Positions 1 to 46,062 of a stretch of 46,062 bases of DNA are shown here, in pieces (position 1 is the first letter of the stretch; every line of letters starts with the position of its first letter). The position numbers were made by a program, and so were the translations under genes. The stretch is taken from positions 1-46,062 of the forward strand of contig CAMBSL010000012.1 of assembly GCA_945870455.1 (NCBI GenBank), written 5' to 3'. The notes under the pieces were generated by a model that searched no databases, had not been told where the DNA came from, and was given only the letters and a program-made list of their open reading frames with translations. This DNA comes from Pirellula staleyi DSM 6068 (lineage in GTDB: Bacteria; Planctomycetota; Planctomycetia; Pirellulales; Pirellulaceae).

Positions 1-1101
1 GGCTGGCTGCGTTGAGCCGTTGTTTGGCGAACTTGAATAAGTGGGTGGGCCAATGGGAGTCACCGAGGTCGCGCCAGGAACATAAGGTGGTTGCATAGGA
101 GCCGCGATCGGATTGCAGTTGCCATTGGGGCAAGCATTTCCAGTAGGCGACCAAGCTGCCGTAGGAACGACACCCGACCCAACGCTTTGATTGGACCAAT
201 TCATGGCTGGAAGGCTGGTCGCGTAGCCTGGATTCTGAACAACGGAACCGTTGTAGTTTGGCTGCGAGGGGTAAATCGGTAGGCCAGGCGATTGCGGATT
301 GTAGTTCATTGTGGTTGTGGGCGGCGATGTTGCAGGCATGCCTAACGAACTACCAGATGAACCCATCGGCGCGAACGCATTTGGCTGACCATTCATGGGC
401 ATACCAACAGTTGGCACGTTCTGAAAGGGTTGTGCAACAGGAGCATACGCGTTGTTGACAGCTAAACCGGTTGGATTGTATCCTGGGCTAGTGATGGCAG
501 GCCAATTGTTTGCTTGCGATCCATACGTGCCTTGTAACGGTCGCGGGGCGATGACCGGCACCCGTTGAGCTTGATACTGATAAGATGTGCAGGGCTGGAG
601 GCTTGTAACCGTCGTGCCGTACCGCGGATCAAATGCGGTCACTGGTCGGTAGTAGGTCACAGGCGTCCGAGACCATTGGGTATCATAAGCTGCTGTCGGC
701 AGAGAACCCGCAACGGTTTGAGGAAAGCCTGGAGCGACCGAAGGGGCGTTGTTGGTTGGCGGCATCGCCCCAGCATAGTTGCCATACCCAAGTGTTTGGT
801 TTGTCGCTTGTGCAGGGTACTGGGGGGCATAGTTGGGGTATTGAGCAACATAGGAGGGAGGGCTGTAGGCGGGCAGTTGACTGCCGGCATTGGCTGCATA
901 GCTCGGTGGTACATACCCGGCGCTTGGCATAAGAGCGGTTCGCCCGTTGACTGGCACTGGCGGCCCAACAGGAACCGCTTGAGCGGGACTCCCCCACAAG
1001 CAGGAATCGCCCCATGGGCTTGCTTGGCTGGATTGAGCGTTGGCAGACGCAAAGCTTGCGGTTACGCTGATCGCCAGCAGGCGTTTAATGGATGGCTTCA
1101 T
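1..1101 (-). CDS. secreted Pro/Gln/Tyr-rich low-complexity protein (C-terminus cut by window edge)
   Basis: The minus strand is open from an ATG at 1099-1101 to base 1, so at least 367 codons are present and the stop lies outside the window. The ORF track misses it because it has no stop. The first ~22 residues (MKPSIKRLLAISVTASFASA) are a clear signal peptide. The rest is rich in Pro, Gln, Tyr, Asn, Ser and Ala, with a TPVTYYRPVTAFDPRYGT stretch and a PCTSYQYQ stretch. I recall similar YRPV/PCxSYQ segments in planctomycete secreted proteins. No enzymatic domain is visible. An extracellular or envelope structural role is possible but unproven. All plus-strand ORFs listed between 91 and 1170 are shadows of it. 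Confidence 0.8.
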   Translation of the reverse strand, partial: MKPSIKRLLAISVTASFASANAQSSQASPWGDSCLWGSPAQAVPVGPPVPVNGRTALMPSAGYVPPSYAANAGSQLPAYSPPSYVAQYPNYAPQYPAQATNQTLGYGNYAGAMPPTNNAPSVAPGFPQTVAGSLPTAAYDTQWSRTPVTYYRPVTAFDPRYGTTVTSLQPCTSYQYQAQRVPVIAPRPLQGTYGSQANNWPAITSPGYNPTGLAVNNAYAPVAQPFQNVPTVGMPMNGQPNAFAPMGSSGSSLGMPATSPPTTTMNYNPQSPGLPIYPSQPNYNGSVVQNPGYATSLPAMNWSNQSVGSGVVPTAAWSPTGNACPNGNCNPIAAPMQPPYVPGATSVTPIGPPTYSSSPNNGSTQPA

Positions 1102-1195
1102 GGCGGACGAATTCCTAGTTGTGGACTAGATGGCTTCACCAAACCGAGTTGCAGGGGATGGAGCTCATGACAAAGGTGCATCCATTTGATGCCAT

Positions 1196-2263
1196 ATGCC
1201 CGGCAGAGGTCAACCTAAACTTGACTCTATTTTTCGTAATTGGTCTTTAGAAAATCATTCCGATTCCGTTCGTATCGATCCTAACCATTGCAACGAGACC
1301 CAAATGGGCAAGCCCTCTTTACAAAAAGTTGCGATTCCGAGGCACAATCCAAAGTGGGACATCTGGTCATATCGGATAGGCTGCCCAGTTTGGGGATGTC
1401 GCAATTGGGGCGAAATCATCTACCCAAACGGCACTCCATCCGAGGACTATTTGCGTTGGTACACTCGCTTATTTCCAACGGTGGAAGGAAACAGCACATT
1501 TTATGCCGTGCCACCGAAAACAACATTTGAAAAATGGCGTGACGCGTCCGCAGATACGTTTCAGTTCAGCTTCAAGTTCCCGCGGAAAATCTCGCATGAA
1601 CTCAAGCTAACGCGATGCGACGACGAGCTGAAGCAATGGCTTGATTGCTTATCTGTATTGTATGAGAGCGGACGACTTGGCCCGACGTTCCTCCAGCTCG
1701 CCCCGTCATTTTCTTTCGCCCATTGCTCCCAGCTTGAACTTTTTTTGAAGCAGTTGCCGCGTGGATGGCCCTGGGCTGTTGAAGTGCGACACCAAGATTG
1801 GTTTGATAACGGAGTATGCGAAGCCAGACTAGATGATTTGCTGAGACAGCATCGCATTGACCGCGTACTTTTCGACTCTCGCCCACTCAATTCAAATTCC
1901 GCATCGGACGAAACGGAGCAAGCGTCACAAAGCAGAAAACCCAAGAGCCCGTTTCGAATTACGGTCACCGGCAAACGGCCTATGGTTCGACTGATAGGAC
2001 GCAACAAAGCCGCCGAAGTAACGAATTACTGGGAATCCTGGGCCGAGCAGATTGCAGAGTGGATATGCGATGGTTACCAACCGTGGATATTCACCCATGC
2101 GCCGGACGACAAGTTCGCTCCAGGTTTGGCGAGATTGCTTCACGAGTTCGTAAGGTTGCGTCTGCCCGATTTGGCTGAGTTGCCGGGATTAAACTCGATC
2201 GATCTGGCGGGCATCGTCGGCACGAACGAAGAACCAAAAATGAGACAACTGCCGTTGTTTTGA
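1196..2263 (+). CDS. DUF72 (YecE-like) family protein
   Basis: The protein has the DUF72 hallmarks: a strand near GCPVWGCRNWGEIIYP, then YTRLFPTVEGNSTFYAVP followed by TFEKW and FKFPRKISHELKL, and later WPWAVEVRHQDWF. DUF72 proteins are TIM-barrel proteins of unknown biochemical activity, sometimes found near nucleic-acid or metal functions. At 355 residues it is longer than typical members (~240-300), partly through about 45 unconserved N-terminal residues. An internal ATG at 1304 (MGKPSLQ) is an equally good start, and neither start has a strong ribosome binding site. It stands alone, divergent from the upstream secreted protein and convergent with the DUF2617-like gene 46 bases downstream. 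Confidence 0.85.
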   Translation: MPGRGQPKLDSIFRNWSLENHSDSVRIDPNHCNETQMGKPSLQKVAIPRHNPKWDIWSYRIGCPVWGCRNWGEIIYPNGTPSEDYLRWYTRLFPTVEGNSTFYAVPPKTTFEKWRDASADTFQFSFKFPRKISHELKLTRCDDELKQWLDCLSVLYESGRLGPTFLQLAPSFSFAHCSQLELFLKQLPRGWPWAVEVRHQDWFDNGVCEARLDDLLRQHRIDRVLFDSRPLNSNSASDETEQASQSRKPKSPFRITVTGKRPMVRLIGRNKAAEVTNYWESWAEQIAEWICDGYQPWIFTHAPDDKFAPGLARLLHEFVRLRLPDLAELPGLNSIDLAGIVGTNEEPKMRQLPLF

Positions 2264-2309
2264 AGGCTGTCACGGCCATTCGATTCAAGTCTCTGGCTCG
2301 ATAACCGCG

Positions 2310-2849
2310 TTAGCCTGCGCAGAATGTGGTTGTCGATTTGACGATCGAGCAATCATCAGGGAACGTGTGGAAAGCCTGTATCGATAGCTGACGGTCCATT
2401 TCTTCCACGTGCATGAAGCTGACAGCACCAAATGCAATTCGTCCGCTCGAATCAAATGAGTGCACCAGTTCATTTTCGCACTGGCTGGATTGGAGTTGAT
2501 TGTGCACCATCCAAAACATGTCCGTTGAAACATGCTCTAGCTCATACTGAGCGTGATACGAGACACCGAGTTTACCTTCGATCTGCTCCAGCCCTTTACC
2601 CTTGAGATTCGCTCCGACGATTCGGCGTTTTTGAGGCAATAGTTGGTGAGCTGAACAAACAACCTCAGTCATGACTACCGATCGACTATTGAACGTGACC
2701 ATGTGGCCATCGCTTGTGATGTCGATTTTTGCCGAGTACTTGCTTCGCTCAATGGTTCGACTTCGATGGATACTGAATAGCTCAGGATGAATCGATCTTC
2801 CAAAAACGTAGAAAGCATGTTCGGCAACAGTCGGTCGAATCGATATCAC
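2310..2849 (-). CDS. DUF2617-like conserved protein
   Basis: This 179-residue protein opens with MISIRPTVAEHAFYVFGRSIHPELF, which I recognise from planctomycete and actinobacterial DUF2617 proteins. No catalytic motif or signal peptide is visible. His, Cys and acidic residues recur (VVCSAHQLL, HAQYELEHVS, SQCENELVHSFD), but metal binding would be a guess. It is transcribed alone, convergent with the DUF72 gene. A promoter candidate sits about 45 bases upstream of the start. The family assignment is from memory of the N-terminal motif and should be checked with a profile search. Confidence 0.6.
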   Translation of the reverse strand: MISIRPTVAEHAFYVFGRSIHPELFSIHRSRTIERSKYSAKIDITSDGHMVTFNSRSVVMTEVVCSAHQLLPQKRRIVGANLKGKGLEQIEGKLGVSYHAQYELEHVSTDMFWMVHNQLQSSQCENELVHSFDSSGRIAFGAVSFMHVEEMDRQLSIQAFHTFPDDCSIVKSTTTFCAG

Positions 2850-2897
2850 GAGAGGTAACCTTGCTTTGTGGGATTAGAGGTTGGATGAGGGGGCGGG

Positions 2898-2927
2898 ATT
2901 ATAGTCCCAGAATTATGTCTTAACCAA
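2898..2927 (-). promoter_or_regulatory. sigma-70-like promoter candidate for the DUF2617-like gene
   Basis: On the minus strand a perfect TATAAT lies at 2898-2903, with TTGGTT at 2922-2927 and an 18-base spacer. Transcription would begin near 2891, giving a leader of about 40 bases before the ATG at 2849. The -35 match is only 3 of 6, so this rests mainly on the -10 box and the position. Confidence 0.4.
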
Positions 2928-3020
2928 GATCAACTTTGCAACTTTTTCAAATAGTTTCTTTTTCCACAAACTCTGGGGAGTGGTGTTGACATGCGCGTTG
3001 AGATCGCTTTTTGTCGAGCA

Positions 3021-3062
3021 GCAGACTTGGTTATGCAGACTTGGTTATGCAGACTTGTTTAT
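3021..3062. repeat. 14-bp tandem repeat, three copies
   Basis: GCAGACTTGGTTAT occurs twice head to tail and a third time with one change (GCAGACTTGTTTAT). The array lies in the gap between the divergent DUF2617-like and glgA genes. Its right edge creates a TATACT hexamer (3060-3065) that could act as a -10 box for glgA, although no good -35 is correctly spaced. The rest of 2850-3256 holds only an upstream TTGACA (2986-2991) and the inverted repeat at 3074-3114. Confidence 0.85.
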
Positions 3063-3073
3063 ACTGGTCGGGA

Positions 3074-3114
3074 GAGGCTCCAGTCGAACCAACGCCAAGT
3101 GGGGATGGAGCCTC
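3074..3114. repeat. inverted repeat upstream of glgA
   Basis: GAGGCTCCA at 3074-3082 is complementary to TGGAGCCTC at 3106-3114, giving a perfect 9-bp stem with a 23-base loop. It lies about 140 bases upstream of glgA and has no T-run, so an intrinsic terminator is unlikely. It could be a folded leader or an intergenic repeat remnant. Confidence 0.55.
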
Positions 3115-3256
3115 GCGCCTCGCACTCTCAATGGAAACGACATGATGCTTGTTTGAAACCATCCGCCTGAGTGATCGGATCGAATTGAATCTGGTATCAT
3201 CCTAGGGTTAGGCAAAACCCTACCACGAAGAACTCCAACTACGAAGATGACAAACC

Positions 3257-4747
3257 ATGAATGTGGTGATGGCTGCAGCGGAAGCGATTCCATTTGCAAA
3301 AACCGGTGGGCTTGCGGACGTATGCGGTTCGCTACCAATCAAACTCGCGGAGCAAGGACATCGTTGCAGTCTTTTTATACCCGCGTACAAACGTGCGCTT
3401 CACAGCGGTTTACCAATCTCGGATACGCATGTTTCGTTTGTCGTGGATTTAGCTGGCAAGCTAATGTCGGCTCGCATCCTGAAGACAACTCTCGGAAACG
3501 GCACCGTCGATGTCTACTTGGTGGACCAACCGCTGTACTTTGACCGAGAACAACTCTACGGAGATGAACATGGTGACTTCCGCGACAACTCCGAACGATT
3601 CAGCTTTTTTTCAAGATGTGTTGTCGAATCGATTGAACGATTGCGGTTGCCTGTGGATATCATCCATTGTCACGACTGGCAAGCGGGTCTGATTCCCGCA
3701 TACCACAAAACCAATTTTGGAAATCTCCAATGGTATGGCAACGCGGCCTCAGTGATGACCATTCACAACATGGCATACCAAGGTCGCTTCTGGCAGTACG
3801 ACATGAATCTAACGGGATTGGATTGGCGGTACTTTAATTGGCAGCAAATGGAGTTTTTTGGCGACTTGAATATGCTCAAAACAGGAATTGCGTTCGCAGA
3901 TGTCGTTACGACCGTGAGCCCTTCCTATGCCAAGGAAATTCAAATGCCAGCCCATGGGTGCGGACTGGACGGTGCCCTCAGAGCCAAAGGAAATCGATTA
4001 TCGGGGATCGTTAACGGCGTCGACTACAATGTATGGGATCCACGGATTGACAAGAACGTCGCGAAGAACTTCGGCCAAGAAAACTGGAGAGAAGGAAAAA
4101 TCGCCTGCAAACAAGATCTGCAACGCGAGTTCAGATTGCCCGACCGAGCCGACGTGCCGCTTGTCGGTCTGATCGGGCGACTCGCGGAACAAAAAGGCTG
4201 GGATCTTGTCAAACCATTGCTCGAAGCAATCGTGGACACGGCGGACATCCAGTGGGTTATTTTGGGAAATGGTGAAGCGCGTTTTGCAGACGCGCTCATG
4301 GAATTGGCGCGAAGACGTCCCGACAGAGTGGGGGTGCGGTTGGAGTTTTCGGATTCATTGGCCCACAAAATCGAAGCCGGAAGCGATATGTTTCTTATGC
4401 CGAGTCGATACGAACCTTGCGGCTTGAATCAGTTGTACTCATTGCGATACGGAACAGTCCCCATAGTCCATGCTACTGGAGGTCTAATCGATACTGTCAA
4501 CAACTACAGCGATGCAAGCGCTGCCGTGGGTGTTGAGAACGGGTTTTCGTTTCAGAATTACGATCTTGATTCGCTCAAACAATGTGTCCTGAGAGCCGTT
4601 GATATTTACTCGCGTGAACCTCATGTTTGGGATAAACTAGTCGGAACAGGTATGTCGCAGGATTGGTCATGGACCAACAGCGCTACCGCTTACGAATCCG
4701 CGTACCGACGTGCTCGCGAGCTAGCAGCAATCGATGGTAGGCTCTAA
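3257..4747 (+). CDS. glgA: glycogen (starch) synthase, GT5 family
   Basis: GlgA transfers glucose from ADP-glucose (in some lineages UDP-glucose) to the non-reducing end of a growing alpha-1,4-glucan in the cytoplasm. The N-terminus AEAIPFAKTGGLADV carries the KTGGL motif (K15) that contacts the sugar nucleotide. HCHDWQAGLIPAY, TIHNMAYQG and, near residue 384, SRYEPCGLNQLYSLRYGT with the acceptor-loop glutamate are all present. At 496 residues it has the normal family length (~480), both Rossmann domains look complete, and the start matches the family. The GalT-family gene follows almost immediately, so the two are probably co-transcribed. Confidence 0.95.
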   Translation: MNVVMAAAEAIPFAKTGGLADVCGSLPIKLAEQGHRCSLFIPAYKRALHSGLPISDTHVSFVVDLAGKLMSARILKTTLGNGTVDVYLVDQPLYFDREQLYGDEHGDFRDNSERFSFFSRCVVESIERLRLPVDIIHCHDWQAGLIPAYHKTNFGNLQWYGNAASVMTIHNMAYQGRFWQYDMNLTGLDWRYFNWQQMEFFGDLNMLKTGIAFADVVTTVSPSYAKEIQMPAHGCGLDGALRAKGNRLSGIVNGVDYNVWDPRIDKNVAKNFGQENWREGKIACKQDLQREFRLPDRADVPLVGLIGRLAEQKGWDLVKPLLEAIVDTADIQWVILGNGEARFADALMELARRRPDRVGVRLEFSDSLAHKIEAGSDMFLMPSRYEPCGLNQLYSLRYGTVPIVHATGGLIDTVNNYSDASAAVGVENGFSFQNYDLDSLKQCVLRAVDIYSREPHVWDKLVGTGMSQDWSWTNSATAYESAYRRARELAAIDGRL

Positions 4748-4763
4748 AGAACCGACGATTGTC

Positions 4764-5915
4764 ATGAATGAAACTCGATACGACTGGTTGTCTGATAGAT
4801 GGGTAATCTTCGCTCCCAATCGTGACGAACGCCCCAATGAGTTTGGTCCGACGAAAAAAGCTTTACCAAAAGAACATTTGGCATGTCCATTCTGTTCTGG
4901 CTCCGAGCACGAAACCCCCGAGCCAACGCTTGTTTTGCCGGAAATCGATTTCGACGAAACCTCTATGAATCGCAAGGCCGACCCAGGCAAACGGATCGCA
5001 CCGGCTTGGCAAGTCAGGGTTGTTCCAAACAAGTTTCCAGCGATACCTCGTTTCTCAAACGAGCATGTTGATGGCGTTCGCGAGATGTCTTCCATCGGCG
5101 AAGCATATCACGGCGAAATGTCCGCGAACGGCACGATGCGTAATCGGCAACAGTATCCACCACGCCAATCGCAGATGCTGGCAGCCGATCACTTGTTCCA
5201 AAAGCACATGCCGAGCGGAGCCCACGAAGTCATTATTGAGTCCCCAACGCACATTGACAGCATTACCTCGTTACCGGCTGATCATATCGCGATCATCTTC
5301 GAAGCGTACCGACGACGTCTGAATCATTGGCGAGCCCAACGCGATCTCAAATACGCGTTGATATTCAAGAACTATGGAGCGGATGCTGGCGCGTCACTTT
5401 ATCATTCCCACAGCCAGCTTATCAGTCTGGACTTTGTCCCGTGCGACATCGAGCGGACAAACGACCGAATGACTTTGTACCATCAACGATTTGGGAGCTG
5501 CTATATTTGTCATCTTGTGGCGGAGGAGGACGAACGCCAAGAACGGATTTTGTATTCTTCTGAGAATTTCGTAGCGATGTGCCCGTTTGCATCTCGGTTT
5601 CCTTACAGCTTCTCGATTATTCCTCGAATGCACCGAAGCCGATATGAGGAGATTGGGCAGGGCGAACTTCACGAACTCTCCTTGGCCGTGAAAGCTACAC
5701 TCTCCGCCTTGGAATCAGCTCACCCATCCGCAGCGTATAACTTCGTTTTGCAAACGAGTCCGTTCCAAGGTGGAAATGAAGAGTCCTTTCACTGGCGATT
5801 GCGAGTCATTCCAAGGCTGAGCAAGATTGCAGGATTCGAATGGGGTTCCGCTTGCTTCATCAATACAGTCACTCCAGAATACGCAGCGCGTGTGCTCCGC
5901 GATCATTTGGAATGA
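4764..5915 (+). CDS. galT: galactose-1-phosphate uridylyltransferase family protein (possibly ADP-glucose phosphorylase-like)
   Basis: This HIT-superfamily nucleotidyl transferase moves a nucleotidyl group between sugar phosphates through a histidine intermediate. Numbered from 4764, CPFC (41-44) and CYIC (246-249) are likely zinc ligands, and the active-site motif is HSHSQ (214-218) rather than the HPH of classical GalT. The ending HWRLRVIPRL and CFINTVTPE also fit the family. I prefer the ATG at 4764 over 4734 because MNETRYDWLSDRWVIFAPNR matches family N-termini; the earlier start would overlap glgA by 14 bases. No other Leloir-pathway gene is nearby. The pairing with glgA and the HSH motif make an ADP-glucose-handling role plausible, so the gene symbol denotes the family only. 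Confidence 0.8.
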   Translation: MNETRYDWLSDRWVIFAPNRDERPNEFGPTKKALPKEHLACPFCSGSEHETPEPTLVLPEIDFDETSMNRKADPGKRIAPAWQVRVVPNKFPAIPRFSNEHVDGVREMSSIGEAYHGEMSANGTMRNRQQYPPRQSQMLAADHLFQKHMPSGAHEVIIESPTHIDSITSLPADHIAIIFEAYRRRLNHWRAQRDLKYALIFKNYGADAGASLYHSHSQLISLDFVPCDIERTNDRMTLYHQRFGSCYICHLVAEEDERQERILYSSENFVAMCPFASRFPYSFSIIPRMHRSRYEEIGQGELHELSLAVKATLSALESAHPSAAYNFVLQTSPFQGGNEESFHWRLRVIPRLSKIAGFEWGSACFINTVTPEYAARVLRDHLE

Positions 5916-5919
5916 AGCC

Positions 5920-7251
5920 ATGAAGTGGGACTGGTCTATTGATGGATGGATCATCGTGGCGGGCGCCCTGTGTGCGATCGCTGCGTCGTTGCTTGGGAAC
6001 TTTCTAGTTCTTCGACGTCTTAGTCTGATGGGAGATGCGATCAGCCATTCGGTTTTGCCGGGGATTGCAGCCGCTTTTCTTTTCACGGGACATCGCGGTT
6101 CTTGGGTGGTTTTGATGGGCGCCGCTGTCATGGGACTCGTCACCGTATGGCTTACGGAATTCGTTCGCAAGGTTGGCAAAGTCGAAGAGAGCGCGTCGAT
6201 CGGCGTTGTCTTTACGTCGTTGTTCGCTATCGGCTTAGTGATGATGGTTCGGGGAGGAGACAAGACCGACTTGGACCCTTCATGCGTTCTCTACGGAAAC
6301 CTTGAAACGATTATTCTCGATACGGTCGCCACTCCGCTGGGAAACGTTCCACGCGTGGTTTTGACACTGATGGGAATTTGCGTACTCAATGCAACCGCCA
6401 TTGTCGGGCTTTACAAGCAATGGCAGCTCTCGACCTTCGACCCGCTTTTGTCGCAAGCGCAGGGCATTCACCCAACGTTGTTTCATTATATTCTGGCATC
6501 CTTGGTAGCCATCACATGCATTGCAAGCTTCGAAGCCGTCGGCAATATTTTGGTGGTTGCGATGTTGGTCGTGCCCGCCGCCACGGCCTTTTTATTGTGC
6601 AAAAGACTGAGTTCGATGATCGTAACCAGCGCGTTGGTCGGCGCCGTTTCGGCAGTCGCTGGCCATTTGCTAGCGATATCGGTGCCGGTTGCATTTGGAT
6701 TGCGATCGGTCAATTCGGCTGCCATGATTGCAGTAGCTTGCGGTTTTTTTCTTGTCTTGGCAGTCTGCGTTAGCCCCAAAGCGGGAGTCCTTAGTCGATG
6801 GATCTCAAGTGGCCGCATTGCCCGCAAGATATTGGGGGATGATGTGTTGGCGCTGTTATATCGCCGAGCGGAAACATGGCCATCCTCTAGTTTCCAGGGA
6901 ACGACCGGGCCGGAGTTTTCGCTTTCGGAAACTGCCCTCAAACTTGGAGTTTCTCGTAAAAAGATGCGTTCGGTCGCGAATGAATTGGTACGACTCGGTT
7001 GGCTCAATTCGTCGTCATCCACGATTGCCTTGACCGATGATGGTCGGCGTGTCGCGCAAAATTTGGTTCGTTCCCATCGGCTTTGGGAGCAATACATGTC
7101 GGTCGAAATGAATGTGAGCGATTCACGCTTGCATGCACAAGCGGAGTCGTTGGAGCACTTTACAAGTCCGTCGATGCGTGGCAAGCTAGATGCCGAAACC
7201 GGGCAATCGGCGTTAGACCCGCACGGACGAAGTATACCACCCGAAGGCTAG
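5920..7251 (+). CDS. ABC-3 family metal permease fused to an MntR/DtxR-like metal-sensor domain
   Basis: Residues ~10-290 form the multi-span ABC-3 permease of Mn/Zn/Fe importers, with typical segments LGNFLVLRRLSLMGDAISHS, ESASIGVVFTSLFAIGL and EAVGNILVVAMLVVPAATA. After a short linker, residues ~305-380 form a winged helix (ALKLGVSRKKMRSVANELVR, IALTDDGRRVA). The end resembles the DtxR/MntR dimerization domain: SHRLWEQYM, then AESLEHFTSP, then LDPHGRSIP. The ExxEH pattern fits MntR better than DtxR, which has a Cys at the first position. The ATG at 5920 follows the GalT stop by 4 bases; the track start at 5827 would extend into that gene. No cognate ATPase or binding protein is in the window. 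Confidence 0.88.
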   Translation: MKWDWSIDGWIIVAGALCAIAASLLGNFLVLRRLSLMGDAISHSVLPGIAAAFLFTGHRGSWVVLMGAAVMGLVTVWLTEFVRKVGKVEESASIGVVFTSLFAIGLVMMVRGGDKTDLDPSCVLYGNLETIILDTVATPLGNVPRVVLTLMGICVLNATAIVGLYKQWQLSTFDPLLSQAQGIHPTLFHYILASLVAITCIASFEAVGNILVVAMLVVPAATAFLLCKRLSSMIVTSALVGAVSAVAGHLLAISVPVAFGLRSVNSAAMIAVACGFFLVLAVCVSPKAGVLSRWISSGRIARKILGDDVLALLYRRAETWPSSSFQGTTGPEFSLSETALKLGVSRKKMRSVANELVRLGWLNSSSSTIALTDDGRRVAQNLVRSHRLWEQYMSVEMNVSDSRLHAQAESLEHFTSPSMRGKLDAETGQSALDPHGRSIPPEG

Positions 7252-7262
7252 CGAATCGTTGA

Positions 7263-8345
7263 ATGGTTGACTCACTTACCAAAATCAAGTGGCTTGGGAG
7301 AATTGTTTTTGCCGTCCTATTTGGCCTGGTCCCCTCGTGCCCGCATTTGCAAGCGCAGACGGCCCAAAAGGACGAGGACAATGAATCCGATCAAGAAGGG
7401 TACGATTTGAAAAAAGACGCCAAACCATGGAATATCCAACTCGCCACGCTTGGAGGCAAACAATTCTGGACGGATCACCGTTGGTGGAATGGATATCGCG
7501 TTCAATTCAATAGCACGCTCGACCACTGGCGACTTCTCGACCCTAAGTCGGTTCGAAGAGCTTGGGGTGGACAGCAGGCCATGCTAGAAGAATTGGATCG
7601 CATCGTTAAGACCACGACGCCATCGACGGAGACTACGGAAGTTGTTTTGCTTGTGCACGGATTGATGCGCTCGGCGGAAAGCATGAAGCCGATCGAGACA
7701 GAGTTACGCCGGGTAGATGCGCAAGCCAATACGATTGACCCAACAAACCTAGTGCATCGAACGGCGATACTCTTTTCGTACGCAAGCACACGCGATCCAA
7801 TATCGACTCATGCTGCGGCCTTGCGTGAATTGGTGGAAAATCTGCCCGGCAAGCCTCGCATCAGTTTTGTTGGGCATAGTTTGGGAAATATTGTTTTTCG
7901 TCATGCGATTGGTGACTGGCAAAGGAATGGAGACCCGTGTCAAGTTCTCGCGAGACTCAATCGCGCAGTGATGCTTGGGCCACCCAACCAGGGTTCGGCA
8001 TTTGCCAAGAGTCTTTCGCGTTTAGGCCTTTTCAAAATCATCACGGGTAATTCGGGCATGCAGCTTGGTCCAGCATGGGAAGACTTTGGTCATGCACTCG
8101 GCACCCCCCCATGCCCGTTTGCGATCGTGGCTGGAAATATATCGAAGAGCCCTATTCAGAACCCGCTTTTAACTGGAGCAAGTGACGGAGTCGTTACCCT
8201 AGAGGAAGCGACATTGGACGGGATGGCCGAGATCGTACAGGTTCCCGTGCTTCATTCCTTTCTTATGAGTGACACAACGGTCGTGAAAGCAGCCGTATCA
8301 TTTCTCTCCGGTACGGGGCTGAATGTGGCGCTCGAACGAAAATAA
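7263..8345 (+). CDS. secreted alpha/beta-hydrolase (lipase/esterase-like)
   Basis: The N-terminus has a hydrophobic signal-like segment (WLGRIVFAVLFGLVPSC, ~10-26) ending near LQAQT, so export is likely. The SC pair might be a lipobox variant but is not convincing. The catalytic core shows VVLLVHGLMRS (~127-137) with the oxyanion HG, the nucleophile elbow GHSLG (204-208, Ser206), a probable acid in GASDGVVTLEEA (Asp308) and a probable catalytic His in VPVLHSFLMSD (His331). The triad is thus complete. Substrate is unknown; a lipid or ester is the usual guess. The gene lies 11 bases after the permease and abuts the DUF3253 gene, so it probably shares their transcript. Confidence 0.82.
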   Translation: MVDSLTKIKWLGRIVFAVLFGLVPSCPHLQAQTAQKDEDNESDQEGYDLKKDAKPWNIQLATLGGKQFWTDHRWWNGYRVQFNSTLDHWRLLDPKSVRRAWGGQQAMLEELDRIVKTTTPSTETTEVVLLVHGLMRSAESMKPIETELRRVDAQANTIDPTNLVHRTAILFSYASTRDPISTHAAALRELVENLPGKPRISFVGHSLGNIVFRHAIGDWQRNGDPCQVLARLNRAVMLGPPNQGSAFAKSLSRLGLFKIITGNSGMQLGPAWEDFGHALGTPPCPFAIVAGNISKSPIQNPLLTGASDGVVTLEEATLDGMAEIVQVPVLHSFLMSDTTVVKAAVSFLSGTGLNVALERK

Positions 8346-8397
8346 TCGGATTCGAGTTGCCCCGCGACTCACACACAATAAAAAAAGAACGACTGCT

Positions 8398-8697
8398 ATG
8401 AAAACAAAATGGATGGAGCACGAGGATGCGAGCAACAAGGACATTCGAGACGAAATCCTCCGAATGTTGCTGATGATGAAGGGGGGAGAGAGTATCTGCC
8501 CATCGGATGCGGTCCGCGGGTTTAGTCAACGCTGGCGTGAGATGATGCCAGCTGTTCGCGAGGTGGCAGCGGACATGGTCCGAGACGGCTCCATCGAGAT
8601 CATTCAGAAAGGTGAAGTCGTCGACATCGAAGAACGAAATATTGAATCGATTAAAGGCCCTATTCGATTGCGGTTGGTCAAGCGAACTGTCGAATAG
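8398..8697 (+). CDS. DUF3253 family small protein
   Basis: The 99-residue protein has the DUF3253 pattern: DIRDEILRMLLMM, CPSDAVRGFSQRWREMMPAVR, AADMVRDGSIEIIQKGEVVDI and a closing GPIRLRLVKR. The fold is predicted to be a small winged-helix-like unit and the function is unknown. I use the ATG at 8398 because the conserved region starts there and the track start at 8323 would overlap the hydrolase by 23 bases. It is the last gene of the plus-strand run that begins at glgA. Confidence 0.85.
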   Translation: MKTKWMEHEDASNKDIRDEILRMLLMMKGGESICPSDAVRGFSQRWREMMPAVREVAADMVRDGSIEIIQKGEVVDIEERNIESIKGPIRLRLVKRTVE

Positions 8698-8764
8698 TTA
8701 GGTCCAACTGAGTGGCATAAGCCTCTAAGCACATCGGTATGAGTCTTCGAGTGAAACAAACTGA

Positions 8765-8839
8765 TAGCCGAAGGGCGATAGCCCCGGTTCTCGACGAATA
8801 TCGAGCAATTGGAAAACCGGGGCTATCGCCCAACGGCTA
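8765..8839. repeat. long imperfect palindrome in the glgA-run / sucA-run gap
   Basis: TAGCCG-AA-GGGCGATAGCCCCGGTT (8765-8789) pairs with AACCGGGGCTATCGCCC-AA-CGGCTA (8815-8839), giving two perfect stems of 6 and 17 bp around an AA/AA mismatch. The loop holds a second small hairpin (CTCGA/TCGAG, 8790-8805). It lies between convergent transcripts, after the DUF3253 stop, and has no T-run. I recall similar AGCC..GGGC..TAGCCCCGGTT repeats scattered between genes in Pirellulaceae genomes. It may serve as a two-way transcript end or be a dispersed REP-like element. Confidence 0.8.
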
Positions 8840-8925
8840 ATTGGGTTGAAAAACAGTTGCGGATGTGTTTAGCTTGCGAGGAATAATCACCGATGGCAAG
8901 TGCGGAAGCTTACCCCACCTCAATG

Positions 8926-9435
8926 CTACAAATGCATGCCGACGAATCCGCCTCGGGAGTCCAACGCCTTTTCCATCTCCTGCAATCTCTTTTTGGTTTG
9001 CTCCGGATCGCCGACGCCAATGTATCGATTGAATTCCACCAGCACCGCTTGCGTCACACTCTCTTCGAACCACTTCACCACATGCTGCTCAAGCCACGAG
9101 CAGGTTTCTTTTTCCAAATTGACCTTCAATGACGCTTGTCTGGCTCGGCTATCGGTTTCATCGGTAAAAACCACTCCTTCGAACCTAAACGCGATCATGC
9201 CATTGTTTGGATCGTTGGTGACGAAGAAACGACAGATTGCATTGTGTAGGAAATACGTGTTGTAGTTTCCGTGTTCGGCAATTGCAGCTTTGATCCTATC
9301 GTACTTTGCAGCCAGCGCAGGTGATGCATCCAGTGGCGGATCGAGCCTCGCCATGCTTCTAAGCGGCATGCAATCAAACGATATGTCCACGGGACGCAAT
9401 TTGTTTGCGTTTGTATCTGCTTTCGTATTGCTCAT
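8926..9435 (-). CDS. hypothetical protein
   Basis: The 169-residue product has no signal peptide or membrane segment. It reads as a soluble alpha/beta protein with a strand-rich centre (GMIAFRFEGVVFTDETD), an acidic helix (SWLEQHVVKWFEESV) and an amphipathic helix near the C-terminus (PEQTKKRLQEMEKAL). I do not recognise a family. It starts 11 bases after the sucA stop on the same strand, so it is probably translated from the sucA transcript. A link to 2-oxoglutarate metabolism is possible from context only. Confidence 0.72.
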   Translation of the reverse strand: MSNTKADTNANKLRPVDISFDCMPLRSMARLDPPLDASPALAAKYDRIKAAIAEHGNYNTYFLHNAICRFFVTNDPNNGMIAFRFEGVVFTDETDSRARQASLKVNLEKETCSWLEQHVVKWFEESVTQAVLVEFNRYIGVGDPEQTKKRLQEMEKALDSRGGFVGMHL

Positions 9436-9446
9436 ATTTTATTTTG

Positions 9447-12206
9447 CTAACTTGCAAACACAGTGTTGAGCAGTTCACGCTCCTCCAACTGATGCGCTCT
9501 CAACGAACCGGTAGAGGGACTGGCCGATTCGACTCGCGAAATTCGCTCCAATTTAAACCGACAGGCAAGCTCATCTCCCCAACGCAGTTTGACGAATTGC
9601 CAAGCGCCCATGTTGGTCGGTTCGTCCTGGTACCAATACAAGGGCGTGCCAGCCGCATATCCACTGACAGCTTCGAGTACTTTGCTTGGTTCTAACGGAT
9701 AAAACTGTTCGATGCGAATGAGCGCAACGTCTTCTCGGCCTAATTTCGTTCGTTCGGCAAGCAAATCATAGTAAGCCTTGCCTGTGCACATCACGATTCG
9801 AGAGGTGGGAGTACCGATCGGCCGATCGTCGGGCAAAATCTTTTGGAAATGACCTTGTTCAATTTCGTCTAGAGTCGAAACACAGATTTTGTTTCTCAAA
9901 AGACTCTTGGGAGTCAAAACGATCAGCGGCTTGCTCCACTTGGACTTTGCTTGTCGTCGCAATAGGTGAAAATACTGGGCCGGTGTGGATGGCTGAGTTA
10001 CTTGCACGTTGTGTTCTGCCGTGAGCAACAGGAAACGTTCCAGGCGAGCGCTGCAATGCTCAGGCCCTTGGCCTTCAAATCCGTGAGGCAACAGCATTAC
10101 CAATCGACTCAATCTGCGCCACTTGTCTTCAGCGCTAGTGATGAACTGATCCACCACGCATTGGGCTACGTTCCAAAAATCGCCGAATTGCGCTTCCCAC
10201 AGAATGAGCCCCTCTGGGCAATCGAGACTATATCCATATTCGAAACCCAAAACAGCAGCTTCGGAAAGAGGACTGTTAATAACTTCGATCCGGGCTTGAT
10301 TCGTAGCGAGATTCGCAAGCGGCAAATACTTCTTGTTATTTTCGACGTCTCGAACGACGGCATGTCTATGCGAAAAAGTTCCACGCTCACAATCTTGACC
10401 CGACAATCGCACCGAATGTCCCTCGACCAACACCGAAGCAAAGGCGAGCGATTCCGCTGCCGCCCAATCCAACGGTTGTTTGCCAGTTGACATATCGCGT
10501 CGGTCATCGAATTGCTTCACTAACTTCTTATGCAGGTTGAATCCTTGTGGGACCGTACAAGCCTTCGCAATCAAGTCGCTCGCAATCTTTTTTGGAATCG
10601 CAGTCGCGACTTGACCCTCAAGTGGTTCGGTGCCGCCGAAGTATCCTGACCAATAACCTGTTAAACTCTGAAGATCGTGAACAAACGGTTCGGTTTTTGC
10701 CAACTCGAATTCTCTCGACAAGCGGCTGTGGCGAACGTCAGCAATGGCGTCCGCTTCTTGGCGGGTCAGTTCGTTCATGCTGAGCAAATGCTCAAGGTAA
10801 CTCTCGCGAACATTCTTTCGCTTATCAATCGCAGCATACATCAGCGGTTGCGTATAGCGTGGCTCGTCACCCTCGTTGTGTCCCAACCGGCGATAAGCGT
10901 ACATATCGATGACGACATCTTTTTCAAACTCCTTGCGGAAGTCCATCGCCAAGTTCACAACCTGAGCAACGGCCTCTGGGTCCTCGCCGTTGACATGGAA
11001 GATTGGAATTTGAAGCATTTTGGCAATGTCGGTTGCGTACGTACAGCTGCGGGCTTCGTCTGGCTCAGTCGTAAAACCAATTTGGTTGTTGAGAACAATA
11101 TGCAACGTGCCACCCGTTCGATAACCGGGCAACTCGCTCAAATTCAGTGTTTCTTGCACAACCCCTTCACCGATAAAGGCTGCATCACCATGAATCAGGA
11201 TGGTCATGTTGTCGGTTCGGTGGATGTCGCCATCGCGATCTTGCTTGGCTCGGCATCGTCCGAGCGCAACCGGATTCACAAACTCAAGGTGACTTGGGTT
11301 GAAACAAAGCGAGATATGAACTTTTTGGCCCGTACTTGTCGTCCAGTCACCGCTGTAACCCATGTGATACTTGACGTCGCCACCACCTCGAAACAACTCT
11401 GGTTTTGGATCATCGAACGACCAGAAAATGCTTTGAGCGCGTTTGCCCATAATGTTGGCAAGAACATTGAGTCGCCCTCGATGTGCCATCGCTAAAACCA
11501 CACCGCTCGTTCCATGCTGCCCAGCCTTTTCCAATGCCCGATCTAGTAACGGAATCAGACTCTCGGCACCTTCGAGCGAAAAGGTCTTGGCCGTTGCGTA
11601 CTTCTTTCGGACGAACTCTTCAAAAATCGTTGCATCCGCCAGTTTCGTATAGATTCGGGTTTGCACCTCGTGAGACAACGACAAGCGATTTTCCGTCGAC
11701 TCCATACGCCGTTGCAACCAATCGCGGATATTGCGATTATCGATGTGCATGAACTGTGCACCGATGCTTCGGCAATACGTGTTTCTTAGTTTTTCAATGA
11801 TGTCGGCAAGAGTTCGACCGTTTGCATACTCCGAAGAAGGGGAGGCAAACGGACGGCGCAAGTCCTCTTCGGTTAGGCCGTGCGACTGTGGGTCCAACTC
11901 GGGCGGGCCTTTGCGTGCCAAGCCAAGTGGATCGATCTTGGCCATCAGATGCCCTCGCACTCGATACTCGCGAACGAGTTGGTCGACTCGCTCTTGCATG
12001 CGTGCAAGCCAGAGGGCGTCAGGCGATCCCAAAGCAACCGAAGCGTTGTTAGAACGCGCGCCTGGTTGATCCGCAAAAGATCCTTCCGATTGAGCCGTTA
12101 GGGAGAACTCCTCGAAGTATCGCTTCCAAACGTCGGACACACTGTTGGGATCTTGGATGTAACGTACATATAAGTCGTCGATGTAATCGAGACTGTAAGT
12201 ATTCAT
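9447..12206 (-). CDS. sucA: 2-oxoglutarate dehydrogenase E1 component
   Basis: SucA is the thiamine-diphosphate E1 subunit that decarboxylates 2-oxoglutarate in the TCA cycle and passes the succinyl group to lipoyl-E2. The 919 residues match the usual length (~930). The N-terminal E2-contact region (YIDDLYVRYIQDP) is followed by RGHLMAKIDPLG, the ThDP-site segment LAMAHRGRLNVLANI (~240), GDAAFIGEGVVQETLNLS (~340) with NNQIGFTT, and the transketolase-like C-terminal half ending in WYQDEPTNMGAW. It appears intact. No sucB or lpd is nearby, so E2 and E3 must be encoded elsewhere. A leader of up to ~250 bases with a strong -10 box precedes it. Confidence 0.96.
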   Translation of the reverse strand: MNTYSLDYIDDLYVRYIQDPNSVSDVWKRYFEEFSLTAQSEGSFADQPGARSNNASVALGSPDALWLARMQERVDQLVREYRVRGHLMAKIDPLGLARKGPPELDPQSHGLTEEDLRRPFASPSSEYANGRTLADIIEKLRNTYCRSIGAQFMHIDNRNIRDWLQRRMESTENRLSLSHEVQTRIYTKLADATIFEEFVRKKYATAKTFSLEGAESLIPLLDRALEKAGQHGTSGVVLAMAHRGRLNVLANIMGKRAQSIFWSFDDPKPELFRGGGDVKYHMGYSGDWTTSTGQKVHISLCFNPSHLEFVNPVALGRCRAKQDRDGDIHRTDNMTILIHGDAAFIGEGVVQETLNLSELPGYRTGGTLHIVLNNQIGFTTEPDEARSCTYATDIAKMLQIPIFHVNGEDPEAVAQVVNLAMDFRKEFEKDVVIDMYAYRRLGHNEGDEPRYTQPLMYAAIDKRKNVRESYLEHLLSMNELTRQEADAIADVRHSRLSREFELAKTEPFVHDLQSLTGYWSGYFGGTEPLEGQVATAIPKKIASDLIAKACTVPQGFNLHKKLVKQFDDRRDMSTGKQPLDWAAAESLAFASVLVEGHSVRLSGQDCERGTFSHRHAVVRDVENNKKYLPLANLATNQARIEVINSPLSEAAVLGFEYGYSLDCPEGLILWEAQFGDFWNVAQCVVDQFITSAEDKWRRLSRLVMLLPHGFEGQGPEHCSARLERFLLLTAEHNVQVTQPSTPAQYFHLLRRQAKSKWSKPLIVLTPKSLLRNKICVSTLDEIEQGHFQKILPDDRPIGTPTSRIVMCTGKAYYDLLAERTKLGREDVALIRIEQFYPLEPSKVLEAVSGYAAGTPLYWYQDEPTNMGAWQFVKLRWGDELACRFKLERISRVESASPSTGSLRAHQLEERELLNTVFAS

Positions 12207-12312
12207 TTCGTTGTCGCTTGCTCAAAAGTTGTAAACCCAACCGACGGATGAAACGATTGTTGTTTCATTCGGTGGATGACGGAACAGCACGCATTGGGGC
12301 TCATGATCGGGA

Positions 12313-12371
12313 GTGGTTGTGTAAGCAATCCGCTAACGGAAATCAATGCCAAGGTTGCTAATTCCAACCAC
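12313..12371 (-). other. structured leader candidate upstream of sucA
   Basis: Outer arms GTGGTTG (12313-12319) and CAACCAC (12365-12371) and inner arms AGCAA (12324-12328) and TTGCT (12355-12359) can form a nested stem in the sucA 5' leader. A smaller hairpin ATGAAAC/GTTTCAT lies nearer the gene (12248-12268). No known riboswitch consensus is recognised. The remainder of the 360-base gap (12207-12565) shows only the promoter candidate. Confidence 0.35.
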
Positions 12372-12456
12372 AATCGAGAGATGAGGAGCCAAATCCTGCC
12401 GCTTTTTAATGGGGCGAGGGTTCCCATTGTTACCGCCTCAGGTCTTGGGCGCACGC

Positions 12457-12484
12457 ATTATACATTGGCAACCAAAAGTGGAAA
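12457..12484 (-). promoter_or_regulatory. sigma-70-like promoter candidate for sucA
   Basis: On the minus strand TATAAT (12457-12462) is preceded by TTTCCA (12479-12484) with a 16-base spacer; the -10 is perfect and the -35 matches 4 of 6. Transcription would start near 12450, leaving a ~245-base leader before the sucA ATG. It lies downstream of the DUF4254 stop, so it would separate sucA from the operon behind it. Confidence 0.4.
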
Positions 12485-12565
12485 CAGTGGAACATATACT
12501 CGTCGAAGTAATTTCGGGAGAAAACAGGAATTAGCCAAGGATGAACGGTTGCCCGCCAGCGGACG

Positions 12566-13183
12566 CTATGAGGCTAGTTGTTTGGTATACAAGTACGGGT
12601 TCAGCGTCGGGTCGTTGTACATCTTCATTTGTCGATACGTTCGGTGCCGTTTCGCACCCCGATAGATGTCGTCCAGCAACTCCTTGAGCGACTGGGACAA
12701 GTCATGCCGTTGAAGGCGACAGATCGCTAAGCGAGTGTTTACTTTTTCCATATGCGATTCGTCGACATCGACGCGGGATAACTGCTCCTCCAGATGATAA
12801 ATGCGAAGCGACATGATCGACAATCGATCCATCGAACTGCCAGGTGTTTCCGTATTGAGTTTTGCACCTTCCACGCTCTGGATTGAGTGCCGCGACAAGT
12901 CCTCGGTTATCCAATCGTCGATGCGTTCGATCCAATCGTTTCTAGACTGGTTGAATCGATCGATATTGCGTTTCACGGTTGCGATTTGCGAATCGGTGAC
13001 TTCGCGGCTTCTCGCAATGTCCTCCTCGTGCCAAAGCAAGTAGTTGAACTGATGCTGTTGACAGACCGTAGCTGCTAAACTTGACATCGAACCGTCGACG
13101 TCAAATGGATTATCGATAGGCTCAACGTGCCATCGCTTAACGCACTCAATTTGCATCGATCCAATCTCGTCAACTTCAATCAT
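12566..13183 (-). CDS. DUF4254 family protein
   Basis: The 205-residue protein has the DUF4254 signature: NYLLWHEEDIARSREVTD followed by IATVKRNIDRFNQSRNDWIE, then a helical C-terminal half (IYHLEEQLSRV, RLAICRLQRHDLSQSLKELL). The family is all-helical and uncharacterised; in planctomycetes and Bacteroidetes I recall it near cell-envelope or glycosyltransferase genes. No signal peptide is present. It begins 15 bases after the stop of the SMC-like gene on the same strand, so the two are very likely co-transcribed and possibly work together. Confidence 0.82.
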   Translation of the reverse strand: MIEVDEIGSMQIECVKRWHVEPIDNPFDVDGSMSSLAATVCQQHQFNYLLWHEEDIARSREVTDSQIATVKRNIDRFNQSRNDWIERIDDWITEDLSRHSIQSVEGAKLNTETPGSSMDRLSIMSLRIYHLEEQLSRVDVDESHMEKVNTRLAICRLQRHDLSQSLKELLDDIYRGAKRHRTYRQMKMYNDPTLNPYLYTKQLAS

Positions 13184-13198
13184 GATCGCCTCGCTTGT

Positions 13199-16100
13199 TT
13201 ACGCAGCCCGAATCGCACGGCAGTTTTGAGACCATTGTATCCAATCGGAGACTTCAGTCAGATCAGGAGCGGCAGAACCTCGCAAGATTCGGACCCCGGC
13301 CTTGCTGTTCGCAAAGCGAACCACTCTTTCAAACAAGACCGAAGCGTCCGCTGCCGCAACTTGTTCCGCTGTCTCGAAGCCAGAACCGACCAATAACTGC
13401 GAGTCATGTCCTCTAAGGTTGGGAATGCGACAAACGAGCAAGGCTTGCTGTTGCCATTGCTCTACATTCTCGGCGTTCACATTGCGATCCGCCAACTTTG
13501 CCGCAATATCCTTGGCATCCGATGCGATGAGGTCTCCGACAGAGTTAACATTTAAGGGCAACAATCGTTCGGCCATCCGCGGTCCGATGCTCGGAGCATC
13601 GATAACGGGACTATCGATATCAAGAAAGAATTTCCATTGAGAGTTTGGCGCACTTTTTGATGGCGAGGCGGATCGGGTTGTCGCAGAGCGTACTTGGGTC
13701 GGTGTCGAACGGGGCTGTGTCGAACGGGGCTGTGACGATCGGTCTGTCGTCTTGCGGGCTGTGGAATTGTCCGGTTCGTGATCGAGCTCGGCTGTCCTCG
13801 CGATACGCGGTCGAATTTGGCCATCGTGTGATTGGCGAGGTTCGTTTCGAACTGCTTGTTCTCGATCTCGACGCGCTGGGGAATTTGCTTGGTTGTCGCT
13901 CGTTCGAGAACTGCGTTCCAGCGATCGCTTCACGTTCGCGAGCCAGCCTTGGATTCGAGAGACTTCGTAGGGACTAGCCAATTGAACGAGATCTTGCCCA
14001 GCGGTGCTAATCATGAAAGACTCGACCCTGTGAACGAGAGCCGAGGCTGGCATTTCTCGTAACGCGATGGATCGACTGATTCCACATCCAACCAACACTT
14101 GAGCATCGAAAGCCCGCAACTGTGGAGTGCCGCACATGAGGTCCGCAACTTGCTGGACATGTTCAAGCACATTCGTATCGACTCGGATTGCATTTCCAAG
14201 CTTCGATGCAGGTGCTTGCAATAGATCACCCACGCGATAAATACCGATGGAATGAAAGCGGCGCGACAATTCGGTATCAACACCCGGTGCCTCGTGAACA
14301 GGGCTGTCAACGGACAGGTAGTAACGCTTGTTTTCGGATGCAACTGGAGGTTCGATGAATTGAGGTTGATGTTGCCGTGGAGTTTGTTCAGCGTGCGACC
14401 AAGAATAGGATGCTTGTTCGTTGGCCAAGCCACTTAATTGGCGGTTAAGTTCACCGAAACCAACGCTCGGACTGTCGATTCCAATAACTCGGAATGGTCG
14501 TATTTCTTGAGTCGGCTCATGAAATGCAGATTGTTCTAAAGATGGATGCAAGCCGGCGTCGACTTGGCCGTCCAAAATGAAATTGGGCCGAGCATAACGC
14601 ATGATTTCTTGCATGCGAGACACGGTCCCACCGTGTGCACCGATTCGCCGAGCAGTGTATTCATCGCTGGTGGATACAAGCAGTTGCCGACCGTCGCGAG
14701 CAAAGGTTGCCAACACGTGAAGGATTTGTTCCAGCGATTCGCCTCGGAAATTCTTGATAGAGTCGTCCAGCAGCAGCGGAATACGACCGATGCGATTCAC
14801 GGACGCCTCGGCAATCGCAAGTCGAATTGCCAAATCCACGAGCTTGCGTTGACGGGTACTCGCCGCAGGCACGGATCGATCCAAGTACTCTGTCTGGTTG
14901 ACCTCGGTCGCCACATCGGATGCGTCTCGAAATTGATCTTTCGGATTGAGGTAGGAAGCTTCTAACGCCCAAGGTGGTAGTTGTCGAGCTGCCCCGGAGG
15001 TCAATTCGCGTAGGAATTTCTCAGCGGCTGGAATGAGCGACCCGTCCATCGTGCGACGGTATGGCGAACGAGTCCGCAGGTGGGATTGCACTTCTGCAAG
15101 CCGACGGTTGGACTGGGCTCGTCGATCCCACCGTTTTAGCATTTCCTCGGCGTTTGCATGCTGCTGCCTGAGCTGCGAATCGTCCCATCGCTTCACAGGT
15201 TCAGAAATTGCAACCGCAGACGGTGGAGCATTTCGCAACTGAATTTCAACGCTCGCTTGTTCCGCAAGCAGGTGCTCGATCTTCAACTGAAGCCGTTGCC
15301 TATCACCAGAGAAATCAACGCGGCTTGAGGCGTTTCGAGGCGAACCGTAGTTCGACGGATGAAACGACATATTGCTGAAATTCATGCGATGATCTTCGCG
15401 ACGATAGCCATCGAGCTTGGTGTTGGCTTCATGGATACCAAGTTCTTGGAGATCCGAACGAAGCTTTGATATTTCGATTTGGATGGATACCAATCGCTCG
15501 CGAAGCGCTACGACCGCCAGCGAGTCCGATTGAACTTGCACTGGAATAACATTTTGCGTGTTGACTTGCTGCATATGAGTCAGTTCGGCGGCAAGGCGAT
15601 CGCGTTCGATGGACCACCAAGCCCGATCGTGATCCACGTTTTCAACATGCCGCAATCGATCGAGCAAATCTCGCTCTTCGGCTTTGAGTCGTTGGTAGCC
15701 CTCGTCCACTTCGGAACGGGAGCTGGCATGCACCCCTAGCCGGTTAGCAGCCCACCACAGCTTTTCGGGCGGAACACTTCCAAGCGGACTGCAAAAAATC
15801 ATCCCAAGAATGTCGCTACGAAGGTCGTCCCAGCGACCGTCTTGCTCGTCACCTTCGCCAAAAGTGTTGCCGAGACCTCGAACGTAGGTGCGATCCTCCG
15901 CGTGGATGGGGCGTTCGGAGGGGTGCAAGGGCGAATGAACGAATCTCGTTGGCATTTGAAATGCGCCGCCCGCGTAGGACATCATACGGATGTGTCCCGA
16001 TGCGTCGACCCATTGAAGCGAGCCGTCCGTCATCTCGTTAAACTCGTCGTGGTTCGCGTCAGTCGATGCGAAACTGCGGAACAGCAAACCTCGAACGAAT

Positions 16101-16225
16101 CGAGCCAAAGTGTCGCTGCCGCAAGGGACAACCGCGTAGATGGCGTTTAAACCGCTACCAAGCGGTCCAACCTGGAGATGTTCGGCCGAATTCTTTCGGT
16201 CGATGTCCAATCGAATAATATGCAT
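13199..16225 (-). CDS. SMC/RecN-like coiled-coil protein with a degenerate P-loop and two DUF4332 (HhH-like) modules
   Basis: The N-terminus has the layout of YhaN/Rad50-like ATPases (GLNAIY..., LARFVRGLLF), but the segment that should read GPNxxGKST is AVVPCGSDT (31-39), so the Walker A lysine is missing. A helical, coiled-coil-rich middle (~170-380) follows. The ATPase C-terminal lobe is partly kept: STRQRKLVDLAIRLAIAEA (456-474) and a Walker B-like RIPLLLDD (481-488) are visible, but the ABC signature glycine is absent. Two DUF4332-like modules follow (~635-768 and ~864-1003), each starting LSVDSP or LDIDSP and containing RVGDLL/SVGDLI and LRAFDAQVLVG/LRGHDSQLLVG. A Ser/Arg/Thr/Pro linker (770-860) joins them. 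It may be a catalytically dead structural or DNA-binding scaffold, co-transcribed with DUF4254. Confidence 0.78.
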   Translation of the reverse strand: MHIIRLDIDRKNSAEHLQVGPLGSGLNAIYAVVPCGSDTLARFVRGLLFRSFASTDANHDEFNEMTDGSLQWVDASGHIRMMSYAGGAFQMPTRFVHSPLHPSERPIHAEDRTYVRGLGNTFGEGDEQDGRWDDLRSDILGMIFCSPLGSVPPEKLWWAANRLGVHASSRSEVDEGYQRLKAEERDLLDRLRHVENVDHDRAWWSIERDRLAAELTHMQQVNTQNVIPVQVQSDSLAVVALRERLVSIQIEISKLRSDLQELGIHEANTKLDGYRREDHRMNFSNMSFHPSNYGSPRNASSRVDFSGDRQRLQLKIEHLLAEQASVEIQLRNAPPSAVAISEPVKRWDDSQLRQQHANAEEMLKRWDRRAQSNRRLAEVQSHLRTRSPYRRTMDGSLIPAAEKFLRELTSGAARQLPPWALEASYLNPKDQFRDASDVATEVNQTEYLDRSVPAASTRQRKLVDLAIRLAIAEASVNRIGRIPLLLDDSIKNFRGESLEQILHVLATFARDGRQLLVSTSDEYTARRIGAHGGTVSRMQEIMRYARPNFILDGQVDAGLHPSLEQSAFHEPTQEIRPFRVIGIDSPSVGFGELNRQLSGLANEQASYSWSHAEQTPRQHQPQFIEPPVASENKRYYLSVDSPVHEAPGVDTELSRRFHSIGIYRVGDLLQAPASKLGNAIRVDTNVLEHVQQVADLMCGTPQLRAFDAQVLVGCGISRSIALREMPASALVHRVESFMISTAGQDLVQLASPYEVSRIQGWLANVKRSLERSSRTSDNQANSPARRDREQAVRNEPRQSHDGQIRPRIARTAELDHEPDNSTARKTTDRSSQPRSTQPRSTPTQVRSATTRSASPSKSAPNSQWKFFLDIDSPVIDAPSIGPRMAERLLPLNVNSVGDLIASDAKDIAAKLADRNVNAENVEQWQQQALLVCRIPNLRGHDSQLLVGSGFETAEQVAAADASVLFERVVRFANSKAGVRILRGSAAPDLTEVSDWIQWSQNCRAIRAA
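13703..13732. repeat. 15-bp tandem duplication inside the SMC-like gene
   Basis: TGTCGAACGGGGCTG occurs twice in direct succession and encodes the repeated Q-P-R-S-T units in the linker between the two DUF4332 modules. Being in frame, it changes linker length by five residues per copy. Confidence 0.85.
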
Positions 16226-16357
16226 TCTTAGGGTTCCTCCCTCACCAAAATCCTTTTGCTAAGCGATCTATCCATAAGATTCGCCCTGGGTCACTGAGCA
16301 GCCTAGCACAGCGGCGCAGACTAGGTAAATAGCATTTCGGCTATCGTGTTTTCAGCC

Positions 16358-16837
16358 TCAAAGGCAATCATCCAAAATTTTGGGGCATGCAGCTTCGAGC
16401 ATGTCCAGCACGTAAGCAAATCCAGCATCGCTGCCGTAATACGGGTCCGGCACATCGCGCGGCCAGGTCTCGTCCAAGTAATCACTGAGCAAGCGAACGT
16501 TTTGCGAATCCTGTTTGCACAGTCGTCGAATGTTATTTAGGTTCTCCCGATCCATTGCCAGAACAAGTTCCCGGCTAGCAACATGCTCTGCAGTGATAGC
16601 TTTCGCCAAACTCGTAAGTTTGAACCCTCGTTTGGCACCGGCCGCTATCATTCGAGAATCTGGCAATTTGCCGAGGTGATAGCTGGCTGTTCCAGCCGAA
16701 TCGATCTCGAACCGGTCTGCTACTTTTCTAACTTCAACTAACGCTTGCATAACCGCTTGTGCCGCCGGAGATCGGCAAATATTGCCCAAGCAGACAAACA
16801 TTAAGCGAAACGGTTTCGGTGAATTAGGCACGAGCAT
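16358..16837 (-). CDS. low-molecular-weight protein-tyrosine phosphatase
   Basis: The P-loop FVCLGNICRSP gives the C-X5-R-S catalytic motif (Cys16, Arg22 from the chosen start) and the general acid lies in DPYYGS (~130), so the enzyme should be active on phosphotyrosine or arsenate-type substrates. FEIDSAGTASYHLGKLPDSR is the usual second segment. From 16837 the product is 159 residues, the family norm; the track start at 16903 adds 22 unconserved residues. The chosen ATG shares its CATG with the start of the divergent plus-strand gene, so a start at 16801 (MFVCLGN) cannot be excluded. Bacterial members often act on envelope polysaccharide kinases, but none is adjacent here. Confidence 0.9.
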   Translation of the reverse strand: MLVPNSPKPFRLMFVCLGNICRSPAAQAVMQALVEVRKVADRFEIDSAGTASYHLGKLPDSRMIAAGAKRGFKLTSLAKAITAEHVASRELVLAMDRENLNNIRRLCKQDSQNVRLLSDYLDETWPRDVPDPYYGSDAGFAYVLDMLEAACPKILDDCL

Positions 16838-17387
16838 GACTCCAATTGGCGAAACAATCAAAAAAATCGATACTTTTCTCGCGAATTCCCCAGACATCCT
16901 CAAAGGTGCCCTGGATTCCAGACGATTTACAAGAAAGAATAAGCAAGGTCAAACGAGTTTCCAAGCCAATCACCCAAGTGGCCTGTTTCTGCCGCTTTTG
17001 GAAATACACTCGGAGAAACGGAAGATTGCAATTGCGAATGAGGAACTGCCTTTGATGATCGGCACTTTTAGTCCCAACGATTGGGTTGTATACACTCGCG
17101 AAAAACACAGTTTGTCGCCCGGCCGAAGGGCTAAAAATATTTCGCCATCACCTCATGGTGAAATGTACTCTTACGAAGTCGATAAATATTGGATTGTTCG
17201 GCAAGTTCATGAAGACAAGGTTGTTCTTGAAACGCGTCGTGGGAAAATGCACACTCTTCCAGCTGAAGATTTTCGATTACGAAAAGCCAACTTTTGGGAA
17301 CGAACTTTTCTCTCTCAGAATTTCCCACCGAAGACTCCACGTGGGCAATCCGATTTCACTCACGGAACACCCAACGTTAGCCATTGA
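16836..17387 (+). CDS. conserved hypothetical protein upstream of sua5
   Basis: The 183-residue product has a basic N-terminal third, then a beta-rich core with NDWVVYTREKHSLSPGRRAKNISPSPHGEMYSYEVDKYW split over two strands, KVVLETRRGKMHTL and a closing LRKANFWERTF. I recall similar YxVDKYWVV and TRRGKxH proteins in other planctomycetes but no named domain. The ATG at 16836 is chosen; the track start at 16782 is a TTG inside the phosphatase gene. Its stop overlaps the TTG start of sua5 (TTGA), so translation is probably coupled. No signal peptide or membrane span is seen. Confidence 0.72.
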   Translation: MTPIGETIKKIDTFLANSPDILKGALDSRRFTRKNKQGQTSFQANHPSGLFLPLLEIHSEKRKIAIANEELPLMIGTFSPNDWVVYTREKHSLSPGRRAKNISPSPHGEMYSYEVDKYWIVRQVHEDKVVLETRRGKMHTLPAEDFRLRKANFWERTFLSQNFPPKTPRGQSDFTHGTPNVSH

Positions 17388-18370
17388 AGACACAACGCTT
17401 TTCTAGCTCGGATTTAGAAAAAGCGGCGCAGCTTCTCAGAATCGGCGAGCTAGTCGCTTTTCCAACCGAGACAGTTTATGGTCTAGGCGCCAATGCGATG
17501 GATTCTGCAGCCGTGGACAAAATCTTCCTGGCCAAGGGGCGCCCCGCCGACAACCCCCTCATCGTCCATCTTGCATGCTCCACGGACGTGTCGAGAGTCG
17601 CACGCGAGGTTCCGGTCCTCGCTCGTGAGCTGATGCAACGGTTTTGGCCCGGTCCGCTGACGCTGGTGTTGCCGAAACAAAAGGATGTTCCAAATCAAGT
17701 GACGGCAGGCTTGGATACAGTCGCCGTTCGCGTTCCAAATCACTCCGTTGCACTCGAACTGATTCGCCTCGCAGGTGTTCCTATCGCTGCACCAAGTGCC
17801 AATCGATCTGGACGCCCTAGCGCCACAACTTGGCAAGCGGTTGCAGAGGATTTAGAGGATCGAATCGCGGGCATTGTGTGCGGTCCACCCACGTGTCTAG
17901 GTTTGGAAAGTACGGTGGTTGATATGACGAGCACGCCTCCTCGTGTACTGCGCCCTGGGGGCCTTTCCATCGAAGAAATGCATTCGCTCATACCAAGCAT
18001 CCAACCCTATTCCGCACGCCCAGAACTTAGTCGCGAATCACTCGTTAACTCGCCCGGGCTAAAACACCGACACTATCAACCTCGAGCGAGCGTGATGGTC
18101 CTAGATGCGGAAACCTTAAAGCAAAGTGATTTTGTGTTAAACTCCAAATCCCGTCGCTCACACTACATTGGCCTAACGCATCCCGGAAATTCGCAAGCGT
18201 TCCAAACAGTTTTGGTATGCCATGACGCCGAGGAATACGCATCAAGAGTCTTCGACTTTTTTAGGCAGGCGGATTTGTCAAAAGCGGACCTGGTGTGCTG
18301 CGAATGCGTCCCAGAGGTCGGGATAGGCGTCGCACTTATGGATCGCTTGCGACGCGCGAGTCATTCTTAG
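17384..18370 (+). CDS. sua5: L-threonylcarbamoyladenylate synthase (Sua5/YrdC/TsaC family)
   Basis: Sua5 makes threonylcarbamoyl-AMP from threonine, bicarbonate and ATP for the t6A modification at position 37 of ANN-decoding tRNAs. The YrdC domain shows AFPTETVYGLGANAMD (~25-40), KGRPADNPLIVHL, PGPLTLVL and APSANRSGRPSAT. SPGLKHRHYQP then leads into the C-terminal Sua5 domain (~230-328), so this is the long form. The start is a TTG overlapping the upstream stop; no upstream ATG is in frame and the next one would cut into the catalytic domain. The gene appears complete. Confidence 0.93.
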   Translation: MKTQRFSSSDLEKAAQLLRIGELVAFPTETVYGLGANAMDSAAVDKIFLAKGRPADNPLIVHLACSTDVSRVAREVPVLARELMQRFWPGPLTLVLPKQKDVPNQVTAGLDTVAVRVPNHSVALELIRLAGVPIAAPSANRSGRPSATTWQAVAEDLEDRIAGIVCGPPTCLGLESTVVDMTSTPPRVLRPGGLSIEEMHSLIPSIQPYSARPELSRESLVNSPGLKHRHYQPRASVMVLDAETLKQSDFVLNSKSRRSHYIGLTHPGNSQAFQTVLVCHDAEEYASRVFDFFRQADLSKADLVCCECVPEVGIGVALMDRLRRASHS

Positions 18371-18519
18371 GAATCGTCCCGGAATAACTTCCGTAAATCG
18401 CCTTAGACACCCCATCCGAGCGACACGCCTGGGAATTGTGTGCTAGTCGGGATATCATAAGCTTCGTTCGAAACCACTTCGATCCTACACCCCCAAACAC
18501 CTCTGAACCAAATCCTCCG

Positions 18520-20196
<1,677 letters not shown>

Positions 20197-20502
20197 CTCG
20201 CTTTTCATCGCCGTCCCCTTGTTGATTGTCTGTCTGTTCCCAAATTCCGCGCAAAGCGAGCAATGCAAGCGGCAAACCCGGCAAACGAAACAAAACTGTG
20301 GAAATTGCATGCTAAGGCGAGCATCTGAGATAGAATTGAGGTCGGGACAACTCCATTTCCGTGTAGCTCAACTCGCCCTGGGTTTCGGTCTGTTTGGAAC
20401 CGAAAGTCCTGACGCCGTTCGCTACATTGCTAAACCTAATCATTGGCCGTTACAAAACACGATAGGTTTTTCGGTTTTTCACTGCGTCCGAAATCATTTT
20501 CC

Positions 20503-23097
20503 ATGCCGAAGTCTGGTTCAACCGAGTCCATGTTCGAAAAGTTGCCACAGTGTAGCGACGTGCCGGATGACGCGCGCAAAGCCCCCGAGAAAACCGACTC
20601 CGAGAAAACAGTCATCCGACAGGGCGAATTAATCGATATCAGCCTTTCTCAAGCTGACCAAGTTGACAACCGGCCTGAAGGCGTTGGGAAAATTCCTGAT
20701 CGGAGCGGAGTCCAAAACACGGCGGAGTCCTTGATTGGTCAACAACTGGATCATTTTCTCATCGAGTCCTTAGTAGGAACCGGAGGCATGGGCGCCGTGT
20801 TTCGCGGACGCGATCTGCGTCTTGATCGCGTTGTAGCCATCAAAGTTGTTCCGGTTGGCGACCGTGGTGCCGAGGCGATGCGACGATTTCGCTTTGAAGC
20901 GCAAAGCGCTGCGAAATTGGACCATCCCAATATCGCACGCGTCTACTACGTCGGCGAGACGCACGAATGGAGCTATATTGTGTTCGAGTTTGTCGAAGGG
21001 ACGAATCTTCGGGAACTCGTGTTAAAGCAAGGCTTGCTTTCCATTGATGAAGCAGTTTGTTTGACCCGTCAAGTTGCGGAAGCCTTGCAGCATGCAAGCG
21101 AGCGCAAAGTCGTTCACCGCGATATCAAGCCATCGAATATTTTGGTCACTCAAGCTGGGCAAGCCAAGCTCGTCGACATGGGACTAGCAAGGACCACGGA
21201 ACTCGATAGGTCGACCAACGATCTGACTGCCAGCGGAGTGACGTTAGGTACATTCGACTATATTTCTCCCGAGCAAGCGCATGATCCTCGCGGAGCAGAT
21301 GTTCGAAGCGATATGTATTCGCTCGGCTGTACCCTTTATTTCTTGCTCACGGGACAACCGCCATTTCCTGATGGTACAGCCCTACAGAAACTACTATTGC
21401 ATGGAACGAAACTACCGGAAGACCCGCGTTTCTTTCGGTCTGATATCAGCGACTCTATGATCGCGATCTTGAGAAAAATGATGGCCAAAAAGCCAAGCGA
21501 TCGCTATCAAGAGCCGAACGACTTGATCCAAGACCTACGCACTCTTGCCGATATGGAAGAGCTGGTTTGGGCTAAGTCTTCGGACAATACGGCAATTTTG
21601 CCGACCACTTCTCAACGTACTTGGCTTGAGGCGTCTCTGCCAATTCTCGTTTCGATGGTGGCCGTATTTGGAATTGCGTTGTGGCTACACAGCATCAGCG
21701 CAGCCTTTCCCATTCCCCGCGAGGTGATTCTCGATGCGGACAACGCTGTCTCGGCCAAAGAATCCAACGCTGGCGGAATCATTCCACCCCTGCTCTCAGA
21801 CAAATCAATGCAGACCACGGAACCCGGAAGCCAAGCAAACACCATGCCAACCAGGTCCGACTCAAAGGTGTCCTCGGCAGGTTTGGCAGAGGAAGATACG
21901 ATAACGGTCAGTACCAACGCCGTGCTAGAAAGAGAAAAAAGCCAAACGAATGTCCGAACGATTGACCAAGCTCTGGAGCTTGCAATGAACCAGCCTCAGA
22001 TCAAGCGTATCGTGATCCATTCTCCAACAGTGACCACATCGTTGAGTGCATTAAAAGGAACAGTTCGCTTCCAATCCAATCTAACGATCCAGGCGGAAAA
22101 CGGTCAACGGTGCAAGTGGATCGTTGATGGTTCGGAGTTGTCCACTGAACGAATCGATTCAACAGCGTGTTTCGAATGCGTCCACGATCAAGTTGTGCTT
22201 CAGAATGTCGATATTGTGTGGCGGGTCAACGCAATGTCACGACGGCGTTCGCTGTTCTCCATCAATGCGGGCGCATGGCTGCTATGCAAGAATAGCTCTG
22301 TAACCGTACAGGATGAGCTTGGTCCATTTAGCGGGTCGACATTTGAACCGACGTTTATGTCGATGGTGGCTTCGTTGCCATCCGTGTTTCTCGTGGAGGA
22401 ATCAACACAAGAGGCTTTACGAGAAGTGACAAGTGTTAAATCGCAGCGACTAGTAGCCCGTATCGGCGGAAGCGATTTTTTCGTGCGAGGCCAATGTGAT
22501 TGGTTGCGGTTGAAGTCGCCGGTACGAACCGAAGTTGAACTGGAAAATGGATGGATGGCGATCGCGGGATCGATGATCGAAGCGAATGGTAGCCGAGTCG
22601 CGAGCCGGTCAGGTGTTCCACTGCGGATCGATATGCGCAACGTAACAGCCTGCGTTTTGCGAGCTTGGATGCGATGCAACCTGTCCAACTTGCAACCATA
22701 CCCGATCCCAACGGTTCGAATCGCGAATGAATGTGTATTCACGGGTTGCAAGTCGCTGATCGAATGGAATGCAGTCGATTGTCAGGATTGGAACCTTTGG
22801 GATCAGTCGGAAGAAGGCAAGAAGCTGACAAAATGGATCGATCTGAGGGGCATGGACAACACCTATGACGATCTATCGCTAGCCAACTATTTCTCGCTCA
22901 AAATGAGCAATGGTTTTTCTCATTATATTCCACTGGATCCGGACGCCGATGTCGTCGGCGATGAGCGGGGTCTCGAAACGGCTGCCGCATGGAAGAATCG
23001 GCCTTTACTGGAAGCGACTCGACTGCACGAAGCGACGTTTGAGTCTTTGGAGTGGACGTCTCGCTCCTTCCAACCTGGCTATCAATCCCAGCCTTAG
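20503..23097 (+). CDS. transmembrane Ser/Thr protein kinase with beta-rich C-terminal domain
   Basis: A Hanks-type (PknB-like) kinase occupies ~85-350: G-loop GTGGMGAVF, VAIKV lysine (~114), catalytic loop HRDIKPSNIL (~205), DMGLA in place of DFG, activation-segment end SPEQA and subdomain IX DMYSLGCTLYFLLTGQPPF. One membrane helix (PILVSMVAVFGIALWLH, ~380-396) follows. The outer ~440 residues are beta-rich (FECVHDQVVLQNVDIVWRV, FFVRGQCDWLRL), reminiscent of a parallel beta-helix, and may sense a cell-surface ligand. From 20503 it has 864 residues; the track start at 20443 is a TTG. The ~100-residue acidic N-terminus is probably disordered. No cognate phosphatase is adjacent. The preceding 300-base gap (20197-20502) holds nothing I can support. 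Confidence 0.9.
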   Translation: MPKSGSTESMFEKLPQCSDVPDDARKAPEKTDSEKTVIRQGELIDISLSQADQVDNRPEGVGKIPDRSGVQNTAESLIGQQLDHFLIESLVGTGGMGAVFRGRDLRLDRVVAIKVVPVGDRGAEAMRRFRFEAQSAAKLDHPNIARVYYVGETHEWSYIVFEFVEGTNLRELVLKQGLLSIDEAVCLTRQVAEALQHASERKVVHRDIKPSNILVTQAGQAKLVDMGLARTTELDRSTNDLTASGVTLGTFDYISPEQAHDPRGADVRSDMYSLGCTLYFLLTGQPPFPDGTALQKLLLHGTKLPEDPRFFRSDISDSMIAILRKMMAKKPSDRYQEPNDLIQDLRTLADMEELVWAKSSDNTAILPTTSQRTWLEASLPILVSMVAVFGIALWLHSISAAFPIPREVILDADNAVSAKESNAGGIIPPLLSDKSMQTTEPGSQANTMPTRSDSKVSSAGLAEEDTITVSTNAVLEREKSQTNVRTIDQALELAMNQPQIKRIVIHSPTVTTSLSALKGTVRFQSNLTIQAENGQRCKWIVDGSELSTERIDSTACFECVHDQVVLQNVDIVWRVNAMSRRRSLFSINAGAWLLCKNSSVTVQDELGPFSGSTFEPTFMSMVASLPSVFLVEESTQEALREVTSVKSQRLVARIGGSDFFVRGQCDWLRLKSPVRTEVELENGWMAIAGSMIEANGSRVASRSGVPLRIDMRNVTACVLRAWMRCNLSNLQPYPIPTVRIANECVFTGCKSLIEWNAVDCQDWNLWDQSEEGKKLTKWIDLRGMDNTYDDLSLANYFSLKMSNGFSHYIPLDPDADVVGDERGLETAAAWKNRPLLEATRLHEATFESLEWTSRSFQPGYQSQP

Positions 23098-23162
23098 CAG
23101 CTCGCCCTGGTTTGTGCGATATTGAGCAATTCCAGAGTTCTTTGGACATGCTCTTTACGCAT

Positions 23163-24026
23163 TCATTGTTCGCTTCGGATAGCAAATCTCCTCAACATGC
23201 ATAAACCTCTTAGCACTAAATGCTCGACAAACTCGGCTGGTTTGACAATGTGTGGGAGCAATAGACTGCCATCTCCTCCTGTAACAACCACCTTTACATT
23301 AGGTCCGTTTGGACTTTGATCTCGATAGCGTTGCACAAGATGCGATGCCCCCCCGACCAATGCTGCATTGACTCCCGCCGAGATCGCTTGAACGGTATTT
23401 TTGCCGGGCAACTCGGGCAAAATATCCACAAAATGATTACCTAGCCAGGGCAACTGGTCCGTTCCTGCGGCCAACAGTTGCAGGGATAAACCTAACCCAG
23501 GCATGATCGCACCACCGCAGAATACGCCTTCACTATTGACGAAGTCGACCGTGACAGCAGTACCCGCTTGAATCACGATGATCGGGCCGTTGGGTTGGTT
23601 TTGCGCGTAGGTATAATTATACGCCGCCCAAGCCGCCAACAGTCGATCGATGCCTGTTTTAGCTGGCTCATCGACGTCGAGTTTCATGGATAAATCCGAA
23701 TGGACCACAACCTTGGCCATGTCCCGAAATCCGTGCTTAACCAAACTTCGGTTTAACTCATCGAGCGCCGTTCGTTGAACGCAGGAAATAAGCCAATTCT
23801 CGTTAGGGCTGCCGTTGAATTGCGAGACCAGCCAGTCAAATGCGCTATGATCTCGGAGCTCACACCAAAGTTGGTTCGGTGCAGACTCTTGATCTGGAGA
23901 CGGATTGTGGTGCGACGCGACGGCGGCGGACCAGGATAATCTGTAAACATTCTGGTCGGTAAACAGTTCTTGATCTGTAACCTGGGTTGCACGTAAGCCA
24001 CTATTGCCAATGTCGACCAAAATCAT
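23163..24026 (-). CDS. coaX: type III pantothenate kinase
   Basis: CoaX phosphorylates pantothenate in the first step of coenzyme A synthesis. The N-terminal phosphate-binding motif DIGNSGLR, the GTAVTVDFV motif (preceded by QA), CGGAIMPGLGLSLQLLAAGTDQLP and VVTGGDGSLL all fit the ASKHA-fold type III enzyme. At 287 residues it is slightly longer than typical (~255-260). Its ATG overlaps the obgE stop by one base (TAATG), so it is translationally coupled to obgE. No type I or II kinase is visible in the window. Confidence 0.93.
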   Translation of the reverse strand: MILVDIGNSGLRATQVTDQELFTDQNVYRLSWSAAVASHHNPSPDQESAPNQLWCELRDHSAFDWLVSQFNGSPNENWLISCVQRTALDELNRSLVKHGFRDMAKVVVHSDLSMKLDVDEPAKTGIDRLLAAWAAYNYTYAQNQPNGPIIVIQAGTAVTVDFVNSEGVFCGGAIMPGLGLSLQLLAAGTDQLPWLGNHFVDILPELPGKNTVQAISAGVNAALVGGASHLVQRYRDQSPNGPNVKVVVTGGDGSLLLPHIVKPAEFVEHLVLRGLCMLRRFAIRSEQ

Positions 24027-25045
24027 TATTTGACAGCGGCAAGCTCCGCATGATTTTGCTCAGCAAGCAAAGATGCAATCTTGGTTACGAGTTGATTGAG
24101 GCCTAAGCCCGTTACCGCGCTGATAAGAAACACATCGCTGCGTCCGAGATTTTCGCACATCATTTGATGAATCATTTTGGCATCAGGAAGCTCCGCTTTG
24201 GTGATTGCCAGAATCTCAGGTCGTTCTGCAAGCTCGCTGCTGTAATCCCCAAGTTCTTTTCGAATTGTATGATAGTTTTCGATCGGATCGGTTTGATCCA
24301 TCGGCATCGGCTCAACCAAATGCACAAGAATACCTGCTCGCATGATGTGTCGCAAAAAATCATGGCCAAGCCCGAGTCCCTGAGCCGCTCCTTCGATCAA
24401 ACCGGGAATATCTGCCAATACAAAGTTCCTATCCAGGTCGACTGATACCAAGCCAAGATTTGGAAACTTGGTCGTGAATGGATAGTCGGCAATCTCGGGT
24501 CGGGCTCGAGAAAGTCTGCTCAGAAGAGTGCTCTTACCAGCGTTGGGCATTCCGATAAGACCAACGTCCGCAATTGTCTTTAACTCAAAAATCAACCGGC
24601 GTTGTTCACCCATACCGCCCATGGTGGTGTCTCTCGGTGCTTGATTTGTCGATGATTTAAAATGGAGGTTTCCCCAGCCACCTCGACCGCCGCGGGCGGC
24701 TACGATTTCGTCACCTGGGTTGACTAGATCCCTCAAAATCATGCCGGATTCTTTGTCGAGCAATACCGTTCCGGGAGGAACGTCGAGAACAAGATCCTGC
24801 CCCATTTTCCCATGACAATTTGAACCGAGGCCGGGCGAGCCACATTCGGCTCGCCAATGTCTTTGATGCGCGAAAGCGACAAGTGAGTTCACACCCGATT
24901 TAGCCCGTACGATGACACTGCCGCCGTTTCCGCCATCACCGCCGCACGGGCCACCGCGCGGAACGTGCTTTTCGCGACGAAACGCCATGCAGCCGTTGCC
25001 GCCTCGACCTGCGATGGCTTCTATCTCGACCCGGTCGACGAACAT
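24026..25045 (-). CDS. obgE: Obg family GTPase (ObgE/CgtA)
   Basis: Obg is an essential GTPase of large ribosomal subunit assembly and stress control. The glycine-rich Obg fold fills residues 1-158 (GGRGGNGCMAF, GGPCGGDGGNGGSV), followed by the G domain: P-loop GMPNAGKSTLL (~165), switch region DYPFTTKFPNLG, DIPGLIEGAAQGLGLGHDFL and G5 SAVTGLG. The base-specificity motif, normally NKxD, is TKAE (282-285), which is unusual. At 339 residues there is no C-terminal OCT domain. It lies directly after rpmA, the classic order, and overlaps coaX. Confidence 0.95.
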   Translation of the reverse strand: MFVDRVEIEAIAGRGGNGCMAFRREKHVPRGGPCGGDGGNGGSVIVRAKSGVNSLVAFAHQRHWRAECGSPGLGSNCHGKMGQDLVLDVPPGTVLLDKESGMILRDLVNPGDEIVAARGGRGGWGNLHFKSSTNQAPRDTTMGGMGEQRRLIFELKTIADVGLIGMPNAGKSTLLSRLSRARPEIADYPFTTKFPNLGLVSVDLDRNFVLADIPGLIEGAAQGLGLGHDFLRHIMRAGILVHLVEPMPMDQTDPIENYHTIRKELGDYSSELAERPEILAITKAELPDAKMIHQMMCENLGRSDVFLISAVTGLGLNQLVTKIASLLAEQNHAELAAVK

Positions 25046-25083
25046 GGTAGGCGTTCAAATCTTGGTTGAATTATCGAGAGTGC

Positions 25084-25347
25084 TTACGCTGATAAAGCTT
25101 CAGCGATAGGTCGGACGTTAATACGTCGGCCTTCTCGGTCGAAGTAAACATTGCCTTCGATCAAGGAGAAGATAGTGTAGTCTTTACCCATTCCCACATT
25201 GCGGCCCGGATGCCACTTGGTGCCTACTTGGCGAATCAGGATGTTCCCAGAGATGACCTTTTCACCTCCAAATTTCTTGACTCCGCGACGTTGTGCATTG
25301 GAGTCGCGACCGTTTCGCGTGGACCCCTGACCTTTTTTGTGTGCCAT
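25084..25347 (-). CDS. rpmA: 50S ribosomal protein L27
   Basis: The 87-residue protein starts [20 protein letters not shown] and contains [33 protein letters not shown] and a DREGRRINV end, the full bL27 pattern. L27 reaches toward the peptidyl-transferase centre through its N-terminal tail, which begins directly with AHKKG here, so no cleavable N-terminal extension is present. obgE follows 38 bases later. The usual upstream partner rplU (L21) is absent; a secreted-protein gene lies there instead. Confidence 0.98.
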
Positions 25348-25418
25348 TGAGCAATCTACCTGTACCGAGTCAGACTATCAAAAAACTAAAAAATTCCGCA
25401 GATCGCGGGTCGATTAGT

Positions 25419-26417
25419 TTAGCGGTAAATCCACTCATAATCAAGTCGTTCTTTCAGGTTAAACTGCTGTAGAAGGTAGTCCATCCTCGCGCGGTTTTCC
25501 AAAGCGGGTAGCCCAAGATAGATTCGATCCTTCGCAACGTCGATCACATCCCCGGGTCGCCAAAAATAGATTCGGAGCGTTTTGCGGTCGAAGTTCTTCT
25601 TGCCCGACTCGTCGATTCGGATCCTATATGCGTTGGTTAACCCGCGAACGTCGATTGCGAAAAAGTCAAGACGTGGATCGACATCGGTCCAAGTGGCAAT
25701 CCCCCAAAACGAATTGTCAGCGTCAAGGCTACTTATTGGAATATCGCGTTTTCCAATCTCGATATGGTCGTAAAGCGGCTTGCCAACTCGCTCCCGGGCT
25801 GCGATTGCGGACTTCGCGGTAGGCAAGATTTGAGCGTCCATGCTCAGTTTTCGCTCTTTGCTAACGAGTACGAAATACGGCAAGAACCGGACCGAATCGA
25901 AATTTACTTTTGAGGGAAACTCTGGGATTTCGCTCTCGTTCTCCACTTTCGGAGCTAAATCCTGGCCTGTATAGCGAACCTTGTAAAGCAAATACCAAAC
26001 GACTTTTTTCTGCGTTCCTCCGCTTGCAATTGGAATGTCGACTTCGATGAGGCGTGCGGGCTTAAAAGAAAACTCCAACCCCCAGATTTCATGTCGAAGA
26101 GTCACGTTTCGGGACAAAGCCAGCAACGTTTGACTCGGGGAAGCGAAGTAGGGCTTGTTCTCGGGGAAATCAGGAGCCGTCCACTCAAGTTCCGGATGTT
26201 TCGCAACGAAATCCAAATCAAAAGGGCCGATCGCAGTGTCCTCGGCATTCTGATCTGGCGACACAACCGTTAACGGAATCGTGTTGCGACCCAGATTTCC
26301 ACTGGCGGACGACGAGCCGAGCGACTCGCTAGGCGACCCGTTCTGAGCAAGGGAAATACTGGCGTGAGTCACCGAGCAAATAGCGACGACAAAACAATGC
26401 AAAATCCTGTTTTTCAC
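25419..26417 (-). CDS. secreted conserved hypothetical protein
   Basis: From a GTG at 26417 the protein has 332 residues and begins VKNRILHCFVVAICSVTHASISLAQ, a good signal peptide. The track start at 26489 would place 24 extra residues in front and fall only ~8 bases after the likely transcription start. The mature part is beta-rich with no motif I can name: PLTVVSPDQNAEDTAIGPFD, WYLLYKVRYTGQDL, SFWGIATWTDVDPRLDFFAI, YRIRIDESGKKNFDRKTLRI and LKERLDYEWIYR at the end. I recall similar secreted proteins in other planctomycetes. It ends 71 bases before rpmA on the same strand and may read through into it. Confidence 0.75.
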   Translation of the reverse strand: MKNRILHCFVVAICSVTHASISLAQNGSPSESLGSSSASGNLGRNTIPLTVVSPDQNAEDTAIGPFDLDFVAKHPELEWTAPDFPENKPYFASPSQTLLALSRNVTLRHEIWGLEFSFKPARLIEVDIPIASGGTQKKVVWYLLYKVRYTGQDLAPKVENESEIPEFPSKVNFDSVRFLPYFVLVSKERKLSMDAQILPTAKSAIAARERVGKPLYDHIEIGKRDIPISSLDADNSFWGIATWTDVDPRLDFFAIDVRGLTNAYRIRIDESGKKNFDRKTLRIYFWRPGDVIDVAKDRIYLGLPALENRARMDYLLQQFNLKERLDYEWIYR

Positions 26418-26502
26418 AATGTAACATTCCACAAGGTGATACTCACGAGGCGAAGGCAAACTCAGGCTGCAGGCTGAGCTCCAAATCAAAAAACATTACC
26501 GG

Positions 26503-26531
26503 AGTATAATTCGTTGCGGCGACTCGCGCAA
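26503..26531 (-). promoter_or_regulatory. sigma-70-like promoter candidate for the secreted-protein gene
   Basis: On the minus strand TTGCGC (26526-26531) and TATACT (26503-26508) are separated by 17 bases; matches are 4/6 and 5/6. Transcription would start near 26496, about 80 bases before the GTG start at 26417. This spacing is the main reason to prefer the GTG over the ATG at 26489. The neighbouring stretch up to the repeat array (26532-26630) shows nothing else. Confidence 0.45.
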
Positions 26532-26630
26532 TCGAAAACTTCGGGATAGTGTATTTTTTGGGAATGGTAGGGACAGGTTGAAAGGATTCGTACAAACCCA
26601 ACAGATAAACCCTACCGCCTAAGCCCTGCA

Positions 26631-26804
26631 GCCTCGCCGAATGAGCCCCGAAGCCTTGCCGAATGAGCCCCGAAGCCTCGCCGAATGAGCCCCGAAGCCT
26701 CGCCGAATAAGCTCTGCAGCCCTGACAAATAAGGTCTGCAGCCCTGACAAATAAGGTCTGCCAAATAAGGTCTGCCAAATAAGGTCTGCCAAATAAGCTC
26801 TACC
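26631..26804. repeat. tandem array: six 22-bp units shortening to three 14-bp units
   Basis: Units of 22 bp start at 26631, 26653, 26675, 26697, 26719 and 26741. The first three read GCCTCGCCGAATGAGCCCCGAA with one change; the fourth is intermediate, and the next two read GCCCTGACAAATAAGGTCTGC plus one base. Three 14-bp units (AAATAAGGTCTGCC, twice exact, then AAATAAGCTCTACC) follow from 26763. The 14-mer equals the 22-mer without its first 8 bases. There are no spacers, so this is not a CRISPR. It sits between the secreted-protein promoter and the small basic protein gene. Confidence 0.93.
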
Positions 26805-26835
26805 AGAAAAAACCTGCCCGGCAGACGCCGGTCGA

Positions 26836-26925
26836 CTATTTCTTGCGATGCCTAATTCGGGCTCGCATACGTCTTTTCTTACGACCAATCTTTCGACGAC
26901 CCCGACCTGTTTTCTTTACACCCAC
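26836..26925 (-). CDS. 29-residue, highly basic protein (AURKAIP1/COX24-like or small ribosome-associated protein)
   Basis: This ORF is too short for the track. A GTG at 26923-26925 is preceded by AGGAG with a 9-base spacer and encodes VGVKKTGRGRRKIGRKKRR followed by MRARIRHRKK and a stop. Seventeen of 29 residues are Lys or Arg. I recall closely similar tiny basic proteins in planctomycetes, and the RKKRRMRxxxRHRK pattern resembles the COX24/AURKAIP1 domain of small ribosome-associated proteins. The strong ribosome binding site, and a Lys/Arg density unlike random translation, support a real gene. Ribosome association is inferred from composition. Confidence 0.75.
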   Translation of the reverse strand: MGVKKTGRGRRKIGRKKRRMRARIRHRKK

Positions 26926-26961
26926 GAACCCACGCTCCTAATCAATTGCAAAAAACCCCAT

Positions 26962-26985
26962 GTTTTCGCCACGCAGTGGCAAAAC
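26962..26985. repeat. short hairpin upstream of the basic-protein gene
   Basis: GTTTTCGCCAC (26962-26972) pairs with GTGGCAAAAC (26976-26985) around a three-base loop, with one bulged C. On the minus strand it would lie in the leader of the 29-residue protein. The rest of 26986-27146 is A/T-rich leader DNA for the HAD gene with no supported feature. Confidence 0.4.
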
Positions 26986-27146
26986 AATTAAAGTAAACGC
27001 TCAAAAATAAAAGTTCAACACGTCTACCAAGTTGCGTAGCGTAACATAAGACTACGTATTCCGACAAGTCCATGGAGTCAGAATAAGAACGCCAAATCTC
27101 GATCGGAACTGAGCGTTATTACCCTTTAACCCTTGACACGCAAATC

Positions 27147-27818
27147 ATGCTATTCGATGCCGTTATCTTCGATTTGGACGGAACATTGCTCGATTCTCTA
27201 GAGGACATTGCCACGGCGGCCAACCGGGTTCTCGACGATTTGGGCAAGCCAACTTACGCGATTTCCGACTACAAGTACTTGGTTGGCGACGGAGTGGCCA
27301 TGCTTTTTCAGCGGGCGCTACCGGAATGCGAAGGCCAGCCCGATGTCAAAGCAGACTGCATGCAACGCTTTGAAGTTGCCTATTCAGCAATCTGGAATAA
27401 TCGATCGAAACCCTACGCGGGTATCTTGCCGATGCTGGAATCCCTGAGTCGACAATCCCTGAATTTGTCGGTTCTGTCGAACAAACCGGAGAGTTTTACG
27501 AAAATTTGCGTCGATCATTTCTTTGGGAATGTCAGGTTTGACCACGTTTTAGGGCATTCCGAACGTTTTCCGCGTAAGCCTGACCCCTCAAGCGCTAAAT
27601 GGATAGCCAATCAACTCGGAGTCGCTAACGATCGTATCGCTTATGTGGGTGATACGAACACCGACATGAAAACTGCGATTGGAGCGGGACTTCGTGCGAT
27701 TGGAGTTACATGGGGATTTCGTCCCGAGAGCGAACTGCTCGCCAGTGGTGCGCAGATCATCTGCAACGACGTCGATCAATTGACCAATTGGTTGCTGAGC
27801 TCTCGAACGAATCCTTAA
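27147..27818 (+). CDS. gph: HAD-superfamily phosphatase, phosphoglycolate phosphatase-like
   Basis: The 223-residue protein has all HAD motifs: motif I FDLDGTLLDS with the nucleophile and acid aspartates, motif II VLSNKPE, the motif III lysine in PRKPDPSS, and motif IV YVGDTNTDMKTAIGAG. The helical cap after motif I (DIATAANRVLDDLG) is the type of Gph/PGP enzymes, which remove phosphate from 2-phosphoglycolate. Substrate is not determinable from sequence alone. It precedes the Tad genes by 48 bases on the same strand, probably without functional link. Confidence 0.88.
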   Translation: MLFDAVIFDLDGTLLDSLEDIATAANRVLDDLGKPTYAISDYKYLVGDGVAMLFQRALPECEGQPDVKADCMQRFEVAYSAIWNNRSKPYAGILPMLESLSRQSLNLSVLSNKPESFTKICVDHFFGNVRFDHVLGHSERFPRKPDPSSAKWIANQLGVANDRIAYVGDTNTDMKTAIGAGLRAIGVTWGFRPESELLASGAQIICNDVDQLTNWLLSSRTNP

Positions 27819-27866
27819 AAACGATTTTGATTCGAGTGATGGAACGAGCTCAGGACCCAATAAGTC

Positions 27867-29189
27867 ATGAAAACAGTCAATCCAAATCCGCGATCGACAG
27901 AGCAATCCAAGCAGGAAGAATTTGAAGTCATCAAACGTCGCATACACAAGCGGCTCATCGACAAGCTTGACCTTTCGCGGGTCATTGATCTCAAAGGAGA
28001 ATCGTTTCGACGCGAAATTCGTGCGGTAGTTGAGCACCTTTGCGATAGCGAAAACACGTTCCTCAACCGCTCCGAACGCGACAAGATTGTGGATGAGGTC
28101 CTCGACGAAACGCTGGGGCTCGGGCCTTTGGAGTTTTTGCTCAAGGATCCGTCCATCAGTGATATCTTAATCAACGGCCCAAAAAACATCTTCGTTGAGC
28201 GAAGTGGTCAACTGGTGAAGACCAACGTTGAATTTCGCGACAATGCGCACTTGATGCAAATCATCGATCGAATTGTGTCCAAGGTTGGGCGGCGTGTGGA
28301 TGAAACCTGCCCAATGGTGGACGCTCGGTTGGAAGATGGTTCTCGGGTCAATGCGATCATTCCTCCGTTGGCTCTCGATGGAGCATGCGTTTCCATTCGA
28401 CGATTCGGTTCGAATCCGCTCAAGCTAGAAGGGCTCCTCAACTATAAGTCGTTCACGCCCGAAATGGTGATGCTACTTGAGGGCTGCATTAAAGCGAGGC
28501 TCAATATCGTCATCAGTGGTGGAACAGGCTCAGGCAAGACAACACTGCTCAACACTTTGAGCAGTTTCATTCAAAATGATCAGCGAATCGTTACGATCGA
28601 AGACGCAGCCGAGTTGCAGTTGCAGCAAGAGCACGTTGTAAGACTCGAAACACGGCCTTCGAACATTGAAGGAACGGGTGCCATTTCTGCGACGGATTTA
28701 GTTCGCAATGCGTTGCGAATGCGACCCGAACGGATCATCATCGGTGAGTGCCGGGGAGGTGAAACGCTTGACATGTTGCAAGCCATGAATACCGGGCACG
28801 ATGGTTCGATGACGACCGTCCACTCCAACTCGCCTCGCGATGCGATCGCTCGGCTTGAAACGCTGGTCATGATGGCGGGATACGACCTGCCTGTGAAAGC
28901 GATTCGGCAGCAGATTTCGGGTGCGGTCGATGTCATCATTCAGACCAATCGATTGCAGGGAGGACCTCGACGCGTCTTGAACATCACGGAAGTGCAAGGC
29001 ATGGAACAAGACACGGTCATTTTGCAGGACATTTATCGTTTTATTCAAGATGGGGTCGGAGACGACGGGAAAGCACACGGCTATTTCGAATCAACCGGAG
29101 TGCGACCTTCCTTTATGCCGAGGTTGGAGTCGGCCGGCATCAGGTTGCCAGCCAGCGCTTTCCGCCAGCGGATTATGATGCGAGCCTAA
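27867..29189 (+). CDS. cpaF: Tad/Flp pilus secretion ATPase (CpaF/TadA family)
   Basis: This cytoplasmic hexameric ATPase powers assembly of Flp/Tad pili or type II-like secretion. After a helical N-terminal region it shows GLGPLEFLLKDPSISDILING (85-104), Walker A GGTGSGKTT (218-226), the Asp box TIEDAAELQL, Walker B RIIIGECRGGE (289-299) and the His box TGHDGSMTTVHSNSP. All are intact in 440 residues. tadB starts 5 bases after its stop. AGGA upstream of the ATG is an acceptable ribosome binding site. Confidence 0.95.
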   Translation: MKTVNPNPRSTEQSKQEEFEVIKRRIHKRLIDKLDLSRVIDLKGESFRREIRAVVEHLCDSENTFLNRSERDKIVDEVLDETLGLGPLEFLLKDPSISDILINGPKNIFVERSGQLVKTNVEFRDNAHLMQIIDRIVSKVGRRVDETCPMVDARLEDGSRVNAIIPPLALDGACVSIRRFGSNPLKLEGLLNYKSFTPEMVMLLEGCIKARLNIVISGGTGSGKTTLLNTLSSFIQNDQRIVTIEDAAELQLQQEHVVRLETRPSNIEGTGAISATDLVRNALRMRPERIIIGECRGGETLDMLQAMNTGHDGSMTTVHSNSPRDAIARLETLVMMAGYDLPVKAIRQQISGAVDVIIQTNRLQGGPRRVLNITEVQGMEQDTVILQDIYRFIQDGVGDDGKAHGYFESTGVRPSFMPRLESAGIRLPASAFRQRIMMRA

Positions 29190-29194
29190 CCAAC

Positions 29195-30160
29195 ATGATA
29201 GTACTAATCATCGCGGCCTCGGCGGGACTATGCGTTGCTGCCGTCGTAGGCTTAGTTGCAACCATGGTGCGAGGAGATGAAGCGTCGGTCGCCGAAGATC
29301 GTTTGTCCACTTTGACCGACATGGGACGCCGTGATTTGGTGGGCAAAGCGGACGATGTGCTTATGTTGCGCAATTCAACTGAAGGAACAACGAATTTCCT
29401 AGAGGACTGGATGGCCCGCAAGTTCAACATGAACGTTGCACTTGAACAGGCGGACATAAAGCTTCCTCTGAGCAAGTTTGGACTAATGTGCGTGGGGTTG
29501 GCGGGCACTGGCGCAGCCGCTGGTTTGTTCGCACCCATGCCATACCTGACCGCACCGTTGGCCGGGGTGTCGTTGTTTTTCTTGCCGTTCTTATGGGTTC
29601 TCATGAAACGGAAAGAAAGGATCAATAAATTCAACGCCCAATTGCCCGAGGCGCTTGAAATGCTGAGTCGATCCCTTCGCGCAGGACACTCGCTAGGCGC
29701 GGGTTTTGGATTGATTTCAGATGAGATGCAGGACCCTTTGGCCCGCGAGTTCGGGCGTTGCTTCGATGAGCAGAATTTAGGTGTTCCGCTGGAAAAATCG
29801 ATCGAAGCAATGACACTTCGCATCCCAAATCTTGACTTGCGTTTCTTTGCAACGGCGGTGAGTCTCCAGCGTCAAACGGGCGGTGACCTAGCGGAGATTT
29901 TGGATAAAATCGGCCGTCTTGTTCGTGCTCGCTATCGACTCGCTGGACAGATCCAAGCGCTCACGGGTGAAGGGCGATTGTCGGGTATCGTTCTCCTCGC
30001 CCTGCCGCCAGGACTGTTCATCATGATGCTCGTCTTGAACAAAGAGTATGTCATGAAACTCTTTACCGACCCGATGGGGCAATGGATGCTCGGTGGTGCC
30101 ATCGTAATGCAATTGCTTGGTGCACTCGTCATCAAAAAAATTATCGACATCAAGGTTTGA
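29195..30160 (+). CDS. tadB: Tad inner-membrane platform protein TadB (T2SSF domain)
   Basis: TadB pairs with TadC as the inner-membrane platform on which CpaF acts. The 321 residues comprise an N-terminal membrane helix (VLIIAASAGLCVAAVVGLV), a central pair of helices (~100-145) and a T2SSF domain beginning LPEALEMLSRSLRAGHSLG (~150), with RQTGGDLAEILDKIG and RARYRLAGQIQALTGEGR before two C-terminal helices. The protein looks full length and follows cpaF by five bases. Confidence 0.93.
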   Translation: MIVLIIAASAGLCVAAVVGLVATMVRGDEASVAEDRLSTLTDMGRRDLVGKADDVLMLRNSTEGTTNFLEDWMARKFNMNVALEQADIKLPLSKFGLMCVGLAGTGAAAGLFAPMPYLTAPLAGVSLFFLPFLWVLMKRKERINKFNAQLPEALEMLSRSLRAGHSLGAGFGLISDEMQDPLAREFGRCFDEQNLGVPLEKSIEAMTLRIPNLDLRFFATAVSLQRQTGGDLAEILDKIGRLVRARYRLAGQIQALTGEGRLSGIVLLALPPGLFIMMLVLNKEYVMKLFTDPMGQWMLGGAIVMQLLGALVIKKIIDIKV

Positions 30161-30215
30161 ACGCGAGTCGTACACCACTTGGCGTTTGCAAGCTACAAAG
30201 GTAGGAATAAAAATC

Positions 30216-31193
30216 ATGTTGATTCTTGCTGCTATTAGTACCAGCGCGCTAAGTGTGCTTATGATTGTGAGCATTTTTTTGGCTGCTGGCTCGCTCGCTT
30301 GGTTTGCAATGGACTTTTTCGGCAAAGATGCGCAAGGTGCGGCTGAAGACCGATTGGACATGCTCAACCTCTCCATGCGAAAGGAAGCTGGTGTTAAACG
30401 GACGAACGTTGAAAAGCTAACGAAGGCGTTGGAGCAAGCTTCGCCAGCCATTTCCAAACATATGGTGGCAAAGACCGAAGCAGAGCGCAATAAGTTGAAA
30501 ATGCGATTGACCGAAGCAGGATTTCGATTTGATTCAGCGACGGCGGTCTTTCTCACTATCAAGGTGTTCGCGGGGTTGGGGGGGCTCGTACTGGGTGGCG
30601 GAATTACCGCGCTTACGATGGGATTTGGGAACGCAGTCCTCTTGCGGGCCGTCATCGGAGGCGGGATCGCCTTCTTCCTGCCGGAGTTGATCCTCGATTT
30701 GTTGAGGAGTAGGAGAAAGAAGCAAATTACCCTCGGACTTCCGGATGCCCTGGACCTATTGGTCGTGAGCGTCGAATCAGGACTCGGACTTGATCTAGGT
30801 ATTCGGAAGGTGGCAGAGGAAATGCGCTCGTCCTACCGAATACTTTCCGATGAACTTCAGCTCTGTACTTTGCAGTTGCAAATGGGCCGTATTCGTGCCA
30901 GCGTACTTCAAGAACTCGGCAGCCGTACGGGTGTTGATGACTTGCGATCACTGGCCTCGCTATTGATTCAAGCCGAGAAATTCGGTTCAGGAGTTGCTCA
31001 AGCTTTAAGAGTACAAAGCGAGTCGATGCGGATCAAACGACATCAGATTGCCGAAGAGAAGGCAGCCAAGACTGCTGTCAAGCTCATTTTCCCTCTCGTC
31101 ATCTTCATTTTCCCAGGAGTCTTCGTGGTTCTGGTCGGGCCAGCCGCCATTCAGATGGCCCGGGAAATGTTTCCAGCCATGCAGGGAAAGTAG
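30216..31193 (+). CDS. tadC: Tad inner-membrane platform protein TadC (T2SSF domain)
   Basis: The start at 30216 is preceded by AGGAA, while the track start at 30117 lies inside tadB. From there 325 residues follow with the same architecture: an N-terminal helix, a helix pair (~100-150), and a T2SSF domain starting LPDALDLLVVSVESGLGLD with QAEKFGSGVAQALRVQSESMR and a final hydrophobic segment (VKLIFPLVIFIFPGVFVVLVGP). The three-gene set stops here; no pilin, prepilin peptidase, secretin or CpaB/E is in the window. Confidence 0.93.
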   Translation: MLILAAISTSALSVLMIVSIFLAAGSLAWFAMDFFGKDAQGAAEDRLDMLNLSMRKEAGVKRTNVEKLTKALEQASPAISKHMVAKTEAERNKLKMRLTEAGFRFDSATAVFLTIKVFAGLGGLVLGGGITALTMGFGNAVLLRAVIGGGIAFFLPELILDLLRSRRKKQITLGLPDALDLLVVSVESGLGLDLGIRKVAEEMRSSYRILSDELQLCTLQLQMGRIRASVLQELGSRTGVDDLRSLASLLIQAEKFGSGVAQALRVQSESMRIKRHQIAEEKAAKTAVKLIFPLVIFIFPGVFVVLVGPAAIQMAREMFPAMQGK

Positions 31194-31326
31194 AGATGGC
31201 TATCCACCTAGCTTTCACGCCGTTAATTTCGTGTTTATGCGGACTTATTGCGTTGACCCGTTAGGCGTAGGCATCGCGCAGACGTCTTTGGTCTATCGGA
31301 ATGCCAATGGAGCCACAACACGACCG

Positions 31327-31366
31327 GCCTCAGACGACATCATCCTGCCTCAAACGACATCATCCA
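31327..31366. repeat. 20-bp tandem duplication
   Basis: GCCTCAGACGACATCATCCT is followed directly by GCCTCAAACGACATCATCCA (18 of 20 identical). The second copy contains the stop and last codons of the minus-strand gene at 31350, so the duplication straddles that gene's end. The rest of 31194-31349 shows nothing else. Confidence 0.85.
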
Positions 31367-31676
31367 ATTTGTCCTTCAACTGTTGATGTAATGCTTGGAT
31401 GGCTTTTTTCAGTTGGTGCCATTGAATAAACGCCATGTGGGTATCGATCTGTTCACAGTCATTGCGATCGAAGCCTCGTTCGCTAATGCGAATTGCATCG
31501 TCCAGTGCAAACATTCCAACATCGGCAATTTCTTGTTCGCATACGGATTCGCAGACCTCTGCCTTTCCGTCAACTTGGAGCATAACGAGATTAACGGCCC
31601 AAACAGCGGCACATTCGGAATCATAGCAATCGACAATTCCACGAACCGAACCACTTTGAACATAGAACTTGGCCAT
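31350..31676 (-). CDS. small conserved hypothetical protein
   Basis: The 108-residue product opens MAKFYVQSGSVRGIVDCYDS, then AAVWAVNLVMLQVDGKAEV, a pattern I recall from small planctomycete proteins (KFxVQSG ... AAxWA). No signal peptide, membrane span or catalytic motif is seen. The C-terminal 40 residues are probably helical (MAFIQWHQLKKAIQALHQQL). The final LDDVV residues come from the 20-bp duplication. It lies alone between tadC and the envelope operon on the opposite strand. Confidence 0.65.
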   Translation of the reverse strand: MAKFYVQSGSVRGIVDCYDSECAAVWAVNLVMLQVDGKAEVCESVCEQEIADVGMFALDDAIRISERGFDRNDCEQIDTHMAFIQWHQLKKAIQALHQQLKDKLDDVV

Positions 31677-31732
31677 TTAATGCTTATCCCTTTGGAAACT
31701 CGGAAGCAATTTGAAAGGTGACAAAGCACACA

Positions 31733-31770
31733 ACCACTTGCGTCTGCCTGATATCGTGCGAGCAAGTGGT
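31733..31770. repeat. inverted repeat in the 31.7-32.0 kb gap
   Basis: ACCACTTGC (31733-31741) and GCAAGTGGT (31762-31770) form a perfect 9-bp stem with a 20-base loop. A TTGACA lies 35 bases further on (31805-31810) but no matching -10 box is seen at the right spacing. The gap 31677-32000 separates two divergent genes and should contain both promoters. Confidence 0.5.
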
Positions 31771-32000
31771 CGTTGCTTAGACAATCGAGTTATCGCCGAC
31801 CGCGTTGACACGACCGGTCACATCGAACGCTGTTTTCGAATAGTCGGGCGAATTTTTCGGGGAAAACACCAGTTCCTTCGGTAAGAAGTGCATTGCATTG
31901 TTGAGTTTCTTCTGCCGTGGCCCGTATACTAGAGGTGCTTCGCGTCGCCTATCGAGTGCCGCCTGTTTCCAATCTTTCGGAACTTGGATTTACCAACGCA

Positions 32001-35000
32001 ATGAGTATGACCCAGCCCAAGCAAAAGATCGCCATTCCTGATTCGCTCGTCAGGCAGTTGCACGACTTTCGCGTCCAAGTCTGGACGATCAAGATGCTAG
32101 AAGCATTTGGAATCGCATGCCTTTCCGTTTTTTTTGGTTTTCTGGCCGTGTTTGCTTTGGATCGTTTGTACGATTCGCCAGCATGGATCCGTGCCGCTGT
32201 TCTATTGCTTGCGACTGCTGGAGTCGCTTCGATTCCCGTATGGTTTCAAAGATGGGTGATTCGAATCCGGTCCGCCGAATCGGTTGCAAAACTGCTTGGT
32301 AAGCGAATGCCGGCAGTCGGTGACTCATTGCTTGGCGCGATCGAGCTTTCCCATAGCGATTCGGAACAATCTCGCTCGCCCGCCTTGTGCCAAGCTGCAT
32401 TGCAACAAGTAGCGAATGATTCCGCCAAAAGGAATCTATTGGACGCAACACCGAGTTCTCAGCATCGTACATACGGTTCGCTTGCCGCTATGGGACTGGC
32501 GGTCGCAATGGGACTGTGGATCATGTACCCGGCAGCGGCCTCCAACGCTTGGGCGAGATTCGCTGCTCCACTCTCCAATGTGCAGCGTTTTACATTCGCC
32601 GCTCTCGATTCCGTTCCATCGAAGGTTATCGTGCCACACGGTGAAACATTCCCAATCTCAGTTAAGCTCTCTGAGGATTCCGAGTGGTCGCCTAGCAAAG
32701 CGTCCGCCACAATCGGTAAGCAGACTCAGTTAGAGAGCCAATTGATCAATCGCTCGTACGAATTTGAATTACCACCACAAATCAACTCGGGCACACTCTT
32801 GCTCTCCATCGGAGATGCATCGCCGAGTATTCATATCGAGCCAAAGCTTCGGCCGGAACTGGAAAGCATTGTTGCTAATATCAAGCTTCCCCATTATTTG
32901 AATCGTCCAGAGGCCATCAGCAAAGATGTTCGAGGCGGCGGTCTATCGGTCGTGAGAGGCTCCGAAATCGGTTTTGACGCGACCGCCACGAGTGCCCTGG
33001 CTTCCGCGTCCATCGGACAGACTGCTCTAACGGTCACAGAACGGACGTTTCGCCCCGACGCAGGGCTGATCGAAGAATCCAACAAATTCGAATTGCAGTG
33101 GACGGACACCGATGGACTTTCCGCCAAGTCCCCATTCTCAATCAATGTTTCGGTACGCGACGACGAAGCCCCATCGGTGTTCTGTGATGGACTTCCTCGA
33201 TCCCGCGTATTGTTGGATTCAGAGCAGATCCAGTTCACGGTTCGCTCCCTCGATGATTTTGGTGTGAAGCACGTTGGGATGGAATGGAAGACCGCAGAAG
33301 GATTTCAGTCGAGCAAACCTCTGACTGGAGAATCGATGCTGGCGGCTGGCCACGCCAATGCGGAGTCACTCGATGCAATGGCTACATTCCAAGCGACATC
33401 TCTAAAAATCCCTCCTCAACCACTCGAAGTTCGGATGTTCGTCGAAGACTACTTCCCCGATCGCGGTCGAGTCTATTCGTCCCCCCATTTGCTCTATGTT
33501 CTTAATCCGGATGAACACGCGCATTGGATCCTTGACCAAATGAGCAAGTGGCAACGCGAGTCGCTGGAAGTTCGGGACCGCGAACTGCAACTGCTGGCCA
33601 CCAACAAGAAAATCCGCGATCTGCCCGAGGAGGAGCTCGACCAAGACGACACACGTCGCAAAATCGAGCAACAAGCTTCCGCCGAGCAAGCCAACGGACG
33701 CCGCCTGAACAACTTGACGGGTCGCGGAGAAGATTTGCTGCGCCAAGCGGCGAGGAACTCAGAGATCGGTGTCGGGCATCTTGAGAAGTGGGCTGAGGTT
33801 CAGCAAATTCTAAAAGACATCGCAGCCAATCGCATGCCCAATGTGGCGGATTTGCTCAAGCAAGCCAAAGAAGAAAAGAGACTTGCCAAAGCGAGCTCAA
33901 GTAATAGCGAAAAATCAGGTCCCATAGCTGGCGTAAACAAAGACAATCGAAGCAACCCGTCAGCTGCCGATCCAGAAGCCACCCCAACGCCTCCGGGCCC
34001 GGTGGTACCCATGATTGCGGATCGAGAATCCTCGCAACAACCGCCGATCGAGTCCGATGATCCTCAACAAAAGTCGAAAAACGGCCCCCCACCCGCGCTG
34101 CGTTTGCCAACGACCACCGTGATGGGTAAACCTCAACCAAAAAAACCGGGCGAAGAGGAAAACGAGACGGACAGTAAAATCGAACAGGCTGTTCGCAAAC
34201 AAGAAGAGCTGTTGGCAGAGTTCGACAAAATCGCCGACGAGCTCAACAAACTGATGGCGAATCTCGAAGGTAGCACTTTGGTGAAGCGACTCAAAGCAGC
34301 ATCACGCGAGCAAATCCAGATTGCGGATGCAACCTCAACGGAAATCGATAATGCATTTGGATCAAGGCTTCAGCGGCTCAAGCAAGATCAGCAAAAACGG
34401 ATCGAGCAACTCAAGGGTCGCGAAGAAAACGCCCTTAACACCGTCAGTGTGATCATCGATGATTTGGAAGCTTTTCATCAACGTCGTCCTCTAGTGAAGT
34501 TTCAAAGTGTTCTCGATGAAATGAAAGCAGAAGATGTCCTCGGGGGAATTCGCGTTTTGTCAGACCGCATCCTTGAATCGCAGGGGCTCGCCATCGCCGA
34601 GGCTGAATACTGGTCTGATACCATGGACCGCTGGGCTGAAGACCTCGTCGATCCAGCCTGCAAAGGTGAGTGCAAAGGGAGCAAATCCAAAAGTTCACTC
34701 CCCCCGTCGATCATCCTCGAAGTCATGCAGATTCTTGAAGCGGAAATCAATCTTCGCGACCGAACTCGCGTTGCAGAGCAATCCAAGGCGGTTTCCGAGA
34801 AAGCGAAGTATCTTGAATCTGCCTCCGAACTCGCCGCAAATCAAATGGATCTGGAGGAGCGAATCGCCATCGTGCGGACCAAAATATTGGAGCTACCGGA
34901 TGCGCAAGCTGAGTTTGCAAAAGAGATTGAGTTGATGCAGCAAGTGGACTTGGTCATGATTGATGCGGCAAAAATATTGGAACGACCCGAGACGGGCAAG

Positions 35001-35285
35001 CTGGCCATTGCAGCCGAGACAGAAGCGATCGAACTACTGCTGAAAAGCAAACGTATCAATCCAAAGAGCGGTGGAGGTGGCGGTGCCAGTCCCGGTGGCG
35101 GCGGTGGCGGGGATACGCAGGATGCAGCTATTGCCATGTTGGGACCTGGGATCAACGAGAAAGAAGCTCGCGAGGACCATGGCGTCCAACAGGCGACGGG
35201 CTCGTCGGGAACCAGTTTTCCAGAAGAATACCGACAGGGTCTGGACGAATACTTCCAAAGACTCGAACGCAAATCACTGCCTTAA
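32001..35285 (+). CDS. large membrane-anchored coiled-coil protein (DUF4175-like architecture)
   Basis: From the ATG at 32001 the protein has 1094 residues; the track start (GTG, 31917) adds 28 non-conserved residues. Three membrane helices lie near the N-terminus (~31-54, 62-82, 158-176). A beta-rich region (~190-520; VPSKVIVPHGETFPISVKL, VSVRDDEAPSVFCDG) precedes a long charged helical and coiled-coil stretch (~530-1035) interrupted by a Pro/Ser/Lys-rich linker (~630-720). A poly-Gly segment (SGGGGGASPGGGGGG) and the C-terminal FPEEYRQGLDEYFQRLER follow. This layout resembles DUF4175-type planctomycete and proteobacterial envelope proteins; the family name is tentative. It heads a five-gene run and no enzyme motif is seen. 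Confidence 0.78.
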   Translation: MSMTQPKQKIAIPDSLVRQLHDFRVQVWTIKMLEAFGIACLSVFFGFLAVFALDRLYDSPAWIRAAVLLLATAGVASIPVWFQRWVIRIRSAESVAKLLGKRMPAVGDSLLGAIELSHSDSEQSRSPALCQAALQQVANDSAKRNLLDATPSSQHRTYGSLAAMGLAVAMGLWIMYPAAASNAWARFAAPLSNVQRFTFAALDSVPSKVIVPHGETFPISVKLSEDSEWSPSKASATIGKQTQLESQLINRSYEFELPPQINSGTLLLSIGDASPSIHIEPKLRPELESIVANIKLPHYLNRPEAISKDVRGGGLSVVRGSEIGFDATATSALASASIGQTALTVTERTFRPDAGLIEESNKFELQWTDTDGLSAKSPFSINVSVRDDEAPSVFCDGLPRSRVLLDSEQIQFTVRSLDDFGVKHVGMEWKTAEGFQSSKPLTGESMLAAGHANAESLDAMATFQATSLKIPPQPLEVRMFVEDYFPDRGRVYSSPHLLYVLNPDEHAHWILDQMSKWQRESLEVRDRELQLLATNKKIRDLPEEELDQDDTRRKIEQQASAEQANGRRLNNLTGRGEDLLRQAARNSEIGVGHLEKWAEVQQILKDIAANRMPNVADLLKQAKEEKRLAKASSSNSEKSGPIAGVNKDNRSNPSAADPEATPTPPGPVVPMIADRESSQQPPIESDDPQQKSKNGPPPALRLPTTTVMGKPQPKKPGEEENETDSKIEQAVRKQEELLAEFDKIADELNKLMANLEGSTLVKRLKAASREQIQIADATSTEIDNAFGSRLQRLKQDQQKRIEQLKGREENALNTVSVIIDDLEAFHQRRPLVKFQSVLDEMKAEDVLGGIRVLSDRILESQGLAIAEAEYWSDTMDRWAEDLVDPACKGECKGSKSKSSLPPSIILEVMQILEAEINLRDRTRVAEQSKAVSEKAKYLESASELAANQMDLEERIAIVRTKILELPDAQAEFAKEIELMQQVDLVMIDAAKILERPETGKLAIAAETEAIELLLKSKRINPKSGGGGGASPGGGGGGDTQDAAIAMLGPGINEKEAREDHGVQQATGSSGTSFPEEYRQGLDEYFQRLERKSLP

Positions 35286-35295
35286 GACTCTCAAA

Positions 35296-36225
35296 ATGCA
35301 TCCGTGTGTATTCAATCGATTGGCGATGGCCGCCCTCTTTTCATTTTGTTTCTTCGAGCCTAACGAAACTCATGCGCAGGGAGAGTTGTTGCTAGGCCAA
35401 GAAGTTCGAGTGCAAATCAATGGCGTGGAAGTCAATGCCGCAAACGGCCAGGTGTTAAAAGGTTTGCGGATGCAAGCGGCCGACAAAGTCGTTGTACCTG
35501 TGATGCCTCCGGACGCTGAGCTATCCAAGCGGCAGTTATTTATGTTGATGCGTGGGCTAATCCAAAACGAACTCTCCGTCGTGGATTCCGTCTGTCAACT
35601 CAATAATAAGCAACGGCAAGCCATTGTCGACCTAGCGGAGCAGGAATGGACTGTTAAGACCAGCGCTGCGGTTTTGAAATGCCTACAGCAGCATGTTTTC
35701 GGAACCACCGATCTCGACAGTTTGGCCGAACGAACCGTCAGGAGTTGGCTGGTGACATCTGTATCCACCGAATCCGTAGCCAACTACGACCAAGAATTAG
35801 CAGATCGTATGGAGTACAGGAAGCACGCTTTGATCAGCGTGATGCTCGACTCGTTGGTCGTAAAACTCAACTTAAGTTCGACCCAGATGGAACAAATTGA
35901 AGCGATCCTAGACGAAAAATGGAGAGACCGTTGGTTTCGTTCTCTCGAAGCGACCTTTAGCAATGTGTCTTTGTTCCCCGAAATTAAGCCCTCGTGGATT
36001 TCATCCATTCTCACAGATGCACAGCAAGCCGCCCTCGTCACACGCGAGTCACAACAGTTTTTTGGTTCGCACCAAGTCACACAAGATTCGCCAAGCTTGG
36101 CTCTCGACGCCCGATTCGTCATTGGATCGATCGCAAGCTCGAATGCAATAGCGTTGGCGATGGGAAGCAAAAAAGAAGACAAAGCCTCAAAGAGCGAGGA
36201 ACAAAATGATGCGACAAAGCGTTAG
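35296..36225 (+). CDS. secreted helical protein, first of a related pair
   Basis: The ATG at 35296 follows the preceding stop by 10 bases; the track start at 35071 lies inside that gene. The first ~27 residues (FNRLAMAALFSFCFF...THAQ) form a signal peptide. After a short beta segment (VRVQINGVEVNAANGQVL) the 309-residue protein is mostly helical, with VDSVCQLNNKQRQAIVDLAE, LVVKLNLSSTQMEQIEAIL and ILTDAQQAAL. These repeat the C-x-L-[TN]-x-x-Q-[RQ] pattern of planctomycete secreted helical proteins. It overlaps the next gene by 20 bases, implying coupling. Function unknown. Confidence 0.8.
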   Translation: MHPCVFNRLAMAALFSFCFFEPNETHAQGELLLGQEVRVQINGVEVNAANGQVLKGLRMQAADKVVVPVMPPDAELSKRQLFMLMRGLIQNELSVVDSVCQLNNKQRQAIVDLAEQEWTVKTSAAVLKCLQQHVFGTTDLDSLAERTVRSWLVTSVSTESVANYDQELADRMEYRKHALISVMLDSLVVKLNLSSTQMEQIEAILDEKWRDRWFRSLEATFSNVSLFPEIKPSWISSILTDAQQAALVTRESQQFFGSHQVTQDSPSLALDARFVIGSIASSNAIALAMGSKKEDKASKSEEQNDATKR

Positions 36226-37183
36226 AAGTTCTGGAGCGCAAACGAGAAGTCTGCTCTGTTTGTTCGGTTTCGTTCGTCCTGCGATCTTCTTAACCGCGAT
36301 CTTCGTAACGTTGGCAGCCTGTTCGTGTGCATTCGCTCAACAACAGGCAGTTCCACTGCCGGCTCAAGCTATACAGATTCAACAGCAACGCATGCTACAA
36401 AATCTAAAAGAGCGTGTGCAACCACGTGTTATTCTAGATGAGGATGTTGACGATGAGGATGCGGTTATTTGGGGACAGGGCGCTTTTCCGCAGATGGACC
36501 GCCAAACGATGCGGGAGTCCATGTTCGGTGCCTTGGGAGGATCCGAAGCAGCCTTCCAAAAACTCAAGCGAGAAAGCATCCAACGCGAATTGGACCGTAT
36601 CAACGTCATTTGCTCACTGACCAATGCCCAACAGGAAAAGTTAAACGAGGCCATCGAAATCGATATTCAACATGTCCATGCCAAAATCGAGACCGCTCTG
36701 AGCAAATTTGACTCGAAAATGACAGTGCAGCAATTTCAACAAATTCAACAAGAAATTCATATAGTCACCGGCACACTCAACGCCGGTTCACAGCAAGATG
36801 GAGAAATCTGGCGAAAAGTCCTTCGCTCTCAACTCACCGCAGAACAATCTGCAAGAATCGAGGAGGACAAGCAGAAAGTGGAAGCGAACCAATCGCGAAC
36901 GCAGCGGCTCAAAATCCTTTTACGCTTGCAACGAAAACTGGGACTGACGGGAAAGCAAAGGAATGCGTTGAGTGAATGGATCAAGGAGAAAAAGCAGACC
37001 CAATTTGATTTTGCTACCATTTGGAAATTGTTGGCTTCCGTCGACGACAACCAGATTCCATTCACAGCCACCCAGCGCAAGTTGCTCGAACAACCTCTCG
37101 GTCCGGCCGATATCGCAAATATGCCGACGGGCGAGTTCCCCCAATTTAATGTGGTTCCTATGATTCAGATTCGCCAACGATGA
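36206..37183 (+). CDS. secreted Gln-rich helical protein, second of a related pair
   Basis: The 325-residue product starts with a long basic n-region and a hydrophobic segment (FVRPAIFLTAIFVTLAAC) ending near CAFAQQQ. A Cys in AACSCAF could be a lipidation site, but the -1/-3 residues are not ideal. The mature part is Gln- and charge-rich helix, with LDRINVICSLTNAQQEKLNEA, LRLQRKLGLTGKQRNALSEW and FTATQRKLLEQ matching, in order, the three helical motifs of the preceding protein. The two are probably ancient paralogues. Its last four bases overlap the next gene (ATGA). Function unknown. Confidence 0.8.
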   Translation: MMRQSVRSSGAQTRSLLCLFGFVRPAIFLTAIFVTLAACSCAFAQQQAVPLPAQAIQIQQQRMLQNLKERVQPRVILDEDVDDEDAVIWGQGAFPQMDRQTMRESMFGALGGSEAAFQKLKRESIQRELDRINVICSLTNAQQEKLNEAIEIDIQHVHAKIETALSKFDSKMTVQQFQQIQQEIHIVTGTLNAGSQQDGEIWRKVLRSQLTAEQSARIEEDKQKVEANQSRTQRLKILLRLQRKLGLTGKQRNALSEWIKEKKQTQFDFATIWKLLASVDDNQIPFTATQRKLLEQPLGPADIANMPTGEFPQFNVVPMIQIRQR

Positions 37184-38304
37184 TTAAGCTTGAGATGAAC
37201 TACCAAAGTGCCTTTTTTCGTTCGCAGACCTGTAGGGCTCCCAATGGGCTCCTGCTCTTGGTTGGATTCCTCTGCGTGGTTACGCAAGTTACAGGCGCTC
37301 GGGCGCAGGCGAAAATTGGCCGAGACGGCAATGCAGTCCAGGGTCAAACCGTTCCGCGAGACGTTCGAGAGATTTACGATCGTGGATTGCTTTGGCTTGA
37401 AAATACGCAAGATGAGAGCGGTGGATGGAGCAAGACGGGAGGGATGTCCGGAGGAGGTGTTTCCGGATTGGCTCTCATGGCGTTCCTTGCGTCCGGCGAG
37501 GACCCAAATTTCGGCAAATACAGCATACCGGTTCGCAAATCGATTCAGTCCATCATTCGAGGGCAGAATCCAAACACCGGTTATCTAGGCGATAGCATGT
37601 ACCAACATGGGTTCGCGACTCTTGCGCTGGCGGAGGCGTATGGCGCGATTGATGAGCGAAATTTTTGGCCGGCCGATGCGGATAGCAAACGCACTCGATC
37701 GATAGGTCAGGCATTGGAACTGGCGATTCGAACATCGGTAACTAGCCAGGACAAGAACACCTTTGGCGGCTGGCGATATTCGCCCGATGCGAGCGACTCG
37801 GATACATCGGTTGCCGGCGCCATTCTGATGTCGCTTTTGGCGGCTCGCAACGCTGGGATCGAAGTTCCGGACAAGAATATTGACCGAGCCATCAAGTACT
37901 TTACAAGCATGACGTCCAGCAGTGGACAAGTCGCCTATGCAGGTGGCATGGGTGGTTTTGATAATTCACCGGCGAGAGTCTCCATAGCCACCTTGGTCTA
38001 CGCCATTGCCGGGAGAAAAGACCTCAAGGAATTCAAGGCTACCTCTTCGTTTCTAAAGTCGTCGGATTCGAACGAGGTGAACGATCATTATGGCGAGTAC
38101 ACGGCTTACTACAAAGCCCAGGCGCTCTTCCAGACGGATTTGCCTACTTGGGAGAAATGGAACAAGAATCTCATTCTAGAACTCAAGAAGAAGCAGAAAT
38201 CGGACGGCCATTTTGACGGCAATTTTGGACCTGCAGTCGCAACGTCGATGAACCTCTTGGCTCTCGCTCTTAATTTTCGCTTTTTACCCATTTACGAACG
38301 ATAG
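37180..38304 (+). CDS. secreted prenyltransferase/squalene-cyclase-fold protein
   Basis: After a signal peptide (NGLLLLVGFLCVVTQVTGARAQ) the 374-residue protein shows tandem alpha/alpha-barrel repeats: IYDRGLLWLENTQDESGGWSK, IRGQNPNTGYLGDS, NTFGGWRYSPDASDSDTSVA, and KKKQKSDGHFDGNFGPAVAT. This is the prenyltransferase/squalene-oxidase repeat fold. Catalytic motifs for cyclisation (DXDD) are not evident, though DASDSDTS occupies a similar place. Export to the periplasm makes a terpene-cyclase role unlikely; many planctomycete homologues are of unknown function and probably bind protein or lipid. It overlaps the preceding gene by 4 bases. Confidence 0.85.
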   Translation: MIKLEMNYQSAFFRSQTCRAPNGLLLLVGFLCVVTQVTGARAQAKIGRDGNAVQGQTVPRDVREIYDRGLLWLENTQDESGGWSKTGGMSGGGVSGLALMAFLASGEDPNFGKYSIPVRKSIQSIIRGQNPNTGYLGDSMYQHGFATLALAEAYGAIDERNFWPADADSKRTRSIGQALELAIRTSVTSQDKNTFGGWRYSPDASDSDTSVAGAILMSLLAARNAGIEVPDKNIDRAIKYFTSMTSSSGQVAYAGGMGGFDNSPARVSIATLVYAIAGRKDLKEFKATSSFLKSSDSNEVNDHYGEYTAYYKAQALFQTDLPTWEKWNKNLILELKKKQKSDGHFDGNFGPAVATSMNLLALALNFRFLPIYER

Positions 38305-38321
38305 AACATCGATTGGCCAAT

Positions 38322-41231
38322 ATGCATTTCACAAAAACAATCGTGTTGATCCTTTGTCATTTTGCTGTACTGCAATGGGCGAACATTCAAGCTGCCGACC
38401 CCAAACCTGCAATTCCACCGAAGATTGACAAGTCGGTAGGAACGCTCCATTTGATTGGTGGAGATGTCTACAGAGGAGAGATCGCTAGCGGCTCCAATCA
38501 AGAAGCCAACGGTGCTCTGATCTGGCGGTGCCCTGCATTCGCTTCGGACTTGATCGTCCCATGGAACGCCATCGACCGATTGACACAGCCCATCTTAGAA
38601 GCTCCGCAACCAGAACCTCAGTCTACGGACTCCAATGCGGAAATGTTTGTGTTCGAACTGCAATCCGGCGAAACCGTATCCGGACGATTTGCAAACATGA
38701 TGGATCCGTGGATTGAAGTGGATAGTCCGTTGGCGGGGAAACATAAACTGCCTATTGAATCCATTCGAAGCATCTTGCGTATAAGGCCATCGATGGTTGC
38801 CCAGGGCGGCTCGCTTGCCATCTCGGACTGGAAACAAGTTGCGCCACCCATCAAGGCAGGGGGCCGAAGCAAGTGGTTCGAACGGACGGGTTCCTACGAT
38901 ACGGAAACGGCAGGGACAGCCATCACGCAGCAAGTCTCGGTTCCAGACTTGGTTGCCATCGATATCGAAGTCGCTTGGGAGCAAGCCAGCCCGAATTGGA
39001 TGTTAACGCTCGGGGAACCGCGTCGCATGGAGTTGCATTTCCGAAAGCTTGAAACGCGAAACATGATCTCGATCACGATTCTTGTCGATGATGAACTTTC
39101 AGCAGATATTGAAACGGTTCAGATTCCAAGCGATGGATTGAGCTCGATATCTCTGAGGATGCTGTGCGATTCCAATCGAGGTCGCTTTGTGTTATTGCAG
39201 AACGGAATTCCTATCGCACAATTGCGTTTGACGAAGTCGATGCGTTTGACCGGTCGGCATAGCCTGACATTCACCAATATCGCGCAAGGCAAGGTCTCTC
39301 TCCGCGAACTGAGAGTCTATCCATCGGTTTTCACTGCCCCATTCATGAAACCCAAGGGAACGCCTAACGCAAATCCAGATGAGGCTCGCGTGACCGAAAC
39401 ACTATTGCGCAACGGAGAAACCTTTGTGGGCCGGCCAAGCCAATTCGACGCCGCCTCGCGATCCTTCGGATTTGCGGATGGAAACACCAACCTTGGCCGC
39501 GTTTCGATTGAGCAAGTCGAGAGAATCGAGTTTCCGCCTAGCGATATAACAACAACATCCAACGAGAGCAAACCCTTTTTTGTGGCGGAACTCAAGTCGG
39601 GAGCCACGTACTTCGGGCAAGCTGCCAAAATGCAAGGGGACAAAATCCTCTTGACCATTGATTCCATAAAGACCACGGTGCAAATTCCTGTTCAAGACCT
39701 GCAATCGATTGGGCTGAGCGTTTCGCGAGCAAGCAATCCCAAAACCATGGAACCAATCGCCTTGGCGCAAATGATGAAGTTTGTGTCACCGTGGACAACA
39801 TCGACGGGAAGGATCGATCGAGTCGCGGCAATTGCGGCTAAGGGAAATGGTGCAGACAATCGTCCAAAACTATTCTGGAAACCATTCGCAACGAACTCCG
39901 TTGCACTGGCTCGAGATGCGACAGGCACAATCGAGCCCCTTTTGATTGGACCGGCAAAGTCCGCTATCCGTTTGACGGATGCCCGAAACGTGAACCCAAA
40001 GACCGGGCAAAAGCCGACCGTGCCAGATTATGGCCGACCTTTGAAAGCCGATGAGCCATCGCTGTTCCTAAAGAGCGGCGACTGTTTCCCCGCCGTGGTG
40101 GACATCCTTGATGAAACACAAATGAAATTCAAGTCTGAGATTTTCGAGGCGGGCCAAATTGAGAATGAGTACGTGCGAGGCATCCGAGTACTTGCCGATA
40201 CTGGCACCGACATCAATGAAAAAGGAGTCCGAAAAAGACTGCTCACTTTACCTCGCTCGCAGCGAAGCAATCCTCCTTCTCATTTGATTGTTTCCAGAGA
40301 AGGAGATGCCATTCGCGGCCATTTGAAAGGGCTGACACCGGATATCGCGACCATAGAGGTCCGCGGATCGGAGTGTGCAATCATGATGAAGACGGTAGCT
40401 GAAATCATTTGGTTGCTCGACGCGCCCGAAATCGTTCCGCTCGGAAAGGAGCTCGAGAAAAAATCGACTCCCAAAATCGAACCGAAGTCAAACGGTTCCG
40501 ATTCGAATCGCGAGCTTGAGTGTCAAGCGTTGTTCAGTTCGGGCACTCGCATCAGCGTTGTACCTGACCGCATTGAGAACGGCATCCTATACGGCCAACA
40601 TCCTCAATTAGGTAATTGCCAAATCGATCTTTCTAAGATTGCTCGATTGGTGCTTGGGGATGCGATTATGGAGGAAGCGGAAAGGAACCGATTTGGAAAA
40701 TGGCGACTTGAAAACGCCATCGATCCCAAGTTCGTCAATGATTTGGATTCGCCCGAAGAAGGTGGGGCAGCCAACAATCCGAATTCCGTGTTTGCGAAAA
40801 TGATAGGTGAGGCGGCACCCGAATTTGAACTTAAGAAGATGGACGGGGCCTTGTTGCGATTATCCGACCTACGAGGGAAAATTGTCGTACTTGATTTCTG
40901 GGCAACATGGTGCGGCCCATGCATTGCATCGTTGCCAAAGTTGACTGAGATTTCGCAAGAGTACAAAGGCGCAGGCGTTGAGTTGGTCACGATCAATATC
41001 GAACAGAAACCGGCCGAGATTCAAGCCATGTTGAGCAGGCTGGAGATCAATCCAACGGTCGTCTTGGACTCGGACGGTGCGATCGCGAGGGCTTATCGAG
41101 CACAGGCGATTCCGCAAACAGTCGTAATTGATCGAATGGGAAATGTTTCTCAAGTCATCGTTGGTGCCGGAGATTCATCGGAGAAAAAAGTCCGCGAAAC
41201 ACTCGACATGATGCTTAACACCAAGCTCTAA
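38322..41231 (+). CDS. periplasmic multi-module beta protein with C-terminal TlpA-like thioredoxin domain
   Basis: From the ATG at 38322 (the track start 38313 is a TTG) the protein has 969 residues with a signal peptide (TIVLILCHFAVLQWANIQAA). I count seven related ~45-residue beta modules of the form L-x-x-G-x-x-x-x-G ... I-P-x-x-x-I-x-x-I at about 40-88, 107-154, 357-404, 418-465, 579-624, 653-699 and 734-778. A jelly-roll-like segment (~180-337) separates the second and third. Residues ~825-969 are a thioredoxin-fold domain (IGEAAPEFEL, DFWATWCGPC at ~858-867) of the TlpA/ResA type, with both redox cysteines. The domain probably reduces or exchanges disulfides on envelope proteins. The gene ends the five-gene operon. 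Confidence 0.85.
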   Translation: MHFTKTIVLILCHFAVLQWANIQAADPKPAIPPKIDKSVGTLHLIGGDVYRGEIASGSNQEANGALIWRCPAFASDLIVPWNAIDRLTQPILEAPQPEPQSTDSNAEMFVFELQSGETVSGRFANMMDPWIEVDSPLAGKHKLPIESIRSILRIRPSMVAQGGSLAISDWKQVAPPIKAGGRSKWFERTGSYDTETAGTAITQQVSVPDLVAIDIEVAWEQASPNWMLTLGEPRRMELHFRKLETRNMISITILVDDELSADIETVQIPSDGLSSISLRMLCDSNRGRFVLLQNGIPIAQLRLTKSMRLTGRHSLTFTNIAQGKVSLRELRVYPSVFTAPFMKPKGTPNANPDEARVTETLLRNGETFVGRPSQFDAASRSFGFADGNTNLGRVSIEQVERIEFPPSDITTTSNESKPFFVAELKSGATYFGQAAKMQGDKILLTIDSIKTTVQIPVQDLQSIGLSVSRASNPKTMEPIALAQMMKFVSPWTTSTGRIDRVAAIAAKGNGADNRPKLFWKPFATNSVALARDATGTIEPLLIGPAKSAIRLTDARNVNPKTGQKPTVPDYGRPLKADEPSLFLKSGDCFPAVVDILDETQMKFKSEIFEAGQIENEYVRGIRVLADTGTDINEKGVRKRLLTLPRSQRSNPPSHLIVSREGDAIRGHLKGLTPDIATIEVRGSECAIMMKTVAEIIWLLDAPEIVPLGKELEKKSTPKIEPKSNGSDSNRELECQALFSSGTRISVVPDRIENGILYGQHPQLGNCQIDLSKIARLVLGDAIMEEAERNRFGKWRLENAIDPKFVNDLDSPEEGGAANNPNSVFAKMIGEAAPEFELKKMDGALLRLSDLRGKIVVLDFWATWCGPCIASLPKLTEISQEYKGAGVELVTINIEQKPAEIQAMLSRLEINPTVVLDSDGAIARAYRAQAIPQTVVIDRMGNVSQVIVGAGDSSEKKVRETLDMMLNTKL

Positions 41232-41270
41232 GGCGATCGGCAGATTGCAGTATCCCAACCCGAAGCTTAA

Positions 41271-41397
41271 CGGCTCGTTGCTTTGATGGATTGTGAGACG
41301 GGGTGTTCGAAAGTGGCATGGCCGTCTCGCCCATGGATTCGCGAGCGAGCGAACTCGTGCCACGCGATGGTAACCCGTACCCGTAAGCAAGGAGCCG
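41271..41397. mobile_element. MITE-like element A
   Basis: A 127-base element bounded by CGGCTCGTTGCTT (41271-41283) and its near-perfect inverted copy AAGCAAGGAGCCG (41385-41397; 12 of 13). It contains an inner stem GAGACGG/CCGTCTC (41295-41328). No ORF is inside. The termini match those of element B 20 bases away, which suggests mobile non-autonomous DNA. No transposase is in the window. Confidence 0.6.
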
Positions 41398-41416
41398 ACT
41401 GCAATCCCTCGCGTGA

Positions 41417-41535
41417 CGGCTTGTTGCTTCAATGGTAAGACGGACTTCCTAGTCCGTCGAATTCCCCATTGACGGACTTGGAAGTCCGTCTTATCGCCCG
41501 TACCCAATAACGACATCACTAAAAGCAACAAGCCG
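41417..41535. mobile_element. MITE-like element B with double internal palindrome
   Basis: A 119-base element with perfect 13-bp terminal inverted repeats CGGCTTGTTGCTT (41417-41429) and AAGCAACAAGCCG (41523-41535). The core is TAAGACGGACTTCC (41436-41449) paired with GGAAGTCCGTCTTA (41480-41493), and each half is itself a hairpin (GACGGACT..AGTCCGTC; GACGGACTT..AAGTCCGTC). The left end CGGCTYGTTGCTTYRATGG and the internal CCCGTACCC are shared with element A. I recall similar GACGGACTTCCTAGTCCGTC repeats in Pirellulaceae genomes. Confidence 0.7.
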
Positions 41536-41561
41536 GTGAGTATCGGGTTATGATCGGTAGT

Positions 41562-41601
41562 TTTCAGTCTGCGGCTCGCCTAAGGCGACTGACCGCTGAA
41601 A
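41562..41601. repeat. palindromic repeat after the MITE-like pair
   Basis: TTTCAG (41562-41567) and CTGAAA (41596-41601) enclose an inner stem TCGCC/GGCGA around TAA, followed by GGCGTAAGCCGCC. It is a third palindromic unit in the 435-base gap between the convergent thioredoxin-domain and GSDH genes. No T-run follows, so terminator function is uncertain. The remaining ~60 bases before the GSDH stop show nothing. Confidence 0.6.
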
Positions 41602-41666
41602 TGGCGTAAGCCGCCAGTGGGATGAGTCACGGATGGCATGCTGATAGCTTACCTACCAAGCTGAAA

Positions 41667-44660
41667 CTATTTTAGACCTTCCAAATACGCAAGCAGATCG
41701 GCCGCTTGCTGTTGGGTTAGATTGGATAGTAGCTCGACCGGCATGAGCGATTGAGTCGACCGTTTTTCCATTTCAATACTGTCGATAGCAATTGTGATTG
41801 GTTCGCCTGTACCAGGTTGCAACGTAAGTTCCTCATCCGTACGTTTGAGTACTCGGCCGATGGTCGTAGAGCCATCGCTCGTTAAGACGATGATGGCTTG
41901 ATACGCTTCCTCGATGGACTCATCCGGTTTGATGATCTGATCTAGAAGTTTTTCTCGGGGATACTTCTTACCGATTTTGCTTAGATCCGGACCGGTCGAT
42001 TTCGCCTGCCCGTCCACCCGATGGCATTGATTGCACTGACCTACCCCTCTTTCAAACAGCTTCTTTCCTGAATCGCTTTTGCCATCTACGGCGAGGAGTG
42101 TGGCAGATGACCAACCGCTTCCTAGTCGCTCAATCCGCTGATCCGGTCTCGCCAATGGCTCGATAGCATCACGAATGACATCCTCGCTTTCAAGTGCTCG
42201 AAGGATGATTGAATCGCGGAACGCTTTAGGGACGCTGCCACTTCGTATCGCGTGAACGAGAAACATACCGCTGGTCGAATCTGCTAAGAGTCGCTCACAC
42301 GCCTCCATTCGTTCCTTGTCGTTCACCTGCCCAACAGGAGCGGTAACCCGATCGAGCGCACCTCGAATCGACTCCTCCTTGGGAAGTTGGAGGATCCAAT
42401 CGTGGATCAACTGCACTCCTTTTTCGTCAACAGAGTGGGCACCGATATGAGGCATTCGTCCCGTACCAGACTTCGCCATGCGATAAAGGATCAATGACTG
42501 GGCCGGTGAACCGGGTGCGATTAACTTAGCATCGCGAAATCCATAGTCACCCTTCATCGGTGGCATATCAACCGACTTGGTGTCGGCTAGCGATTTGGCA
42601 AAGGGCATGTCAAGGTTCGACGATCCCACCGCTCCAAACATATGGCAGTGCGCGCAATTGACGTGGAGATACGATCGCGCTCGGACGTTGAGTGAGGCTG
42701 CCGCATTTTCCGAAGATGCCATGCAAGTGAAACGTTCGTCGCTGGCAGGTTGCTTTTCCTTGCCGAGTGCGGCGAATCCTTGTCGAATCAGGGTTCGCCA
42801 GCTATCCGACTTTTCGTTTGGCTTTCGCAGTTGAGCTTCCAACATGCCAAGCGATTCACCCGCCCATGTTGTGTGGCAAGTTCTGCATTGGCTTCGAGAT
42901 GGGAAATTCCATGTCATTTTTTGGTTAGGTTGTTGCGGATCATCTGAGTCAAGGGCAACGGATCTTTGCCCCCCATCGGCTGGAACGAGAGTGGCATCGG
43001 ATTGGTCATCATTCCATCGGTAGCTGTAGTAGCGCCAATCCGCGACTGCGTTCAAGTGAGCAATCTGAGTTTCTAACGCGATACGGCTTGATTCATCCCC
43101 AGGGCGTACTTGAATCGTATAGGTCTTGGCTAGTACGGTACCCGGCGGATATTTTACTTTGGTTTTGAACCAGTCAATGGTTGGTTGTTCGTCTTGGTAA
43201 AAGGTCGCTTGCCCATCGCCTGGGATCGCCAACAAATATTCGGCTTGGGCGCCATCGGCCCACATCGAGGTATTGAGTTCATATGTCGCGACGCCTGGCG
43301 CTGGCTTACGAGTCTTGATATCAGACCACAGTCCGGAGCGCGAGAGTGCGAAAGGGAATTGCTTCTTCTGCTGGCTGGGCTCTTGCTTTGCTTCCGGGTT
43401 CTCCTTGAAACGGTACAACCCTGCCTTTTGTTGATCGTTCGAATAGTCGCAAACCAACAGATCTCCATCGTGATCGATCGCAAAGCAAATCGGCTTGACG
43501 TTGCTGGCTGCGATTTCGATCGGCAACGCCACCTTTTCCTTGTCGAATCCAACGGACCAGAATCGTTTCGTAATCCAATCGCCAAAAATGTATTTGCCTT
43601 GCAATCCGGTACGTTGCGCCCCGCGATAGACGATACCGCCTGTGACCGAGGCGGCGTCTGCATGGCTAAGTACAACATCTGCAGGGAGGATGGGCGTTGG
43701 CCCGACTTTGCCATGAATGTTGACGTCACCTGGCCCCTCTTTGATGGACCATCCGTAGTTGCCGCCCGATCGAACGCGATAGACCATTTCGTACATTTCC
43801 CATCCAACATCGCCCACCCATAGATCGCCCGTGGCCCTGTCAAAGCTCATCCGCCACGGATTGCGAAATCCGAATGCATAGACCTCATGTTTGACACCTG
43901 AAAGATGAACGAATGGATTGTCTTTTGGAATCGAATATGCTCTGTCTGTGTCGGGATGATCCACATCGATTCGCAAGATCGAAGCGTAGAGATCCGTGAT
44001 GTCTTGACCCGTGCTCAGCCTATCTGGAGGCGAAGGAACTTCGAGGTCACCTATCGAAATGTAGAGATAACCATCGGGTCCGAAAAGGAGTGTGCAGCCA
44101 TTGTGACCACCGCCTCCGCAGGTCAATATGGTTACTTCGCTTGTGAGATCGATAGTGGGTTCCGGTTCCTCCGTAACTCGAAAGCGTGCGATGTGAGTTC
44201 CGTTGGGGTCCTTGGGGCTAGTTGGATTGACGATATAGCAAACGTACGCAAATCGGTTTTCCAAGAAGTTTGGATGAAACACGATGCTGTAGACGTCGAT
44301 CCGCTTTTTGGCAGGTAAGATCGATTGCAAATCGCACATTAGACTCGGCTGAAGATCGGGATGGGATTCCGAAAATGAGACCACTTTGCCCTTCTGCTCA
44401 ACGACGACCAGCCGATCCGTTCCTGGCAGGGGGACCATAGCAACTGGCCCGGTGAATTCTTGCTTTGGATATGCCCGCTCCAGGACAAAGGGCAAGGGAG
44501 GGTCGGGGGTTCCAACAAACATGGAATCGTTCCATGGAACCCTTGTTGCGGACTCTTGTGCGAAACTATCGCATGTCGTGGCCACCAAGCAGGCAGCAAC
44601 CCAAAAAAGCAAAGGCGGGTTGTTCATAGAATTGGCGGTCGATCGGCGTTGAATGTGCAT
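41667..44660 (-). CDS. secreted glucose/sorbosone dehydrogenase-like protein with c-type cytochrome and heme-binding (TIGR02603-type) domains
   Basis: After a signal peptide the N-terminal ~420 residues form a GSDH/PQQ-type propeller: GPVAMVPLPGTDRLVVVEQKG, GGGGHNGCTLLFGPDGYLYI, FGFRNPWRMSFDRATGDLWV, GGNYGW. A middle domain (LNTSMWADGAQAEYLLAIP) carries CRTCH (~590) and CAHCH (~670). The C-terminal part carries CNQCH (~877), then GPDLSKIGKKYPREKLLDQIIKP and IIVLTSDGSTTIGRVLKR, the putative heme-binding domain of planctomycetes. It is probably a periplasmic sugar or alcohol dehydrogenase passing electrons to its own hemes. The start at 44660 has AGGA 10 bases upstream; 44627 is an alternative. 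The gene is complete at 997 residues. Confidence 0.88.
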   Translation of the reverse strand: MHIQRRSTANSMNNPPLLFWVAACLVATTCDSFAQESATRVPWNDSMFVGTPDPPLPFVLERAYPKQEFTGPVAMVPLPGTDRLVVVEQKGKVVSFSESHPDLQPSLMCDLQSILPAKKRIDVYSIVFHPNFLENRFAYVCYIVNPTSPKDPNGTHIARFRVTEEPEPTIDLTSEVTILTCGGGGHNGCTLLFGPDGYLYISIGDLEVPSPPDRLSTGQDITDLYASILRIDVDHPDTDRAYSIPKDNPFVHLSGVKHEVYAFGFRNPWRMSFDRATGDLWVGDVGWEMYEMVYRVRSGGNYGWSIKEGPGDVNIHGKVGPTPILPADVVLSHADAASVTGGIVYRGAQRTGLQGKYIFGDWITKRFWSVGFDKEKVALPIEIAASNVKPICFAIDHDGDLLVCDYSNDQQKAGLYRFKENPEAKQEPSQQKKQFPFALSRSGLWSDIKTRKPAPGVATYELNTSMWADGAQAEYLLAIPGDGQATFYQDEQPTIDWFKTKVKYPPGTVLAKTYTIQVRPGDESSRIALETQIAHLNAVADWRYYSYRWNDDQSDATLVPADGGQRSVALDSDDPQQPNQKMTWNFPSRSQCRTCHTTWAGESLGMLEAQLRKPNEKSDSWRTLIRQGFAALGKEKQPASDERFTCMASSENAAASLNVRARSYLHVNCAHCHMFGAVGSSNLDMPFAKSLADTKSVDMPPMKGDYGFRDAKLIAPGSPAQSLILYRMAKSGTGRMPHIGAHSVDEKGVQLIHDWILQLPKEESIRGALDRVTAPVGQVNDKERMEACERLLADSTSGMFLVHAIRSGSVPKAFRDSIILRALESEDVIRDAIEPLARPDQRIERLGSGWSSATLLAVDGKSDSGKKLFERGVGQCNQCHRVDGQAKSTGPDLSKIGKKYPREKLLDQIIKPDESIEEAYQAIIVLTSDGSTTIGRVLKRTDEELTLQPGTGEPITIAIDSIEMEKRSTQSLMPVELLSNLTQQQAADLLAYLEGLK

Positions 44661-44689
44661 GGCGGTAGGATCCTACTTCTCAAATTTGC

Positions 44690-45625
44690 CTATAATTTGC
44701 TTATAAGTTTTCTCGCCAACTTCGATTGCTCATCATCTAAGACTTGCCAGCAAGCGAGCCCATTTCCAACGAGCTCATATTGGTCAAATTTCCAGCCAAC
44801 CTTCATCTGCCGATCGATTTCGAATATTTGGGGATTCTCTGGGCCGGCATGGCAATTGCCAACCACGATGTTGCCGTTCGGCAGTTCCTCAAGGCAGGTG
44901 GTCCATTTCAAATCGATGTTCGTACCCGGAACTCGATTCTTAATCTCCCAGACAATTTTTTTGTCGGGCGATACTTCGACAACACTATTGCCACTCCCGG
45001 ATGCGATCAACGTGTTTCCGTTTCGGAGTCGGATGGCGCCATAGACCCGCGTACCGATCGGGTAGTCCCAAATGACTTCACCAGCTCGGTTGTATTCGGC
45101 GACGATCCCCGGTTGTTCCGAGCAAACAAGGTAGGTCTCTTGCGGCGTGATGCGCATCAGCCGAGTGGATTGCATTCCTCCCTGTTTCAGCGGAATCTCG
45201 TGGACAATCGTCCCGTTGGAATCGACCTCGATGATTCGACCGACGCCACTCTCGGCAATCACAGTGTGACCGTTCGGCAACCGGGCGAACGCGTGAACGT
45301 CAACCTTCTTTCCAGCGTTCCCGTTCATCGTCGCTGAGTCGTAGCTCCAAACGACTTTGTTTTCGAGTGATATCTCGTTGAGTTGGGTCCAATTGTCGTG
45401 GAAGAGGATATTACCGTTGGGCAGGAACTGCACGTCGTGATGCCCTGCGTGCCCTTGTGCCGGTCCGGCTGTCTTGTGGGACCATAAAACTTTGCCTTCG
45501 GTATCGCATATCGCGACAATGTTTTTGCCGTACGAAGCGCTTACCAGCACCAGCCGTTCCGCGCGTGAGTTTCCAACAAAGAAAAGAGTTGCTACAAGTG
45601 CAAAGAGCAGGACACCGGGTTTCAT
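44690..45625 (-). CDS. secreted PQQ-like beta-propeller / arylsulfotransferase-like protein
   Basis: From the ATG at 45625 (the track start adds 18 residues) the 311-residue protein begins KPGVLLFALVATLFFVGNSRA, a signal peptide. At least five blades of the form LPNGNxLxxx...ExxxxxKxxWxY follow (LPNGNILFHDNW, LPNGHTVIAESGVGRIIEVD, LRNGNTLIASGSGNSVVEVS, LPNGNIVVGNCHAGPENPQIFEID). The fold is a PQQ-like or ASST-like propeller without CxxCH or an obvious catalytic His. It precedes the GSDH gene by 29 bases on the same strand, so both are probably expressed together and act in the periplasm. Role unknown. Confidence 0.82.
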   Translation of the reverse strand: MKPGVLLFALVATLFFVGNSRAERLVLVSASYGKNIVAICDTEGKVLWSHKTAGPAQGHAGHHDVQFLPNGNILFHDNWTQLNEISLENKVVWSYDSATMNGNAGKKVDVHAFARLPNGHTVIAESGVGRIIEVDSNGTIVHEIPLKQGGMQSTRLMRITPQETYLVCSEQPGIVAEYNRAGEVIWDYPIGTRVYGAIRLRNGNTLIASGSGNSVVEVSPDKKIVWEIKNRVPGTNIDLKWTTCLEELPNGNIVVGNCHAGPENPQIFEIDRQMKVGWKFDQYELVGNGLACWQVLDDEQSKLARKLISKL

Positions 45626-45734
45626 GGTTGCGTTCGTTTCAGCAAAGGGAGAGTTGCGAGGGTCTAAATCCTGGACCAATCATTGTAGACCATCATGCAT
45701 GGGCGTGCAGCGTCGCCCTTTGCACTTGCTCCCT

Positions 45735-45762
45735 ACGGACAGAACACGACGGACAGAACACA
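45735..45762. repeat. 14-bp tandem repeat, two copies
   Basis: ACGGACAGAACACG and ACGGACAGAACACA lie head to tail in the gap between the propeller gene and the truncated VWA-like gene. The remaining ~130 bases of this gap show nothing else. Confidence 0.75.
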
Positions 45763-45779
45763 AGGTATGACGCGTTCGT

Positions 45780-46062
45780 TCAACCTAGGATTTCGCGCTT
45801 CTTCTCGACGTAGTCCCAGAGAACAAACCGATCCAAATCGTTACCGGCTGTAAAAAATACGCGGCCTTTGGTCTGTTCCGCCAATCGGTAGGCAAACCGA
45901 ATGTCTTCTTCCGACTGCGACCAGCTTGGCACCAGGAACAAATTGATCACGATACCTTCCTTTGCGCATTTCAACGCTTCGCGCATCGTCTCCTTTTCCG
46001 TTCTAGGATCAGGTGGATATAAAAGAAACAGCGTTTCGTCTTCGAAGTGAGCTGTGGGGAGC
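45780..46062 (-). CDS. C-terminus of a probable von Willebrand factor A domain protein (start outside window)
   Basis: The minus-strand frame is open from 46061 to a TGA at 45780-45782, giving 93 residues; the track lists only the internal Met at 45986. The visible part (HFEDETLFLLYPPDPRTEKE, MREALKCAKEGIVINLFLV, IRFAYRLAEQTKGRVFFTAGND and FVLWDYVEKKRE) matches the last third of bacterial VWA proteins, with alternating strands and helices after the metal-site region. The MIDAS motif would lie in the missing part. Function cannot be judged. Confidence 0.72.
   Translation of the reverse strand, partial: LPTAHFEDETLFLLYPPDPRTEKETMREALKCAKEGIVINLFLVPSWSQSEEDIRFAYRLAEQTKGRVFFTAGNDLDRFVLWDYVEKKREILG

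Follow-up and report, generated by a model that had tools for sequence, protein, structure and literature searches.

The window analysed here, a stretch of 46,062 nucleotides from Pirellula staleyi DSM 6068, encodes on its minus strand a protein of 1008 amino acids (positions 13199 to 16225) that is classified here, on the basis of its reading frame, Pfam matches and orthologues, as an SMC/YhaN-like pseudo-ATPase that ends in tandem DUF4332 modules. The head of this protein is under purifying selection, its ATP-binding site has been lost and, judging from sequence, ATP hydrolysis is not expected. The best explanation, to which about an even chance is assigned, is a YhaN-derived pseudo-ATPase that would act, independently of nucleotide, as a docking or scaffold protein.

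Architecture and predicted fold

The locus consists of two minus-strand reading frames, at 13199 to 16225 and 12566 to 13183, separated by 15 nucleotides; these are the frames described in the initial annotation, and Pfam recovers the two DUF4332 modules and the DUF4254 domain named there. DUF4332 (PF14229) matches the long protein in two stretches, at 8.1e-26 and 91 bits against a gathering cut-off of 23.2, and no AAA, SMC or ABC family is matched in Pfam. An N-terminal head lobe (residues 1–225; 15551 to 16225) is followed by a shortened coiled-coil arm (residues 226–345; 15191 to 15550), comprising helices H235–280 and H305–332, and by a C-terminal head lobe (residues 346–545; 14591 to 15190), modelled as strands and helices. 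DUF4332 module 1 (residues 634–775; 13901 to 14326) corresponds to the second Pfam stretch, is found by a module HMM and is modelled at a pLDDT of about 85. Module 2 (residues 862–1008; 13202 to 13642; Pfam 878–997) contains the helix-hairpin-helix (HhH) hairpin DAPSIGPRMAERL and forms the extreme end of the protein. Its last residues, R1003-A-I-R-A-A1008 (13202 to 13219), follow a family consensus R-x-[LV]-x-A-A-COOH: among 105 family members, alanine occupies the last position in 103 and the penultimate one in 97, and arginine is found at −6 in 99.

The modules are joined by an S/R/T/P linker (residues 776–861; 13643 to 13900) that is disordered in the model. This linker is indeed expandable, as had been proposed: its length differs among orthologues and ranges from −1 to 268 residues across the family, and one orthologue (L002) lacks the QPRST block. 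The length of the coil also varies among orthologues of the same genus, the conserved parts being both head lobes and both DUF4332 modules. The module hairpins resemble HhH folds such as the RAD51C N-domain and the polymerase iota thumb, with weak E-values and, for RAD51C, good local superposition. As the whole protein is close to neutral (net charge −5) and module 2 slightly acidic (net −3), non-specific DNA binding is not favoured. Relatives in which DUF4332 is fused to a phospholipase-C-like domain indicate that DUF4332 need not bind DNA.

A search of PDB sequences with the whole protein (phmmer) returned no match, and an earlier full-length model, built from 25 close rows, reached a pLDDT of 58 in the head and gave no significant PDB match. 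When a 57-row family-wide alignment of residues 1–634 was supplied to AlphaFold (AF2), the head was modelled at a pLDDT of 73, with most of its core, across much of both lobes, above 90. Foldseek found 47 PDB matches to this model at E ≤ 1e-3, the best (2.7e-8) being an SMC head; SMC, cohesin, condensin, MukB, Rad50, RecN, RecF and Lamassu heads are among the matches listed. The SMC-type head suspected earlier is thereby confirmed, at the level of predicted structure, as a bipartite ABC-type SMC/Rad50 fold. The N-lobe elements in the model are E2–10, E15–19, E26–30, H34–48, E66–74 and E77–83, and the helix that starts at residue 34, after strand 26–30, begins within the former P-loop. The P-loop position and Walker B lie 454 residues apart here, against 622–653 in canonical relatives and 940–1047 in YhaN; by this spacing measure the protein has no long coiled coil with a hinge or hook.

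Loss of the ATP site in the genus and the family

ATP-driven engagement of heads in ABC and SMC proteins needs a P-loop lysine, the LSxG signature and a switch histidine. The former Walker A site of the 1008-residue protein (residues 31–39; 16109 to 16135) reads AVVPCGSDT and does not fit GxxxxGK[ST]. The signature, whose glycine the initial annotation reported missing, has also gone: the remnant and the helix after it (residues 452–470; 14816 to 14872; VPAASTRQRKLVDLAIRLA) carry STRQRK where YhaN paralogues have LSRGT, within LSRGTREQ, so that LSxG is missing. The genuine YhaN of the same genome has a signature of the VEVLSRGTREAVFIALRLS type (LEVLSRGTREAVFIALRLS in L036). The switch segment is TSDE in place of the TCHEH of YhaN, and its histidine is lost. 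With none of the three elements present, ATP-driven head engagement is not expected, although so degenerate a P-loop may still be compatible with weak or unconventional nucleotide binding.

Each of the 24 same-genus genomes searched in addition to the window's own has an orthologue, and alignments show GK[ST] to be missing wherever the N-terminus can be read. Between species the former loop differs (AVVPSGSDT, APIPGGSDT, ATAAAGSAA, APLQGGSAT, SPIPAASAL, SPLVSNSTL). A local mutation or an assembly error at the P-loop is ruled out, because the motif is absent throughout the genus and its loss recurs in other lineages. The Walker B-like LLLDD to which attention had been drawn (residues 484–488; 14762 to 14776) is present in the window protein, but varies already within the genus, most members of which have EN, EH, DN or DH: the pair is DD in 7 of 25 members, EN in 8, DN in 4, EH in 4, DH in 1 and DE in 1.

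The family extends well beyond the genus. The orthologue profile matches 165 of 199 sampled genomes of the taxonomic family to which the window belongs, in 54 of 68 genera, and the carriers named in the open genome collection include Pirellula-like MAGs, Rhodopirellula, Neorhodopirellula, Aporhodopirellula and Blastopirellula. For a comparison of layout and motifs 109 distinct long proteins were extracted, nearly all of which have a YhaN-like (SMC-like) head and, after it, two DUF4332 modules, the second at the extreme C-terminus. Their motifs form a series from fully canonical to none. A few members (L095, L096, L099, L100, L101 and L104) have a GPNGAGKT-type loop, LSRG and VLDD; a Rhodopirellula-like group keeps GPEGSGKT, lacks LSxG and has LVLET as Walker B. 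Some members show single-residue P-loop damage (GASKT, GAGKK, GSGKA, GSGKG, GAGRT), and in others the loop is wholly gone (for example GQETAHRAA, FDTSAERHRD, FHRDSETIRS and ADRREILES). The initial annotation's reading of the Walker A position holds for the whole genus and is not general outside it: most relatives beyond the genus have an intact P-loop, including the sister genus (GARGAGKS in L127 and L128) and orthologues from another family of the same class (L188–L192), and the loss in the window genus is therefore derived. L195, a YhaN with GPNETGKST, VLVNFD and FTCHLH, already bears tandem DUF4332. Since relatives of equal layout retain intact motifs, a form such as L195 is plausibly ancestral to the family.

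The number of losses was estimated on a tree of 104 rows built from the DUF4332 modules alone and for this reason independent of the P-loop trait. Parsimony requires 13 changes of P-loop state, at least 7 of which are forced by well-supported branches; the tree is a quick search with SH-aLRT support only and a midpoint root, and it contains 31 weak and several long branches. About 15 maximal clades have lost the motif in all their members: 10 include members without any GK and the rest have single-residue substitutions. The scoring of P-loop state treats damage to a single residue and complete loss alike. The window genus is the largest loss clade (25 members, support 99), adjoined by its P-loop-bearing sister genus (support 88). 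The preservation of the layout in each of these clades implies that the function they have kept is independent of ATP.

Selection, candidate functions and the DUF4254 neighbour

In the two closest comparisons dN/dS is 0.18–0.20 overall, 0.12–0.15 in the N-lobe and 0.21–0.24 in the C-lobe, values computed for the whole gene and the lobes, the former P-loop being too short for a reliable one. No internal stops were seen in the orthologues, and these open frames together with the dN/dS values rule out a pseudogene. Genus-wide loss of the P-loop combined with purifying selection makes a nucleotide-independent scaffold, as first proposed, the best reading, one that has to accommodate the intact P-loop outside the genus. 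A YhaN-type SMC/Rad50-like ATPase would have gained a tail of two DUF4332 modules; signature and switch motifs would have been lost first, and the P-loop afterwards in the ancestor of the window genus, giving rise to a pseudo-ATPase. The two head lobes would still fold together and offer a protein-binding surface, and the tandem modules on their flexible linker may attach to DNA itself or to a partner bound to it. Co-translation with the DUF4254 protein is probable in the window subclade, and that protein may act alongside the long one.

A gene in decay, relaxed in constraint within the window genus, might be suspected from the stepwise loss of motifs and coiled coil and from the varying linker and coil lengths; the dN/dS values, the absence of stops and the retention of the gene in all 24 genus genomes contradict this idea and render it extremely improbable. 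A remodelled pocket could instead bind nucleotide or another ligand, with the Walker B acids of some genus members still functional. The LLLDD of the window protein and the several "lost" members that are a single residue away from the consensus point in this direction, but a loop that varies from AVVPCGSDT to ATAAAGSAA and SPLVSNSTL without a conserved lysine, and a Walker B pair other than DD in 18 of 25 genus members, leave it decidedly improbable. The main rival, unlikely as it appears, is a poison or regulatory head: by analogy, the dead head would pair with an active SMC or YhaN head of the same cell and limit its ATPase cycle. A precedent is provided by Caenorhabditis elegans SMCL-1, an SMC head that has no coil, is hydrolysis-dead and regulates condensins (PMC5373644). 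The progressive shortening of the arm agrees with such a role, as does the presence of an active YhaN, with its Mre11-like neighbour, in the window genome and of YhaN-like matches in many genus genomes. However, SMCL-1 keeps Walker A and has lost Walker B and the signature, whereas Walker A too is gone here, and heads paired in an ATP sandwich each require nucleotide; the window protein is old and widespread in its taxonomic family, unlike a recent inhibitor paralogue, and no physical link to YhaN was found.

The adjacent gene encodes a protein of 205 residues (12566 to 13183) that matches DUF4254 (PF14063) at 5e-51 and 172.8 bits against a gathering cut-off of 27. The intervening 15 nucleotides (13184 to 13198) carry a ribosome-binding-like GAGG just upstream of the ATG of this second gene. 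In the window subclade the arrangement would suit an obligate complex of the two proteins: DUF4254 is adjacent and co-directional, at a gap of 14–164 bp in the pair-bearing genomes, and the pair has been kept in about half a dozen different flanking contexts, an arrangement in favour of co-expression. DUF4254 is unlinked in the other subclade, where it sits on a different contig beside different genes; in several of these genomes its neighbours, judged by eye, look like a MazG-like ORF and a gene for a CNT-type nucleoside transporter. It was not found near family members outside the genus at the loci examined, it is also present in genomes of the order that gave no full-length match for the long protein, and in flavobacteria it is reported to be linked to rfaF (PMC9425974). 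An obligate two-gene complex is accordingly quite unlikely, and DUF4254 as an obligate partner is rejected outside one subclade. The two-gene unit put forward in the initial annotation is real, recent and local, being confined to that subclade.

The nucleotide-independent scaffold can be taken further, to an SMC-type machine that has never strictly depended on ATP for its core function. Its ATPase cycle would be dispensable and would have been discarded about 10–15 times in the planctomycete family, leaving a constitutive scaffold of head and tandem HhH modules, which DUF4254 would have joined as a new subunit in one subclade; this wider proposal is tentative and rather unlikely.

Comparison with known systems

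SMC and Rad50-type proteins are textbook ATP-driven machines. Here, in the window genus and in about a dozen further lineages, the ATP site is lost and the rest of the protein is under strong selection, so its job is apparently independent of an ATP motor. Repeated loss of the site with the head fold under selection amounts to a natural experiment on what a head can do without ATP, and the gradient from canonical to none inside one orthologous family makes the question testable by comparison of members. Two uncharacterised domains, DUF4332 and DUF4254, gain a context as well.

Among the closest known systems is YhaN, an SMC-like ATPase of the Bacillus subtilis type (AAA_27/AAA_23), with which the window protein has its head fold and lobe order in common. 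A profile of the head finds the YhaN of the window's own genome at E 2.4e-45 (G000:C54), a protein whose GPNEAGKTTL is intact and whose gene has an SbcD/Mre11-like neighbour. Unlike YhaN, the window protein has neither P-loop nor signature nor switch histidine, its arm is roughly half as long, it carries tandem DUF4332 and no SbcD-like gene lies nearby; the YhaN with tandem DUF4332 (L195) represents an intermediate towards it. Rad50/SbcC and SMC heads supply the best fold matches in Foldseek, but in contrast to them the window protein has no ATPase motifs, only short coils and no recognised hinge or zinc hook, and no Mre11, kleisin or ScpAB gene adjoins it.

Lamassu LmuB shares the SMC-like head, with a weak PADLOC match (8.6e-5) and Foldseek matches to Lmu structures. 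It differs in that the window family is near-universal in its group rather than patchy and the window protein is devoid of ATPase motifs. No LmuA or LmuC was recognised beside the window gene, and DUF4254, its only close partner on that strand, gave no PADLOC match. An anti-phage (Lamassu) assignment is rejected, the similarity being weak and confined to the head and the partner genes absent.

A description of the family was not found in the literature searched on DUF4332, DUF4254, YhaN/SMC, degenerate Walker A in SMC proteins and Rad50 or helix-hairpin-helix proteins of Planctomycetes. A parallel in kind is SMCL-1, likewise an SMC-derived head, predicted to be non-hydrolysing, with a reduced coiled coil and a restricted lineage (PMC5373644); it retains Walker A, regulates a eukaryotic condensin and has no HhH/DUF4332 tail. 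Dead SMC heads are thus already known as a kind, and what is new is a bacterial, family-wide and recurrent loss of the ATP site in proteins bearing a DUF4332 tail.

ATPase motifs in the longer relatives

Family members from the Rhodopirellula-like group (loci L093, L107, L116 and L172) are 1460–1660 residues long and are characterized by a P-loop that is kept, an LVLET or similar sequence at the Walker B position, an insert downstream of it and the absence of LSxG. The proteins are probably ATP-binding yet hydrolysis-poor. In another locus, L195, a YhaN protein (1724–5983) has intact ATPase motifs and a tandem DUF4332 at its C-terminus; it is a likely evolutionary intermediate.

DUF4332 and DUF4254 in other settings

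Elsewhere in the order, genomes encode fusions of a DUF4332 module with a zinc-dependent phospholipase C-like domain (L032, 5097–7343; L033, 4178–5770). In the other subclade of the genus, DUF4254 in loci L045, L050, L054, L057 and L060 has as its neighbour an ORF that looks nucleoside-transporter-like on inspection by eye, and some of these loci also harbour beside it an ORF that on the same inspection looks MazG-like.

The C-terminal tail

The long protein ends at 13202–13219 (reverse strand) in a tail that, together with the C-termini of 105 relatives, gives the consensus R-x-[LV]-x-A-A-COOH. Among 105 family C-termini, alanine occupies position −1 in 103 and position −2 in 97, and arginine position −6 in 99. 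Terminal AA is present in 95 of 105 family proteins, as against 48 of 646 other ORFs, and a similar ending is also found in proteins carrying DUF4332 on other domains. The tail resembles either the ssrA-like degrons that ClpX recognises at protein C-termini or the conserved terminus of the last helix.
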